Translations under genes and position numbers: made by a program
From: a virus
Direction: 5' to 3' (one strand)
Virus record (IMG/VR): IMGVR_UViG_3300042882_000576
Coordinates: 1-38,225 of that record
DNA length: 38,225 bases
In this document: positions 1 through 38,225 of the stretch, piece by piece
How positions within the stretch are numbered: position 1 is the stretch's first letter
Layout of the letters: every line of letters starts with the position of its first letter
Notes under the pieces: generated by a model
Database searches by the model: none
Seen by the model: only the letters and a program-made list of their open reading frames with translations
What the model was told of the DNA's origin: nothing

Positions 1-81
1 CGGCTTGCCGTCACGGACCCGCGCGAATGGGAACGCATCGCCAAACACGTTGAGGAATTCCAAAGGAGCAGGAACACATGA
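1..81 (+). CDS. C-terminal part of a 28-aa protein spanning the window junction
   Basis: Reading from base 1 in frame 1 gives 26 residues ending in EEFQRSRNT and a TGA at 79-81. The stop overlaps the ATG of the next gene (ATGA at 78-81). The missing start is supplied by ATG GAC at 38220-38225, in the same frame, if the window ends are joined. The complete product would be 28 residues, charged and probably helical. No family is recognised. Position and overlap suggest it is co-translated with the excisionase-like gene. Confidence rests on the in-frame closure and the ATGA coupling, not on homology. Confidence 0.55.
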   Translation, partial: RLAVTDPREWERIAKHVEEFQRSRNT

Positions 82-296
82 CCGACGACCAAACCTTGCG
101 CGTTGCCGTGCAGGCGGTGCGTCTCTACGCCGAGTCGCATCCGCGACCTACGCAGGTCACGCAAAAGCAGGCAGCGCAGATGCTGCGCGTCCACCCTAAG
201 ACCGTGCGGAACTACATCATGGCCGGTAAACTGCGGCTCAATGCCTGTGGGCTGATTGCAATCGAGGCCGTGGATGCGCTGCGCGCTCCCCAATAA
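78..296 (+). CDS. Excisionase-like helix-turn-helix protein
   Basis: A 72-residue protein with a MerR/Xis-type winged helix-turn-helix in its second half: TQKQAAQMLRVHPKTVRNYI (about residues 28-47) is followed by a short basic wing (MAGKLRL). This layout is typical of small phage recombination directionality factors and DNA-binding regulators. A good ribosome site (AAGGAG at 61-66) precedes the ATG, which overlaps the stop of the upstream small gene. It lies directly before a repeat-rich segment and the integrase on the same strand, so excisionase is the best guess. A transcriptional regulator of the int operon is the alternative. The DNA-binding fold is fairly certain; the excisionase role is inferred from position. 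Confidence 0.7.
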   Translation: MTDDQTLRVAVQAVRLYAESHPRPTQVTQKQAAQMLRVHPKTVRNYIMAGKLRLNACGLIAIEAVDALRAPQ

Positions 297-360
297 TTAC
301 GCACGACAGGCACGGAACGCTTTAGGTGCTGGGTTTTTGCGTCCGGCCGGGGGCACCACC

Positions 361-454
361 GGCAATATCCGGCAATATCCCCGCCTAGGATTTTGCAGGA
401 TAAACAGCGGCTTTACAGGTCTTTTGCAGCACCGGGCAATATCCGGCAATATCC
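361..454 (+). repeat. Two tandem pairs of GGCAATATCC between xis-like gene and integrase
   Basis: Exact copies of GGCAATATCC lie at 361-370, 371-380, 435-444 and 445-454. The two pairs start 74 bp apart, about seven helical turns. Between them are TTTTGCAG at 391-398 and 422-429 and the related CTTTACAG at 411-418. Paired short direct repeats beside an integrase and a putative excisionase are typical of arm-type sites in attP regions. The core crossover site is not identifiable from this sequence alone. An open frame crosses this segment, but it is the non-coding extension upstream of the integrase start. Confidence 0.6.
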
Positions 455-522
455 CGCAAACTAGACAATCACGCCGCCGTCTCCCCATTATTCCCCCACG
501 CCACTACGCAGGGGGAGCGGGC

Positions 523-1506
523 ATGGCATCAGTGGGTAGGTACGGGCGCGGCTACCGGGCACAGGTCTATGTGAACGGGCGGCGCGCATCCAAGGTGTTC
601 AGGACGCAGCGCGAGGCGTCGGCGTGGGCTGTTGCCAAGGAGCAAGAGCTAGAGCGGCCAGCCGCCGAGACGCGCACGCTACGGCAGTTGCTCGAGCATT
701 ACGCGGAGACGGTCATGCCCGCTAAACGAGGCAGCGCGCACGAAATCAGCCAAGCCAAGGCGTTCCTGCGGGATTTCCCCGATCTGGCTGAAAAAAAGCT
801 GGCCGACTTGGACGCGCCGGACTTTGCTGCGTGGCGGGACGCTCGGCTAAAGGCCGTCAGCGATGCCACGGTGCTGCGTAACCTGAACTGGCTCCGGCAC
901 GCTTTCCGGGTGGCGCGCGAGGAATGGCGGTGGATGACCGGCAACCCGCTGCAGGGCCTACGCATCCCCAGGAACCCGGCCCCGCGCACTCGGCGGGTGA
1001 GCCCCGGCGAAGTCCGCGCCCTGTGCCGCATCCTCGACTACAGGCCCGGCAATGCCCCTCAGACAAAGGGGCAGGAGGTCGCATTAGCCTTCATGGTCGC
1101 CCTGCGGTCCGGTATGCGGGCGGGTGAAATCTTGAGCCTTGGCCGGGGAAATCTTGACCTACGCCGCCGGGTTGCGTCAGTAGCGCACAAGACGCAGCAT
1201 TTGACAGGCAAGCCCCGCGACGTGCCCCTGACGCACCATGCTGTGCGGCTCTTGCGCCCAGTGGCCGACAGGGATGCGTGCTTCACCATATCAAGCGCCG
1301 TGCTGGATACCCTATTCCGCAAGGCGCGCGACCGGCTTTTAATCGAGGACTTGCACTTTCACGACAGCCGCGCGGAGGCCCTGACACGCCTTGCCCGCAA
1401 GGTTGACGTGATGACACTTGCCAAGATCAGCGGGCACAAGGACGTGCGTATTCTAGTCGGGACGTACTACCGCGAGACTGCCGAGCAGATCGCGGCCAGA
1501 CTCTAA
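523..1506 (+). CDS. int: Tyrosine recombinase (phage integrase)
   Basis: A 327-residue integrase that would catalyse insertion and excision of the phage at attP/attB. An N-terminal arm-binding region (about 1-45) is followed by a core-binding SAM-like domain (about 50-140) and the catalytic domain. Visible active-site residues are Arg199 (SGMRAGE), probable Lys223, His280 and Arg283 (HFHDSR), His305 (SGHKD) and the nucleophile Tyr315 or Tyr316 (GTYYRE). The open frame extends upstream to 256, but that part reads through the direct repeats. The ATG at 523 has a strong purine-rich ribosome site (GGGGGAGCGG) and gives the usual length. It is the last gene of the rightward operon and converges with the minus-strand genes at 1570. 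Confidence 0.93.
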   Translation: MASVGRYGRGYRAQVYVNGRRASKVFRTQREASAWAVAKEQELERPAAETRTLRQLLEHYAETVMPAKRGSAHEISQAKAFLRDFPDLAEKKLADLDAPDFAAWRDARLKAVSDATVLRNLNWLRHAFRVAREEWRWMTGNPLQGLRIPRNPAPRTRRVSPGEVRALCRILDYRPGNAPQTKGQEVALAFMVALRSGMRAGEILSLGRGNLDLRRRVASVAHKTQHLTGKPRDVPLTHHAVRLLRPVADRDACFTISSAVLDTLFRKARDRLLIEDLHFHDSRAEALTRLARKVDVMTLAKISGHKDVRILVGTYYRETAEQIAARL

Positions 1507-1569
1507 TCCCACTCGGGAAGATTGAGAACGTGGCGCGGCAATGCGGGCCGGTTTCTTCCCGCTCGGGCA
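1507..1569. other. Convergent intergenic region with 8-bp inverted repeat
   Basis: This gap separates the end of the integrase from the end of the leftward operon. CGGGAAGA at 1514-1521 is the exact inverse complement of TCTTCCCG at 1554-1561, with a 32-bp loop. No T-run follows on either strand, so it is not a textbook intrinsic terminator. It may slow convergent transcription or be part of an attachment or recombinase-binding site. Confidence 0.35.
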
Positions 1570-1788
1570 TCACGCGATGTCATCCATAGCCCGGATCATA
1601 GCGCGCGGTATTTGCATTGCCGCAACGCACTCATCATCTGAGACGGTGGCCGCCACCATGACGTGATCCGCGTCCTCTGCCACCAGAAAGCCCACGGTGA
1701 CGCAGACTTGTGGCGCCATCGGCTCCGTATGCTTGCACCACATCGCCACAGCTAGAGCGTCCCACCACGTCACGCGAACGATCTTCAT
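1570..1788 (-). CDS. Small conserved-type phage protein, function unknown
   Basis: A 72-residue protein beginning MKIVRVTWWDALAVAMW. Short proteins that open with a K(I/V)V(R/K)VTW(W/R)DA-type strand followed by a small beta-rich domain are common at the ends of phage operons; I know no function for them. The start overlaps the stop of the metallophosphoesterase gene (ATGA at 1785-1788), so it is probably translationally coupled. It is the last gene of the leftward transcript, next to the convergent junction with the integrase. The frame is well supported by the overlap. Confidence 0.7.
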   Translation of the reverse strand: MKIVRVTWWDALAVAMWCKHTEPMAPQVCVTVGFLVAEDADHVMVAATVSDDECVAAMQIPRAMIRAMDDIA

Positions 1789-3035
1789 GCCGCGCTCCTG
1801 TCAAACATGCCCGGATTAACAGTGTGGCGCTCCACCTCGCCATGCTCACGGTGGAAGACGATGGCTTTCATGGACTGCCGGGAGCGGTAGCCGTTGGACG
1901 CGGCATAGGCATCGGCCGGCGGCAGGACGCCCAAGGTTTCGACGTTGCAGCCTGGGTACTCTTTGACGGCCTCGTGGTGGACGTGGCCGGTTAACCAAAG
2001 CCGGTACGACGTGCGGCCCCAGGCTTCTGGCTGGTCGGTTGCCATGATGGACGGAAGGTGCTGCGGCTTGGCTTTGTCGCCGTGATGTGTGCCTATTAGG
2101 ACGCGACCCCACTCAAAATAGTGGAAGTGCTGGGGCGACGTATCGACCGAGACACGCGGCTCGTTTTCGTAGAGGACGCCTAGCAATACGGTCATGAATG
2201 CCGCCGTCGCCGGGTCGTGGTTCCCTTTTTCAAAGATCACCCGGACGCGGCCATGCCGCGCCAGCGCCGCGCTAATCATGTGCCGAACCATACGCACCGC
2301 GCATTGGATCATTTTGGGAAACCGCCCGTCCGCATCCAGCAGGTTCTTGTGCTGCGGCGTGACGGCGGCATAGGAATCGTAATGAAGGAAATCGCCCAAC
2401 CACGCGATAAGCGCCTGCTCTGACGGCGGGCATACCTCGATCAGCCGTTGCGAGGCGTCGGCTAAAAGCTGCTCACTGCGGGCCAGATCGTAGTTTTCGC
2501 CGCCTGTTTCCTCGCTCCAGGCGCGCATGCCGACGTGGTGATCCCCGACCGGGTAGACCGCGAGAACGTCGCTCGAAACGGCATGCTTGCCGCGCGGCAC
2601 CTGCTTGGCGCGCTTCACGTCGGCCGCGATGTCCGCAGCGCATTGCTTCCACAGGGCCTCGCGCTCGGCCTCGTCCGCCTTCTCAGTCACCCACTGCTGA
2701 GTAATCGCGCCGGTCTGGTCGTATAGCCGGGAGGTTTTGACGATCTTTTTCGGGTCGGGAAGCTGGACGGTATCGCCTTCGGCCCGGCCGGCGAGCCGCG
2801 TCTTATCCCACCTGCCGCGCTCGTTGCCGTCGCCGTCGTAAAGGACGGACTGCCCTTTCATCACCATGCGCTGGCCGTCTGGTCTAAAGCCCCGGCGCTC
2901 GGCTTCCCGCACGCGGTGTTGAAATGTCGTCCGCGACATCCTGAGATAGTCTGCCGCCGCGCTCTGACTGCCCAACCGGGCCACCGCTTCGACCGCCTCT
3001 TGCAACGCCTCGTCAGTCAGGCTCTGCGCGGCCAT
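1785..3035 (-). CDS. Metallophosphoesterase with N-terminal HTH
   Basis: A 416-residue calcineurin-like phosphoesterase, probably a nuclease or phosphodiesterase with a two-metal site. All family motifs are present in order: GDHHVG (164-169), GDFLHYD (214-220), GNHD (271-274), THHGD (316-320) and GHVHH (350-354). Residues about 12-48 form a Fis/Trp-repressor-like helix-turn-helix (SQSAAADYLRMSRTTFQHRV), so the enzyme may be brought to DNA or may regulate. The segment between (about 50-150) is charged and unassigned. The gene follows Rz1 with a TGATG overlap and so sits at the far end of the late transcript. HTH-metallophosphoesterase fusions are known from phages of Alphaproteobacteria; the substrate is unknown. 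Confidence 0.85.
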   Translation of the reverse strand: MAAQSLTDEALQEAVEAVARLGSQSAAADYLRMSRTTFQHRVREAERRGFRPDGQRMVMKGQSVLYDGDGNERGRWDKTRLAGRAEGDTVQLPDPKKIVKTSRLYDQTGAITQQWVTEKADEAEREALWKQCAADIAADVKRAKQVPRGKHAVSSDVLAVYPVGDHHVGMRAWSEETGGENYDLARSEQLLADASQRLIEVCPPSEQALIAWLGDFLHYDSYAAVTPQHKNLLDADGRFPKMIQCAVRMVRHMISAALARHGRVRVIFEKGNHDPATAAFMTVLLGVLYENEPRVSVDTSPQHFHYFEWGRVLIGTHHGDKAKPQHLPSIMATDQPEAWGRTSYRLWLTGHVHHEAVKEYPGCNVETLGVLPPADAYAASNGYRSRQSMKAIVFHREHGEVERHTVNPGMFDRSAA

Positions 3036-3295
3036 CAGAGCTTTCCGCCTTTCACAAACTCAACGAGGCTTGCGTGCCGGGTTCTACAGGTGACGTAGGC
3101 TTGAGCGACCCGGATACGCTCGGCGGCAATCTCGTTGTCGCTGGCGTTGTCCAGCGCGAGGGTCGGATCAACGCACGGGAGGAGAAGGCTCGCGTCCGGG
3201 GTCCGCTCCACTAGTCGGGGCGATGATGTCCCGCACGCCGACAGAAGCAGCCCGCATGCTAGGACTGGCAGCACACTCACGAGTGACAGGCGCAC
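3035..3295 (-). CDS. Rz1-like outer-membrane spanin lipoprotein
   Basis: An 86-residue lipoprotein. A hydrophobic signal segment (residues 5-20) ends in a lipobox LLSAC with Cys21, followed by small and polar residues, then a short proline-containing periplasmic part. It starts at a GTG (3295) inside the Rz-like gene in another frame, the classic nested Rz/Rz1 arrangement, with a ribosome site AAAGGA six bases upstream. As o-spanin it would pair with the Rz-like protein to fuse the inner and outer membranes in the last lysis step. It has two further cysteines (41 and 70); Rz1 proteins are often proline-rich, which this one is only weakly. The assignment rests on lipobox and position. Confidence 0.85.
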   Translation of the reverse strand: MRLSLVSVLPVLACGLLLSACGTSSPRLVERTPDASLLLPCVDPTLALDNASDNEIAAERIRVAQAYVTCRTRHASLVEFVKGGKL

Positions 3296-3536
3296 TGTAG
3301 ATCCTTTCGGTTACGGTCACGACCTTGGTTTCGAGTTTGGTAAGCGCGTCGGCCTGCTTGCGGACGATGTCGGCGGACAAGCGGGCGTCGGCTTCCTTCT
3401 GGGCGATGACTGCGCTGGCGGCGGCCAACTGCACCTCAAGCTTGCCGTTCTCTGCCCATGCCATTTTCAAGAGGATGCCAGAGACGACCAGCAAGGCGGC
3501 CAGCACGCCCGCGCCTATCGCGAGGTATCGGCTCAC
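3168..3536 (-). CDS. Rz-like inner-membrane spanin
   Basis: A 122-residue protein with one N-terminal membrane anchor (about residues 5-27), then a long alpha-helical, coiled-coil-prone periplasmic region (about 30-80) and a proline-rich tail. That is the usual layout of Rz i-spanins. It starts at a GTG whose first base overlaps the TAG of the endolysin gene (TAGTG). The Rz1-like lipoprotein begins inside it, sharing 128 bp in another frame. The pair would span the periplasm and disrupt the outer membrane after the endolysin has acted. Sequence identity to named Rz proteins cannot be judged here; the call is by architecture. Confidence 0.85.
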   Translation of the reverse strand: MSRYLAIGAGVLAALLVVSGILLKMAWAENGKLEVQLAAASAVIAQKEADARLSADIVRKQADALTKLETKVVTVTERIYSAPVTRECAASPSMRAASVGVRDIIAPTSGADPGREPSPPVR

Positions 3537-4006
3537 TATTCGGCCTCTAGAAACAGCGCACGCTCGGCGGCACGTCGGCGCACAAGCCCCGGCAGAGGCC
3601 CGGAGGCGCCCTTATTCCAGCGCGGGAACTGGTCGGCGGCACCGGATGTGTCTCCGGCATTGAGCAGCCGCAGCAGGGTCGAGTTGCCAAAGGCGGTCGC
3701 GCCGCAATTGAATACGAAGCTCGCCAGCGCATCGAACTGGCCTTGGGTAAGCGGCACGTCCACCAGATGCTTAACCGCGCCCTCTGCGGCCTTCAGATCC
3801 TCGCGCAGCCATTCCGTCGCCTGATCTTCGGTGCAGGTGTCGCCCTTGCGGACGCCGCGCGTGTGGCCATAGCCAATGGTCCAAGGCTCGCCCGTAACCA
3901 GATTTCCGGGGTCCGGGTATGCCGTGGTTTCCAGCCCCTCAAACTCTTTCACAAGGGCAATGCCACGGTCCGACGTGACCAGCAGCGAATTGGCGGCGTT
4001 GCTCAT
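3536..4006 (-). CDS. Endolysin, GH24 lysozyme (muramidase)
   Basis: A 156-residue lysozyme of the T4/P22 gp19 type (glycoside hydrolase family 24), which cleaves the MurNAc-GlcNAc bond of peptidoglycan. The catalytic triad is visible: Glu23 (KEFEG), Asp32 (AYPDP) and Thr49 (IGYGHT). The rest of the domain follows with QFDALASFVFN and the C-terminal LVRRRAAE. A longer open frame runs upstream to 4144, but the ATG at 4006 has the AGGAGA ribosome site and an ATGA overlap with the preceding gene. There is no signal-anchor segment, so export should depend on a holin, and candidate holins lie just upstream. Confidence 0.93.
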   Translation of the reverse strand: MSNAANSLLVTSDRGIALVKEFEGLETTAYPDPGNLVTGEPWTIGYGHTRGVRKGDTCTEDQATEWLREDLKAAEGAVKHLVDVPLTQGQFDALASFVFNCGATAFGNSTLLRLLNAGDTSGAADQFPRWNKGASGPLPGLVRRRAAERALFLEAE

Positions 4007-4200
4007 AGCGTGTACTTCTCCTGATTCCGCTTTTCCCGCTCCCGCATTTCCCGCATGAGAATGTCGAAGCCGTCTGCGACGAGGTTGCGGAGCTCGCCCA
4101 TGGAAACCGGGAACACAAGGTCGCGCTCGGCTTGGGCGTCCCACACCTTGAGGCGCAGGGGCTGGCCGTGTTCTGAAATGATGCGCGGGTGCGGCCCCAT
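4003..4200 (-). CDS. Small charged protein in the lysis block, unknown
   Basis: A 65-residue protein from the ATG at 4200: an N-terminal half (PRIISEHGQPLRLKVWDAQ) and a C-terminal charged helix (MREMREREKRNQEKY). The frame stays open to 4335, but the start at 4200 overlaps the stop of the membrane-protein gene by one base (TGATG) and is preferred. Its stop overlaps the endolysin start (ATGA). There is no membrane segment or signal. It is flanked by a holin candidate and the endolysin, so a role as lysis regulator is possible, but nothing in the sequence proves it. Confidence 0.65.
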   Translation of the reverse strand: MGPHPRIISEHGQPLRLKVWDAQAERDLVFPVSMGELRNLVADGFDILMREMREREKRNQEKYTL

Positions 4201-4538
4201 CAGATCACGCTCGCGCAAAGCGCCGCGATCGCAAAGACGATAACCCAGCCCCATTCCCCGCAATCGTGCTTGAGCGCCGCGCGGACAAAGAAGGCGGCGC
4301 CGACGATCTGCACAAGGCGACCTGATGCCGACCACAGAAGCGCATCCGCAGGCCAGTTGGCCGCGCCGTACCCGAATACAACCAATTCACGGATTAGGGT
4401 GCCCGCAAGGAATAGCGCAAAGGCCGCAAGGAAGTCGCGGCGTGCTGCCGTGCGCCAACGGACAAAGCACGCTCCAATGCCTGCGACGCAAAGAAGCGCC
4501 AACAGCTCGGACGTGTTGTGTATGTATGCGCCGCCCAT
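4200..4538 (-). CDS. Multi-spanning membrane protein, holin candidate
   Basis: A 112-residue protein with about four hydrophobic segments: near 10-27 (LLALLCVAGIGACFV), 35-58 (FLAAFALFLAGTL and VVFGYGA), 70-85 and 95-111 (VIVFAIAALCASVI). Arg and Lys residues sit in the loops. Size and position directly upstream of the endolysin group fit a class I or multi-span holin, or an antiholin partner. The start overlaps the stop of the coiled-coil gene (TAATG) and the stop overlaps the next start (TGATG). No named family was recognised; holins are too diverse to assign by sequence alone. Confidence 0.65.
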   Translation of the reverse strand: MGGAYIHNTSELLALLCVAGIGACFVRWRTAARRDFLAAFALFLAGTLIRELVVFGYGAANWPADALLWSASGRLVQIVGAAFFVRAALKHDCGEWGWVIVFAIAALCASVI

Positions 4539-4735
4539 TATTGCTTCTCCTGGTTTCCGGCCAAGTCGCTGCCAAGCGCGGTAAGCCCATCGTCTAACGG
4601 GATTTCCTCGAGGAAGCGGGCCAGCCGTCGCGCGGACCGCTGCAGGTTCAACCGAGCCGCTTCGCGTTCCCTGTCTGCCGCCGCCGCCTGCCTACGCAAT
4701 TCCTCTAGTTCGGTGTTGGCCTTTTTCCAGAACAT
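4538..4735 (-). CDS. Small coiled-coil protein in the lysis block
   Basis: A 65-residue, strongly charged protein. MFWKKANTELEELRRQA leads into a long amphipathic helix rich in Arg, Glu and Ala up to about residue 45. The ATG at 4735 overlaps the preceding stop by one base (TGATG); a GTG one codon earlier (4738) is an alternative start. No signal or membrane segment is seen. Small helical proteins between holin genes can act as lysis modulators or be coiled-coil partners of the neighbouring membrane protein. The function is unknown. Confidence 0.6.
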   Translation of the reverse strand: MFWKKANTELEELRRQAAAADREREAARLNLQRSARRLARFLEEIPLDDGLTALGSDLAGNQEKQ

Positions 4736-4983
4736 CACGGCCGCCCTTTCAGCGCCGCAAGCGCCAAGTCTAGGGTCGTTTTCATATCTTTAAGTGAGTC
4801 TGTAACTGTCCGGATATTGTCGGACTGCTGCGTCAGAAGAGTCTTTGTCTCACCGATGCGGGCTTCGTAGGAGGCAATCAGAGCCTTCGCGAGCATCCAA
4901 ACCGCACCAGCCAACGCAATAAGGATCACGCCATAAGCGCCCCATTGCGCGACAATAGGTGCTGTCAGGGTCGCATCAGGCAT
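4735..4983 (-). CDS. Single-span membrane protein with coiled coil, holin-like
   Basis: An 82-residue protein: a short N-terminus, one transmembrane helix (about residues 14-34, YGVILIALAGAVWMLAKALI), then a coiled-coil stretch rich in Thr, Asp and Lys (about 38-80). Proteins of this shape are common in phage lysis cassettes as holins or pinholin-like partners. The ATG at 4983 has GAGG seven bases upstream; the GTG at 4989 would lie too close to that site. It is the first gene after the large tail fibre gene and opens the lysis block. Confidence 0.65.
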   Translation of the reverse strand: MPDATLTAPIVAQWGAYGVILIALAGAVWMLAKALIASYEARIGETKTLLTQQSDNIRTVTDSLKDMKTTLDLALAALKGRP

Positions 4984-4995
4984 GGCCACACCTCA

Positions 4996-7900
4996 TCATA
5001 AGAAGTCCGCATCGGCGGTGTAGTGGACGGCGGACGCCTGCCCGGCGGTTCCGCCACCCGGCCCGGTTCCGCTGATCGTGATGCCGTTAACGTCGGCCAC
5101 GGACGCCGACAAAGACCAATCCGCAGCCGCCGCGGTGTTGCGGATCTGCGCGTTTGTGGCGCTGGGATTGAACAGCACAACGGTCGGGGCGCCGCGCATG
5201 GGCGGGCTGAAGTCCACCACTTGGAATTGCTGCGCCACCGCACCCGCGAGGGACTGCACGCCGACGACCGCGCCGGTAACTCCCGCGTTTTGAGCCGGGG
5301 CCGTGCCCGCCGGGAAGGTCTTGCGGTAGTATTGCTGGCAGCTAAAGAGCGTATCTTCCGGCAGGTCCGGAACGAAGTCGGTGACAATGCCGGATTCTTC
5401 CAGCTTCGCGCCCTCGATTGTCACGGTCTGGCCCGCAACAATGCCCTGCGTGAAGCGGAAAGAAAGCTCTAGTCCGTTCGCAACAGCGGCGGTGCCAATG
5501 AAGCTAAAGGACAGCCGGTTCGGCGTTGTGCTAATGATGTATTGCTTGTTCTTGATGCTGGTGACGTTTGTGAAGTCGTCCGCCACGTCGGCCGTTGCCA
5601 CCCGCAAGAAGCCGCGCGTAACGCCCGTGCCGTACATGTCGCAGGAGAAGGTATAAACTTTGCCTTCAAAGGCCGCCGCGCGCCGCGCCTCGATGCTCTG
5701 GCGGATCACCACGGCGCTGTTGCTCGCCGCGCCCGTGATCTTGAGGCCGTAAGTCTGCACCTGCCCCGCGACACGCTGGCCAGTGACGTTCGCCGTGCTG
5801 CGGGTCGCCACCCAACGGTCAACGATGCGAACATTTGTCGACGGGCTGGTGATCGTGACCGATGCGCCCTCGTTCTGCTGGTCAAGCGAGAAGTCGCCAT
5901 TGTCCAACAGATTCGGCCTGATCGTCGGCGCGGTCGCCACCGGGTCCATATTGTTGTCGCCCAGCGCGTGCCCGGAAATTGCGTTGTCCTGCACCACGTT
6001 CCCGCGCTCGCCGTCTCGGACATTCATGATGCCATAGGACGCCGTGCCTTCGCCGGTTCCACCGGACAGGGACGCACCAGAGGGCGACAACGTGATGGCC
6101 GACGAGCCATCGCCGAGCGTGTAGTCCGTGCCCTCGGACCTGCCCGGCACGTTGCGGACAATCAACAGCCGGTCAATGGTGCCGGTTTCCGCCAGCGACG
6201 CCCCCGAGCGGCAACTTGCCTGCACGGCGCGACAGTTCGCATCATCGCGTGAATGGATGGCGTCGCGCAGGTTCTCGATGGTCGCGGCCCGGTTCTCGTC
6301 GGCCGTTCCACCCGTTGCAATCAGGACGGACGGTTGCGAAGCGTCGTTATCTTCTGTCGTGGTGAAAATGAAGTATGTGGGCTCCGTCGTGGAATCAACC
6401 TGAAGCGAGACGTAATCACCATCGGTCGGCACAGTGGAAAAGACAAACGACTTCGAGCCAAAACGCCAAGTGTCACCGGTTCCTAAAATGTTGTTCGTGA
6501 TGGCGATGTTAGACCGGCCGGGGCGCATGTATATCTCCGCCACCGGGCTGGGCGGGTTCGGTGCGCCATATGCGGCGTTATAAAAGCGGTTTCCTTTGAT
6601 GGTTGACGGCTCGTTAGTCATGCGGTCGTCGTAGACGTTGGAGCGGTAGTTTTCGTGCGCCTCGCAATCCTCAATAGAGTATGCCCCCGCGCGCTCGGCA
6701 AAGTACCAGCCATCCGAAGTCTGCGAAGAGGATGTCGGCTTGAAGTAGCCGCCGACCCTGATAATGGTGCCGGGGTCGGTCGCCAGCGCCGCCGTAAAGG
6801 TGTTTGAATCGACAACCGTAGCGCAGAGCAAAGACAGATTGTATGAACTCGGATTGAACGAACGCAGGTTGAACAGGTCGCCGGGCGCAAGGTCGTGATC
6901 CGCAGGCGTCGTCATGGTGCTGTCGGTGTAGGTGCTGATCGTCAGCGTTCCCGCCGCCCACGTCACATCTGGATAGAGGTTGTACGGGTCTGAAATGCCC
7001 GCATCGTCGGCAACGCAGCGCCGCCAGACCAGATTGGTGCCGGACCTTGTGTCGAACACCTTGCCAAGCTGGGCGCGGCCCGAAACGTCGTAGTAGCTGA
7101 TTTTCCGGGGCCGCTCGAAATCGTTAAAGCCAGCCGGAACGATGCGATAACTATAGGTGAAATATCCCGGCACGGTGTAGCTGCCCGGATCGGACATCGC
7201 GACGTTGATTGTTTTCCCGGTCGTGCCTGCCGCTGCAACCCACGGCGTTGATGTGACGTTGTTATAGGCCGCCGTATCAAAGCCGCCGATAAAGACATCA
7301 TCGCCGGGCTCGACCGAGTGATAATCCTCCGTGACGTAGGACGTGACGCCGCCCGACCACGACGCGGACACGATGTCACGAACCGACCAGTGCTTTGCTA
7401 CGCTCTTTTGCCGGAAACAGACGCCATTGGACACGACAGCGCCGATTTTGCCCGCCGATCCGACAGACGGCCCCCACGAGAAGTAAATGCCCTCCGACAG
7501 GGCCTCGCTGGTGTTCCCTTCAACGTTGCCGTTCAGGAAGATTTCGCTGATTTCCTTGAGCGGGTCCTTGCTATAGAACTCCGAGCCAAACGCCACAAAC
7601 CCCCACGCAAAGAAATGCGGGATTGTCACCGTTTTGATTTCGCCCAAGCGGCCCTGGATGCCGCCGCCGACGTTCTGCACCCACAGCGTATCAAAGTGCA
7701 GGCGGAACGTGCCGGCGTTCACCAGAACCCCGCGCGTGCCGTTCGTGGCCGTGCCGCTGCCGTAGAGCCACATTTCTCCATTGAAGCGCGGGGCGTGCGT
7801 GAGGCTGCCGAAGTCGCCATTGCCGCCGCCGACGATCAGCATGGCCGACGCATCGGAGATCAGCGCCGGCTTGCCGGAGATAAGACTTTCCGTCGTCTTG

Positions 7901-8079
7901 CCGGTCAGGTCGCTTAGGTCGATGGACTGATTGCCCGTGAGCGTGATCTGCTCGACCCAGTAGACCGTGTCGAAGTTCTCGTAGATCTCGCGGATGTTCG
8001 CTGCCGACATGCCCTGCCGGATGGCGTTTGTAGCTGTAGCAAGCCCGGTGCCATCTACCCGTTTTACAGCGCGGATCAC
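4996..8079 (-). CDS. Large tail fibre / tailspike protein
   Basis: A 1027-residue, Gly-, Ser- and Thr-rich structural protein, the likely main receptor-binding fibre. The centre (about 50-560) has repeating short beta strands and turns (for example IEDCEAHEN, IKGNRFYNAAYG, IAITNNILG), which suggests a right-handed beta-helix like that of tailspikes. From about residue 740 (RPNLLDNGDFSLDQQN) the sequence matches the beta-sandwich, carbohydrate-binding type of module found at the ends of many fibres. It starts at GTG 8079, overlapping the stop of the upstream gene (GTGA). Whether it carries glycanase activity cannot be seen; no clear catalytic motif was identified. Confidence 0.82.
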   Translation of the reverse strand: MIRAVKRVDGTGLATATNAIRQGMSAANIREIYENFDTVYWVEQITLTGNQSIDLSDLTGKTTESLISGKPALISDASAMLIVGGGNGDFGSLTHAPRFNGEMWLYGSGTATNGTRGVLVNAGTFRLHFDTLWVQNVGGGIQGRLGEIKTVTIPHFFAWGFVAFGSEFYSKDPLKEISEIFLNGNVEGNTSEALSEGIYFSWGPSVGSAGKIGAVVSNGVCFRQKSVAKHWSVRDIVSASWSGGVTSYVTEDYHSVEPGDDVFIGGFDTAAYNNVTSTPWVAAAGTTGKTINVAMSDPGSYTVPGYFTYSYRIVPAGFNDFERPRKISYYDVSGRAQLGKVFDTRSGTNLVWRRCVADDAGISDPYNLYPDVTWAAGTLTISTYTDSTMTTPADHDLAPGDLFNLRSFNPSSYNLSLLCATVVDSNTFTAALATDPGTIIRVGGYFKPTSSSQTSDGWYFAERAGAYSIEDCEAHENYRSNVYDDRMTNEPSTIKGNRFYNAAYGAPNPPSPVAEIYMRPGRSNIAITNNILGTGDTWRFGSKSFVFSTVPTDGDYVSLQVDSTTEPTYFIFTTTEDNDASQPSVLIATGGTADENRAATIENLRDAIHSRDDANCRAVQASCRSGASLAETGTIDRLLIVRNVPGRSEGTDYTLGDGSSAITLSPSGASLSGGTGEGTASYGIMNVRDGERGNVVQDNAISGHALGDNNMDPVATAPTIRPNLLDNGDFSLDQQNEGASVTITSPSTNVRIVDRWVATRSTANVTGQRVAGQVQTYGLKITGAASNSAVVIRQSIEARRAAAFEGKVYTFSCDMYGTGVTRGFLRVATADVADDFTNVTSIKNKQYIISTTPNRLSFSFIGTAAVANGLELSFRFTQGIVAGQTVTIEGAKLEESGIVTDFVPDLPEDTLFSCQQYYRKTFPAGTAPAQNAGVTGAVVGVQSLAGAVAQQFQVVDFSPPMRGAPTVVLFNPSATNAQIRNTAAAADWSLSASVADVNGITISGTGPGGGTAGQASAVHYTADADFL

Positions 8080-8795
8080 GCATCCCTCCGCGCTGCGAGG
8101 TAGCTATAGAAGTCGGTTGCCGTGGCTGTCGGGAGGCGCCGCGTGATGAATATGCAGTTGATCGAACCGCCCCAGAAATTACTGGCGCTGGACCCCGTAG
8201 CGGCTCCGATGCGATAGCGCGTTGCGCCGCTGAAGGCCGGAACAACCGCCGTCGTGGTGGTTTCCGTGTCGTTTACGGACAGCGCCAGGGTCTCTGTGTA
8301 CACCTTGACGCGCCAGATGCGACGCCCGGATGCGGTTGTACCGGAGAGCGTTGTGCTGGCCACGCCGTCGCCAATTACGAGCTGCGCCCTGTGCGCCGTG
8401 GTGGCGCGCAACTGCAAGCCGGTTCCGGTCGATGTGTTCGGCCACGAAACAAGGGTCCGCGTCGTCGCCGTCGCGTCCAGATCGGCCACGGCCCATATCT
8501 CGAACTCGCCGCTGTTGGGCCATGAGATTGCACCGGCCGTGTAAGCCAACGTGTCGTCAGCGCCGTCGAACGCCGCCCATCCATCAACCGGTTGGGTGGG
8601 ACGAGAGGCTGCCGTGCCCTGCGTGAAGGTCGTGCCGCTGATCGGGTCGATAAGATTCTCGACGGCATTGGTATTGATTGTGAGCAGATCTGAGCGCGCA
8701 AAATCCACCCGGCCATACAGCAGGGATCGCGGGATCAGATCCGGCGTCCATGGCGCGGCGCCGCCTCCGTATAAAAGTTTCCGCGTCAGGCTCAC
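8076..8795 (-). CDS. Concanavalin-like (LamG-type) virion protein
   Basis: A 239-residue protein. Residues about 70-235 read like a LamG/concanavalin-A-type jelly roll: GWAAFDGADDTLAYTAG, FEIWAVADLD, RRIWRVKVYTETLALSVND, RIGAATGSSASNFWGGSI and the ending FYSYLAARRDA. This module is widespread in phage tail proteins that bind sugars. The N-terminus (LLYGGGAAPWTPDLIP) resembles linkers of accessory tail proteins. It starts with GTG 8795 overlapping the previous stop (GTGA), and its own stop overlaps the start of the 1027-residue fibre. Probably an accessory fibre or adhesin; the ligand is unknown. Confidence 0.7.
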   Translation of the reverse strand: MSLTRKLLYGGGAAPWTPDLIPRSLLYGRVDFARSDLLTINTNAVENLIDPISGTTFTQGTAASRPTQPVDGWAAFDGADDTLAYTAGAISWPNSGEFEIWAVADLDATATTRTLVSWPNTSTGTGLQLRATTAHRAQLVIGDGVASTTLSGTTASGRRIWRVKVYTETLALSVNDTETTTTAVVPAFSGATRYRIGAATGSSASNFWGGSINCIFITRRLPTATATDFYSYLAARRDA

Positions 8796-9199
8796 TGGTA
8801 GGAAACCGTATAGTTGCCAGCCGTGGTGCCGCCTGTGACAATGCAGAGGCCCGTGCTGAACTTGTATAGTTCGCAGAACTTCATGCCCACGGTCGGTGCG
8901 GTGATGGTCGCAATAGGCGTGCCGGTCGCGGTCAGGGCGTCGTAGACGGTGATCGTATCGGCCGAGCCGGTCGCGTTGATCGTGATGTCGCCGACCATCC
9001 CCGCGCCGGTCTTTACAAGCGTCGTGGTCTTGGTGGTGATGCCTAGCGGGGTAAAGCCGAATGAGACAGGCAGACTTGTCGTGCCGTCAACAAGGCTCGT
9101 TTGCACCTTGCCGTAGGTATCGACCGCGACCTGCACGTCAGACCCGTCTGGAAATGCAGTCGGCGACGCCTTGTACTTGCCCGCAATGTAGCCGCTCAT
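8792..9199 (-). CDS. Small virion-associated protein, unknown
   Basis: A 135-residue beta-rich protein (MSGYIAGKYKASPTAFPDG, then alternating short hydrophobic strands rich in Thr and Gly, for example TLVKTGAGMVGDITI). It has an excellent ribosome site (AGGAGG) before the ATG at 9199. It lies between two fibre-type genes and is therefore probably a fibre accessory or baseplate decoration protein. No named family was recognised. Its stop overlaps the GTG of the lectin-like gene, which implies coupled translation. Confidence 0.65.
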   Translation of the reverse strand: MSGYIAGKYKASPTAFPDGSDVQVAVDTYGKVQTSLVDGTTSLPVSFGFTPLGITTKTTTLVKTGAGMVGDITINATGSADTITVYDALTATGTPIATITAPTVGMKFCELYKFSTGLCIVTGGTTAGNYTVSYQ

Positions 9200-9208
9200 A
9201 TTCGCCTC

Positions 9209-9568
9209 CTAGATCCCGAAGCCTCGGGTAATTTGCAAGGTGGTGTTTCCGCTCGCCGTGATGCCCGCCGCGTGGGTCCATTCGGTGTCTCGGGCATTGA
9301 GCGAGAGCGTGACCGACGTTCCAGGCGGGATCGCGTAGTAGGCCGTCGTGGCAACGATGGTGCTGGTGCCGAAGGCAACGTGTGCCCACAAGTCGCCCTT
9401 GTTGCTGACGACAAATGTATTACCCTCTCCCACAAGTGCCGTGCGGCTGGTGGTGCCGCTGGACGTGGTGCAGGGAAGCGACACACCCAACCCGCCGCCC
9501 GAAGGCTCGAAGGCATAGGGCGTGATCCAGTAAGCGCGAGCCTGTCCGGGAGAGTTGGCGCCGTCCAT
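9209..9568 (-). CDS. Small beta-rich virion protein, unknown
   Basis: A 119-residue protein (MDGANSPGQARAYWITPYAFE) with predicted beta structure and many Thr, Ser and Gly residues, ending ITRGFGI. The ATG at 9568 overlaps the TAA of the upstream tail fibre gene by one base (TAATG); an ATG five codons earlier (9583) is in frame but less likely. It sits among receptor-binding genes and is probably part of the fibre or its assembly. No specific function is visible. Confidence 0.6.
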   Translation of the reverse strand: MDGANSPGQARAYWITPYAFEPSGGGLGVSLPCTTSSGTTSRTALVGEGNTFVVSNKGDLWAHVAFGTSTIVATTAYYAIPPGTSVTLSLNARDTEWTHAAGITASGNTTLQITRGFGI

Positions 9569-11019
9569 TATCTGCGACTCCATTCAAAGCCGTTGGTCTG
9601 CACCACGTAGAGGTCCGCCGTGATGCCCGCCGACGCGCGAGCGGCAATCTTGCCCGTCGAGTCGGTGCGGATGCGCAGATCGCCAAACGAGACTAGCGAT
9701 GCGTTGATTGAGTACATGTTGCCGTTGCGAGCGCCGGTCGAATAAGCGCCATCAGGCGTGTAGACGGCGGCGTCTGCTTCGTCTGGGCAACAGATGCGGA
9801 CCTGTGCAAGCCCCGCCGTGTCGTAGAAGCTCGGCGTGATAAAAGCGACGGTCGAGAAATTGAGCGGCACAGACAGGGCATCCGTGCGGCGCGTGCTGGT
9901 GAGCGTGGCGCTTAGGCGGATATCCTCGCGAGGCGTGACCCACAGGAACTCAAGCCCGCCGGTCGCCGTCTCGTAGGTCTTGAAGGCAACGATTGCGGAC
10001 GACGCGCGCTTGAACCAGCCGATAAGCCGCTTGAAGTCGTAGTTGGTTGGCATCGTCGGCGCCGTGGCTGAGGTCGAAAACAGGGCATCCGTAACGCCCG
10101 TATCGCTGCGGGCGATTGCCCAGATGTAATAGTCAGTATCGGCAATCGACCCGGTATCAAGTCCGCCCTGGTTGGTGCCGACAGCCCAGCTCGCATCCAG
10201 CCGCTTGGTCAGGGCCGAAAGCTGCATCCAGTAGGCCCCGGTGGCGTCCATGCAACCGCCTGCCGCAATGTCGATATCGTTGGTCGCGTCCGATCCGTTG
10301 TTTGCGTAGGTCAGGCCGTTGATGATGCCGGTCAGGGCTGGCACATAAGCAAGCCCCTTGGTATCGGCCGACCGCGCCATCAGAACGCGACCGTTGGAAC
10401 CGGCAGAAAGGATCGAAGGCGTATTGTCAGCCGTCGCCGTGATGAGGTCGCCCTTGGCGTCCATCAGGGTCTTTTCCAGCGGGCGCTTGGAAAGCGTCTG
10501 TAGGTGATAGGTCGGCGTGCCCGTCGTGACGGTAGCGACCTGGACGACAATCTGCGCGCTTGCCGGTATATCGCCCGCCGCCAGCGAATCGCCGTTGGGC
10601 CAGTAGATGATCCCCGCCGTCAGGGTATTGACCGCAAGCGTAGGGTCCGCGCCCGAGTTGGCGTTCGTCGCCTTAAAGGCAAACCGCTGGCCCACGACGT
10701 AGGCCAAGATGCCCGGTGTCGGCGCGATGGCGTAGGCCGTGGCCGTGCCGGTGTCGATGGCGTAATCCAGCACCGATGCGACAACCTGGTCCGCGCGGGC
10801 GTAGTGCGTGAGCGCAGAAGCCGCCGCGACGCCCGTGTGCTTGAATCCACCCATGGGGAGATTGGCAGTCGGGACCGTCTGGCCATCCTTGGCAAGGGAC
10901 GCGGTGAGTGCCGTTGCGATGTCGGAATTGTTCGCGTCGGCCTGCGCGCTCTCGATGGTCGTGCCCGCCACGAAATCCGGGTACGGGAGAGAAAAGTTGC
11001 CGGCGCCGTCACGTGCCAT
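9568..11019 (-). CDS. Tail fibre protein
   Basis: A 483-residue fibre. Its N-terminus (MARDGAGNFSLPYPDFVAG, then NNSDIATALTASLAKDGQT and LPMGGFKHTGVAAA) is a very common module at the virion-proximal end of fibre proteins of podoviruses and related prophages. The rest is beta-rich (TLMDAKGDLITATADNTPSIL, a frequent fibre repeat) and ends in a globular part, FEWSRR. It lies directly downstream of the large ejection proteins and upstream of the lectin-like and tailspike genes. It probably links other receptor-binding proteins to the tail, or is itself a fibre. Confidence 0.85.
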   Translation of the reverse strand: MARDGAGNFSLPYPDFVAGTTIESAQADANNSDIATALTASLAKDGQTVPTANLPMGGFKHTGVAAASALTHYARADQVVASVLDYAIDTGTATAYAIAPTPGILAYVVGQRFAFKATNANSGADPTLAVNTLTAGIIYWPNGDSLAAGDIPASAQIVVQVATVTTGTPTYHLQTLSKRPLEKTLMDAKGDLITATADNTPSILSAGSNGRVLMARSADTKGLAYVPALTGIINGLTYANNGSDATNDIDIAAGGCMDATGAYWMQLSALTKRLDASWAVGTNQGGLDTGSIADTDYYIWAIARSDTGVTDALFSTSATAPTMPTNYDFKRLIGWFKRASSAIVAFKTYETATGGLEFLWVTPREDIRLSATLTSTRRTDALSVPLNFSTVAFITPSFYDTAGLAQVRICCPDEADAAVYTPDGAYSTGARNGNMYSINASLVSFGDLRIRTDSTGKIAARASAGITADLYVVQTNGFEWSRR

Positions 11020-11025
11020 GGGTCG

Positions 11026-13134
11026 TCACCGTGGTGAGGCGAAGCTGCCGCCCGCCGCACCGGCAATACCGGCGTTGACGGGACGGGCCGCGCCCTGTTG
11101 CTTAAGAAGGGCCTCGATCAGAGAAAGCGTTTCCGCGTTGATGCGAGGGTCTGGATTGGCGAGCAGGTCGGCCAGTTTCGAGCGCACCGCCTCGCTGGGC
11201 TGCCGGGCTTTGGCGTAGGCATCCAGAGCCGCCTGGATGAGCGAGACGGGCGACGTAGAGCCGCCGCCTTGAGGGATCGACAAAGCCGCGTCATCGGCCG
11301 CGGCCGCCAGTCGCTCGGCAGTCGGTGAGCCCGCCAGAACCCGCCCGCGCGTCTCTTGGAACAGTCGCTCGGTGCCGGATTGCTTGACGAGCCGGTCCGC
11401 GACTTCCGGGCCGTAGATCTCGGCCAGCTTCTGCTGCGTGATCTGGTTGTCGGCGATCGACTTGGCGAGACGGCGCGTCGAGTCCGGCCCCTGCGTGGCG
11501 GCGTCGCGCATGACATTGGACGAGCCGACGCGCAGGCTCATCATCTGCTCGGGCGTGGCCTTGGGGATGTCGTTTGCAAGCGCGGCCGGCGAGACGTTGA
11601 TGGCGGCCTCGCCCTGCCCCGAGCGCATGAAATCCTGCCCGCGCTGCATCCATTCCGGCAGGCTTGCAATCTTGGCGTATGCCGTATCCGCTTCCTTGAT
11701 GCCCGGATTGGCCGCCCACAGCGCCTGTTCCCAGGCGTCGCCGGCCGACTTCACCATGCCGCGGTTGACCGCCTTGCCAGACTGGAAGGCCGCGTCGGCG
11801 TTCTGGTTGAGCATACGCTTGACCATGTGCGCCGCTTCCGCCGCGCCGATCTTCACGCCGTATTTCTCGCCGTCGGCGATAACCTGATCCATCGTCTCGC
11901 GGATGACCGGCACGGACCCAAGCAGCTTGTCCATCTCGGGCGAGACGTTGAAGTCTCCGCTTCGCAGCACAGGGTCGTAGAGTTTGCTGCCGCTGCTCGA
12001 CTTGTAGGCTTCCAAGAACCGCTGAGCGTCGGCGATCTGCGGAACCTTCGCCTGCTCGCCCATGGCGCCGAGAAAGCGCGGGCCGGTCTGCGCGTTGCGC
12101 TGGCCAAAAGCCGCCGTGTACTTCTCGCCCGCCTCACCCGGCAGCATCGTGCCAAGTTCGGCAAGGCGCCGCGTTCCACGTGAAGCATCGGCGATGAAAG
12201 CCGAGTCCCCTAGGTCGGTCAGCTTGTCGCGGATCTGGCCGACGCCGCCACTGCGATCCACCTCCAGCGCGAGCCGCTTCAGGGCCGCGTCGTCGGTAGT
12301 CTTGGTGGCCGAGTTGCGGGCCGTGTCCACCATGGACGTGATCCAACTGTCCTGCGCGACACCGCCGCCTTCAGGGGCCGCCGCAGACAGGGGCATCGCT
12401 TTGCCCTTGGGGACGAACCGCTCGCCGATGTCTGCCGCCTTGTTCAGGATGGCGGGGGCAAGTTTCTCGTAGGCATAGCCGAGCCCGGAGCCGACGGCTG
12501 GGAGGGTGCCGCCAACCACGCCGCCAACGGCCGCGCCGGTCTTGGCACCAGCCATCCGCTTGTCAAAACCGCCCTCTCCTTCGCCAAAACCCTGCACGCC
12601 GCCAAGGGTCGCCCCGGAAGCCGCGCCACGCACCATTGCGCCGGGCAAGGAGGTGGCACCGCCGCCTAGTAGGGTCTGACCGCCCGGAAGAAACGAAAGG
12701 GCTCCAGCGGTCGCCAGAGTGCCCGCCACGTTCGCGCCCGTGGTCATCGCCGGATAAGCCGCGGCGTCCGCCTTGGTCTGCGCCCTCTGGCGGGTCAGTT
12801 CGTCTGTGTAGCGCTGATCCTGCGTTGGGGCGTCGGATACCGTCTGCGGCGTTGGGCTGCCGCCAATGCTCTCGTCCCGCTGCAGGGCAGGGCCGCGCAT
12901 CATCCAGTTGGACAGTTCGGGTGCTGCCGAGCGCACGCCAGCCGCCAGTTCGTCGCCAAAGCCCAGCGTTGCGCCTTGCCCGAAGGCATTGGCGGCGGCG
13001 TCGGAACGGCCCTGCGGCTTGCTGCCCTTCTCGCGGGCAAGGAATGTGCGGGCCGCATTGGCCGCCTGTGCAGCGTCCGGGGCGTCCACGACCACCGTCC
13101 GGCCGTCGCCCAGATCGACTTCGAACTCGCTCAT
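11026..13134 (-). CDS. Large internal virion / DNA ejection protein
   Basis: A 702-residue protein with a glycine/alanine-rich, hydrophobic stretch (about 125-225: GATLGGVQGFGEG, AGAKTGAAVGGVVGGTLPAVGSG) of the kind seen in phage ejection proteins that enter membranes. The N-terminus is a small domain with a VDLGDGRTVVVDAPDAAQAA motif, common at the start of such proteins. The rest is helical and charged (about 270-650). It follows the transglycosylase-like protein with an ATGA overlap, as do the ejection proteins of P22 and T7-like phages. By analogy it would be injected with the DNA to form a channel across the cell envelope. No enzyme motif was seen. Confidence 0.75.
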   Translation of the reverse strand: MSEFEVDLGDGRTVVVDAPDAAQAANAARTFLAREKGSKPQGRSDAAANAFGQGATLGFGDELAAGVRSAAPELSNWMMRGPALQRDESIGGSPTPQTVSDAPTQDQRYTDELTRQRAQTKADAAAYPAMTTGANVAGTLATAGALSFLPGGQTLLGGGATSLPGAMVRGAASGATLGGVQGFGEGEGGFDKRMAGAKTGAAVGGVVGGTLPAVGSGLGYAYEKLAPAILNKAADIGERFVPKGKAMPLSAAAPEGGGVAQDSWITSMVDTARNSATKTTDDAALKRLALEVDRSGGVGQIRDKLTDLGDSAFIADASRGTRRLAELGTMLPGEAGEKYTAAFGQRNAQTGPRFLGAMGEQAKVPQIADAQRFLEAYKSSSGSKLYDPVLRSGDFNVSPEMDKLLGSVPVIRETMDQVIADGEKYGVKIGAAEAAHMVKRMLNQNADAAFQSGKAVNRGMVKSAGDAWEQALWAANPGIKEADTAYAKIASLPEWMQRGQDFMRSGQGEAAINVSPAALANDIPKATPEQMMSLRVGSSNVMRDAATQGPDSTRRLAKSIADNQITQQKLAEIYGPEVADRLVKQSGTERLFQETRGRVLAGSPTAERLAAAADDAALSIPQGGGSTSPVSLIQAALDAYAKARQPSEAVRSKLADLLANPDPRINAETLSLIEALLKQQGAARPVNAGIAGAAGGSFASPR

Positions 13135-14921
13135 AGCGGCTTGCCGTCCAGGCTTATGCGCTGGCGCTGGCCGCCGCCGGCCTTCGCGCCGCCGCCTTCG
13201 GCCGCAGGCTTGCGGATAGGGACGATCACGTCCTCACGACGCAGTCCGAATCGGTCGGACATGCCGCCGTAGTGGTCCTCCAGCGCCTTGTAGCTCGACT
13301 CCAGGCCACCGTAGCGGGACTGCGCTTCCTCGATGATGCGCTGCCGCGTCTCGGGGGTGAGCTGCGCGCCACCGTTGAGCGAGTTAATCATGCCCGCAAG
13401 GCGGTCGCCGATGCCCTGCGTGTTGTTCACCATGATCATTTCGCCCTCTCGGACGACCGAGCCGGGGTCCATGATCTTGGCGAGCGCGTAGACCATGTTG
13501 AGGTCGGCCGCGCGCGACGGGCGTTGCACGGCATCCTTCATGCTTTCCATGATCGGCGTGACTTCGCGGTAGTTCTTGACGACCGTCGAGCCGTTGAACT
13601 CGTCCCGCAGCTTGTTGGAGTTGTCGAACTGCTGCTGTGGCGCCTTGGCGGCCTGATCCTGCTGACGGTCGGCGCCCTTGTCGGACCGGGTGCGCCCGTA
13701 TTCGTAGTCGCCCCGGAGGCGCTCATATTCGAGCTTCTGGTTCTCGAAAGACACGTCCAACGCGCGCTGCATGTCGGCGACCATTGCCTGCTCAGCTTGA
13801 GCAGGGTTGGTGCCGTAGCCGCCACGACGCAGGCGATCGATGTACGGCGCGGCCATCTGCTGCGGCATGTCGCGCACCGTCATCCGCTGCGGCGGAACCG
13901 GAGGGGCGCTCATGGTCGGCCCCTGTACGCCCTGCGGCGTTGGCGTGGGAGGCATGCCGTTGGTTTCGGCAGATCCCTGCGGGCCGGGTCCCGGCATATT
14001 GACCTGGAGCGGCTGCGGCTGACCGGGAGGCGTGGCCCGGACATTGACAGGCGGCGCAGCAGGCGGTTGCGGTCCGCCAGCACCCGGCCCGTAAGCCTGC
14101 GCGAACTTGTTGCCGTAGCCTTGGACGGTCATGCCGTTCACATCGGCGGCGCCAGGATTGTTCATCCCACCTTCGCCCGCGAACCACGCGCGAGACGCAG
14201 CTTCCGGGCTGCCGTACTTCTGGACATACTGGCCGAATTTGGCTTGGAATACCGCCTCTTGCGCTTGCGGGCTAGCAAGGAACTCCTGAGGCGACATCGG
14301 CTTGCCCAGCACTTCCTGCGTCCATGCCGGGATGTTGCTATCAAGCACCTGATACTTGCCGTAGGCGCGATTTCCCTTGCTGTTGGCCGGCGGTCCGACG
14401 GCGCCGTACCCTCCATTTGGGCCGCCCTGCGACTCGATCCCGGCGATTGCCTGCCCGGCGTTCCCGGTGCCGCCCGGAGGAGCCAGCGGCCCGGACTGGA
14501 CGCCGCCACCACCACCGCCGCCGTAGGTGCTGGCGACCTGCCCTAGCCCCTCGCGCTGCTGAGCAGTCTTTGCCTGCTCGATCGCCATCTGGCCGGACAG
14601 GCGGATACCAAGCTCGGGATCGAGAGCGGAAATCAACCCGATGCGCTTGGTCGGGTCGGCTTCGCTCATCGCCGCGGTCAGCTTGGTGTTGCGGTCCTCG
14701 GTGGCCTTCTTCTCGTCCCGGTCGGTGGCGTAGCTGTCGTATCCGCCCATCAACGCCTGTGCGAGACGCGCCGCGCCCTGCCACGGGGACTGCACCGGGC
14801 TCGTGTCCATGCCCTGCGCCAGGAGGCGCTGCGCCATGGTCCGGCGCTCGGAATAGGGGTCCTTTTTGCGGCCAATCCCGGCGATTGTGTAAGCGAGGTT
14901 GTCGTCCGGCGCGAAGCTCAT
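13131..14921 (-). CDS. Internal virion protein with lytic transglycosylase-like domain
   Basis: A 596-residue protein. Residues about 155-275 look like a lysozyme-like/transglycosylase domain: catalytic Glu163 in AIAGIESQGG, AYGKYQVLDSNIPAW and AASRAWFAGEGG. A Pro- and Gly-rich linker follows (about 280-360), then a helical C-terminal half. A domain of this kind opens the peptidoglycan locally during DNA entry. The ATG at 14921 has a GGGGGG-type ribosome site. The stop overlaps the start of the 702-residue ejection protein, so the two probably form the ejection complex. On the other side the gene faces the divergent lipoprotein gene. Confidence 0.8.
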   Translation of the reverse strand: MSFAPDDNLAYTIAGIGRKKDPYSERRTMAQRLLAQGMDTSPVQSPWQGAARLAQALMGGYDSYATDRDEKKATEDRNTKLTAAMSEADPTKRIGLISALDPELGIRLSGQMAIEQAKTAQQREGLGQVASTYGGGGGGGVQSGPLAPPGGTGNAGQAIAGIESQGGPNGGYGAVGPPANSKGNRAYGKYQVLDSNIPAWTQEVLGKPMSPQEFLASPQAQEAVFQAKFGQYVQKYGSPEAASRAWFAGEGGMNNPGAADVNGMTVQGYGNKFAQAYGPGAGGPQPPAAPPVNVRATPPGQPQPLQVNMPGPGPQGSAETNGMPPTPTPQGVQGPTMSAPPVPPQRMTVRDMPQQMAAPYIDRLRRGGYGTNPAQAEQAMVADMQRALDVSFENQKLEYERLRGDYEYGRTRSDKGADRQQDQAAKAPQQQFDNSNKLRDEFNGSTVVKNYREVTPIMESMKDAVQRPSRAADLNMVYALAKIMDPGSVVREGEMIMVNNTQGIGDRLAGMINSLNGGAQLTPETRQRIIEEAQSRYGGLESSYKALEDHYGGMSDRFGLRREDVIVPIRKPAAEGGGAKAGGGQRQRISLDGKPL

Positions 14922-14980
14922 GCGCCCCCCTTTCGCCCATCGGCAGAGGCTGCTACCCTGACGTGGGGCAGGAGACGAAA

Positions 14981-15259
14981 ATGAGACTTGGACTTGTGAT
15001 CGTGGCCGCGCTTCTGATAGCGGCCTGCGGTGGCCCGACGACCGCCCAGAAGGAAAAGATGTCGGCGCTTCAGGGCGTTGTGAACGAACAGGTGGCCGCC
15101 GGCAAGATGACGCCCGCCGAGGGCAAGCTCGTCATGGCCCGCGCCCGCGAGGACATCGACGCCGAATGGCGCAGGAACTACGCCCGCATGGTGAGCGGCG
15201 GCGGCGATGGCCCGGCAGTCTACCAGCCCGTCGGCGGCGGCACGGTGGTTCGCTACTAG
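14981..15259 (+). CDS. Small lipoprotein on the opposite strand (moron candidate)
   Basis: A 92-residue lipoprotein: signal peptide MRLGLVIVAALLIAAC with a clear lipobox LIAAC (Cys16), then a mature part with a charged helix (QKEKMSALQGVVNEQVAAG, then AEGKLVMARAREDIDAEWRR) and a Gly-rich end. The ribosome site AGGAGA precedes the ATG. It is the only + strand gene inside the virion block, squeezed between two minus-strand genes with 59 and 5 bp of space. A weak sigma-70-like start (TTCGCC at 14932-14937 and TACCCT at 14954-14959) may lie upstream. Gly at +2 suggests outer-membrane sorting. Known phage lipoproteins in such positions block superinfection; here that is only a hypothesis. Confidence 0.75.
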   Translation: MRLGLVIVAALLIAACGGPTTAQKEKMSALQGVVNEQVAAGKMTPAEGKLVMARAREDIDAEWRRNYARMVSGGGDGPAVYQPVGGGTVVRY

Positions 15260-15264
15260 CGCGC

Positions 15265-16359
15265 TCACGGCAGCGCCTTGCCGTAGTCGACGTATTTCAT
15301 GCCGTCGATCTCGACCACGGCGTCCGGCCGGATCTTCTCCACGTCCTGAGCCATCAGGCCGACGTGCGGGGTGTTGGGGTCGTTCTTGTAGGTGAAGAAG
15401 TAGAGCGGCTGTCCGTCGTCGGTGTAACCAACGCGGCGGACGTTGTCCTTCATGCGGATGTCGGAGCCAGCCATCATAAGCGGTAGGCCGTACTTCATGC
15501 CCGCAGCCAGCCCTGTTCCGGCGAGGCCAAACAGCCCTCCCGTGGTAGCGTTGCCCGAATCGCTCGCCATTTTCTGCTGGGCAAGCTGGCCCTGATAGGC
15601 GTTCCAGTAGTTCCCAGAAACGTCAGTCGGCGCGATCTGGTAATTATTCGTTGGGACGAAGGAAGGCCCCTGCACGCCCTGTCCAGTGCCCAGCAAGGAG
15701 GCCACTTCGTTGATGGGTTGAGAGCGGAGGTTGGCGCGCTCCTGGATGGACCGATCGCGCGTCTGGGCCTCAAGCCCGAACTGCTGGGCCGCCGAGTTGC
15801 CCGCCTGCGAATCTGCCCCAAGCCGGAAGTCGTTTACCGAGCGCCCGTACTGGTCCAGCGCCGTCCTATAGGCAGGGTCCTGCATGGTGACGCCCTGGTC
15901 CGCGAGGCGCTGCTCTAGCTGGGCACGGTCGCGATCCATCTGCGGCTGATTGCGCTGCATGATGGTATCAAGCTGCTGGCGCCGATAGTCCTCGTTGTAG
16001 GTCGGCGCGTCCGGCAGGCCCTCATAGTTGAAGGGCTGCGATGTCGCCTCGCCAATGCGGCCGGTGTACTGCTCCGCGAGGTCATACGCGCCCTGCGTGG
16101 TGCGGGTCTGCGTGTCGTAGAGCTTCTGTTGCTCAGGGGACAACTTGGTCGTTGCTGTCCAGCGGGGCACCCAATTGCCATTCGCGTCCCGGTGTTCTCC
16201 GGTGACATCGTATGACAAAGAGCCCTGCGGCGTGACCTGATTGACGTTGTTCAGAAACGAGTTCGAGACCGTCGTCCCGATATTGGACGCGGTCTGCTGG
16301 TTCGACACCATGCCGGGGTTAGGCGCTTGCGCTGATCCGCCGCTCTTGCTGCTGCCCAT
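15265..16359 (-). CDS. Virion protein with C-terminal S74-type chaperone domain
   Basis: A 364-residue protein: a helical, Gln- and Arg-rich N-terminal two thirds (about 1-260), a Gly/Ala hydrophobic patch (FGLAGTGLAAGMKYGLPLMM, about 275-295) and a C-terminal part SDIRMKDNVRRVGYTDDGQP (298-317), then GLMAQDVEKIRPDAV. This end matches the intramolecular chaperone (Peptidase_S74) of fibres and tailspikes, whose start Ser-Asp is the self-cleavage site (here near Ser298). Its presence on what otherwise looks like an internal tail protein is unusual. The start overlaps the end of the GNAT gene by 41 bp. It may be a trimeric tail component. Confidence 0.75.
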   Translation of the reverse strand: MGSSKSGGSAQAPNPGMVSNQQTASNIGTTVSNSFLNNVNQVTPQGSLSYDVTGEHRDANGNWVPRWTATTKLSPEQQKLYDTQTRTTQGAYDLAEQYTGRIGEATSQPFNYEGLPDAPTYNEDYRRQQLDTIMQRNQPQMDRDRAQLEQRLADQGVTMQDPAYRTALDQYGRSVNDFRLGADSQAGNSAAQQFGLEAQTRDRSIQERANLRSQPINEVASLLGTGQGVQGPSFVPTNNYQIAPTDVSGNYWNAYQGQLAQQKMASDSGNATTGGLFGLAGTGLAAGMKYGLPLMMAGSDIRMKDNVRRVGYTDDGQPLYFFTYKNDPNTPHVGLMAQDVEKIRPDAVVEIDGMKYVDYGKALP

Positions 16360-16870
16360 GTACCTGCGTTCCGGGTGAGCGCCGAATCGACGGGGCCGGA
16401 TCTAACCAGCGCTTGTCGAACTCGGCACGAAGCATTCCGAAAATGCAGGCATGAACGCCCTTGGCGTAGTGGTGCCGTAGCGTCCCTTCCGGCTTCAGGC
16501 CGATCCCTTCGTTGAAGCGGATCGCCCGCTTGTTCGTGGAGGGAATGACCGTCGTGACCTTCCGGCAATGGTACTGCAGGAATGGTATTCTAAGCAAGTT
16601 GGAAATCGTGCGACGGGTTGCCCATTTCGGGCTGGATGCCGCAAATGAAATCTCACAGAGCCCATACCACGTCTTGCCGTCGATCTGCATGGGCGCGACG
16701 TAGCCGTGATAGATGCACACCGCGAGGAGCGGATGCGAGAGGTCCGGCCCCTCGACCACGCCCAGCGCCTGCATGGCGGCGTGCGGCTGCATCCACGGGA
16801 TGCGCTTTGCCGCCCACTCCAAAAGCGCCTGGTTCTCGTCCTTGTTCGGAAAGTAGATCGTGTGGCTCAC
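16319..16870 (-). CDS. GNAT-family acetyltransferase-like protein
   Basis: A 183-residue protein. The start is a GTG at 16870 that overlaps the stop of the tail hub gene (GTGA); the frame stays open further upstream but has no better start. Residues about 110-150 (TTVIPSTNKRAIRFNEGIGL, then KPEGTLRHHY) match the second half of the GNAT fold, where the N-x-x-A-I-R-F-x-E-x-x-G-L/F-K-x-E-G motif precedes the final strand. The N-terminal part (HTIYFPNKDENQALLEWAAK) is phage-specific. GNAT genes beside tail genes occur in several podoviruses; the acetyl acceptor is unknown. It could modify a virion or host protein. Confidence 0.7.
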   Translation of the reverse strand: MSHTIYFPNKDENQALLEWAAKRIPWMQPHAAMQALGVVEGPDLSHPLLAVCIYHGYVAPMQIDGKTWYGLCEISFAASSPKWATRRTISNLLRIPFLQYHCRKVTTVIPSTNKRAIRFNEGIGLKPEGTLRHHYAKGVHACIFGMLRAEFDKRWLDPAPSIRRSPGTQVHGQQQERRISASA

Positions 16871-18432
16871 AGGGCGATCCCCTTGGTCACTTCGTACTTG
16901 ATGTCGAACGCCTGCAAGCGAACTGCCGTGCCGTTGGGACGAATGACCATGTGCAGGGCCGCCGTGGTCCCGATCCCGTTGATGGGGAGCCAGTCGGCAA
17001 ATGGCGTGTTGCTGTCGCCCCATGTGGCCGTATCCCACAGGCCAGCGTCCCAAAGTCCGCCGGTTGCGCTGCCCACTGCCGGATATTGGTCGGTCGTCAT
17101 GGGTGTGCTGTTGCGGAAGTCTACGTCGGCCTTGATTGCAACACTGACGGACGAGGCCGCCGTGAATTGCGGGCGGACAAACTGCATCCGCTTCCCGGCC
17201 CCGGCAGAGCCGTAATTCTGGAAACTGGTCTTTAGCTCGCAGATGATCGCGGCGCCGTCGTCCTGCGATCCCCGATCGGCCTGATAGACCGTGCCGTTGG
17301 ATGCCCCGAAGTAGAGCCCCTCGTTATAGACGCCCCAGCACAGAGCCGCGAGCGGCGAGGCAAAGCGGCCATAGGTACACCACGCGCCGGTTTCGGTGTT
17401 CAGCACGTACTGCGTCGCCGTGTTGGCGTTGGTCGGGATGTTGATGAGCGCCTGCCGTCCGCGCGGGTGGACGATCATTTCCCAGCCAGGATTGAGCCCG
17501 TAGGTCGAGAAGTCGTCAATGACGCCTTGGTCAATGTTGGCGGTAATAGCCAACCGCTCCGCAGACGATCCGCCGCCGCCTAGCAACTGCTTGAGCGAAA
17601 TTACGCCGCGCTCAGTCAACAGGGCCGCATCCGCGTCGATCCTCACCGTCGCCCGGTTGCCGATGGGCGGCGCGGCCATGTACCGGCCGTCGATGCCCCA
17701 GTTTGTCGAGTCCGCCGGGTCGGTGCCGTGGTACGTGACCACCTCACCCGTAGAAGAAATGAAGCAAATCAGATCCGCCGTGCCGCTGCCGCCATCTCGG
17801 GAAACGGTGGCGATGGTCTGCAGCTTGCCGCCCCGGCGGAACTTGTCGCCTAGCTCAAAACTGGTGGCGGCTCCGCTGATGCTCGATGTGCCGAGATACC
17901 ATGCCTTCGTGCTGCCGCTCTCGACGAACCACAGGCGCGAGCCGTAGGAGGTGACGCCGATCAGGGCAGCCCCGGAAACGCCCGTCACGCTGGGCGTGGT
18001 CCAGCTTGAGCCGTCATAATTGCGGTAATCGTCCGCGCCGTTCACACAGGCCAGAAAATGCCCGCCAGAGGTCGTGAAGTTGACGTGCTGCCAATACCCA
18101 TTGGTGAGACTTGAAACGTCTGCTGAGCCCACCGCCCCGCTTGCTGTCACGTCATAGATCGCGCTGGGCGTAGCGCCGAACAGCTTGCGCGAGGCTGGCC
18201 CGGCCCACTCCATGAGCGAGCGCACCGGGCCGCCCAGCCCCGTGGCGTGGCTCACATGCCCACCCCTCACCCGGCCGGGCGTCGCGGGAAACCAGTTATC
18301 GAGGATCAGCGCCTCGTCGGCGCGCATTTCCGCCAGCCCCTTGCGGAGCTGCAGCCCACGCGACGGGAACGGGATCGAGCCCTGCCCGACCTTGGGCTGC
18401 GTGCGACTTCCTTGGCGCTTGCGGAGCAGCAT
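16867..18432 (-). CDS. Tail hub, P22 gp10-like packaged-DNA stabilisation protein
   Basis: A 521-residue beta-rich protein. Repeated blade-like segments (LFGATPSAIYDV, HFLACVNGADDYRNYDG, YGSRLWFVESGSTKAWYLGT, GYGLYFGASNGTVYQAD-type) suggest a beta-propeller-like hub. N-terminal PSRGLQLRKGLAEMRADEAL resembles the start of gp10-type proteins. In P22 order the gene for gp10 follows gp4, and here it follows the adaptor gene with a TGATG overlap. It should close the portal after packaging and hold the tail. Assignment to gp10-type is by order and composition; an alternative is a tail tubular protein B (gp12-like) of the T7 type. Confidence 0.75.
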   Translation of the reverse strand: MLLRKRQGSRTQPKVGQGSIPFPSRGLQLRKGLAEMRADEALILDNWFPATPGRVRGGHVSHATGLGGPVRSLMEWAGPASRKLFGATPSAIYDVTASGAVGSADVSSLTNGYWQHVNFTTSGGHFLACVNGADDYRNYDGSSWTTPSVTGVSGAALIGVTSYGSRLWFVESGSTKAWYLGTSSISGAATSFELGDKFRRGGKLQTIATVSRDGGSGTADLICFISSTGEVVTYHGTDPADSTNWGIDGRYMAAPPIGNRATVRIDADAALLTERGVISLKQLLGGGGSSAERLAITANIDQGVIDDFSTYGLNPGWEMIVHPRGRQALINIPTNANTATQYVLNTETGAWCTYGRFASPLAALCWGVYNEGLYFGASNGTVYQADRGSQDDGAAIICELKTSFQNYGSAGAGKRMQFVRPQFTAASSVSVAIKADVDFRNSTPMTTDQYPAVGSATGGLWDAGLWDTATWGDSNTPFADWLPINGIGTTAALHMVIRPNGTAVRLQAFDIKYEVTKGIAL

Positions 18433-19127
18433 CAGAGGTTCCAGGAACCATCAGGGGTGGTGAAGCCGTAAGCCATCCGCTCGCTGCCCATGTTGAGGAT
18501 CTTGCGCGGCTGGTCGGCGGCGAGGGCCTGGTTCACCTCGAACAGGTACTTCTCGTAGTCGGCCTCCCAATCAAGCGTCTTTGCCTGCTTGTAGCGCCAC
18601 ACGAGGCCCATCAGCATCAGACGCTCGCTGAGAACGCCCGTATCCGTGTCGGCCGCCCATGCGTCCTGCCCCGTGCCGCCGCTCGACTGGCACCAGTTCT
18701 TTGAGCGGTACTCATAGGCAATGGTCTGACCGGCGGCCGGCGTGGGTGCGATCAGCCAGGACGTGCCGCGCAGGCAGAACGTGTCCGTGACGGGGAACGT
18801 GCTGGTGGCCTTCCACTTCTGCCACGTCTCGGGGGAGACCGGGCCGTAAATGCGCTCACGCCGGTTGCGATTCCAAAAGGTTTGGTCGATGAAGGCGCCG
18901 AGATCCGTCGGGATTGGCGTGTCGGTCTGCGTCTCGGCCGCAACCGTGGTGAAGGTCTTTTCCTTGCGCAGGACGCGCCAGTCGCCAAAGCGGGCAAGCT
19001 GGTCGCCTTCCTCTTGGGCAAACTCCAGGAGCTGCTGCGTGCCCGCGTCCGTCGCGGCGATGACCACGGAGGGCTTTGCCACGCCCACCCGGACGGCGGC
19101 TTTTTGGACGAGGGTCAGGAGCGACAT
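18432..19127 (-). CDS. Head-tail adaptor protein (P22 gp4 / T7 gp11-like)
   Basis: A 231-residue mainly helical protein. MSLLTLVQKAAVRVGV is a typical N-terminus of podoviral adaptor proteins. It is followed by the helix QQLLEFAQEEGDQLARFGDW, the segment IPTDLGAFIDQTFWNRNRRE and a C-terminal helix (SERLMLMGLVWRYKQAKTLD, then WEADYEKYLFEVNQAL). It sits between the major capsid group and the gp10-like hub, as the adaptor does in P22. In the virion it would bind below the portal ring. The gene starts one base after the upstream gene ends. Confidence 0.75.
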   Translation of the reverse strand: MSLLTLVQKAAVRVGVAKPSVVIAATDAGTQQLLEFAQEEGDQLARFGDWRVLRKEKTFTTVAAETQTDTPIPTDLGAFIDQTFWNRNRRERIYGPVSPETWQKWKATSTFPVTDTFCLRGTSWLIAPTPAAGQTIAYEYRSKNWCQSSGGTGQDAWAADTDTGVLSERLMLMGLVWRYKQAKTLDWEADYEKYLFEVNQALAADQPRKILNMGSERMAYGFTTPDGSWNL

Positions 19128-19128
19128 G

Positions 19129-19698
19129 TCAGGCGGCCTTGCGCGGCTTCAGGGCGGTCTTGCCTTGCGCGGCCATCAGCCCTTCAATGGTCCGCTGTGC
19201 CTCGTCTAGCTGGCTCGCCATGGCCTTGATCTGGTCCTCCAGCGTGGTTACGCGCGCCGTGGCGGCACTGCTGTCCTTGTTGGCAAGGAACGCTCTGGCG
19301 GCCTTTTGAAGCTCAATAAAGCCCATGCCGTACTTCTCGCGGATCGTGTCGGTGGCCGACGCGAAATCCTCGACAGAGCGCAGCCCGAGGTTCTTGGCCT
19401 GCTTCAACTGCCCCTTGGTCAGCGACGGCCACGCCTCAAGGGGATGCCCCTCAGTGGTGATCGTGTTCGTGGCCTTCCACTTCTCATAGATCGGCTTCAC
19501 GTACTCCCAAAGCGTCGGGTCGTCCTTCATGAGCCGCCCCACGTCCCACGGCTGCTGATAGTTGGGAGCGCCCTTCTTGCCCAGGATGATGCGGTCGAAC
19601 GGCACCAGTCCGCCCTCTCCGTCCGACTTGTGGTCCGTCTCAATGTCGAGGACGAACACGGCAAACTTCTCGCGGTCTTCTGGCTTGGCGTCGAACAT
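19129..19698 (-). CDS. Structural-block protein with C-terminal coiled coil, unknown
   Basis: A 189-residue protein. The N-terminal part (EDREKFAVFVLDIETDHKSD, then FDRIILGKKGAPNYQQPWDV) is mixed alpha/beta. The middle includes a hairpin-like helical pair (LKQAKNLGLRSVEDFASATD, about 98-117). The end (about 145-178) is a coiled coil, ATARVTTLEDQIKAMASQLD, plus a basic tail. The ATG overlaps the TGA of the glycosyltransferase gene (TGATG). Located between capsid and adaptor genes it may be a minor head or head-completion protein. No family name is certain. Confidence 0.6.
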   Translation of the reverse strand: MFDAKPEDREKFAVFVLDIETDHKSDGEGGLVPFDRIILGKKGAPNYQQPWDVGRLMKDDPTLWEYVKPIYEKWKATNTITTEGHPLEAWPSLTKGQLKQAKNLGLRSVEDFASATDTIREKYGMGFIELQKAARAFLANKDSSAATARVTTLEDQIKAMASQLDEAQRTIEGLMAAQGKTALKPRKAA

Positions 19699-20525
19699 CA
19701 GGCAGCGTCCTTCTGTTGCATCATCGCGCGGGCGCGGGAGAGCGCGGCGATGTATTCGGGTGTCGGCGGGCTGCGGTCGCCCTGCCGGGCCTCAAGATCA
19801 GGCGCGTCGAAGCTGGCGTTTTTTGCCACGTCCAGGTCGTCAAGGTTCGGCACGGGAAGCCAGCCAAGGCGCTCGGCAATCAAGCGCGCGGCTTCCCGGC
19901 GCTCGTCACGGCGCGACCAGAAGAAATCGTCCCAGAACTGCAGATCGCGCATGCGGTGCGTGCCGGGGGCGCGGTCATCAAGCCATGCCTCGATCGGCAG
20001 GCAATGCAGGCTCCCGGTGGCGTAGCGCCACACCTCGATCAGCCACACGTCGTCATACCAGTACGGGAAATAGTCAGTGAACAGGCGCCCGGCGGCGGCC
20101 CTCCACTTCTCGGAAACCACGGGGAACGCGGCATTGTTCGAGCAGCGCCACCACCAGACGCCATCCGGCTTGGCGCGCCATGCCTGCGCGACCGCGTCGT
20201 CCCATCCGTCCGTCTTGACCACGCCGTCATCGCCAAGGGTGCAATAGACATCACCCGGCACGCGCTCGGCCAGCTTATTGACGAGCCCACCCAGCGACGG
20301 AGGCCGGGGGCCGACATAGGGGAACACAGGAAGCCCGCTTGCACGAAGCGCCAGCGCCATGGCGATGGTGTCGCCGTCGTCGGCATCGCAGCCGATGGCA
20401 AAGCGCAGGGTGTGCTTGCCCGACGCCTTGGCCGAAACCGCTTGGACGAACGTCGCCAGTCGCGCGGGCCGTCCCCGGCTGGGGATCAGGACCGAGATAT
20501 TCACGGGCTGGTCTGAATCGGCCAT
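19698..20525 (-). CDS. Glycosyltransferase-like protein (GT-A fold) in the head block
   Basis: A 275-residue protein. Residues 10-30 (ISVLIPSRGRPARLATFVQA) are the start of a family-2-like GT-A domain: strand, then the S-R-G-R-P loop that binds the nucleotide sugar. It continues with CDADDGD (47-52) and YCTLGDDGVV (94-103), where the Asp pair is the probable metal-binding DxD equivalent. The later part has Trp-rich motifs (VWWWRCSNNA, YDDVWLIEVW) typical of the acceptor half. It is the first gene after a strong terminator behind the decoration protein gene, with its own GGAG site. It may glycosylate a virion protein or change host surface sugars. Confidence 0.7.
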   Translation of the reverse strand: MADSDQPVNISVLIPSRGRPARLATFVQAVSAKASGKHTLRFAIGCDADDGDTIAMALALRASGLPVFPYVGPRPPSLGGLVNKLAERVPGDVYCTLGDDGVVKTDGWDDAVAQAWRAKPDGVWWWRCSNNAAFPVVSEKWRAAAGRLFTDYFPYWYDDVWLIEVWRYATGSLHCLPIEAWLDDRAPGTHRMRDLQFWDDFFWSRRDERREAARLIAERLGWLPVPNLDDLDVAKNASFDAPDLEARQGDRSPPTPEYIAALSRARAMMQQKDAA

Positions 20526-20538
20526 CGTTTCTCCAAGG

Positions 20539-20568
20539 AAAAAGACGGGAGGAGCCGAAGCTCCCCCC
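20539..20568 (-). terminator. Strong intrinsic terminator after the capsid/decoration genes
   Basis: On the minus strand the transcript folds into a 9-bp GC-rich stem (GGGGGGAGC against GCTCCTCCC, one G-U pair) closed by the very stable tetraloop C(UUCG)G, followed after three bases by UUUUU. In window coordinates the arms are 20547-20555 and 20560-20568 and the A-run is 20539-20543. It lies 8 bp beyond the decoration gene and 13 bp before the start of the glycosyltransferase, and would reduce read-through from the highly expressed capsid genes. Confidence 0.88.
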
Positions 20569-20575
20569 GCTACGC

Positions 20576-21040
20576 TTACAGAGTGCGGCCGATGATCGGG
20601 AAGTTGAGAACCCCCGCCTTAGCCGACGCGACGCTGACCGAAGCCGCCGTGGTGACAACGCCGTCGGCCACCATCAGTGACGCCGTGGTGGCGTCGTCGA
20701 GAGAACCGCCAGTGGCGCTGATGGTCAGTTCAGCGTTGGGCGCACACGACGCCAACACGTTGAGCGTGGTGGGCCCGTAGATCTGCAGCCAACCGTACTC
20801 GTTGTCGGCGAAGGCCACGGGCGCGACGCCGAGCTTGTCGCCGCGGGCGTCGTTGGACGTGCTGACCGGAGCAACCGTGGTGTAGTACGTCTCGTCGTAG
20901 GTGACGACATCGTACTGCGCGATTGACCCGGAAGCCTGGACGTAGGTCCAGACCTTGCCGTCGTGGTCGGTGTGACGATCGCCAAGGCCGAACTCGGCCG
21001 TGGTGGTCGTGGCGGCGGTATTTGCACCGATGAGGGACAT
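20576..21040 (-). CDS. Capsid decoration / head protein
   Basis: A 154-residue, beta-rich protein directly downstream of the major capsid gene. Its features (GDRHTDHDGKVWTYVQASGS, then YDVVTYDETYY, KLGVAPVAFADNEYGWLQIY and a C-terminal NFPIIGRTL) match small head-stabilising proteins (DUF2190-like) that sit after the capsid gene in many tailed phages. A strong ribosome site (AAGGAAGGAG) suggests high expression, in keeping with a structural protein made in hundreds of copies. The terminator at 20539-20568 follows. The decoration role is inferred from position and size. Confidence 0.7.
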   Translation of the reverse strand: MSLIGANTAATTTTAEFGLGDRHTDHDGKVWTYVQASGSIAQYDVVTYDETYYTTVAPVSTSNDARGDKLGVAPVAFADNEYGWLQIYGPTTLNVLASCAPNAELTISATGGSLDDATTASLMVADGVVTTAASVSVASAKAGVLNFPIIGRTL

Positions 21041-21064
21041 GGTGTGTTCTCCTTCCTTGTCCGG

Positions 21065-22030
21065 TTACGCGGCGTCGATGAAGACGCCCTGCAGCGAGCG
21101 ATTGCTGCAGACGAGGTTGCCCATCCAGAGGAGGGGAATGACGACAGCGTCCTGGTTGACCGACATCTTGTCGTCCATCTGCGACCAATCGGCGTCGCGA
21201 TGCACGACCATCTCCAGGTAGTCGGTATTCAGGAAGTACATCTTCTCGGCCGTGGTCGAGAAGTTGCTGTTGCTATCGAACACCACGTCGGCGGTGTTGT
21301 ACTTCAGCTCGGGGAATCCGGCCTCGGCCTTGTCCGCCGACGCGAAGCGCTGAAGGTCCTGCAGCGACTCCCAGTAGTACGAGTAGAAGTCGTGCGAGCT
21401 GACGATGAGGTCCGGCTTGTCCGTGCCGCGCACGCAGCGCAGCCAAAGGGTGTTCATGTACCCCTTGATGTTGGACTTGCTGACCGCGTTGGACGACGGC
21501 GCCTCGTAGAACTGGTTCGCCCAGAATGCGTAGGTGCCGGCGACGATGCCGCCGACCGTGCCCGTGCCGTCGTTCGTGACGATGTGGGCGAGGCCGCCCA
21601 TCTGGTTCGTCAGAGCGCCGGACGAATAGAGGTCGATGGACTGATAGTTCGCCGCCGTGCGGATCGCGTTCTTCAGGCGGGCCTTCGCCAGATCGGCGAT
21701 GCGGTTGCCGCCCGAGTTCATGCGGAGCTGCTGGCCGGACGCGGTGACGTGGATAGCCGCCTGGGTCCAGTCGAACTTGGCCGCACTCAGCACGTCGGAC
21801 GCGGACACGTTGAGCGTGTCGAAGCCCGAGAAGCGCTGATAGGTGCCGTTCTCGGCGTAATCGAGCGGGCGGACGATCTCGTATCCGCCGTCGATCTTCT
21901 TGATGTTGCCGCGCTTCTTCATGCGCCGCAGGAGTGCGTTGTGGTCGCTCACATTGTCGGTGATTTCCGACGGATGCTCACGGAGCGTCGTGGTGACGAT
22001 CTCCGTGAAGGTCGCGTTGGGGGAAGCCAT
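21065..22030 (-). CDS. Major capsid protein
   Basis: A 321-residue protein, the expected size of an HK97-fold coat without a delta domain. Features of the phage coat family seen here: N-terminal FTEIVTTTLREHPSEITDNV, GGYEIVRPLDYAENGTYQRF (extended E-loop region), a spine-like helix LRMNSGGNRIADLAKARLKN and the late segment MYFLNTDYLEMVVHRDADWS, LLWMGNLVCSNRSLQGV. It follows the scaffold gene and has a modest ribosome site. In P22-type phages the same order (portal, scaffold, coat) is found. No scaffolding/protease fusion is present, so maturation without cleavage is likely. Confidence 0.88.
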   Translation of the reverse strand: MASPNATFTEIVTTTLREHPSEITDNVSDHNALLRRMKKRGNIKKIDGGYEIVRPLDYAENGTYQRFSGFDTLNVSASDVLSAAKFDWTQAAIHVTASGQQLRMNSGGNRIADLAKARLKNAIRTAANYQSIDLYSSGALTNQMGGLAHIVTNDGTGTVGGIVAGTYAFWANQFYEAPSSNAVSKSNIKGYMNTLWLRCVRGTDKPDLIVSSHDFYSYYWESLQDLQRFASADKAEAGFPELKYNTADVVFDSNSNFSTTAEKMYFLNTDYLEMVVHRDADWSQMDDKMSVNQDAVVIPLLWMGNLVCSNRSLQGVFIDAA

Positions 22031-22046
22031 CTATTTGGGCCTTTCG

Positions 22047-23060
22047 CTATGCGCGCGCCCTGATTGCCGCATCCACTTTATCGACGGTGTCCCAGATCGA
22101 CTTGCCCTTGATGGGCGCCGTCGGCGTGCTGCCGGGGCGTCTTGCAAGGGGGCTGATCTTCGCGTCCTTCGCGGCCTTGGCCTTGGCTTCTTCGGCGGCC
22201 TTCTTTTCGGCCTCCGCTTTTGCCTCGGCGTCCCGCTTGGCCCGGATCTCCGGGTGCGCGTTGATTGCCATGTCGTAGGCGTCCGGCAGGCCCTTGGCGG
22301 CACCCGAGCGGATCAGCTTGTCCATCATGTCCACGGCCTCTTGGAAGTAAGGCCGGTCCTTGGCGAACTGCTCAATCTGCTGGTTTGCCGCGCTCAGTCG
22401 GGCGCTCTCGTCTGCCTTCTCCCGCTCGGAGAGTCTGGTTTCGAGTTCGTGGATTTTGGAATGCAGGGCGCTAGAGGGGTCCGGTTGCCCGGTCACTGCC
22501 TGTCGAAGATCGATGCCGTAGAGCCGCGCGACTTCCTGGATACCCCTGAGCGGATCAGATGCGAGCAGTTGGTCCGCTTGCGCCAACCGCCGGACGTACT
22601 CAGCGGGTGGGGCCTGGACTTGCTGCAGGCGAGCCTGAAACGGTGCGAGGGCTTCTTCGAAGCTGGATAGGGCCTTGATCCTCTCCCCATCCGCCGTGAT
22701 CTTCTGTGTGGCCTCGCCTTCGCGCCGGTTCCAGACTTCCTGGATGGCGCGTGGAAGCGTGGGCCACGCTTTCTTCACGTCGTCCGGCAATGACTGCGGC
22801 GCCTCAATGGCCGGTTGAACCGGTTCGGGAGCCGCAGCCGTGGGGCTGCCGGGAACCTCGATGTCCGCGGGAGCGCCAAGAACGGGGGGCGCTGCGACCT
22901 TGGACTGAAACCGTCCGTCTGGACCTTGGAGCGGCTCGCGCTCTGCGACCTCGCGGGCCACACGGTCCATCGTCTCTTCGAACGTCGGCGCGGGGGTCTC
23001 GACAACCGGCGTTTCCGTTACCGGGGCCTCTGCGCTTACGTTCTCAATTTCGTCGCTCAT
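22047..23060 (-). CDS. Scaffolding protein
   Basis: A 337-residue, highly charged, largely disordered or helical protein with an acidic, Pro/Thr/Glu-rich N-terminus (about 1-110), a helical middle (about 130-250) and a Lys/Ala/Glu-rich helix (AEAKAEAEKKAAEEAKAKAA, about 285-305) before a basic C-terminus. That is the usual composition of procapsid scaffolds, in which the basic end binds the coat protein. It lies between the portal group and the major capsid gene, exactly as in P22. No protease motif was found, so it is probably released intact. Confidence 0.85.
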   Translation of the reverse strand: MSDEIENVSAEAPVTETPVVETPAPTFEETMDRVAREVAEREPLQGPDGRFQSKVAAPPVLGAPADIEVPGSPTAAAPEPVQPAIEAPQSLPDDVKKAWPTLPRAIQEVWNRREGEATQKITADGERIKALSSFEEALAPFQARLQQVQAPPAEYVRRLAQADQLLASDPLRGIQEVARLYGIDLRQAVTGQPDPSSALHSKIHELETRLSEREKADESARLSAANQQIEQFAKDRPYFQEAVDMMDKLIRSGAAKGLPDAYDMAINAHPEIRAKRDAEAKAEAEKKAAEEAKAKAAKDAKISPLARRPGSTPTAPIKGKSIWDTVDKVDAAIRARA

Positions 23061-23084
23061 GCTATCACCGGATAAGGGGTTAGG

Positions 23085-23465
23085 TCAATGCAGGTCAGGA
23101 TTTCTGATGACCAAGCCGCGACTGGAAATACGGTCGGCGTACTCATCGGGGCTCTGCAGAATGTCGCCGGTCACGATGTCCTCGGTCGGCCCCTTCCAAA
23201 GCCGCGCCGCGCGTTCTCTGTTTAGGGATTTCCGCAGGGAATCGATCAAATCCTTTGTTTGGATGAGACACGCCTTGGCTTCTTCCTGCATCCGCTCGGC
23301 TTCAAGCATCCGGCGGTTCCACGGGTAGCGAAGCTCCTCCATCTCCCGCTCTAAATCCCTCACGCGCTCTCGCAATTGGGATCTGTCCGCGCGAGCCTTC
23401 TTCAGCTTCTCGCTCAACAGGTGCATCTCAACGCGCAATACCGCGAGTTTGGACGGCGGCTTCAT
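23085..23465 (-). CDS. Coiled-coil protein in the head block, unknown
   Basis: A 126-residue protein from the ATG at 23465 (MKPPSKLAVLRVEMHLLSEK). Residues about 10-90 are almost pure coiled coil with alternating Lys/Glu/Arg and Leu. The end, PTEDIVTGDILQSPDEYADR, contains a short acidic motif. A longer open frame upstream is not coding, because the start overlaps the stop of the 120-residue gene (ATGA at 23462-23465). Located before the scaffold gene, it could be a minor scaffold, head-assembly factor or injected protein. No name can be given. Confidence 0.65.
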   Translation of the reverse strand: MKPPSKLAVLRVEMHLLSEKLKKARADRSQLRERVRDLEREMEELRYPWNRRMLEAERMQEEAKACLIQTKDLIDSLRKSLNRERAARLWKGPTEDIVTGDILQSPDEYADRISSRGLVIRNPDLH

Positions 23466-23824
23466 GACTGGCCTCCAATCGTCTTGGCGATGCGCTCGGG
23501 AACGGCCGACTTGTCGAGGCGGTGGTAGACGCCCTCTTCCAACTGCGGCTTTTCGCGCGGGTTGTGGTCGCGCCGGGACTGATCCGCCCGCTTCTTGCTG
23601 TTGTAGGTCGGGGTGAACTCGCCCGGATCGACCTCGCGGACGTTGTGAACTTTCATCTCCTCGCGGCGCTCGCTGCGGCTGGTGATCTCCTTGCCGGAGA
23701 GGGGTGACTTGTAGGTCACGTCTTTGACCACCACGGGAGAGCAGACGCGGTCGGGAGCCTGCATGGGCTCGCCTGTGGATTTGTCGATCCACATGCCATC
23801 GGGGGCCATGCGATAGCGGCTCAC
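23462..23824 (-). CDS. Conserved-type head-block protein, unknown
   Basis: A 120-residue basic protein opening MSRYRMAPDGMWIDKSTGEP, a pattern met in small proteins near portal genes of podoviruses. A second conserved-looking piece is KDVTYKSPLSGKEITSRSER, and the charged end is disordered-looking. It starts with GTG 23824 overlapping the stop of the 60-residue gene (GTGA). The N-terminal short strand pair could be a small metal- or nucleic-acid-binding unit, but only one cysteine is present, so it is not a classical zinc ribbon. Function unknown. Confidence 0.6.
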   Translation of the reverse strand: MSRYRMAPDGMWIDKSTGEPMQAPDRVCSPVVVKDVTYKSPLSGKEITSRSERREEMKVHNVREVDPGEFTPTYNSKKRADQSRRDHNPREKPQLEEGVYHRLDKSAVPERIAKTIGGQS

Positions 23825-24003
23825 GGTGCGCGTTCCTCGCTTCGGAAGGTTATCGACGGAAGGGGGTTACCGTCCCACTGGCACAAATCCGCAGTAGCGC
23901 GCTCGGTTTCTCGGCGGCGAACCTCGGCTATGATTTTGGCAACGCCTGCGGCCCACTCTGCCTCCGGCGAGTTGTAGTTGCGCGGGCGTAGCGAACTGCT
24001 CAT
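23821..24003 (-). CDS. 60-aa head-block protein, unknown
   Basis: A 60-residue protein from the ATG at 24003 (MSSSLRPRNYNSPEAEWAAG), with one amphipathic helix (VAKIIAEVRRRETERATADL) and a short tail. The start overlaps the stop of the 61-residue gene by one base (TGATG). The reading frame continues upstream, but that part reads inside the neighbouring gene and looks non-coding. No function can be suggested beyond membership of the portal-scaffold interval. Confidence 0.55.
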   Translation of the reverse strand: MSSSLRPRNYNSPEAEWAAGVAKIIAEVRRRETERATADLCQWDGNPLPSITFRSEERAP

Positions 24004-24188
24004 CACTGGACCTCCGGCGCGAGATAGGCGTCCGCTACGTCGGGCTCGATCCGCCACCCAAGGTCGTTCTCCCAGCGGTCGATGTTGCGATGGCGCGGGC
24101 CGAAGCTGCGGAACTCTGCGCGCCACGCTTCCCAAGCGGTCTTGCTCATCGGCATCCACGTCGGGCGCTCGTATTTGTTCGGGCTCAC
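24003..24188 (-). CDS. 61-aa head-block protein, unknown
   Basis: A 61-residue, aromatic-rich protein (MSPNKYERPTWMPMSKTAWE, AWRAEFRSFGPRHRNIDRWE). The GTG start at 24188 overlaps the portal stop (GTGA), and the stop overlaps the next start. High Trp and Arg content suggests protein or nucleic-acid contacts. It is a possible portal- or terminase-associated accessory protein. No family was recognised. Confidence 0.55.
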   Translation of the reverse strand: MSPNKYERPTWMPMSKTAWEAWRAEFRSFGPRHRNIDRWENDLGWRIEPDVADAYLAPEVQ

Positions 24189-26209
24189 TTGTCCGCCTCC
24201 GGCTTCTTCGCCGCCTGTTTGGCCTTCAGAGCCTCCATGTTGATCTGGTGGCCGAACTGCTGGGCCTGCGCGTTGTTCGCCATGCCCTCGCGCTGCATCT
24301 GCAGTTCCGCGCCCTTCATCTGGATTTCGGCGCTCATCTGCTGCTGCGCGAGCCCGGCCTTGACCTGCTCGACCTGGACCTGCTGGCCAAGCTTCTGCTG
24401 CTCAAGTTGGGCCTTCTGCTGGTTCAGCGCGGCGTCGGCCTGCATCTTCTCCATGTCCATGCCGTGCTTGGCCTGCGCGCCCTGCATGTCCATCTGGGCT
24501 TTCGCCATGTCGGCTTCCGCCTTGACCTTGGCGGCCTCGGCTTTGGGATCAGGCGCGGGCGGCTGCGGCGGCTGCTTGGCCTGCTCCTCCAGGAACTTAA
24601 CCCACTCGTCCATGGTGGTTTCAGCCTCGCGGCCCAGCTTGAAGTTGCGGGCGAAGGAGGCGAGCAGCTTGACCGCGATGGGGCCGGGCATCATGCCCGC
24701 CTGCACCGCAGGGCCAACCGACTGGATATACGTGCCAAAGCCGGTCACGAAGCCGGAGACGTTCTCCTGGGCCCGCGCAAGGTCGGCGCGGATGGTCGAA
24801 TCCGTCTCGATCTCGATTACGAACTCGCGCCGCAGGTCGCCGCCCTTGAGCAACTGCACCTGCTCCGGCGTCAACTGCACGCCCGTCATGGCGGTGATTT
24901 CTGCGGGTTCCATAATGCCGGAAATCAGGTCCGCCATCATGCGGTACAGATCGCGGGCGTAACGCTGGACGCTGGCTTGCGCCTCCTGCAGCCGTAGCGA
25001 GCCCCACTGTGCCTTGATCTGCTGGGCCGTGGCCGTCTCGCTGGCCTGGGTCGAGCCTCTGAGGATGTCGGCAACGCCAGTCAGTTCGTAGAGCTGGTTT
25101 TTAGCCTGCTCGCGGGCAACGTAGAGCGTCTCCACCAGCTTGGCGGCGTCGGCCACCGGCATCATCCAGACGGCTTTCTCGATGCCGCCCTGCTGCATGG
25201 AGCGGGCCGGATCGTCCGCCGCCGCGAGTTGGCCGTCCTCCAGCCCTTCCAGCTTCTCCACCAGCCCGGAGAAGACCCCATCATACAATCCGCGCCACTT
25301 CATAACCTTGACGATCTTGGAAATACGCTCGGTGAGCGTGTCCACCTCGTCGGCCAGCGGCTTCCAGATCGTGAACTCACAGACCGGCACCAGATTGTCG
25401 CTGGTCTTCACGGCATACAGCGGCTCGGGCACGCAGAAGAAATCCCGCAGTCCATAGCCGTCATCGTTGACCAGCAACGGGCCATCCTTGAACGACTCGG
25501 CAATAAAGATTTGCTTGCCGGTCGCCTTATCCCAAATCTCCCACCCCAGCGCTCGCTTGAACATCTCCGGCGGGTCTTCGCTGTTGTCGCCGGTCTTGGC
25601 CTCCATGAGGGTGGCGTCGAGGGTGACTTCGCGTCCGTACTTGGGGCTCAGTTCGATCAGTTCGTCGCGTGTCCAGCGGTGCCGAAACGCGATCCACGGC
25701 ACGTCGCGCCACATCTTCGCGGGGCCGCGCCGGAAGTCGTCCCAGACCACGGGCTCGCACTCGATGCGCTTGGAGCCGTTCGGCCCCTTCACAATCCGCA
25801 GGCGGGTCACGCCACGGCCTGCAAGCTGCCGGTCCTTTACTGCGGCTTCCATGCAGGCGTTGAAGTCGTACAGTTCAGCCTGGATCGAGATTGCCCGCTC
25901 CAGCGCCATGGATACGTTCTTTCCGTCCGGGTCGTTGTCGCCAAAGCGGCGGCGCACATCCGGCACCGGCTCACTGTTGTAGAGCGCGGGCACCGTCGTC
26001 TGCGTGTTCGCAAACAGAATGTTGAACTGGTTTGGCTTGCTTGACCGATAGCGTCGGATGGTCTTGTCCGCGTCCTCGCGCCACGACTTCTCGTCCTTGC
26101 CCGCCATGTCGATGGCCGACATCCAATTCTTTGTGAACTCGGTCGGAGAGCCCGCAAACTCCTGCTGGGTCTCAATCGTTGCCGAGCCCTGTACTTCTGC
26201 CTCGCTCAT
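24185..26209 (-). CDS. Portal protein, P22-like with C-terminal coiled coil
   Basis: A 674-residue portal, the dodecameric ring through which DNA is packaged and ejected. N-terminal FTKNWMSAIDMAGKDEKSWR and the following RRYRSSKPNQFNILFANTQT resemble the wing region of P22-like portals. The middle includes VCEFTIWKPLADEVDTLTER and the long helix of the crown/stem (WGSLRLQEAQASVQRYARDL). From about 545 to 674 it is a Gln/Met/Ala/Lys-rich coiled coil (MDMQGAQAKHGMDMEKMQAD, QKAQLEQQKLGQQVQVEQVK), which recalls the helical barrel of P22 portal. Start and stop overlap the terminase and the next small gene. Confidence 0.88.
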   Translation of the reverse strand: MSEAEVQGSATIETQQEFAGSPTEFTKNWMSAIDMAGKDEKSWREDADKTIRRYRSSKPNQFNILFANTQTTVPALYNSEPVPDVRRRFGDNDPDGKNVSMALERAISIQAELYDFNACMEAAVKDRQLAGRGVTRLRIVKGPNGSKRIECEPVVWDDFRRGPAKMWRDVPWIAFRHRWTRDELIELSPKYGREVTLDATLMEAKTGDNSEDPPEMFKRALGWEIWDKATGKQIFIAESFKDGPLLVNDDGYGLRDFFCVPEPLYAVKTSDNLVPVCEFTIWKPLADEVDTLTERISKIVKVMKWRGLYDGVFSGLVEKLEGLEDGQLAAADDPARSMQQGGIEKAVWMMPVADAAKLVETLYVAREQAKNQLYELTGVADILRGSTQASETATAQQIKAQWGSLRLQEAQASVQRYARDLYRMMADLISGIMEPAEITAMTGVQLTPEQVQLLKGGDLRREFVIEIETDSTIRADLARAQENVSGFVTGFGTYIQSVGPAVQAGMMPGPIAVKLLASFARNFKLGREAETTMDEWVKFLEEQAKQPPQPPAPDPKAEAAKVKAEADMAKAQMDMQGAQAKHGMDMEKMQADAALNQQKAQLEQQKLGQQVQVEQVKAGLAQQQMSAEIQMKGAELQMQREGMANNAQAQQFGHQINMEALKAKQAAKKPEADK

Positions 26210-27567
26210 TGCGCCTCCAGTCGGCGGCGACGCTTGCGCTCCACCATTTCACGGAATGTCAGGTTGCTTGTGATCGTGCCGTCGGGCTGGCCTATGTAGA
26301 CTTCGGCCTTGGGCTTCGGGATCGGCACGGCGGCTTTCAGGACGCGCCAGCCAATGGCCAGATAACGGAAGGCGTCGGCCGGGTTAGACGCCCAATTGTG
26401 GAGCGGCCGGGGCTTAAATACCTTGCGCTCCTCATCGAACTCGGCGCGGTACTGCTTCAGGCCCTCGATGCCATCAGCGCAGCGCACGCGGTCAAAGCGG
26501 CACTGCGGGATGGTCAGGCGCGCAGCCTGGATGCCGTCCATAAGGCCGTGAGCGGGCACGAGGTCGGGTTTCAAACCCAGCCGTGTGATCGTCTCGACGC
26601 GCGTGCGGCCTGTGCCCCATTCCGTGACCTTGGCGTCGTGAGGGACCATGGCGAAGCCTAGTTCGTAGCCGCCCTCGGTCGCGCGCTGGTTCAGCACATC
26701 CACGTAATGCTCGGCGCCGACGCCCGATGCCTCGTAGAAGTCCACCACGTTGATGCCGCCGGCCATCACCTGAAAGAACCAGATGGCCGTCGTGTCCTTC
26801 ACGCCCAAGTCCCACGCCGTATAGACGGGCAGGCTGGGGTCCACGGGCACGTCGCAGATCCGGCCCTCGCGGTCCGCCTGCGCCATCTCCTTACCCCAGA
26901 ACGCGCCCTGGATAGCCGCCTCAAACGAGCATTCGAACTCCTGCTCGTATTGCTCCGGCGTCATCATCTTGCGGGCGGCTTCAAGTTCCTCTGCCGCCAC
27001 AAGGCCGGTTTCGGAGGCCCGGAGAAGCACGCCGTACCAGTCGTTGTCGTTCTGGGCTAACTGCCAGTAGTCGTAGAAATCGTTGTGGCCTCGGGGCGTT
27101 CCGATGATGGTGAGGGAGCCGCGCCGATCTGAAAGCGCCGGGCGGATAATCTCCGGCAGAACTCGCGGGCGCATGTCGGCAAACTCATCAAGGACGCAGT
27201 CATCAAGATATATGCCGCGCATTCCATCGGGGTTGTCTGCTCCGTAGAGCCTGACACGCCCGCCATTGGGCAGATCCACGCGCAGTTCTGACTCATTGGC
27301 CTCTGCCCCTGGAATGACCCGCGTAAACTCCTTGAGGTAGGCCCACGCCACGTCCTTGGCCTGCTTGTAGAGCGGGGCAACATAAGCGCAGCGCGGGTTG
27401 GGCCTGTCACAGGTTAGAGCCGACCGGATAAGCTGATTCACGGTCGCCACGGTCTTGCCGGCGCGGCGGTGGGCCACGATCACGCGCCAGCGCTTGCTGC
27501 TCTCATGGAACGGCAGGAAGGCCCGGCGCGGGCTATAGGGGATGGTTACTCGCTGGGCGATAGCCAT
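26206..27567 (-). CDS. Terminase large subunit
   Basis: A 453-residue packaging motor. The ATPase domain has Walker A AHRRAGKT (32-39), Walker B YLDDCVLDEFA (120-130; catalytic Asp-Glu 127-128) and the coupling motif IGTPRG (155-160). The nuclease domain has the RNase H-like first Asp at 253 (YTAWDLGVKD), with later acidic residues at VPHDAKV and ASNPADAFRYL. The length is typical. It overlaps the small subunit by 22 bp and the portal by 4 bp (ATGA). In view of the apparent circular permutation it is probably a headful-type enzyme, but the nuclease family cannot be fixed without alignment. Confidence 0.93.
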   Translation of the reverse strand: MAIAQRVTIPYSPRRAFLPFHESSKRWRVIVAHRRAGKTVATVNQLIRSALTCDRPNPRCAYVAPLYKQAKDVAWAYLKEFTRVIPGAEANESELRVDLPNGGRVRLYGADNPDGMRGIYLDDCVLDEFADMRPRVLPEIIRPALSDRRGSLTIIGTPRGHNDFYDYWQLAQNDNDWYGVLLRASETGLVAAEELEAARKMMTPEQYEQEFECSFEAAIQGAFWGKEMAQADREGRICDVPVDPSLPVYTAWDLGVKDTTAIWFFQVMAGGINVVDFYEASGVGAEHYVDVLNQRATEGGYELGFAMVPHDAKVTEWGTGRTRVETITRLGLKPDLVPAHGLMDGIQAARLTIPQCRFDRVRCADGIEGLKQYRAEFDEERKVFKPRPLHNWASNPADAFRYLAIGWRVLKAAVPIPKPKAEVYIGQPDGTITSNLTFREMVERKRRRRLEAQ

Positions 27568-27812
27568 GAGATCGCCATTGCGATGGGGCCTCCGCCTTCG
27601 CCCGTGACAGCCTGGGGCACCTTGCCGTGCCCGCGATCCAGCAACTCTTTGATCGCTGCCACACGCGCTGCATCACTGTCGCTGCCACGCATAATGACCG
27701 CAAGTTCTTCCACGGCCTCAGTTGTGTATACCTGCGCCAAAGCCTTGATGTCAGCGGTGGCCTTGTTGGGCGTGCCTTTCTTCCGGCCGCCGGTTTTCCT
27801 TCCGGACGCCAT
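27546..27812 (-). CDS. Terminase small subunit-like protein
   Basis: An 88-residue protein: GRKTGGRKKGTPNKATADIK at the N-terminus is a Lys/Arg-rich motif found in DUF5681-type small proteins directly before terminase genes. The rest is a helical pair (YTTEAVEELAVIMRGSDSDA, then AIKELLDRGHGKVPQAVTGE). This matches the DNA-recognition small subunit in many phages of Alphaproteobacteria. The ATG is immediately after the TAG of the GIY-YIG gene and the end overlaps the large subunit. Its pac-site target is not visible. Confidence 0.8.
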   Translation of the reverse strand: MASGRKTGGRKKGTPNKATADIKALAQVYTTEAVEELAVIMRGSDSDAARVAAIKELLDRGHGKVPQAVTGEGGGPIAMAISWLSPSE

Positions 27813-28358
27813 CTAAACCGGTCTACTTTCGACGGGGCCGGGCATGCCGTAGGGGATGCCCTTACCCAAAATCCCCGCCGCCCACTCACGCCCCCGGCGG
27901 GTCAGTATCTCCGCAAATCTCTCGCCCATCGCCTTGGCAAACGACGCCGGGACCGGGTGCCATTGCTGACCGAACCACATTCGGGACGCGGCAGTAAAGC
28001 CATTGGTCTTTAGGCCGATTTGCGCGAGGACTGGCAGCAACGTCCTGTCACGATATGCCTCTGCGTCAAAGCCAGCCCCGGTCGTCCAGTTTGTGAGGTT
28101 GTCGGAGCCGATCTCGGCAATGCGTGCTGATTCCGCAGCGTAGGCTTCTGCCTCATCATCAAATCTGGCGAGAATGCGCTTCTCAACCGTTAGGCCGTCC
28201 GCCCATATCTCTTTAATGCGGTCGAAACGACCCAGTTCCGCACCAGCCTTAGCGTCTTTTTCGTGCTGATGGACGCGCTTACCCGATCCCTTCCCGACAT
28301 AGAACGGGCGGCCGTCGCGTGGGTCGATCAGCTCATAGACGTAGTATTTGGCTGGCAA
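27813..28358 (-). CDS. GIY-YIG nuclease-like protein (TTG start)
   Basis: A 181-residue protein whose N-terminal 100 residues match the LEM-3-like GIY-YIG endonuclease fold: YYVYELID (5-12, for GIY), FYVGKG (19-24, for YIG), Arg28 in GKRVH, and downstream Glu residues (for example EAYAAESARIAE). The C-terminal part (about 105-181) is unassigned and may be a DNA-recognition or structural unit. The start is TTG at 28358, with AGAGGT upstream as ribosome site, and that site lies in a hairpin. It stands directly before the terminases, a place often held by HNH or homing-type nucleases. Function (homing, packaging aid or anti-competitor) is open. Confidence 0.78.
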   Translation of the reverse strand: MPAKYYVYELIDPRDGRPFYVGKGSGKRVHQHEKDAKAGAELGRFDRIKEIWADGLTVEKRILARFDDEAEAYAAESARIAEIGSDNLTNWTTGAGFDAEAYRDRTLLPVLAQIGLKTNGFTAASRMWFGQQWHPVPASFAKAMGERFAEILTRRGREWAAGILGKGIPYGMPGPVESRPV

Positions 28359-28385
28359 CCGCTAACCTCTTGAGGTGTAACGGTT
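28357..28385 (-). promoter_or_regulatory. Hairpin masking the ribosome binding site of the GIY-YIG gene
   Basis: On the minus strand the leader folds as AACCG...CGGTT (28381-28385 with 28357-28361) enclosing ACCTC/GAGGT (28372-28376 with 28365-28369). The inner arm GAGGT is part of the Shine-Dalgarno sequence (AGAGGT) of the TTG-started gene, and the outer arm reaches the start codon. Weak start plus masked ribosome site would keep translation low unless the structure opens. The structure is visible in the sequence; the regulatory effect is inferred. Confidence 0.5.
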
Positions 28386-28396
28386 TCCCATAGGCG

Positions 28397-28615
28397 TCAA
28401 AGTGACATGGAAAAGTCAAGCCCTGCGGCGTCGGCGAGGAGCCAATCTCTGCGGCTCCAGTGCGCGCGGTTCTGGTAAGCACAGATCCCGAGGGCGCGGC
28501 GGTACTCTCGCACAGTGCGGACGGAGAAGCCAGTGGCGCCGGCAATCTCGCTGTCCGGGCGTCCTTCCATCCTCTTCAGTGTCTCGGAGTCGGAGGGGGA
28601 CCAGGGGCGTCTCAT
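28397..28615 (-). CDS. Small helix-turn-helix protein
   Basis: A 72-residue protein: DSETLKRMEGRPDSEIAGAT and GFSVRTVREYRRALGI form a sigma-factor/transposase-like helix-turn-helix (about 10-45). A Trp-rich C-terminal part (RAHWSRRDWLLADAAGLDFS) follows. It has an ATG with CAGGA upstream. Small proteins of this kind near terminases are often transcription factors for late genes, and a late regulator is the most attractive guess here. Nothing in the sequence proves it. Confidence 0.65.
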   Translation of the reverse strand: MRRPWSPSDSETLKRMEGRPDSEIAGATGFSVRTVREYRRALGICAYQNRAHWSRRDWLLADAAGLDFSMSL

Positions 28616-28658
28616 TGGGGTGTCCTGACCTTTCCTGTGGCTGAGTCGGCGCCATCGG

Positions 28659-29009
28659 TTACGGGCGCTGCGTGAGGATGCGTCCGGTGTTCATCTGCAC
28701 CGTGACGGCGCGGTCGTCCCACAGCTCGACCATGCCGTAATCCTTCTCGCAGGTGACGGCGAGACGCGGCAGGCCGTGGCTCTCCAGCCAATCCTGAATG
28801 GCGCTGGAGATAGTCGCCTTGTCCGCCTCATGGCGACCGGCCAGTCCGGAAACGCGCGCCGTCATGATGCGCACTTCCGTACCTTTGGCGACCCACTCCC
28901 GGACGCGATCCATCATCGGTACAATGGGCTCGCCAATGTGCGTTTCGCCCTTCCACCCGCCGTACGTTGCGAGGGTTCCGTCAAGATCAACGCCAATCCA
29001 GCCGCTCAT
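28659..29009 (-). CDS. HAD-superfamily phosphatase
   Basis: A 116-residue HAD-type hydrolase: motif I VDLDGTLA (7-14; nucleophile Asp8 and Asp10), motif II EVRIMTARV with its Thr, and motif IV VELWDDRAV. The Lys of motif III is probably in CEKDYG. Size and motifs fit small phage phosphatases of the nucleotidase or polynucleotide-phosphatase type, so nucleotide metabolism or DNA-end repair is likely. The frame is open upstream to 29096, but the ATG at 29009 has AAGGA upstream. It stands between the replication and packaging blocks. Confidence 0.85.
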   Translation of the reverse strand: MSGWIGVDLDGTLATYGGWKGETHIGEPIVPMMDRVREWVAKGTEVRIMTARVSGLAGRHEADKATISSAIQDWLESHGLPRLAVTCEKDYGMVELWDDRAVTVQMNTGRILTQRP

Positions 29010-29067
29010 TAGTCGTTCCTTTCGTTGCAAAACTCGATGGGTGTGAGCGAAGCGAACCAGATCATCC

Positions 29068-29250
29068 TCACTGCATCGCCTCCACTTCGTCGGCAAAGCA
29101 CTTCAGCGTTTTGGCCTCGCCGTTGTGGAAATAACGGACCTCTATAGTCCAGCCCTCGGCATCCAAGATCACGCTAATCACGCGCGCGGGTATGCTCTCC
29201 ATCGGCTCAATGGTGACGCGCTGGCCTATCGTAAACTGCGGGACGCTCAC
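29068..29250 (-). CDS. 60-aa protein, unknown
   Basis: A 60-residue beta-rich protein (VPQFTIGQRVTIEPMESIPA, then RVISVILDAEGWTIEVRYFH and a C-terminal AKTLKCFADEVEAMQ). It looks like a small SH3-like or barrel domain. The GTG at 29250 overlaps the stop of the replication gene (GTGA). The upstream open frame to 29382 is not supported. Small proteins of this type are common after phage replication genes, but no function is known. Confidence 0.6.
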   Translation of the reverse strand: MSVPQFTIGQRVTIEPMESIPARVISVILDAEGWTIEVRYFHNGEAKTLKCFADEVEAMQ

Positions 29251-30074
29251 TGCATCGCCTCCTGCCGCCACTGGTTGAGGGAAGAGGTGGGAGCCCTGCA
29301 TCCAGGCTCGGTCGGATCTGGCCCCCAATCGCCTCGGTTCCAGAACTTGCCGGGGCGCCAGCCACGCAGGCGGGCGTTCCACTGGCCGTCTCCGTCGCGG
29401 GAGGTCGGCAAACCCTCTGTACGGTCAAATTTACCGGCCTGCGGGCGACGAAAATTGCTCTCGTTCCGACACCAGTACTGAAAGCCCTTGTCCCAATCGA
29501 GCGCAAGCGTGCCTTTGGACTGATGGTGCAAGCGGAACCGTGCGGCGGTGTCGGCTGGGTCTGCACAGCCCTGCGCTCTGGCGTATTCCAGTTGCTCGGC
29601 AGTCGGAGCCCAATCTTCCGGCAACTTCGACTTGCGCTTTGCCTTCCCGCCATCGGCGGAACAATCGTTAGATTGTTTTTCCTTTCCTTCCCTTTCCTTT
29701 CCTTCCCTTCCTACCTGCGCGTCACTGACGCGTGCCTGACGCGTGCCTGACGCGTCGTCGTCTGGGCTTGGTAGGGTCGATGCAGCCTCGCGCGGATTGA
29801 CGTGCTGGTGCTTTAGGAAGGTGGGGATATGCGCCAGGGTATCGCCATACATGACGACTAGTCCGGCATCCCTTAGTTCCTCGCAGACAGTTTCGATCTC
29901 GCAGTCATCTTCCGGCAAATAGCGGCGCTTGAACGTGCGCGGCGCCCAGACAAGCCGCCCTTCCCTGTCGGCCTCGCACCACAAGCCGACGTAGAGCAGC
30001 CGGGCAAGCGGGCTCAGTGAACAGGTGTCATCGCTGGTGAAGAACTCCGGCTTTATGGTTCTGATCCTAGCCAT
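29247..30074 (-). CDS. Replication protein (O-like initiator)
   Basis: A 275-residue protein. Its first 85 residues (MARIRTIKPEFFTSDDTCSL, SPLARLLYVGLWCEADREGR, KRRYLPEDDCEIETVCEELR) form the winged-helix type N-terminus that is widespread in phage replication initiators and primosome-type proteins. A low-complexity linker (GREGKEREGKEKQ) follows, then a C-terminal helical domain (APTAEQLEYARAQGCADPAD) of the helicase-loader type and a tail rich in Trp. It is encoded with iteron-like repeats inside the gene, as in lambda O. It overlaps the 89-residue gene upstream and the 60-residue gene downstream. Confidence 0.78.
   Translation of the reverse strand: MARIRTIKPEFFTSDDTCSLSPLARLLYVGLWCEADREGRLVWAPRTFKRRYLPEDDCEIETVCEELRDAGLVVMYGDTLAHIPTFLKHQHVNPREAASTLPSPDDDASGTRQARVSDAQVGREGKEREGKEKQSNDCSADGGKAKRKSKLPEDWAPTAEQLEYARAQGCADPADTAARFRLHHQSKGTLALDWDKGFQYWCRNESNFRRPQAGKFDRTEGLPTSRDGDGQWNARLRGWRPGKFWNRGDWGPDPTEPGCRAPTSSLNQWRQEAMQ
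29661..29757. other. Putative replication origin: iterons, polypyrimidine tract and inverted repeat
   Basis: Inside the O-like gene, CGCGT is repeated with an exact 11-bp period at 29718, 29729, 29740 and 29751; the last three lie in TGACGCGTGCC-type units (29726-29736, 29737-29747, 29748-29757). Next to them is a 37-base pure pyrimidine run (29676-29712, window strand) and a perfect 6-bp inverted repeat, ACAATC (29661-29666) and GATTGT (29671-29676). Iterons beside an AT-richer purine/pyrimidine-asymmetric tract inside the initiator gene is the lambda ori layout. Confidence 0.6.
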
Positions 30075-30336
30075 TCGCTCCCCTCCTCAACTCGGCGTGC
30101 GCGGCGGCAGAGCCCAGCGCCTTGCGGATCTTCTCGAATAGGCCCGATTCCGGCGTGCCTCGCATCGGCCGCTTGCGCGGCGGGCGGCCTTGGGTCTTGA
30201 CGCAGGAACGGCCCCGCGTGAGTGCTTCCAGCACTTGCGCCTGGAAGGCTGGGTCGTCTTGCATTCTTGCCTTCAAGGCTGCGCTTGTCTTAGCGCGCGT
30301 CTCCGGGGAGGGGCTGAAGCCTTTGGGCCTGGGCAT
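30067..30336 (-). CDS. Small basic DNA-binding-type protein (NUMOD3-like N-terminus)
   Basis: An 89-residue, very basic protein. Residues 3-25 (RPKGFSPSPETRAKTSAALK and following) resemble the NUMOD3 helical DNA-binding motif of homing endonucleases (K-G-x-x-x-S-x-E-T-x-A-K-x-S-A-A-L-K). The rest is Arg/Lys-rich (TQGRPPRKRPMRGTPESGLF). No nuclease domain is present. Its ATG directly follows the TAG of the DUF1064 gene, and its end overlaps the replication gene start. It could load or tether a partner to DNA; a remnant of a homing gene is the alternative. Confidence 0.6.
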   Translation of the reverse strand: MPRPKGFSPSPETRAKTSAALKARMQDDPAFQAQVLEALTRGRSCVKTQGRPPRKRPMRGTPESGLFEKIRKALGSAAAHAELRRGANG

Positions 30337-30690
30337 CTAGCTAATCCTCACATCTATTCCGTGAACGGACTTCATGAGGTGGCGCTTGATGCGCGAGACG
30401 GGCGTGTCGCGGCCTTTGGCGTCCTCGATAATGAAGTGGCCAGCTTTGCCATCAAAATATCGAAAGTCCGCCACATAGCGGAGCGCCGTCTTTTTGCGCT
30501 TCTCGCCGTAAAGGTTGACCGCAGGCGCAAGCACAAAGGTCAACTGCCGCTCTAGCTGGCTGATCTGGCCGCCCTTTTCCAGGGCCTGCAGATCGCGCCA
30601 GCGGTTCGCCTCTCGCACGCTGTCAAACGTGATGCCGTCCACAACGGTCTTGCGGGCACCGTACTTATTGCGCGCCACTATCGCCTCCAC
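30337..30690 (-). CDS. DUF1064-type endonuclease (resolvase-like)
   Basis: A 117-residue protein: NKYGARKTVVDGITFDSVRE (8-27) is the hallmark of DUF1064 phage proteins, which are thought to be PD-(D/E)xK-type endonucleases acting on recombination or replication intermediates. It continues with GQISQLERQLTFVLAP and ALRYVADFRYFDGKAGHFII. The acidic residues and Lys of the putative active site are visible in YVADFRYF and IIEDAKGRDT. It begins with a GTG at 30690 that overlaps the 52-residue gene by 13 bp. Position between replication and methyltransferase genes fits a DNA-processing role. Confidence 0.82.
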   Translation of the reverse strand: MEAIVARNKYGARKTVVDGITFDSVREANRWRDLQALEKGGQISQLERQLTFVLAPAVNLYGEKRKKTALRYVADFRYFDGKAGHFIIEDAKGRDTPVSRIKRHLMKSVHGIDVRIS

Positions 30691-30836
30691 CGCGCTGCGG
30701 CTACAGCAGCAGCACGGGCGGCTATCAGGTCAAAGCGTGCCTTGTGGGAGCGCGTGCGGTTGTATCGAGCCTGGGCCTTGTCGGCTTGAAGCTCGGCAAG
30801 AATTAGCTTCGCGGCGGGGCAACGGCGGCGAGTCAT
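30678..30836 (-). CDS. 52-aa basic helical protein
   Basis: A short gene read from ATG at 30836 to TAG at 30680-30678: starts MTRRRCPAAKLILAELQADK and ends AAAVAAARWRR. It is strongly basic and helical. The ATG overlaps the TGA of the methyltransferase gene (ATGA at 30833-30836), the standard coupling in this genome, and the gene exactly fills the space to the DUF1064 gene. Without it there would be an unexplained 142-bp gap. It could be a DNA- or protein-binding accessory. Family unknown. Confidence 0.65.
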   Translation of the reverse strand: MTRRRCPAAKLILAELQADKAQARYNRTRSHKARFDLIAARAAAVAAARWRR

Positions 30837-31723
30837 GCTGCCACTGCGTCAAACAGAGTTGCGGCGCTGGCCTCCACGTCGCCCAGAGTGCGGCAAGCCT
30901 GATTAAAGTATTCGGGCTTCAACTCTACGCCGATAAATCGACGCTTCGCCTTGAGTGAGCAATAGCCCTCGCTGCCTATGCCCATAAACGGGCTCAGGAC
31001 CACATCGCCTGGGTTGGACCACATGACCAGCGCCCGGTCGATCACGTCAAGCTGCAGCGGGCAAAGGTGGCGCTCGTCGTTGGCATTGCGCGCGGCCTTC
31101 ACGTTCAGAACGCGCGTCTGGTTGACACTCATCCATACCGGCGACGCCCATTCCTGCCACTGATCCAGCGGGAAATTCTCTGGCGTGTGATTGATTGGCT
31201 CGGCATTGTCGCCCGGCTTGACGAACGTCATCAGATAGTCCGGCATACCTCCTCGGCTTTTGGCGCTGTCCTTCTGCAACTGCTTGTAAAGCAGGCCGAC
31301 GTGCTTCGTGCGCGTCATCTCGACTACCGGGCATTTCCAGATCGTGCGGCGCGAGTGCAGTATCCACCCGGCATCCTCGTGGATGCGGATGATGTCTCCG
31401 CTGAAATCCTTGATCCCGACCGCGCCGTCCTTCCACTTGGTTAGCGGCAGGTCGGAGCAATGCACCGCAGTCAACCGGCCGGGCTTGGTCACGCGCAGCT
31501 TCTCGCGGACCAGAAACGCATACTGGTCACGAAACTGCTCGTCAGTGCTGTTGCCCATGTCGGATATGCTTTCCGAGTACACGAACAGGGAGCCGAACGG
31601 CGGCGAGTAAACAGAAAAGCCGACGCTGTTGTCCGGCAACTGGCCGACCACGTCGACACAATCACCATGATACGCGGCGAACCTGTCGCCGTGCTTCTCG
31701 TTCAGGCAGCGGATCGTAGCCAT
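30833..31723 (-). CDS. DNA methyltransferase, beta-type (N4/N6)
   Basis: A 296-residue enzyme. Catalytic motif IV is SPPF (40-43) near the N-terminus, and the AdoMet-binding motif I FMGIGSEG (246-253) is near the C-terminus with VGVEL-like IGVELKPEY after it. This order defines the beta class of DNA methyltransferases (PF01555 type), and SPPF/SPPY is frequent among N4-cytosine enzymes, though N6-adenine cannot be excluded. It overlaps the helicase gene by 22 bp. No restriction endonuclease motif is present beside it. It may protect phage DNA from host restriction. The recognition sequence is unknown. Confidence 0.88.
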   Translation of the reverse strand: MATIRCLNEKHGDRFAAYHGDCVDVVGQLPDNSVGFSVYSPPFGSLFVYSESISDMGNSTDEQFRDQYAFLVREKLRVTKPGRLTAVHCSDLPLTKWKDGAVGIKDFSGDIIRIHEDAGWILHSRRTIWKCPVVEMTRTKHVGLLYKQLQKDSAKSRGGMPDYLMTFVKPGDNAEPINHTPENFPLDQWQEWASPVWMSVNQTRVLNVKAARNANDERHLCPLQLDVIDRALVMWSNPGDVVLSPFMGIGSEGYCSLKAKRRFIGVELKPEYFNQACRTLGDVEASAATLFDAVAA

Positions 31724-33117
31724 GCCGGTGTCCTCCCCTCATGCTTCGGCTGATATTCAACAAGGCGGCGCGTGGCTTGTGTCGTGGCGCGCTTCATCGC
31801 GGCGGCCATCGCGCGCTTCATGCTGGCGTGTTCGTCGGCCTTCCGGTCGATCACGCGCCCGATCTGATCCTCGCCTTCAGCGACAATGATATGGGCCTCG
31901 ACGGTCTTGGTTTGGCCGAAGCGCCAGCACCTGCGCACTGCCTGATACCAAGCCTCGTAGCTGAAGCTGCGGCCCACAAAGGCCATCCTGGCGCAATGCT
32001 GCCAGTTGAGCCCCATGCCAGCCACGCTGGGCTTCGTAATGATGACGCGGGCTGATCCGTCCGCGAACGCCGCGAGGTTTTCTTCCTTGCGCTCGATCGG
32101 CATGGAACCGCGTACCTCGATCGCATCGGGGATGCGCTGGGCGATGGCGTCTGCCTCATAGTCCGTGTCGCACCAGACGACCCACGGCTGAGTGCTGGTA
32201 TCGACCAGCCGCGCCGCCTCATCCGCTCGTGCGGATGCCGTCTGCCTCTTCGTGGCGTGCATCGACGTGGCGGACATTTCCATCGCGAACAGGCTGCCGT
32301 CCATCGGCTTTACTTCGCCATACGCTGCCTTATGCCGAATGATCTTTAATTCCGGCAGGACGTAGCGCGCGCCGTCAAATCCCAGATCGTCCGGCGACTG
32401 TGCCATCCTCGACCAAGACGCCATCCATTCCCAAAAGGAATTCTCTGCGTGCTTCTTCAAGCGCCACGTCTGCGACGCAGTTGAGGCGTCGTTGATGAAG
32501 AAGCGGGACAGCATTTCGTTCCCGTTCATCGCGCCGAGGAATTCGGACTGCTGGCCCAGCTCCATGTGATCGTTAGGCGCCGGGGTCGCAGTCGCGGCCA
32601 TCTTGAACCGATGATCTCGGAAGGTCTCAATCAGCGCGCGGGTCGTCTTGCCGCTGAAGTTCTTGAGAATGCTCGCTTCGTCTAGTGACACCACTCCGAA
32701 CGCATCCGGCTCGATCCGGTCCAGCCGGTCATAGTTGCAGATGTTGATGCCGGCGCGTGCTTCCGACTGGTCGCGGATAACGCGGGCGTCGTAGCCTCGG
32801 GCGTGCGCCTCACGCTCCATCTGCCGGGCGACCGCAAGCGGCGTCAGGATCAGCGCGCGGCCATTGCTGGCCCGCATCGCCTTATCTGCCCACTCAAGCT
32901 GGCAGAACGTCTTGCCTAATCCTGTGTCTAGATAGAGCCCGCACCTTCCCTGCCGTAGCGCGAACTCGACGCACGCGGCCTGGAAGTCGAACAGCCCCGC
33001 ATTAAGTGCTGACGGCTCAATCCCTGTCGCATGAGCGCGCGGGCGCTTGGCCGCGAGAAACGCCTGATACTCGGGTTTCATTCCCCGTCCCTCTGCCTCG
33101 GCTTCGCGGGTGGTCAT
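31702..33117 (-). CDS. SNF2/SF2-type DNA helicase
   Basis: A 471-residue helicase. Motif I DTGLGKT (64-70), motif II LDEAS (145-149), motif III TATP (176-179), and late motifs VIITKPSVAGMGLNWQ (358-373) and QAVRRCWRFGQTKTVEAHII (392-411), with the Arg pair of motif VI, are all visible. Such SNF2-like proteins occur in phages next to DNA methyltransferases and may unwind or remodel DNA during replication or help against restriction. The C-terminal tail is basic (MKRAMAAAMKRATTQATRR). Start and end overlap the GapR-like gene (ATGA) and the methyltransferase. Confidence 0.9.
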   Translation of the reverse strand: MTTREAEAEGRGMKPEYQAFLAAKRPRAHATGIEPSALNAGLFDFQAACVEFALRQGRCGLYLDTGLGKTFCQLEWADKAMRASNGRALILTPLAVARQMEREAHARGYDARVIRDQSEARAGINICNYDRLDRIEPDAFGVVSLDEASILKNFSGKTTRALIETFRDHRFKMAATATPAPNDHMELGQQSEFLGAMNGNEMLSRFFINDASTASQTWRLKKHAENSFWEWMASWSRMAQSPDDLGFDGARYVLPELKIIRHKAAYGEVKPMDGSLFAMEMSATSMHATKRQTASARADEAARLVDTSTQPWVVWCDTDYEADAIAQRIPDAIEVRGSMPIERKEENLAAFADGSARVIITKPSVAGMGLNWQHCARMAFVGRSFSYEAWYQAVRRCWRFGQTKTVEAHIIVAEGEDQIGRVIDRKADEHASMKRAMAAAMKRATTQATRRLVEYQPKHEGRTPAWLRSAA

Positions 33118-33836
33118 GGGCGGAGGCTCCGGTTGGCGGGGGAAGGGCCTCGGAGGTGAGCGGGAATCTCCAGATCATCTTCAGGGGGTGCTACGCGGCC
33201 CGAAGACGGGCCTCCCGCGCCGACCCCCGTTGCTGCAGCCACCTCGTCATCAGTCTCAAAGACCGGCTCGCCGACCGATGGGGTGGCGGGGGCTTCGTCT
33301 GTGCAAGAGTCTGGAGGGGCGACACGCGCCACCTCCTCGCCCTGGGTTTTTAGCCCTGCGTCATTGTCGCCTCCTACGTTAGAGACGGCCGTTTTGGGAC
33401 CGTCGCCGGGAACTGCTGTCTCTGTAATTCCGTCGTCGCCGTCTTCCGGCTTGGGACCGGCCGGCTGGGACACCTCTGGGACAGATAAAGCCCTGTGAAT
33501 GCTGGATTTTGAGAGGCCGGTTACGCGTCCCGCTTCTCTCAGGGACAGCCCGCCGCGCACGAGGCCAACGGCGGTGTCCAGCGCGTGCTGGTACACGTCG
33601 CGCAGCGTGTCGCGCTCGGCACGGTCCGAGGCTTCCATGCGGCGCTCCTGCACCACCCAGCGCACGGTTTTCACGTCGTACCCGACGCCCTTCGCCTCGG
33701 CGTAGATGTCGCGGATGTCGCCGCAGATGGCCTTGCGCTCCGCTTCCATCTTCTCGATGCGCTCGACAAAGGACTTGAGGCGCTCGCCGTGGATAGGACC
33801 GGCTTTCGTGGTCTTGCTGTTGTGTCCGATGGTCAT
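33114..33836 (-). CDS. GapR-like (DUF2312) DNA-binding protein fused to HTH
   Basis: A 240-residue protein in three parts. Residues about 15-88 (GERLKSFVERIEKMEAERKA, DIRDIYAEAKGVGYDVKTVR and on to YQHAL) match the GapR family, an alphaproteobacterial protein that clamps overtwisted DNA ahead of replication and transcription. Residues about 94-117 (RGGLSLREAGRVTGLSKSSI) are a Hin-like helix-turn-helix. The last 120 are acidic, Pro/Gly-rich and probably disordered. It is coupled to the helicase (ATGA). GapR itself is about 90 residues, so the HTH and tail are additions. A role in phage replication or topology is inferred. Confidence 0.82.
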   Translation of the reverse strand: MTIGHNSKTTKAGPIHGERLKSFVERIEKMEAERKAICGDIRDIYAEAKGVGYDVKTVRWVVQERRMEASDRAERDTLRDVYQHALDTAVGLVRGGLSLREAGRVTGLSKSSIHRALSVPEVSQPAGPKPEDGDDGITETAVPGDGPKTAVSNVGGDNDAGLKTQGEEVARVAPPDSCTDEAPATPSVGEPVFETDDEVAAATGVGAGGPSSGRVAPPEDDLEIPAHLRGPSPANRSLRP

Positions 33837-33837
33837 G

Positions 33838-34239
33838 TCAGCGCGCCTTCGCTTTGCGCTTCAGCGCCTTGACCTGTGAAGCGGTAAGCGTGAGGCCGGC
33901 GGCCTCCTTGCTGTTCAGAATGTCGCGAGCGGCCTCAGCAATCTTCGCCGTCGCGCGTCGCGCCTCTTCAGCTTTCACAAGGGCCACGGTGGCGCCCTTG
34001 CTAATCACGCCAAGCGCGATGGCGTCGCGCACAAGATTGATCCGACCTCCCCAGCGACTGCCGAAGTACCACCTCCCGGATGGCGCCCGCGTCGAGAACA
34101 TCTTCCCCGCGTCCGTGACGTATGACACCTGGATGCCGTCGTAGATGACTTTCTTGGCGAGGTGTGGCTTCCCGTCCTCCGGGGCCTTGTAACAATCGAA
34201 GGACTCGGCGCCGACCACGAACGTTGAATAGCTGCTCAT
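33838..34239 (-). CDS. Hypothetical early protein, 133 aa
   Basis: A 133-residue protein: an N-terminal beta-type part (STFVVGAESFDCYKAPEDGK, then PSGRWYFGSRWGGRINLVRD) and a C-terminal Ala/Lys-rich helix (ATVALVKAEEARRATAKIAE, KALKRKAKAR) of basic charge. The ATG has GGAG upstream. The stop is followed after one base by the GapR-like ATG, which suggests a common transcript. No family name is certain; the basic tail might bind DNA. Confidence 0.6.
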   Translation of the reverse strand: MSSYSTFVVGAESFDCYKAPEDGKPHLAKKVIYDGIQVSYVTDAGKMFSTRAPSGRWYFGSRWGGRINLVRDAIALGVISKGATVALVKAEEARRATAKIAEAARDILNSKEAAGLTLTASQVKALKRKAKAR

Positions 34240-34307
34240 ACGAAGGACTCCCTATCTGCAGGCGGTCGGTTGGTGCGATAGCGGCGTCTTCGCCGCGCGT
34301 AGCCTGT

Positions 34308-34505
34308 TCATGGCGTCGTCCCTGCGTCGGTCAAAGCCTGGTCAACAGCGGCGGAGATTTCGAGATCGGAGAAGCCGAGGCGTTCCGCGATGTCTGCCAA
34401 AACGGCGCGGGTCGCTGGGCGATTTCCCACCGGGCAGAGCGGATACTCGCGCTCCATTTCCAAACAGACTCGGGCGTGTTCGGCGAGTTTGGCGGCGCGG
34501 TCCAT
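34308..34505 (-). CDS. 65-aa early protein, unknown
   Basis: A 65-residue helical protein (MDRAAKLAEHARVCLEMERE, then RAVLADIAERLGFSDLEISA). The ATG at 34505 overlaps the TGA of the 47-residue membrane gene by one base (TGATG) and has AAGGGGGG at a suitable distance; ATG 34511 and GTG 34508 lie too close to that site. No motif was recognised. It is followed by 68 bp without a gene, in which only a short GC-rich inverted repeat is seen. Confidence 0.6.
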   Translation of the reverse strand: MDRAAKLAEHARVCLEMEREYPLCPVGNRPATRAVLADIAERLGFSDLEISAAVDQALTDAGTTP

Positions 34506-34648
34506 CACCATCCCCCCTTGGCTACACGGACAACGCCCGAAAGGATGAGGACCACCAAGAGGGTGAACATTCCGCCCAGCACCGCCAGAGCCGGAACCCA
34601 CAGGGGGATCAAGGCGGCGAGAATCCAGAAGGTGAGAGGTTCCATCAT
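34505..34648 (-). CDS. 47-aa membrane protein with two hydrophobic segments
   Basis: A short gene read from ATG at 34648 (or the next codon, also ATG) to TGA at 34507-34505. The product has two hydrophobic runs: FWILAALIPLWVPALAVLGG (about 7-26) and MFTLLVVLILSGVV (27-40), then VAKGGW. The ribosome site AAGGGAGGG lies directly upstream, its start overlaps the end of the preceding reading frame (ATGA) and its end overlaps the next start (TGATG). A hairpin-type small membrane peptide in the early region could act on host membrane enzymes or superinfection. No family is known. Confidence 0.65.
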   Translation of the reverse strand: MMEPLTFWILAALIPLWVPALAVLGGMFTLLVVLILSGVVRVAKGGW

Positions 34649-34761
34649 CGCCCTCCCTTAAAGCCCATCAGGACGCTGGCCCGGTCGCGCCAGGATTTGA
34701 CGAGTGCGATCCGCTCTCGGATTCGGCGCTCCTCCCTCTCCGCTCGGGCCATCAGCCGCAT
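34645..34761 (-). other. Out-of-frame continuation of the 136-aa gene (38 codons)
   Basis: In a second frame, 34761-34645 reads a well-formed charged helix (MARAEREERRIRERIALVKS) ending at a TGA that overlaps the ATG of the membrane gene (ATGA). At the same place the main frame turns into a Gly/Pro/Ala-rich run that looks non-native. Either this is a separate nested gene without a clear ribosome site, or the real protein shifts frame around 34760-34790, or the sequence has an error there. Confidence 0.4.
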
Positions 34762-35068
34762 CGCCGTGCGATCGGGCGAGAGCCTGAAGATCTTCCTCGA
34801 TGCGACGGTCAAGGTTTTCGACCCGCGCGCGAAACTGCGCTTCAATGCTGAGATATTCATCTGCTGAGAGCCTGATTTGTTCGCCAGAGAGGATTGCCCG
34901 AACGCGGCGGGCATTGAGGCCGACCTTTCTGGCGAGCTTGTTTCGCCAGTGGTCTTTGGTGTCGTCCCACTGCCTTGGGCCGCCAAGGGCGACCAACATG
35001 GGACGGACGCGATCAAGCGCGGCAGACATTGCCGAGCCCTTGGCAGGCTTTGACGACTTTGTGGTCAT
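34658..35068 (-). CDS. Hypothetical early protein with DNA-binding-type helices
   Basis: A 136-residue protein from the ATG at 35068 (GAGG six bases upstream); ATG 35029 with AAGGG is an alternative. MSAALDRVRPMLVALGGPRQ and KLARKVGLNARRVRAILSGE form a helix-turn-helix-like region (about residues 45-65), and LSADEYLSIEAQFRARVENL a following helix. Proteins of this look are frequent in phages of Rhizobiales-like hosts, with unknown function. The last 35 residues look out of frame. Confidence 0.55.
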   Translation of the reverse strand: MTTKSSKPAKGSAMSAALDRVRPMLVALGGPRQWDDTKDHWRNKLARKVGLNARRVRAILSGEQIRLSADEYLSIEAQFRARVENLDRRIEEDLQALARSHGDAADGPSGEGGAPNPRADRTRQILARPGQRPDGL

Positions 35069-35369
35069 GTCTTCCCTCATGGTTAAAACCATGAAAAGCC
35101 AAGCCACCACTTGGACGCCGATAGGTGAAGTTCTGCGCAGGGTCGCCGCCAAGCTCGCTGCGCAGAGAGATAAAAGAGCGGTCGCGCCGGAGATACTCGA
35201 CAGCGCGACCGCAGTTGTCCCCGGTCAGGGAGTAGGAAGCGGCGCCCCAAGGAGCCGCACCGGGGATACGAATAGGGGCGGCCTCGACCGACCCAATCTT
35301 ACGGTCGAGGCCGTTGCCAACCGTGTTCGGAGCGCTATGCACGGTGGCGGGGGAAAGTGACGCGCTCAT
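35013..35369 (-). CDS. Possible early protein, 118 aa, unknown
   Basis: An open frame of 118 residues whose ATG at 35369 overlaps the TGA of the upstream gene (ATGA), the coupling seen throughout this operon. The codons carry G or C at most third positions in the first two thirds. Composition is otherwise unremarkable (PIRIPGAAPWGAASYSLTGD, RSFISLRSELGGDPAQ). It overlaps the next gene's preferred start by 56 bases. An opposite-strand open frame covers 35094-35360 and cannot be fully excluded. No family is known; support is the start overlap only. Confidence 0.4.
   Translation of the reverse strand: MSASLSPATVHSAPNTVGNGLDRKIGSVEAAPIRIPGAAPWGAASYSLTGDNCGRAVEYLRRDRSFISLRSELGGDPAQNFTYRRPSGGLAFHGFNHEGRHDHKVVKACQGLGNVCRA
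35078..35093. promoter_or_regulatory. Inverted repeat near an early gene start
   Basis: CATGGTT (35078-35084) and AACCATG (35087-35093) are exact inverse complements separated by AA. The repeat is just upstream of the 35068 start and overlaps the end of the 118-residue open frame. It has the size of a dimeric repressor site. A second copy elsewhere in the window was not found, so its use as an operator is uncertain. Confidence 0.3.
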
Positions 35370-35812
35370 CGCAGCGACTCATCGTAGGCAGCCGGGCGAC
35401 CAAGGCCGCCATTGCGGAGCTTGTGGTATATCCGCAACTGGTCCTTGGTCAGATTGTCGATCAGCCGTTCGCCAGGCATGCGCCCTTTGTGAACACGGCG
35501 CGGCCAGTCGTGAATCCTCACCAACCGATAGAGGTACGTGAGCGGCATGTTGAATCGGTCAGAAATGTCGCGCGCGTTCTGGCTGGTGTCTGCGTAGGCA
35601 AGCCGAATCTGCTCCAGCCGCTCGCCCTTCCAGGACTTGTAGCGACGCGCGGGGGGTGGCCCTGCAAGCCAACGGTCCGGAATGACATCTTGGATCAATT
35701 GTTGCGATACATCGACCACGGCGCAGGCGTCCGCGTACTTCAGGCCCGCGATCATCAGACCGCAGAAACCGGCGCGCTGGGCATTCGTGATGCGGTAAGT
35801 TTTCTGGGGCAC
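35366..35812 (-). CDS. Double helix-turn-helix regulator-type protein
   Basis: A 148-residue protein from the GTG at 35812. Two helix-turn-helix-like segments are seen: about 7-45 (TNAQRAGFCGLMIAGLKYAD, ACAVVDVSQQLIQDVI) and about 68-103 (RLEQIRLAYADTSQNARDIS, DRFNMPLTYLYRLVRIHDWP), which resembles homeodomain-like or GcrA-like DNA binding. It starts directly before the stop TAA of the LexA-type gene (TAA, GTG). It is probably an early regulator. The C-terminal part has a short helix KDQLRIYHKLRNGG. Confidence 0.6.
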   Translation of the reverse strand: MPQKTYRITNAQRAGFCGLMIAGLKYADACAVVDVSQQLIQDVIPDRWLAGPPPARRYKSWKGERLEQIRLAYADTSQNARDISDRFNMPLTYLYRLVRIHDWPRRVHKGRMPGERLIDNLTKDQLRIYHKLRNGGLGRPAAYDESLR

Positions 35813-36181
35813 TTACGCGTTTCCTTCGACTTCAAGGAACAGGGCCGTCACCTGCTGGGCACAGTCGCAGAGCGCCGCAATGGCGACTTCCGGGCCTTCC
35901 TGAACACACAGGCGCGCGACGATGTCTTTAAGGTCTTGCGCCGTGACGGGGCGTTGAGGCCGTCCATTAGGACCAGCAATCACGCGGATCGCCCTCGCCC
36001 TGCCAGGGATGCGCTCGACGTATCCGCGCTCCTCAAGGCAGACGATCAAGCGGTGAATGCCGCACTTGGACTTAAGGCCCATCGCCCCGCGCATTTCGTC
36101 ATACGACGGCGATATATCCACACCCTCTTCCTGACGGGCGTAAAGATAGCGGAGCAATTCGGCTTGCTTGGGTGTGAGCAT
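35813..36181 (-). CDS. LexA-type winged-helix protein without peptidase
   Basis: A 122-residue protein. LTPKQAELLRYLYARQEEGV, ISPSYDEMRGAMGLKSKCGI and HRLIVCLEERGYVERIPGRA (2-62) match the LexA N-terminal DNA-binding domain almost motif for motif. Instead of the S24 peptidase, a short helical domain follows (TAQDLKDIVARLCVQEGPEV, 80-99). It would therefore be a LexA-like DNA binder that cannot self-cleave. It starts at the ATG next to the TAG of the 57-residue gene. It may bind SOS-type or phage operators and so influence lysogeny or the host SOS response. Confidence 0.8.
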   Translation of the reverse strand: MLTPKQAELLRYLYARQEEGVDISPSYDEMRGAMGLKSKCGIHRLIVCLEERGYVERIPGRARAIRVIAGPNGRPQRPVTAQDLKDIVARLCVQEGPEVAIAALCDCAQQVTALFLEVEGNA

Positions 36182-36355
36182 CTAGGCCCCCATCTCGTCA
36201 AAGTCTGGATTGACTTGCCAAGCCGACGGCGCGTTGGGACGGCGGAAGCCTTGCCGTCTCCGCAATTCCATCAGGGCTTGCAGGCGGCGGCGCTCGGCGT
36301 CCGTCAGTTCCCGGCGCTGGACCGGATCACAGGCGTCGGACCAATCGTCGGTCAT
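36182..36355 (-). CDS. 57-aa early protein, unknown
   Basis: A 57-residue, charged protein (MTDDWSDACDPVQRRELTDA, ERRRLQALMELRRRQGFRRP) with a basic middle helix and a C-terminal WQVNPDFDEMGA. The ATG at 36355 overlaps the TGA of the 26-residue membrane peptide (ATGA); the frame upstream to 36529 is not coding. No function is known. It belongs to the cluster of small genes behind the Cro-like gene. Confidence 0.6.
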   Translation of the reverse strand: MTDDWSDACDPVQRRELTDAERRRLQALMELRRRQGFRRPNAPSAWQVNPDFDEMGA

Positions 36356-36432
36356 TTCGTCACCATGCGAACCAGAGCCCACATCAGGACGGCAAAGGCG
36401 ACTAACGCGGCGAGTTCGGGGAGGTGGGTCAT
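36352..36432 (-). CDS. 26-aa single-span membrane peptide
   Basis: A tiny gene, ATG at 36432 to TGA at 36354-36352. The peptide MTHLPELAALVAFAVLMWAL plus VRMVTK is one transmembrane helix with a positive end. The start overlaps the TGA of the Cro-like gene and the stop overlaps the ATG of the 57-residue gene, both as ATGA. Overlaps on both sides strongly suggest a translated gene despite its size. Function unknown; small membrane peptides in phage immunity regions can modulate host proteins. Confidence 0.6.
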   Translation of the reverse strand: MTHLPELAALVAFAVLMWALVRMVTK

Positions 36433-36656
36433 GCGGCAACCCTCCGCGTGCGCTTAGGGGCCAGCCCAAAGTAATCCGGACGAAGGTCGTAACGAGTGAC
36501 CCTGCCCTCCGTCTTTTGCTCAAGCTCAATGGCGCGATCAGGTGGAACCGTTTTCCACTGACTGACAGCGGATTCGGTAATGCCCAGCAGCTTTGCTAGA
36601 TCAACGTTTTTGCCGCCTGCGGCCTTGCGCGCGATGTCGAGAGGGGTGTCGCTCAT
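36429..36656 (-). CDS. Cro-like repressor (YdaS-type HTH)
   Basis: A 75-residue DNA-binding protein: DIARKAAGGKNVDLAKLLGI, TESAVSQWKTVPPDRAIELE (7-46) is the helix-turn-helix typical of YdaS/Cro-like phage regulators. The C-terminal end is short and basic. It is the first gene of the leftward operon and is divergent from the S24 repressor, with 81 bp between the two starts. By analogy with lambda it would counteract the repressor and let the early leftward genes be expressed. Confidence 0.85.
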   Translation of the reverse strand: MSDTPLDIARKAAGGKNVDLAKLLGITESAVSQWKTVPPDRAIELEQKTEGRVTRYDLRPDYFGLAPKRTRRVAA

Positions 36657-36737
36657 GTGGCGACTTTAGCATTGCTACAGTCTTAAGCAAGCAAAACTTT
36701 AGTGGAGATTCAGGTGTCAGATTAGGACAACTTAACA
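36657..36737. promoter_or_regulatory. Divergent cro/cI control region with CTTAAG-type sites
   Basis: This 81-bp gap contains CTTTAG at 36664-36669, CTTAAG at 36682-36687 and CTTTAG at 36697-36702, all within the sequence ACTTTAG-N-TCTTAAGC-N-ACTTTAG. These sites, 18 and 15 bp apart, resemble an operator triplet for the two divergent regulators. A weak cro promoter may be TTGCTT (36685-36690, minus strand) with TAAAGT 16 bp on, close to the start codon. The cI promoter is not clear. Confidence 0.6.
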
Positions 36738-37424
36738 ATGGGCATTGGTAAGCGTATTGAGGCGGCGATGATCGCGGCTCGAAAGAAGCCGGTCGACATT
36801 GCGCGGCATTTCAAGATTTCCGAATCGGCCGTGTCTCAATGGTTTTCAAAGGACACCGGGCCAAAGGCTACGCGCCTCGTTGATCTGGCCCGCTTTCTGA
36901 ACACGACCGTCGAAGCCCTTATGCGGGAGAACGCTCCTGAGCCTACGCAAAGCAGCTTCCTTCCGCTTCCGCCTACGTCCCCCGCGCCAATCAAAGCCGA
37001 ACAGGAAGAAACATCGACTGAAACCGGCCCCCCCATTCCCGTCTGGGCAAGCGCGGCGGCGGGCGATGGCGACGGATCGATGATCCTCACGTCGGAGCCG
37101 ATTGATTGGATAAAAAGGACGGAACGGACGGCTCGAGTAAAGGACCCGTTTGCGTTCCATATTGTGGGCGACTCGATGTTGGAACGCCTGGCCCCAGGCG
37201 ATCAGGTCATTGTGAGTACAGCCCTACCCCTTCTCCCCATGACGGATTGCGTCTTCATCCATACCGCCAGCGACGGTATGATATATGCTCTTGTAAAGCG
37301 GCTTTTGCGGGCAAACGGGGATGCTTGGAAAGTGCGCCAACTCAATCCCCATCGGGATTTTGAGTTGAACCGTCGCAGGTGGTCGAAAGTCTATCGCATC
37401 GCTGAAATTCGCCCCCGGATGTAG
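36738..37424 (+). CDS. CI-like phage repressor with S24 self-cleavage domain
   Basis: A 228-residue repressor. The N-terminal HTH (MGIGKRIEAAMIAARKKPVD, IARHFKISESAVSQWFSKDT, 1-40) is followed by a linker (65-100) and a LexA/UmuD-type peptidase domain: cleavage site Ala108-Gly109, catalytic Ser146 (VGDSMLERL) and Lys187 (YALVKRLL). DNA damage with RecA would trigger cleavage and induction, so the phage is probably SOS-inducible. The gene runs opposite to the Cro-like gene with AGGA ahead of the ATG. It ends near the right-hand group of CTTAAG sites. Confidence 0.93.
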   Translation: MGIGKRIEAAMIAARKKPVDIARHFKISESAVSQWFSKDTGPKATRLVDLARFLNTTVEALMRENAPEPTQSSFLPLPPTSPAPIKAEQEETSTETGPPIPVWASAAAGDGDGSMILTSEPIDWIKRTERTARVKDPFAFHIVGDSMLERLAPGDQVIVSTALPLLPMTDCVFIHTASDGMIYALVKRLLRANGDAWKVRQLNPHRDFELNRRRWSKVYRIAEIRPRM

Positions 37425-37440
37425 TGCGACTAGACGGCGC

Positions 37441-37490
37441 GCTTAAGCATTTTGACCGATGACTTAAGTTTCGCTTGACCGTAACTTAAG
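37441..37490. promoter_or_regulatory. Right-hand operator-like triplet of CTTAAG sites
   Basis: CTTAAG occurs at 37442-37447, 37463-37468 and 37485-37490, spaced 21 and 22 bp (two helical turns). Two of the units are longer direct repeats: TTGACCGATGACTTAAG at 37452-37468 and TTGACCGTAACTTAAG at 37475-37490. The third lies inside the predicted promoter. The same motif lies between cro and cI, so these are probably repressor or Cro sites that control the rightward operon with int. Confidence 0.65.
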
Positions 37491-37503
37491 GTCCTCTTAT
37501 CTT
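37475..37503 (+). promoter_or_regulatory. Sigma-70-type promoter of the rightward operon
   Basis: TTGACC (37475-37480) is a 5/6 match to the -35 box, then 17 bp, then TATCTT (37498-37503), a 4/6 match to the -10 box. The CTTAAG site at 37485-37490 lies in the spacer, where a bound repressor would block RNA polymerase. The first gene starts at 37537 with GGAGAG as ribosome site. Confidence 0.65.
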
Positions 37504-37536
37504 CCCTCTCAGGCACACAGCCGGAGAGAGGACAGC

Positions 37537-37671
37537 ATGACCGCAGCCACCTACGCCGAAGCCAAAGAAATCGCCGACAGCCTCCGCGCCACCTTCAAGG
37601 GCTGCGACTGGGTCGTGACCATCCACGCCCCGCTTTTCGACGGCGACCTGTACCGCGTCGTCGTCGGCTAA
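37537..37671 (+). CDS. 44-aa early protein, unknown
   Basis: A 44-residue gene from ATG at 37537 to TAA at 37669-37671 (MTAATYAEAKEIADSLRATF, ending YRVVVG). Ribosome site GGAGAGAGGAC is ahead of it. It has one helix and a small beta part. It is the first gene behind the rightward promoter; the high codon GC and spacing to the next gene's AGGAGG site make it real. Function unknown. Confidence 0.65.
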   Translation: MTAATYAEAKEIADSLRATFKGCDWVVTIHAPLFDGDLYRVVVG

Positions 37672-37694
37672 CCACACCCAGACAGGAGGACAGC

Positions 37695-38039
37695 ATGGCA
37701 AGCAAGCACAAGATGATCTGCTACGCACCATTCGGGCTGGAGCCTGACGCGATTGAGGTGCTGATTACGTTTACCTTCATCGCCGGATCGCGCGCCACGC
37801 GGATTGACCCCGCCGACCCGGCAGAGGTCGAGTTCGTGTCGGCCACCGCCACGCTTCACACGCTCGACACCGGCATGCAGGCGATGCTGGACGACTGGGC
37901 GCGCGAGTATTTGGGCGACGCTGGATACCACGACGCCTGTGCCGCTGCCGAGGACGACAACACCAGCGCCCGCGAGGATGCCGCCGACTATCGCCGCCGT
38001 GCCGCCCGCGATGACGCCATGATGGAGCGCAGCAAATGA
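37695..38039 (+). CDS. Hypothetical early protein, 114 aa
   Basis: A 114-residue acidic protein (MASKHKMICYAPFGLEPDAI, EVLITFTFIAGSRATRIDPA) with a C-terminal helix (DDNTSAREDAADYRRRAARD). The AGGAGG site is ideal. The middle YLGDAGYHDACAAAEDD suggests a small alpha-beta domain. It is coupled to the next gene by ATGA at 38036-38039. No family is known; position behind an operator-controlled promoter suggests early expression after induction. Confidence 0.7.
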   Translation: MASKHKMICYAPFGLEPDAIEVLITFTFIAGSRATRIDPADPAEVEFVSATATLHTLDTGMQAMLDDWAREYLGDAGYHDACAAAEDDNTSAREDAADYRRRAARDDAMMERSK

Positions 38040-38218
38040 CCAGCAAGGAAAAGATGATTCAGGCGCTGAAGCCCTTTGTGGAAGCCTACGCTCGCGCAGC
38101 CGATCCCATTGGCGACAGCGACTTGGACAACGAGCAGCCGCGCCACGTCACCGTGACCTTGGGCGACTGCCGCCGCGCCGCGTCGCTGCTCGGCATCTAT
38201 CCAAAAGTGAAGGTCTGA
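38036..38218 (+). CDS. 60-aa early protein, unknown
   Basis: A 60-residue protein (MTSKEKMIQALKPFVEAYAR, ending LLGIYPKVKV) with two helices and a short acid part. The start overlaps the preceding stop (ATGA). One base after its TGA is the ATG of the gene that continues at the start of the window, so the operon goes on across the junction towards the excisionase-like and integrase genes. No function is known. Confidence 0.65.
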   Translation: MTSKEKMIQALKPFVEAYARAADPIGDSDLDNEQPRHVTVTLGDCRRAASLLGIYPKVKV

Positions 38219-38219
38219 C

Positions 38220-38225
38220 ATGGAC
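38220..38225 (+). CDS. Start of the gene that continues at base 1
   Basis: ATG GAC at the last six bases, with AAGG about 10 bases upstream (AAGGTCTGAC), is in frame with the 26 codons at 1-81. Joined, they give a 28-residue product that ends at 79-81. This supports that the window ends are contiguous in the native molecule. Confidence 0.5.

What the first reader, a model, noticed from the sequence alone, without database searches (positions are those of the whole stretch)
14981..15259. Inverted lipoprotein gene inside the virion block
The only + strand gene between terminase and lysis is a lipoprotein with clear lipobox, own ribosome site and a possible weak promoter. P22 places its superinfection-exclusion gene sieA in the same part of the genome. 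It may be expressed in the lysogen and change the host surface or block entry by related phages.
Basis: partly seen in the sequence, partly recalled or inferred. Interest (0 to 1): 0.65.

Follow-up and report, generated by a model that had tools for sequence, protein, structure and literature searches.

The report
Inverted lipoprotein cassette in podovirus-like prophage
A temperate phage from a group that infects alphaproteobacteria carries, back to front among its particle-building genes, a small gene for an envelope lipoprotein; relatives keep an inverted lipoprotein there but swap in unrelated ones, which fits (but does not prove) a role in keeping other phages out of the cell.

Summary
A 92-aa lipoprotein gene lies at 14981-15259 (+), the only + gene between terminase and lysis. 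It is coding (sense pN/pS 0.09-0.38, antisense 1.0 or more), keeps its lipobox in all five comparable relatives, and has a good ribosome site. An extended -10-like element (TGnTAnnnT, 30 nt before the ATG) is kept in 6/6 genomes inside variable DNA. It is not the spanin, since the phage has its own Rz/Rz1-like pair. No library names the family. New here: (1) relatives fill the same slot with inverted but unrelated lipoproteins (three families), one has none and one has an empty slot; (2) this lipoprotein travels with the S74 domain of the neighbouring virion gene (7/7 with both, 11/11 with neither), across diverged backbones; (3) distant relatives carry inverted small lipoprotein or membrane genes between ejection-protein and tail-fibre genes, where P22 has sieA. 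Best reading: a horizontally swapped moron making an outer-membrane lipoprotein while late genes are silent, most likely for superinfection exclusion. That function is inferred, not shown; plain lysogenic conversion remains open. Llp/Cor and SieA membership was tested on sequence and position and not met. New member of a known kind.

The parts
14981..15259 (+). type A lipoprotein gene, 92 aa (mature 77 aa from Cys16)
15017..15028 (+). lipobox codons I13-A14-A15-C16; +2 residue Gly
   Evidence: sequence; C16 and A15 invariant in 6 genomes, position 13 I/V, position 14 A/G
14951..14959 (+). TGCTACCCT, extended -10-like element, TGnTAnnnT at -30 in 6/6 genomes
14970..14975 (+). ribosome site AGGAGA
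   Evidence: invariant in the five aligned genomes; the sixth, L020, reads GGGAGA
15265..16359 (-). virion structural gene (phrog_6121), 364 aa, convergent neighbour
15268..15465 (-). Peptidase_S74 (endosialidase chaperone) domain that travels with the lipoprotein gene
13131..14921 (-). first ejection/internal-virion-type gene, 596 aa, divergent neighbour
   Evidence: role by synteny with phiGT1
11026..13134 (-). second ejection-type gene, 702 aa (role by synteny)
3035..3295 (-). o-spanin-like lipoprotein (phrog_456 Rz-like spanin): the lysis lipoprotein is elsewhere
3168..3536 (-). i-spanin-like Rz gene (phrog_214, weak)
36738..37424 (+). CI-like repressor
256..1506 (+). tyrosine integrase

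Best explanation
A moron: an accessory gene inserted backwards in the late virion operon, with its own promoter, so that it can be read when late genes are off (lysogeny or early infection), while leftward late transcription would run antisense over it. The product is exported, lipidated at Cys16 and, with Gly at +2, probably sorted to the outer membrane, where a short helical hairpin with a conserved C-terminal tail (YQPVGGGTV[VI]RY) faces the periplasm. Most likely it excludes superinfecting phages, by holding a receptor in a non-binding state as T5 Llp does, or by catching ejected proteins or blocking DNA entry as Ltp and SieA do. Shown: the gene, its reading frame, lipobox, conservation, slot, mosaic transfer and cassette linkage. 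Inferred: promoter use, lipidation, location, and exclusion.
For: Relatives with the same gene order hold, in the same slot and inverted orientation, type A (92 aa), type B (71-74 aa) or type C (164 aa, NCBIfam NF047637, E 2.3e-26) lipoproteins. A and B align only over the signal peptide. L065/066 has no lipoprotein there and L062 has a TGATG overlap with no gene at all, so it is optional. The window protein is 91% identical to that of L028, whose backbone is distant (adaptor 46%, S74 protein 69%), but 60% to that of L020, whose backbone is close (MCP 97%, adaptor 88%): horizontal swapping. In W against L020 the mature part diverged (pN 0.36) while the C-terminal tail did not (pN 0.03). Distant relatives NYA-2014a, EBPR podovirus 2, L121 and L123 have inverted lipoproteins, and phiGT1, RHph_N2 and L084 inverted small TM proteins, between ejection and tail-fibre genes, the sieA position (PMC10883804). 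Small phage lipoproteins act as exclusion proteins in T5, T1 and phi80 (PMC9586334) and TP-J34 (abstract of PMC3952083). The phage is temperate.
Against: No significant match to any exclusion protein. No fold match; the model is only fair (mean pLDDT 62). The lipoprotein type does not follow the ejection protein (79% identical to that of type B phage L073, 33-64% to those of type A phages). Type B has probable relatives in bacterial chromosomes outside prophages, so some slot lipoproteins may be host envelope genes with other roles. No expression data.
Confidence: 0.45

Rival explanations
1. Lysogenic conversion without exclusion: a surface or periplasmic lipoprotein that benefits the lysogen (stress, envelope, adhesion), in the manner of lambda Bor.
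For: Type B and C slot lipoproteins have relatives in bacterial chromosomes or belong to a general bacterial lipoprotein family; the gene is optional and swapped.
Against: Recurrent placement among the adsorption/ejection genes in several phage groups, one of them described as lytic (phiGT1, PMC10386132), suits a phage-entry role better than a host benefit.
Confidence: 0.27
2. Lytic-cycle helper: an envelope protein used late, for lysis or to stop released virions binding debris.
For: Lies among late genes; the lytic relative phiGT1 has an inverted small membrane gene too (PMC10386132); T5 Llp serves lytic infection (PMC9586334).
Against: Opposite strand to all late genes; the phage has its own endolysin and Rz/Rz1-like genes at 3035-4006; absent from L062.
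Confidence: 0.15
3. Hitchhiker: the gene persists mainly because it is physically tied to the S74 domain exchanged with it, with little function of its own in this slot.
For: S74 domain and lipoprotein always occur together in close relatives.
Against: Strong purifying selection on the sense frame; other phages keep a lipoprotein in the slot without an S74 domain.
Confidence: 0.07
4. Not a gene: a chance ORF in high-GC DNA antisense to a real - strand ORF.
For: A 116-aa antisense ORF is open through the region and open in the same register in relatives.
Against: Codon score and pN/pS favour the + frame and reject the antisense frame; conserved lipobox and ribosome site.
Confidence: 0.02

Closest known systems
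Llp of phage T5 and Cor of T1/phi80/N15 (superinfection-exclusion lipoproteins)
   Same: Very small phage-coded lipoprotein, likely outer membrane, separate from the virion genes in expression
   Different: No sequence match above cut-off (Cor model NF047972: 14.6 bits for L020 against cut-off 31; the window protein gave no hit); only one cysteine, so no Llp/Cor disulphide; not next to a known receptor-binding gene
P22 SieA
   Same: Inside the virion block near ejection genes in a temperate phage with a short-tailed-type virion module, with its own putative promoter; distant relatives have inverted membrane genes at the exact sieA position
   Different: SieA is an inner-membrane multi-pass protein between genes 16 and 9; this is a lipoprotein placed before the first ejection-type gene; no sequence relation seen
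Ltp of TP-J34 (exclusion lipoprotein that targets the tape measure)
   Same: Prophage lipoprotein with a small extracytoplasmic part
   Different: Gram-positive siphophage system; no significant sequence or fold match found here
Rz1-type outer-membrane spanin
   Same: Small phage lipoprotein
   Different: The phage has its own Rz/Rz1-like pair at 3035-3536; this gene is alone, on the other strand and optional
CC0125/CC1285 family lipoprotein (NF047637)
   Same: A member (L069) sits in the same slot and orientation in a relative
   Different: Unrelated in sequence to the window protein

Membership tests
Bacterial lipoprotein (signal peptidase II substrate) | Basic n-region, hydrophobic stretch, lipobox ending in Cys | tested here: met
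   R2, LGLVIVAALL, I-A-A-C; C16 and A15 invariant in six genomes
Bacterial lipoprotein (signal peptidase II substrate) | Lipidation and outer-membrane location | not testable with these tools
   Gly at +2 fits outer-membrane sorting by the E. coli rule (general knowledge), not shown here
Llp/Cor exclusion lipoproteins | Sequence match to the curated Cor model NF047972 above cut-off | tested here: not met
   No hit for the window protein; L020 homologue 14.6 bits against cut-off 31
Llp/Cor exclusion lipoproteins | Intramolecular disulphide (two mature cysteines besides the lipid Cys) | tested here: not met
   Only Cys16 in the window protein; disulphide described in PMC9586334
Llp/Cor exclusion lipoproteins | Expression blocks the phage receptor | not testable with these tools
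   Needs a plating assay
P22 SieA | Gene between the homologues of P22 genes 16 and 9 | tested here: not met
   Window gene lies between the S74 structural gene and the first ejection-type gene; position of sieA from PMC10883804
P22 SieA | Inner-membrane multi-pass protein | tested here: not met
   Single signal peptide with lipobox, no further hydrophobic segment in the mature part
P22 SieA | Own promoter, expressed from the prophage | tested here: inconclusive
   Conserved TGnTAnnnT at -30; no strict sigma-70 match; no transcript data
Rz1-type o-spanin | Paired with an Rz i-spanin gene in the lysis cassette | tested here: not met
   Separate Rz/Rz1-like pair at 3035-3536; this gene stands alone
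Known anti-phage defence proteins (PADLOC) | Match to any PADLOC model | tested here: not met
   No family up to E 1
Ltp-type exclusion lipoproteins | Related fold or sequence in solved structures | tested here: inconclusive
   No sequence hit and no Foldseek hit with E <= 0.001 on a fair model

The most novel reading that the evidence does not exclude
The S74 domain of the virion protein and the inverted lipoprotein are one functional unit, swapped together: the lipoprotein excludes phages through that virion protein or what it helps to assemble, so that the pair sets which phages are kept out, analogous to SieA and the ejection proteins it acts on.
Probability: 0.12. Interest if true: 0.7.

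Novelty: new member of a known kind. Interest (0 to 1): 0.45.

Why it matters
Phage lipoproteins that block infection are known mostly from enterobacterial and dairy phages. Here one slot in a phage group that reaches Alphaproteobacteria (Hyphomonadaceae, Devosia) repeatedly receives inverted, mutually unrelated lipoprotein genes. That gives a simple rule for finding candidate exclusion genes (small inverted lipoprotein or membrane genes among ejection and tail-fibre genes) and a ready set of three families plus an empty-slot relative for testing whether they exclude phages.

Tried and rejected
Spanin: rejected, own Rz/Rz1-like pair. Chance or antisense ORF: rejected. Family assignment by Pfam, PHROGs, NCBIfam and PADLOC: nothing above cut-off for the window protein. 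Sub-threshold hits not used: EexN entry-exclusion lipoprotein with EBPR gp30 and L123 (E 0.006, 0.002), Cor with L020 (E 0.024). Fold searches: nothing with E <= 0.001; the VIA-align second look at the type B model gave at best Z 4.7, too low to use. Type A in GTDB bacterial genomes: none in genome contigs, none in 398 of the order of the Hyphomonadaceae MAG, one of 289 of its class, that one lying in a 1119-aa open frame and taken as chance; no positive control existed in those sets. Named phages and plasmids: only chance-level hits. Sigma-70 scan: no site; terminators no more than shuffles. Link of lipoprotein type to ejection protein: not seen; link to tail-fibre tips could not be tested, too few contigs reach them. 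Literature on inverted lipoproteins in podoviruses: nothing relevant found with the terms tried. (pattern search) was badly formed and is not used.

Full report
Check of the observation. The gene is there as described: 14981-15259 (+), 92 aa, with a clear signal peptide and lipobox (I-A-A-C) and AGGAGA before the ATG. Its codon use scores like the virion genes and the antisense 116-aa ORF does not. A gene map of the window shows it as the only + strand gene from the terminase down to the lysis genes.

The phage. Terminase, portal, major head protein, adaptor, a phrog_5107 gene, an S74-bearing virion protein and two ejection-type genes lie in one leftward block. The order matches the short-tailed phages phiGT1, NYA-2014a, RHph_N2 and EBPR podovirus 2, found through the S74 protein. 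An integrase at 256-1506 and a CI-like repressor at 36738-37424 make it temperate. The record is a 38,225-base virus contig; its own host is not known, but the two bacterial genomes with the S74-protein relative are a Hyphomonadaceae MAG and Devosia algicola.

Conservation. Two scans of IMG/VR gave nine contigs with a homologue, 61-91% identical. Residue C16 is invariant. Sense pN/pS among five genomes is 0.09-0.38 and antisense 1.0-2.4. The gap between this gene and the divergent ejection-type gene is 59 bp. Within it, TGnTAnnnT sits at exactly -30 in six of six genomes, after 12 columns without an invariant base in the five-genome alignment. This looks like an extended -10 element; a strict sigma-70 scan does not see it.

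The slot. Among close relatives (S74-protein N-part 57-92% identical to the window), the interval between the S74 gene and the first ejection-type gene holds: type A in seven distinct backbones (window, L020, L022, L024/L029, L026, L027/L067, L028/L068); an inverted type B lipoprotein, with a + strand gene beside it where the contig reaches, in L054, L031, L058/L071, L059/L073, L032, L070/L072/L074, L076, L078 and L060; a type C lipoprotein in L069; only the + strand gene in L065/L066; and nothing in L062, where the stop and start codons overlap as TGATG. Types A and B align only over the first 25 residues, the signal peptide. Type C belongs to NCBIfam NF047637. Type B has probable relatives in alphaproteobacterial chromosomes, most of them weak, and the six contexts mapped show no sign of a prophage.

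Mosaic transfer and linkage. The window lipoprotein is 91% identical to that of L028 although the backbones differ (adaptor 46%, S74 protein 69%), and 60% to that of L020 although those backbones are close (MCP 97%, adaptor 88%). The S74 domain of the neighbouring virion protein behaves like the lipoprotein: 91-97% identical (82% in L020) against 63-75% for the N-part of the same protein. It is present in all seven type A backbones and absent from the eleven other close backbones examined, including L062, whose N-part is 92% identical (Fisher p 3e-5, which ignores shared ancestry, but both states occur in near and far backbones). So the 3' end of the virion gene and the inverted lipoprotein gene move as one cassette. 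Adjacency alone can explain this; a functional tie is not shown.

Distant relatives. Inverted lipoproteins lie between ejection-type and tail-fibre genes in NYA-2014a, EBPR podovirus 2, L121 and L123, and inverted small membrane proteins in phiGT1, RHph_N2 and L084. The phiGT1 record itself notes small inverted frames at this position in related phages. This is where P22 carries sieA, between genes 16 and 9 (PMC10883804). L121 carries a type B-like lipoprotein there (A6), so one family can occupy either place.

What it does. The AlphaFold model (mean pLDDT 62) shows a helical hairpin and a short C-terminal beta pair; no library gave a fold match with E <= 0.001. The phage has its own Rz/Rz1-like genes, so a lysis role is unlikely. 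Optional presence, horizontal swapping, replacement by unrelated lipoproteins, opposite strand with a private promoter-like element, and position among entry genes together fit an entry-exclusion function best. Llp of T5 shows how a small lipoprotein can do this from the periplasmic side (PMC9586334), and SieA shows the alternative of blocking ejection (PMC10883804). Which of these applies, or whether the protein only alters the lysogen's envelope, cannot be told from sequence.

Membership. The protein is not a member of the Llp/Cor or SieA families by the sequence and position features tested. It works, if the best reading is right, like them.

Noticed in passing
19698-20525 (-): Glycosyltransferase-like gene inside the virion block (phrog_14945, E 2e-7); present in L020 and L030, no hit in L029: another optional cargo gene.
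   Followed up: partly
L054, L066, L069, L072, L076, L078, L060, between the S74 gene and the first ejection-type gene: A + strand gene next to the slot lipoprotein that looks like a PAPS-reductase-family protein (recognised by eye, not tested against a library).
   Followed up: no
L121:14341-15069 (-): Three inverted small genes in a row (two membrane proteins and a lipoprotein) between ejection-type and tail-fibre genes.
   Followed up: partly
L012:9560-9874 (-), L013:9798-10127 (-), L123:12606-12962 (-): Inverted lipoproteins that look alike by eye (paired-cysteine motif and a C-terminus ending in Tyr), with sub-threshold similarity to EexN entry-exclusion lipoproteins for two of them (L013, L123).
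   Followed up: partly
L016:9874-10104 (-): Unannotated inverted small membrane-type ORF in Sulfitobacter phage pCB2047-C at the same place as phiGT1_20.
   Followed up: no
L028, about 2.4-1.9 kb before the end of the S74 gene (-): An inverted 163-aa gene resembling an HNH homing endonuclease (by eye) in the virion block.
   Followed up: no
L062:3590-3804: Alternative C-terminus without the S74 domain on an otherwise 92% identical virion protein: the S74 domain is itself a swapped module.
   Followed up: yes
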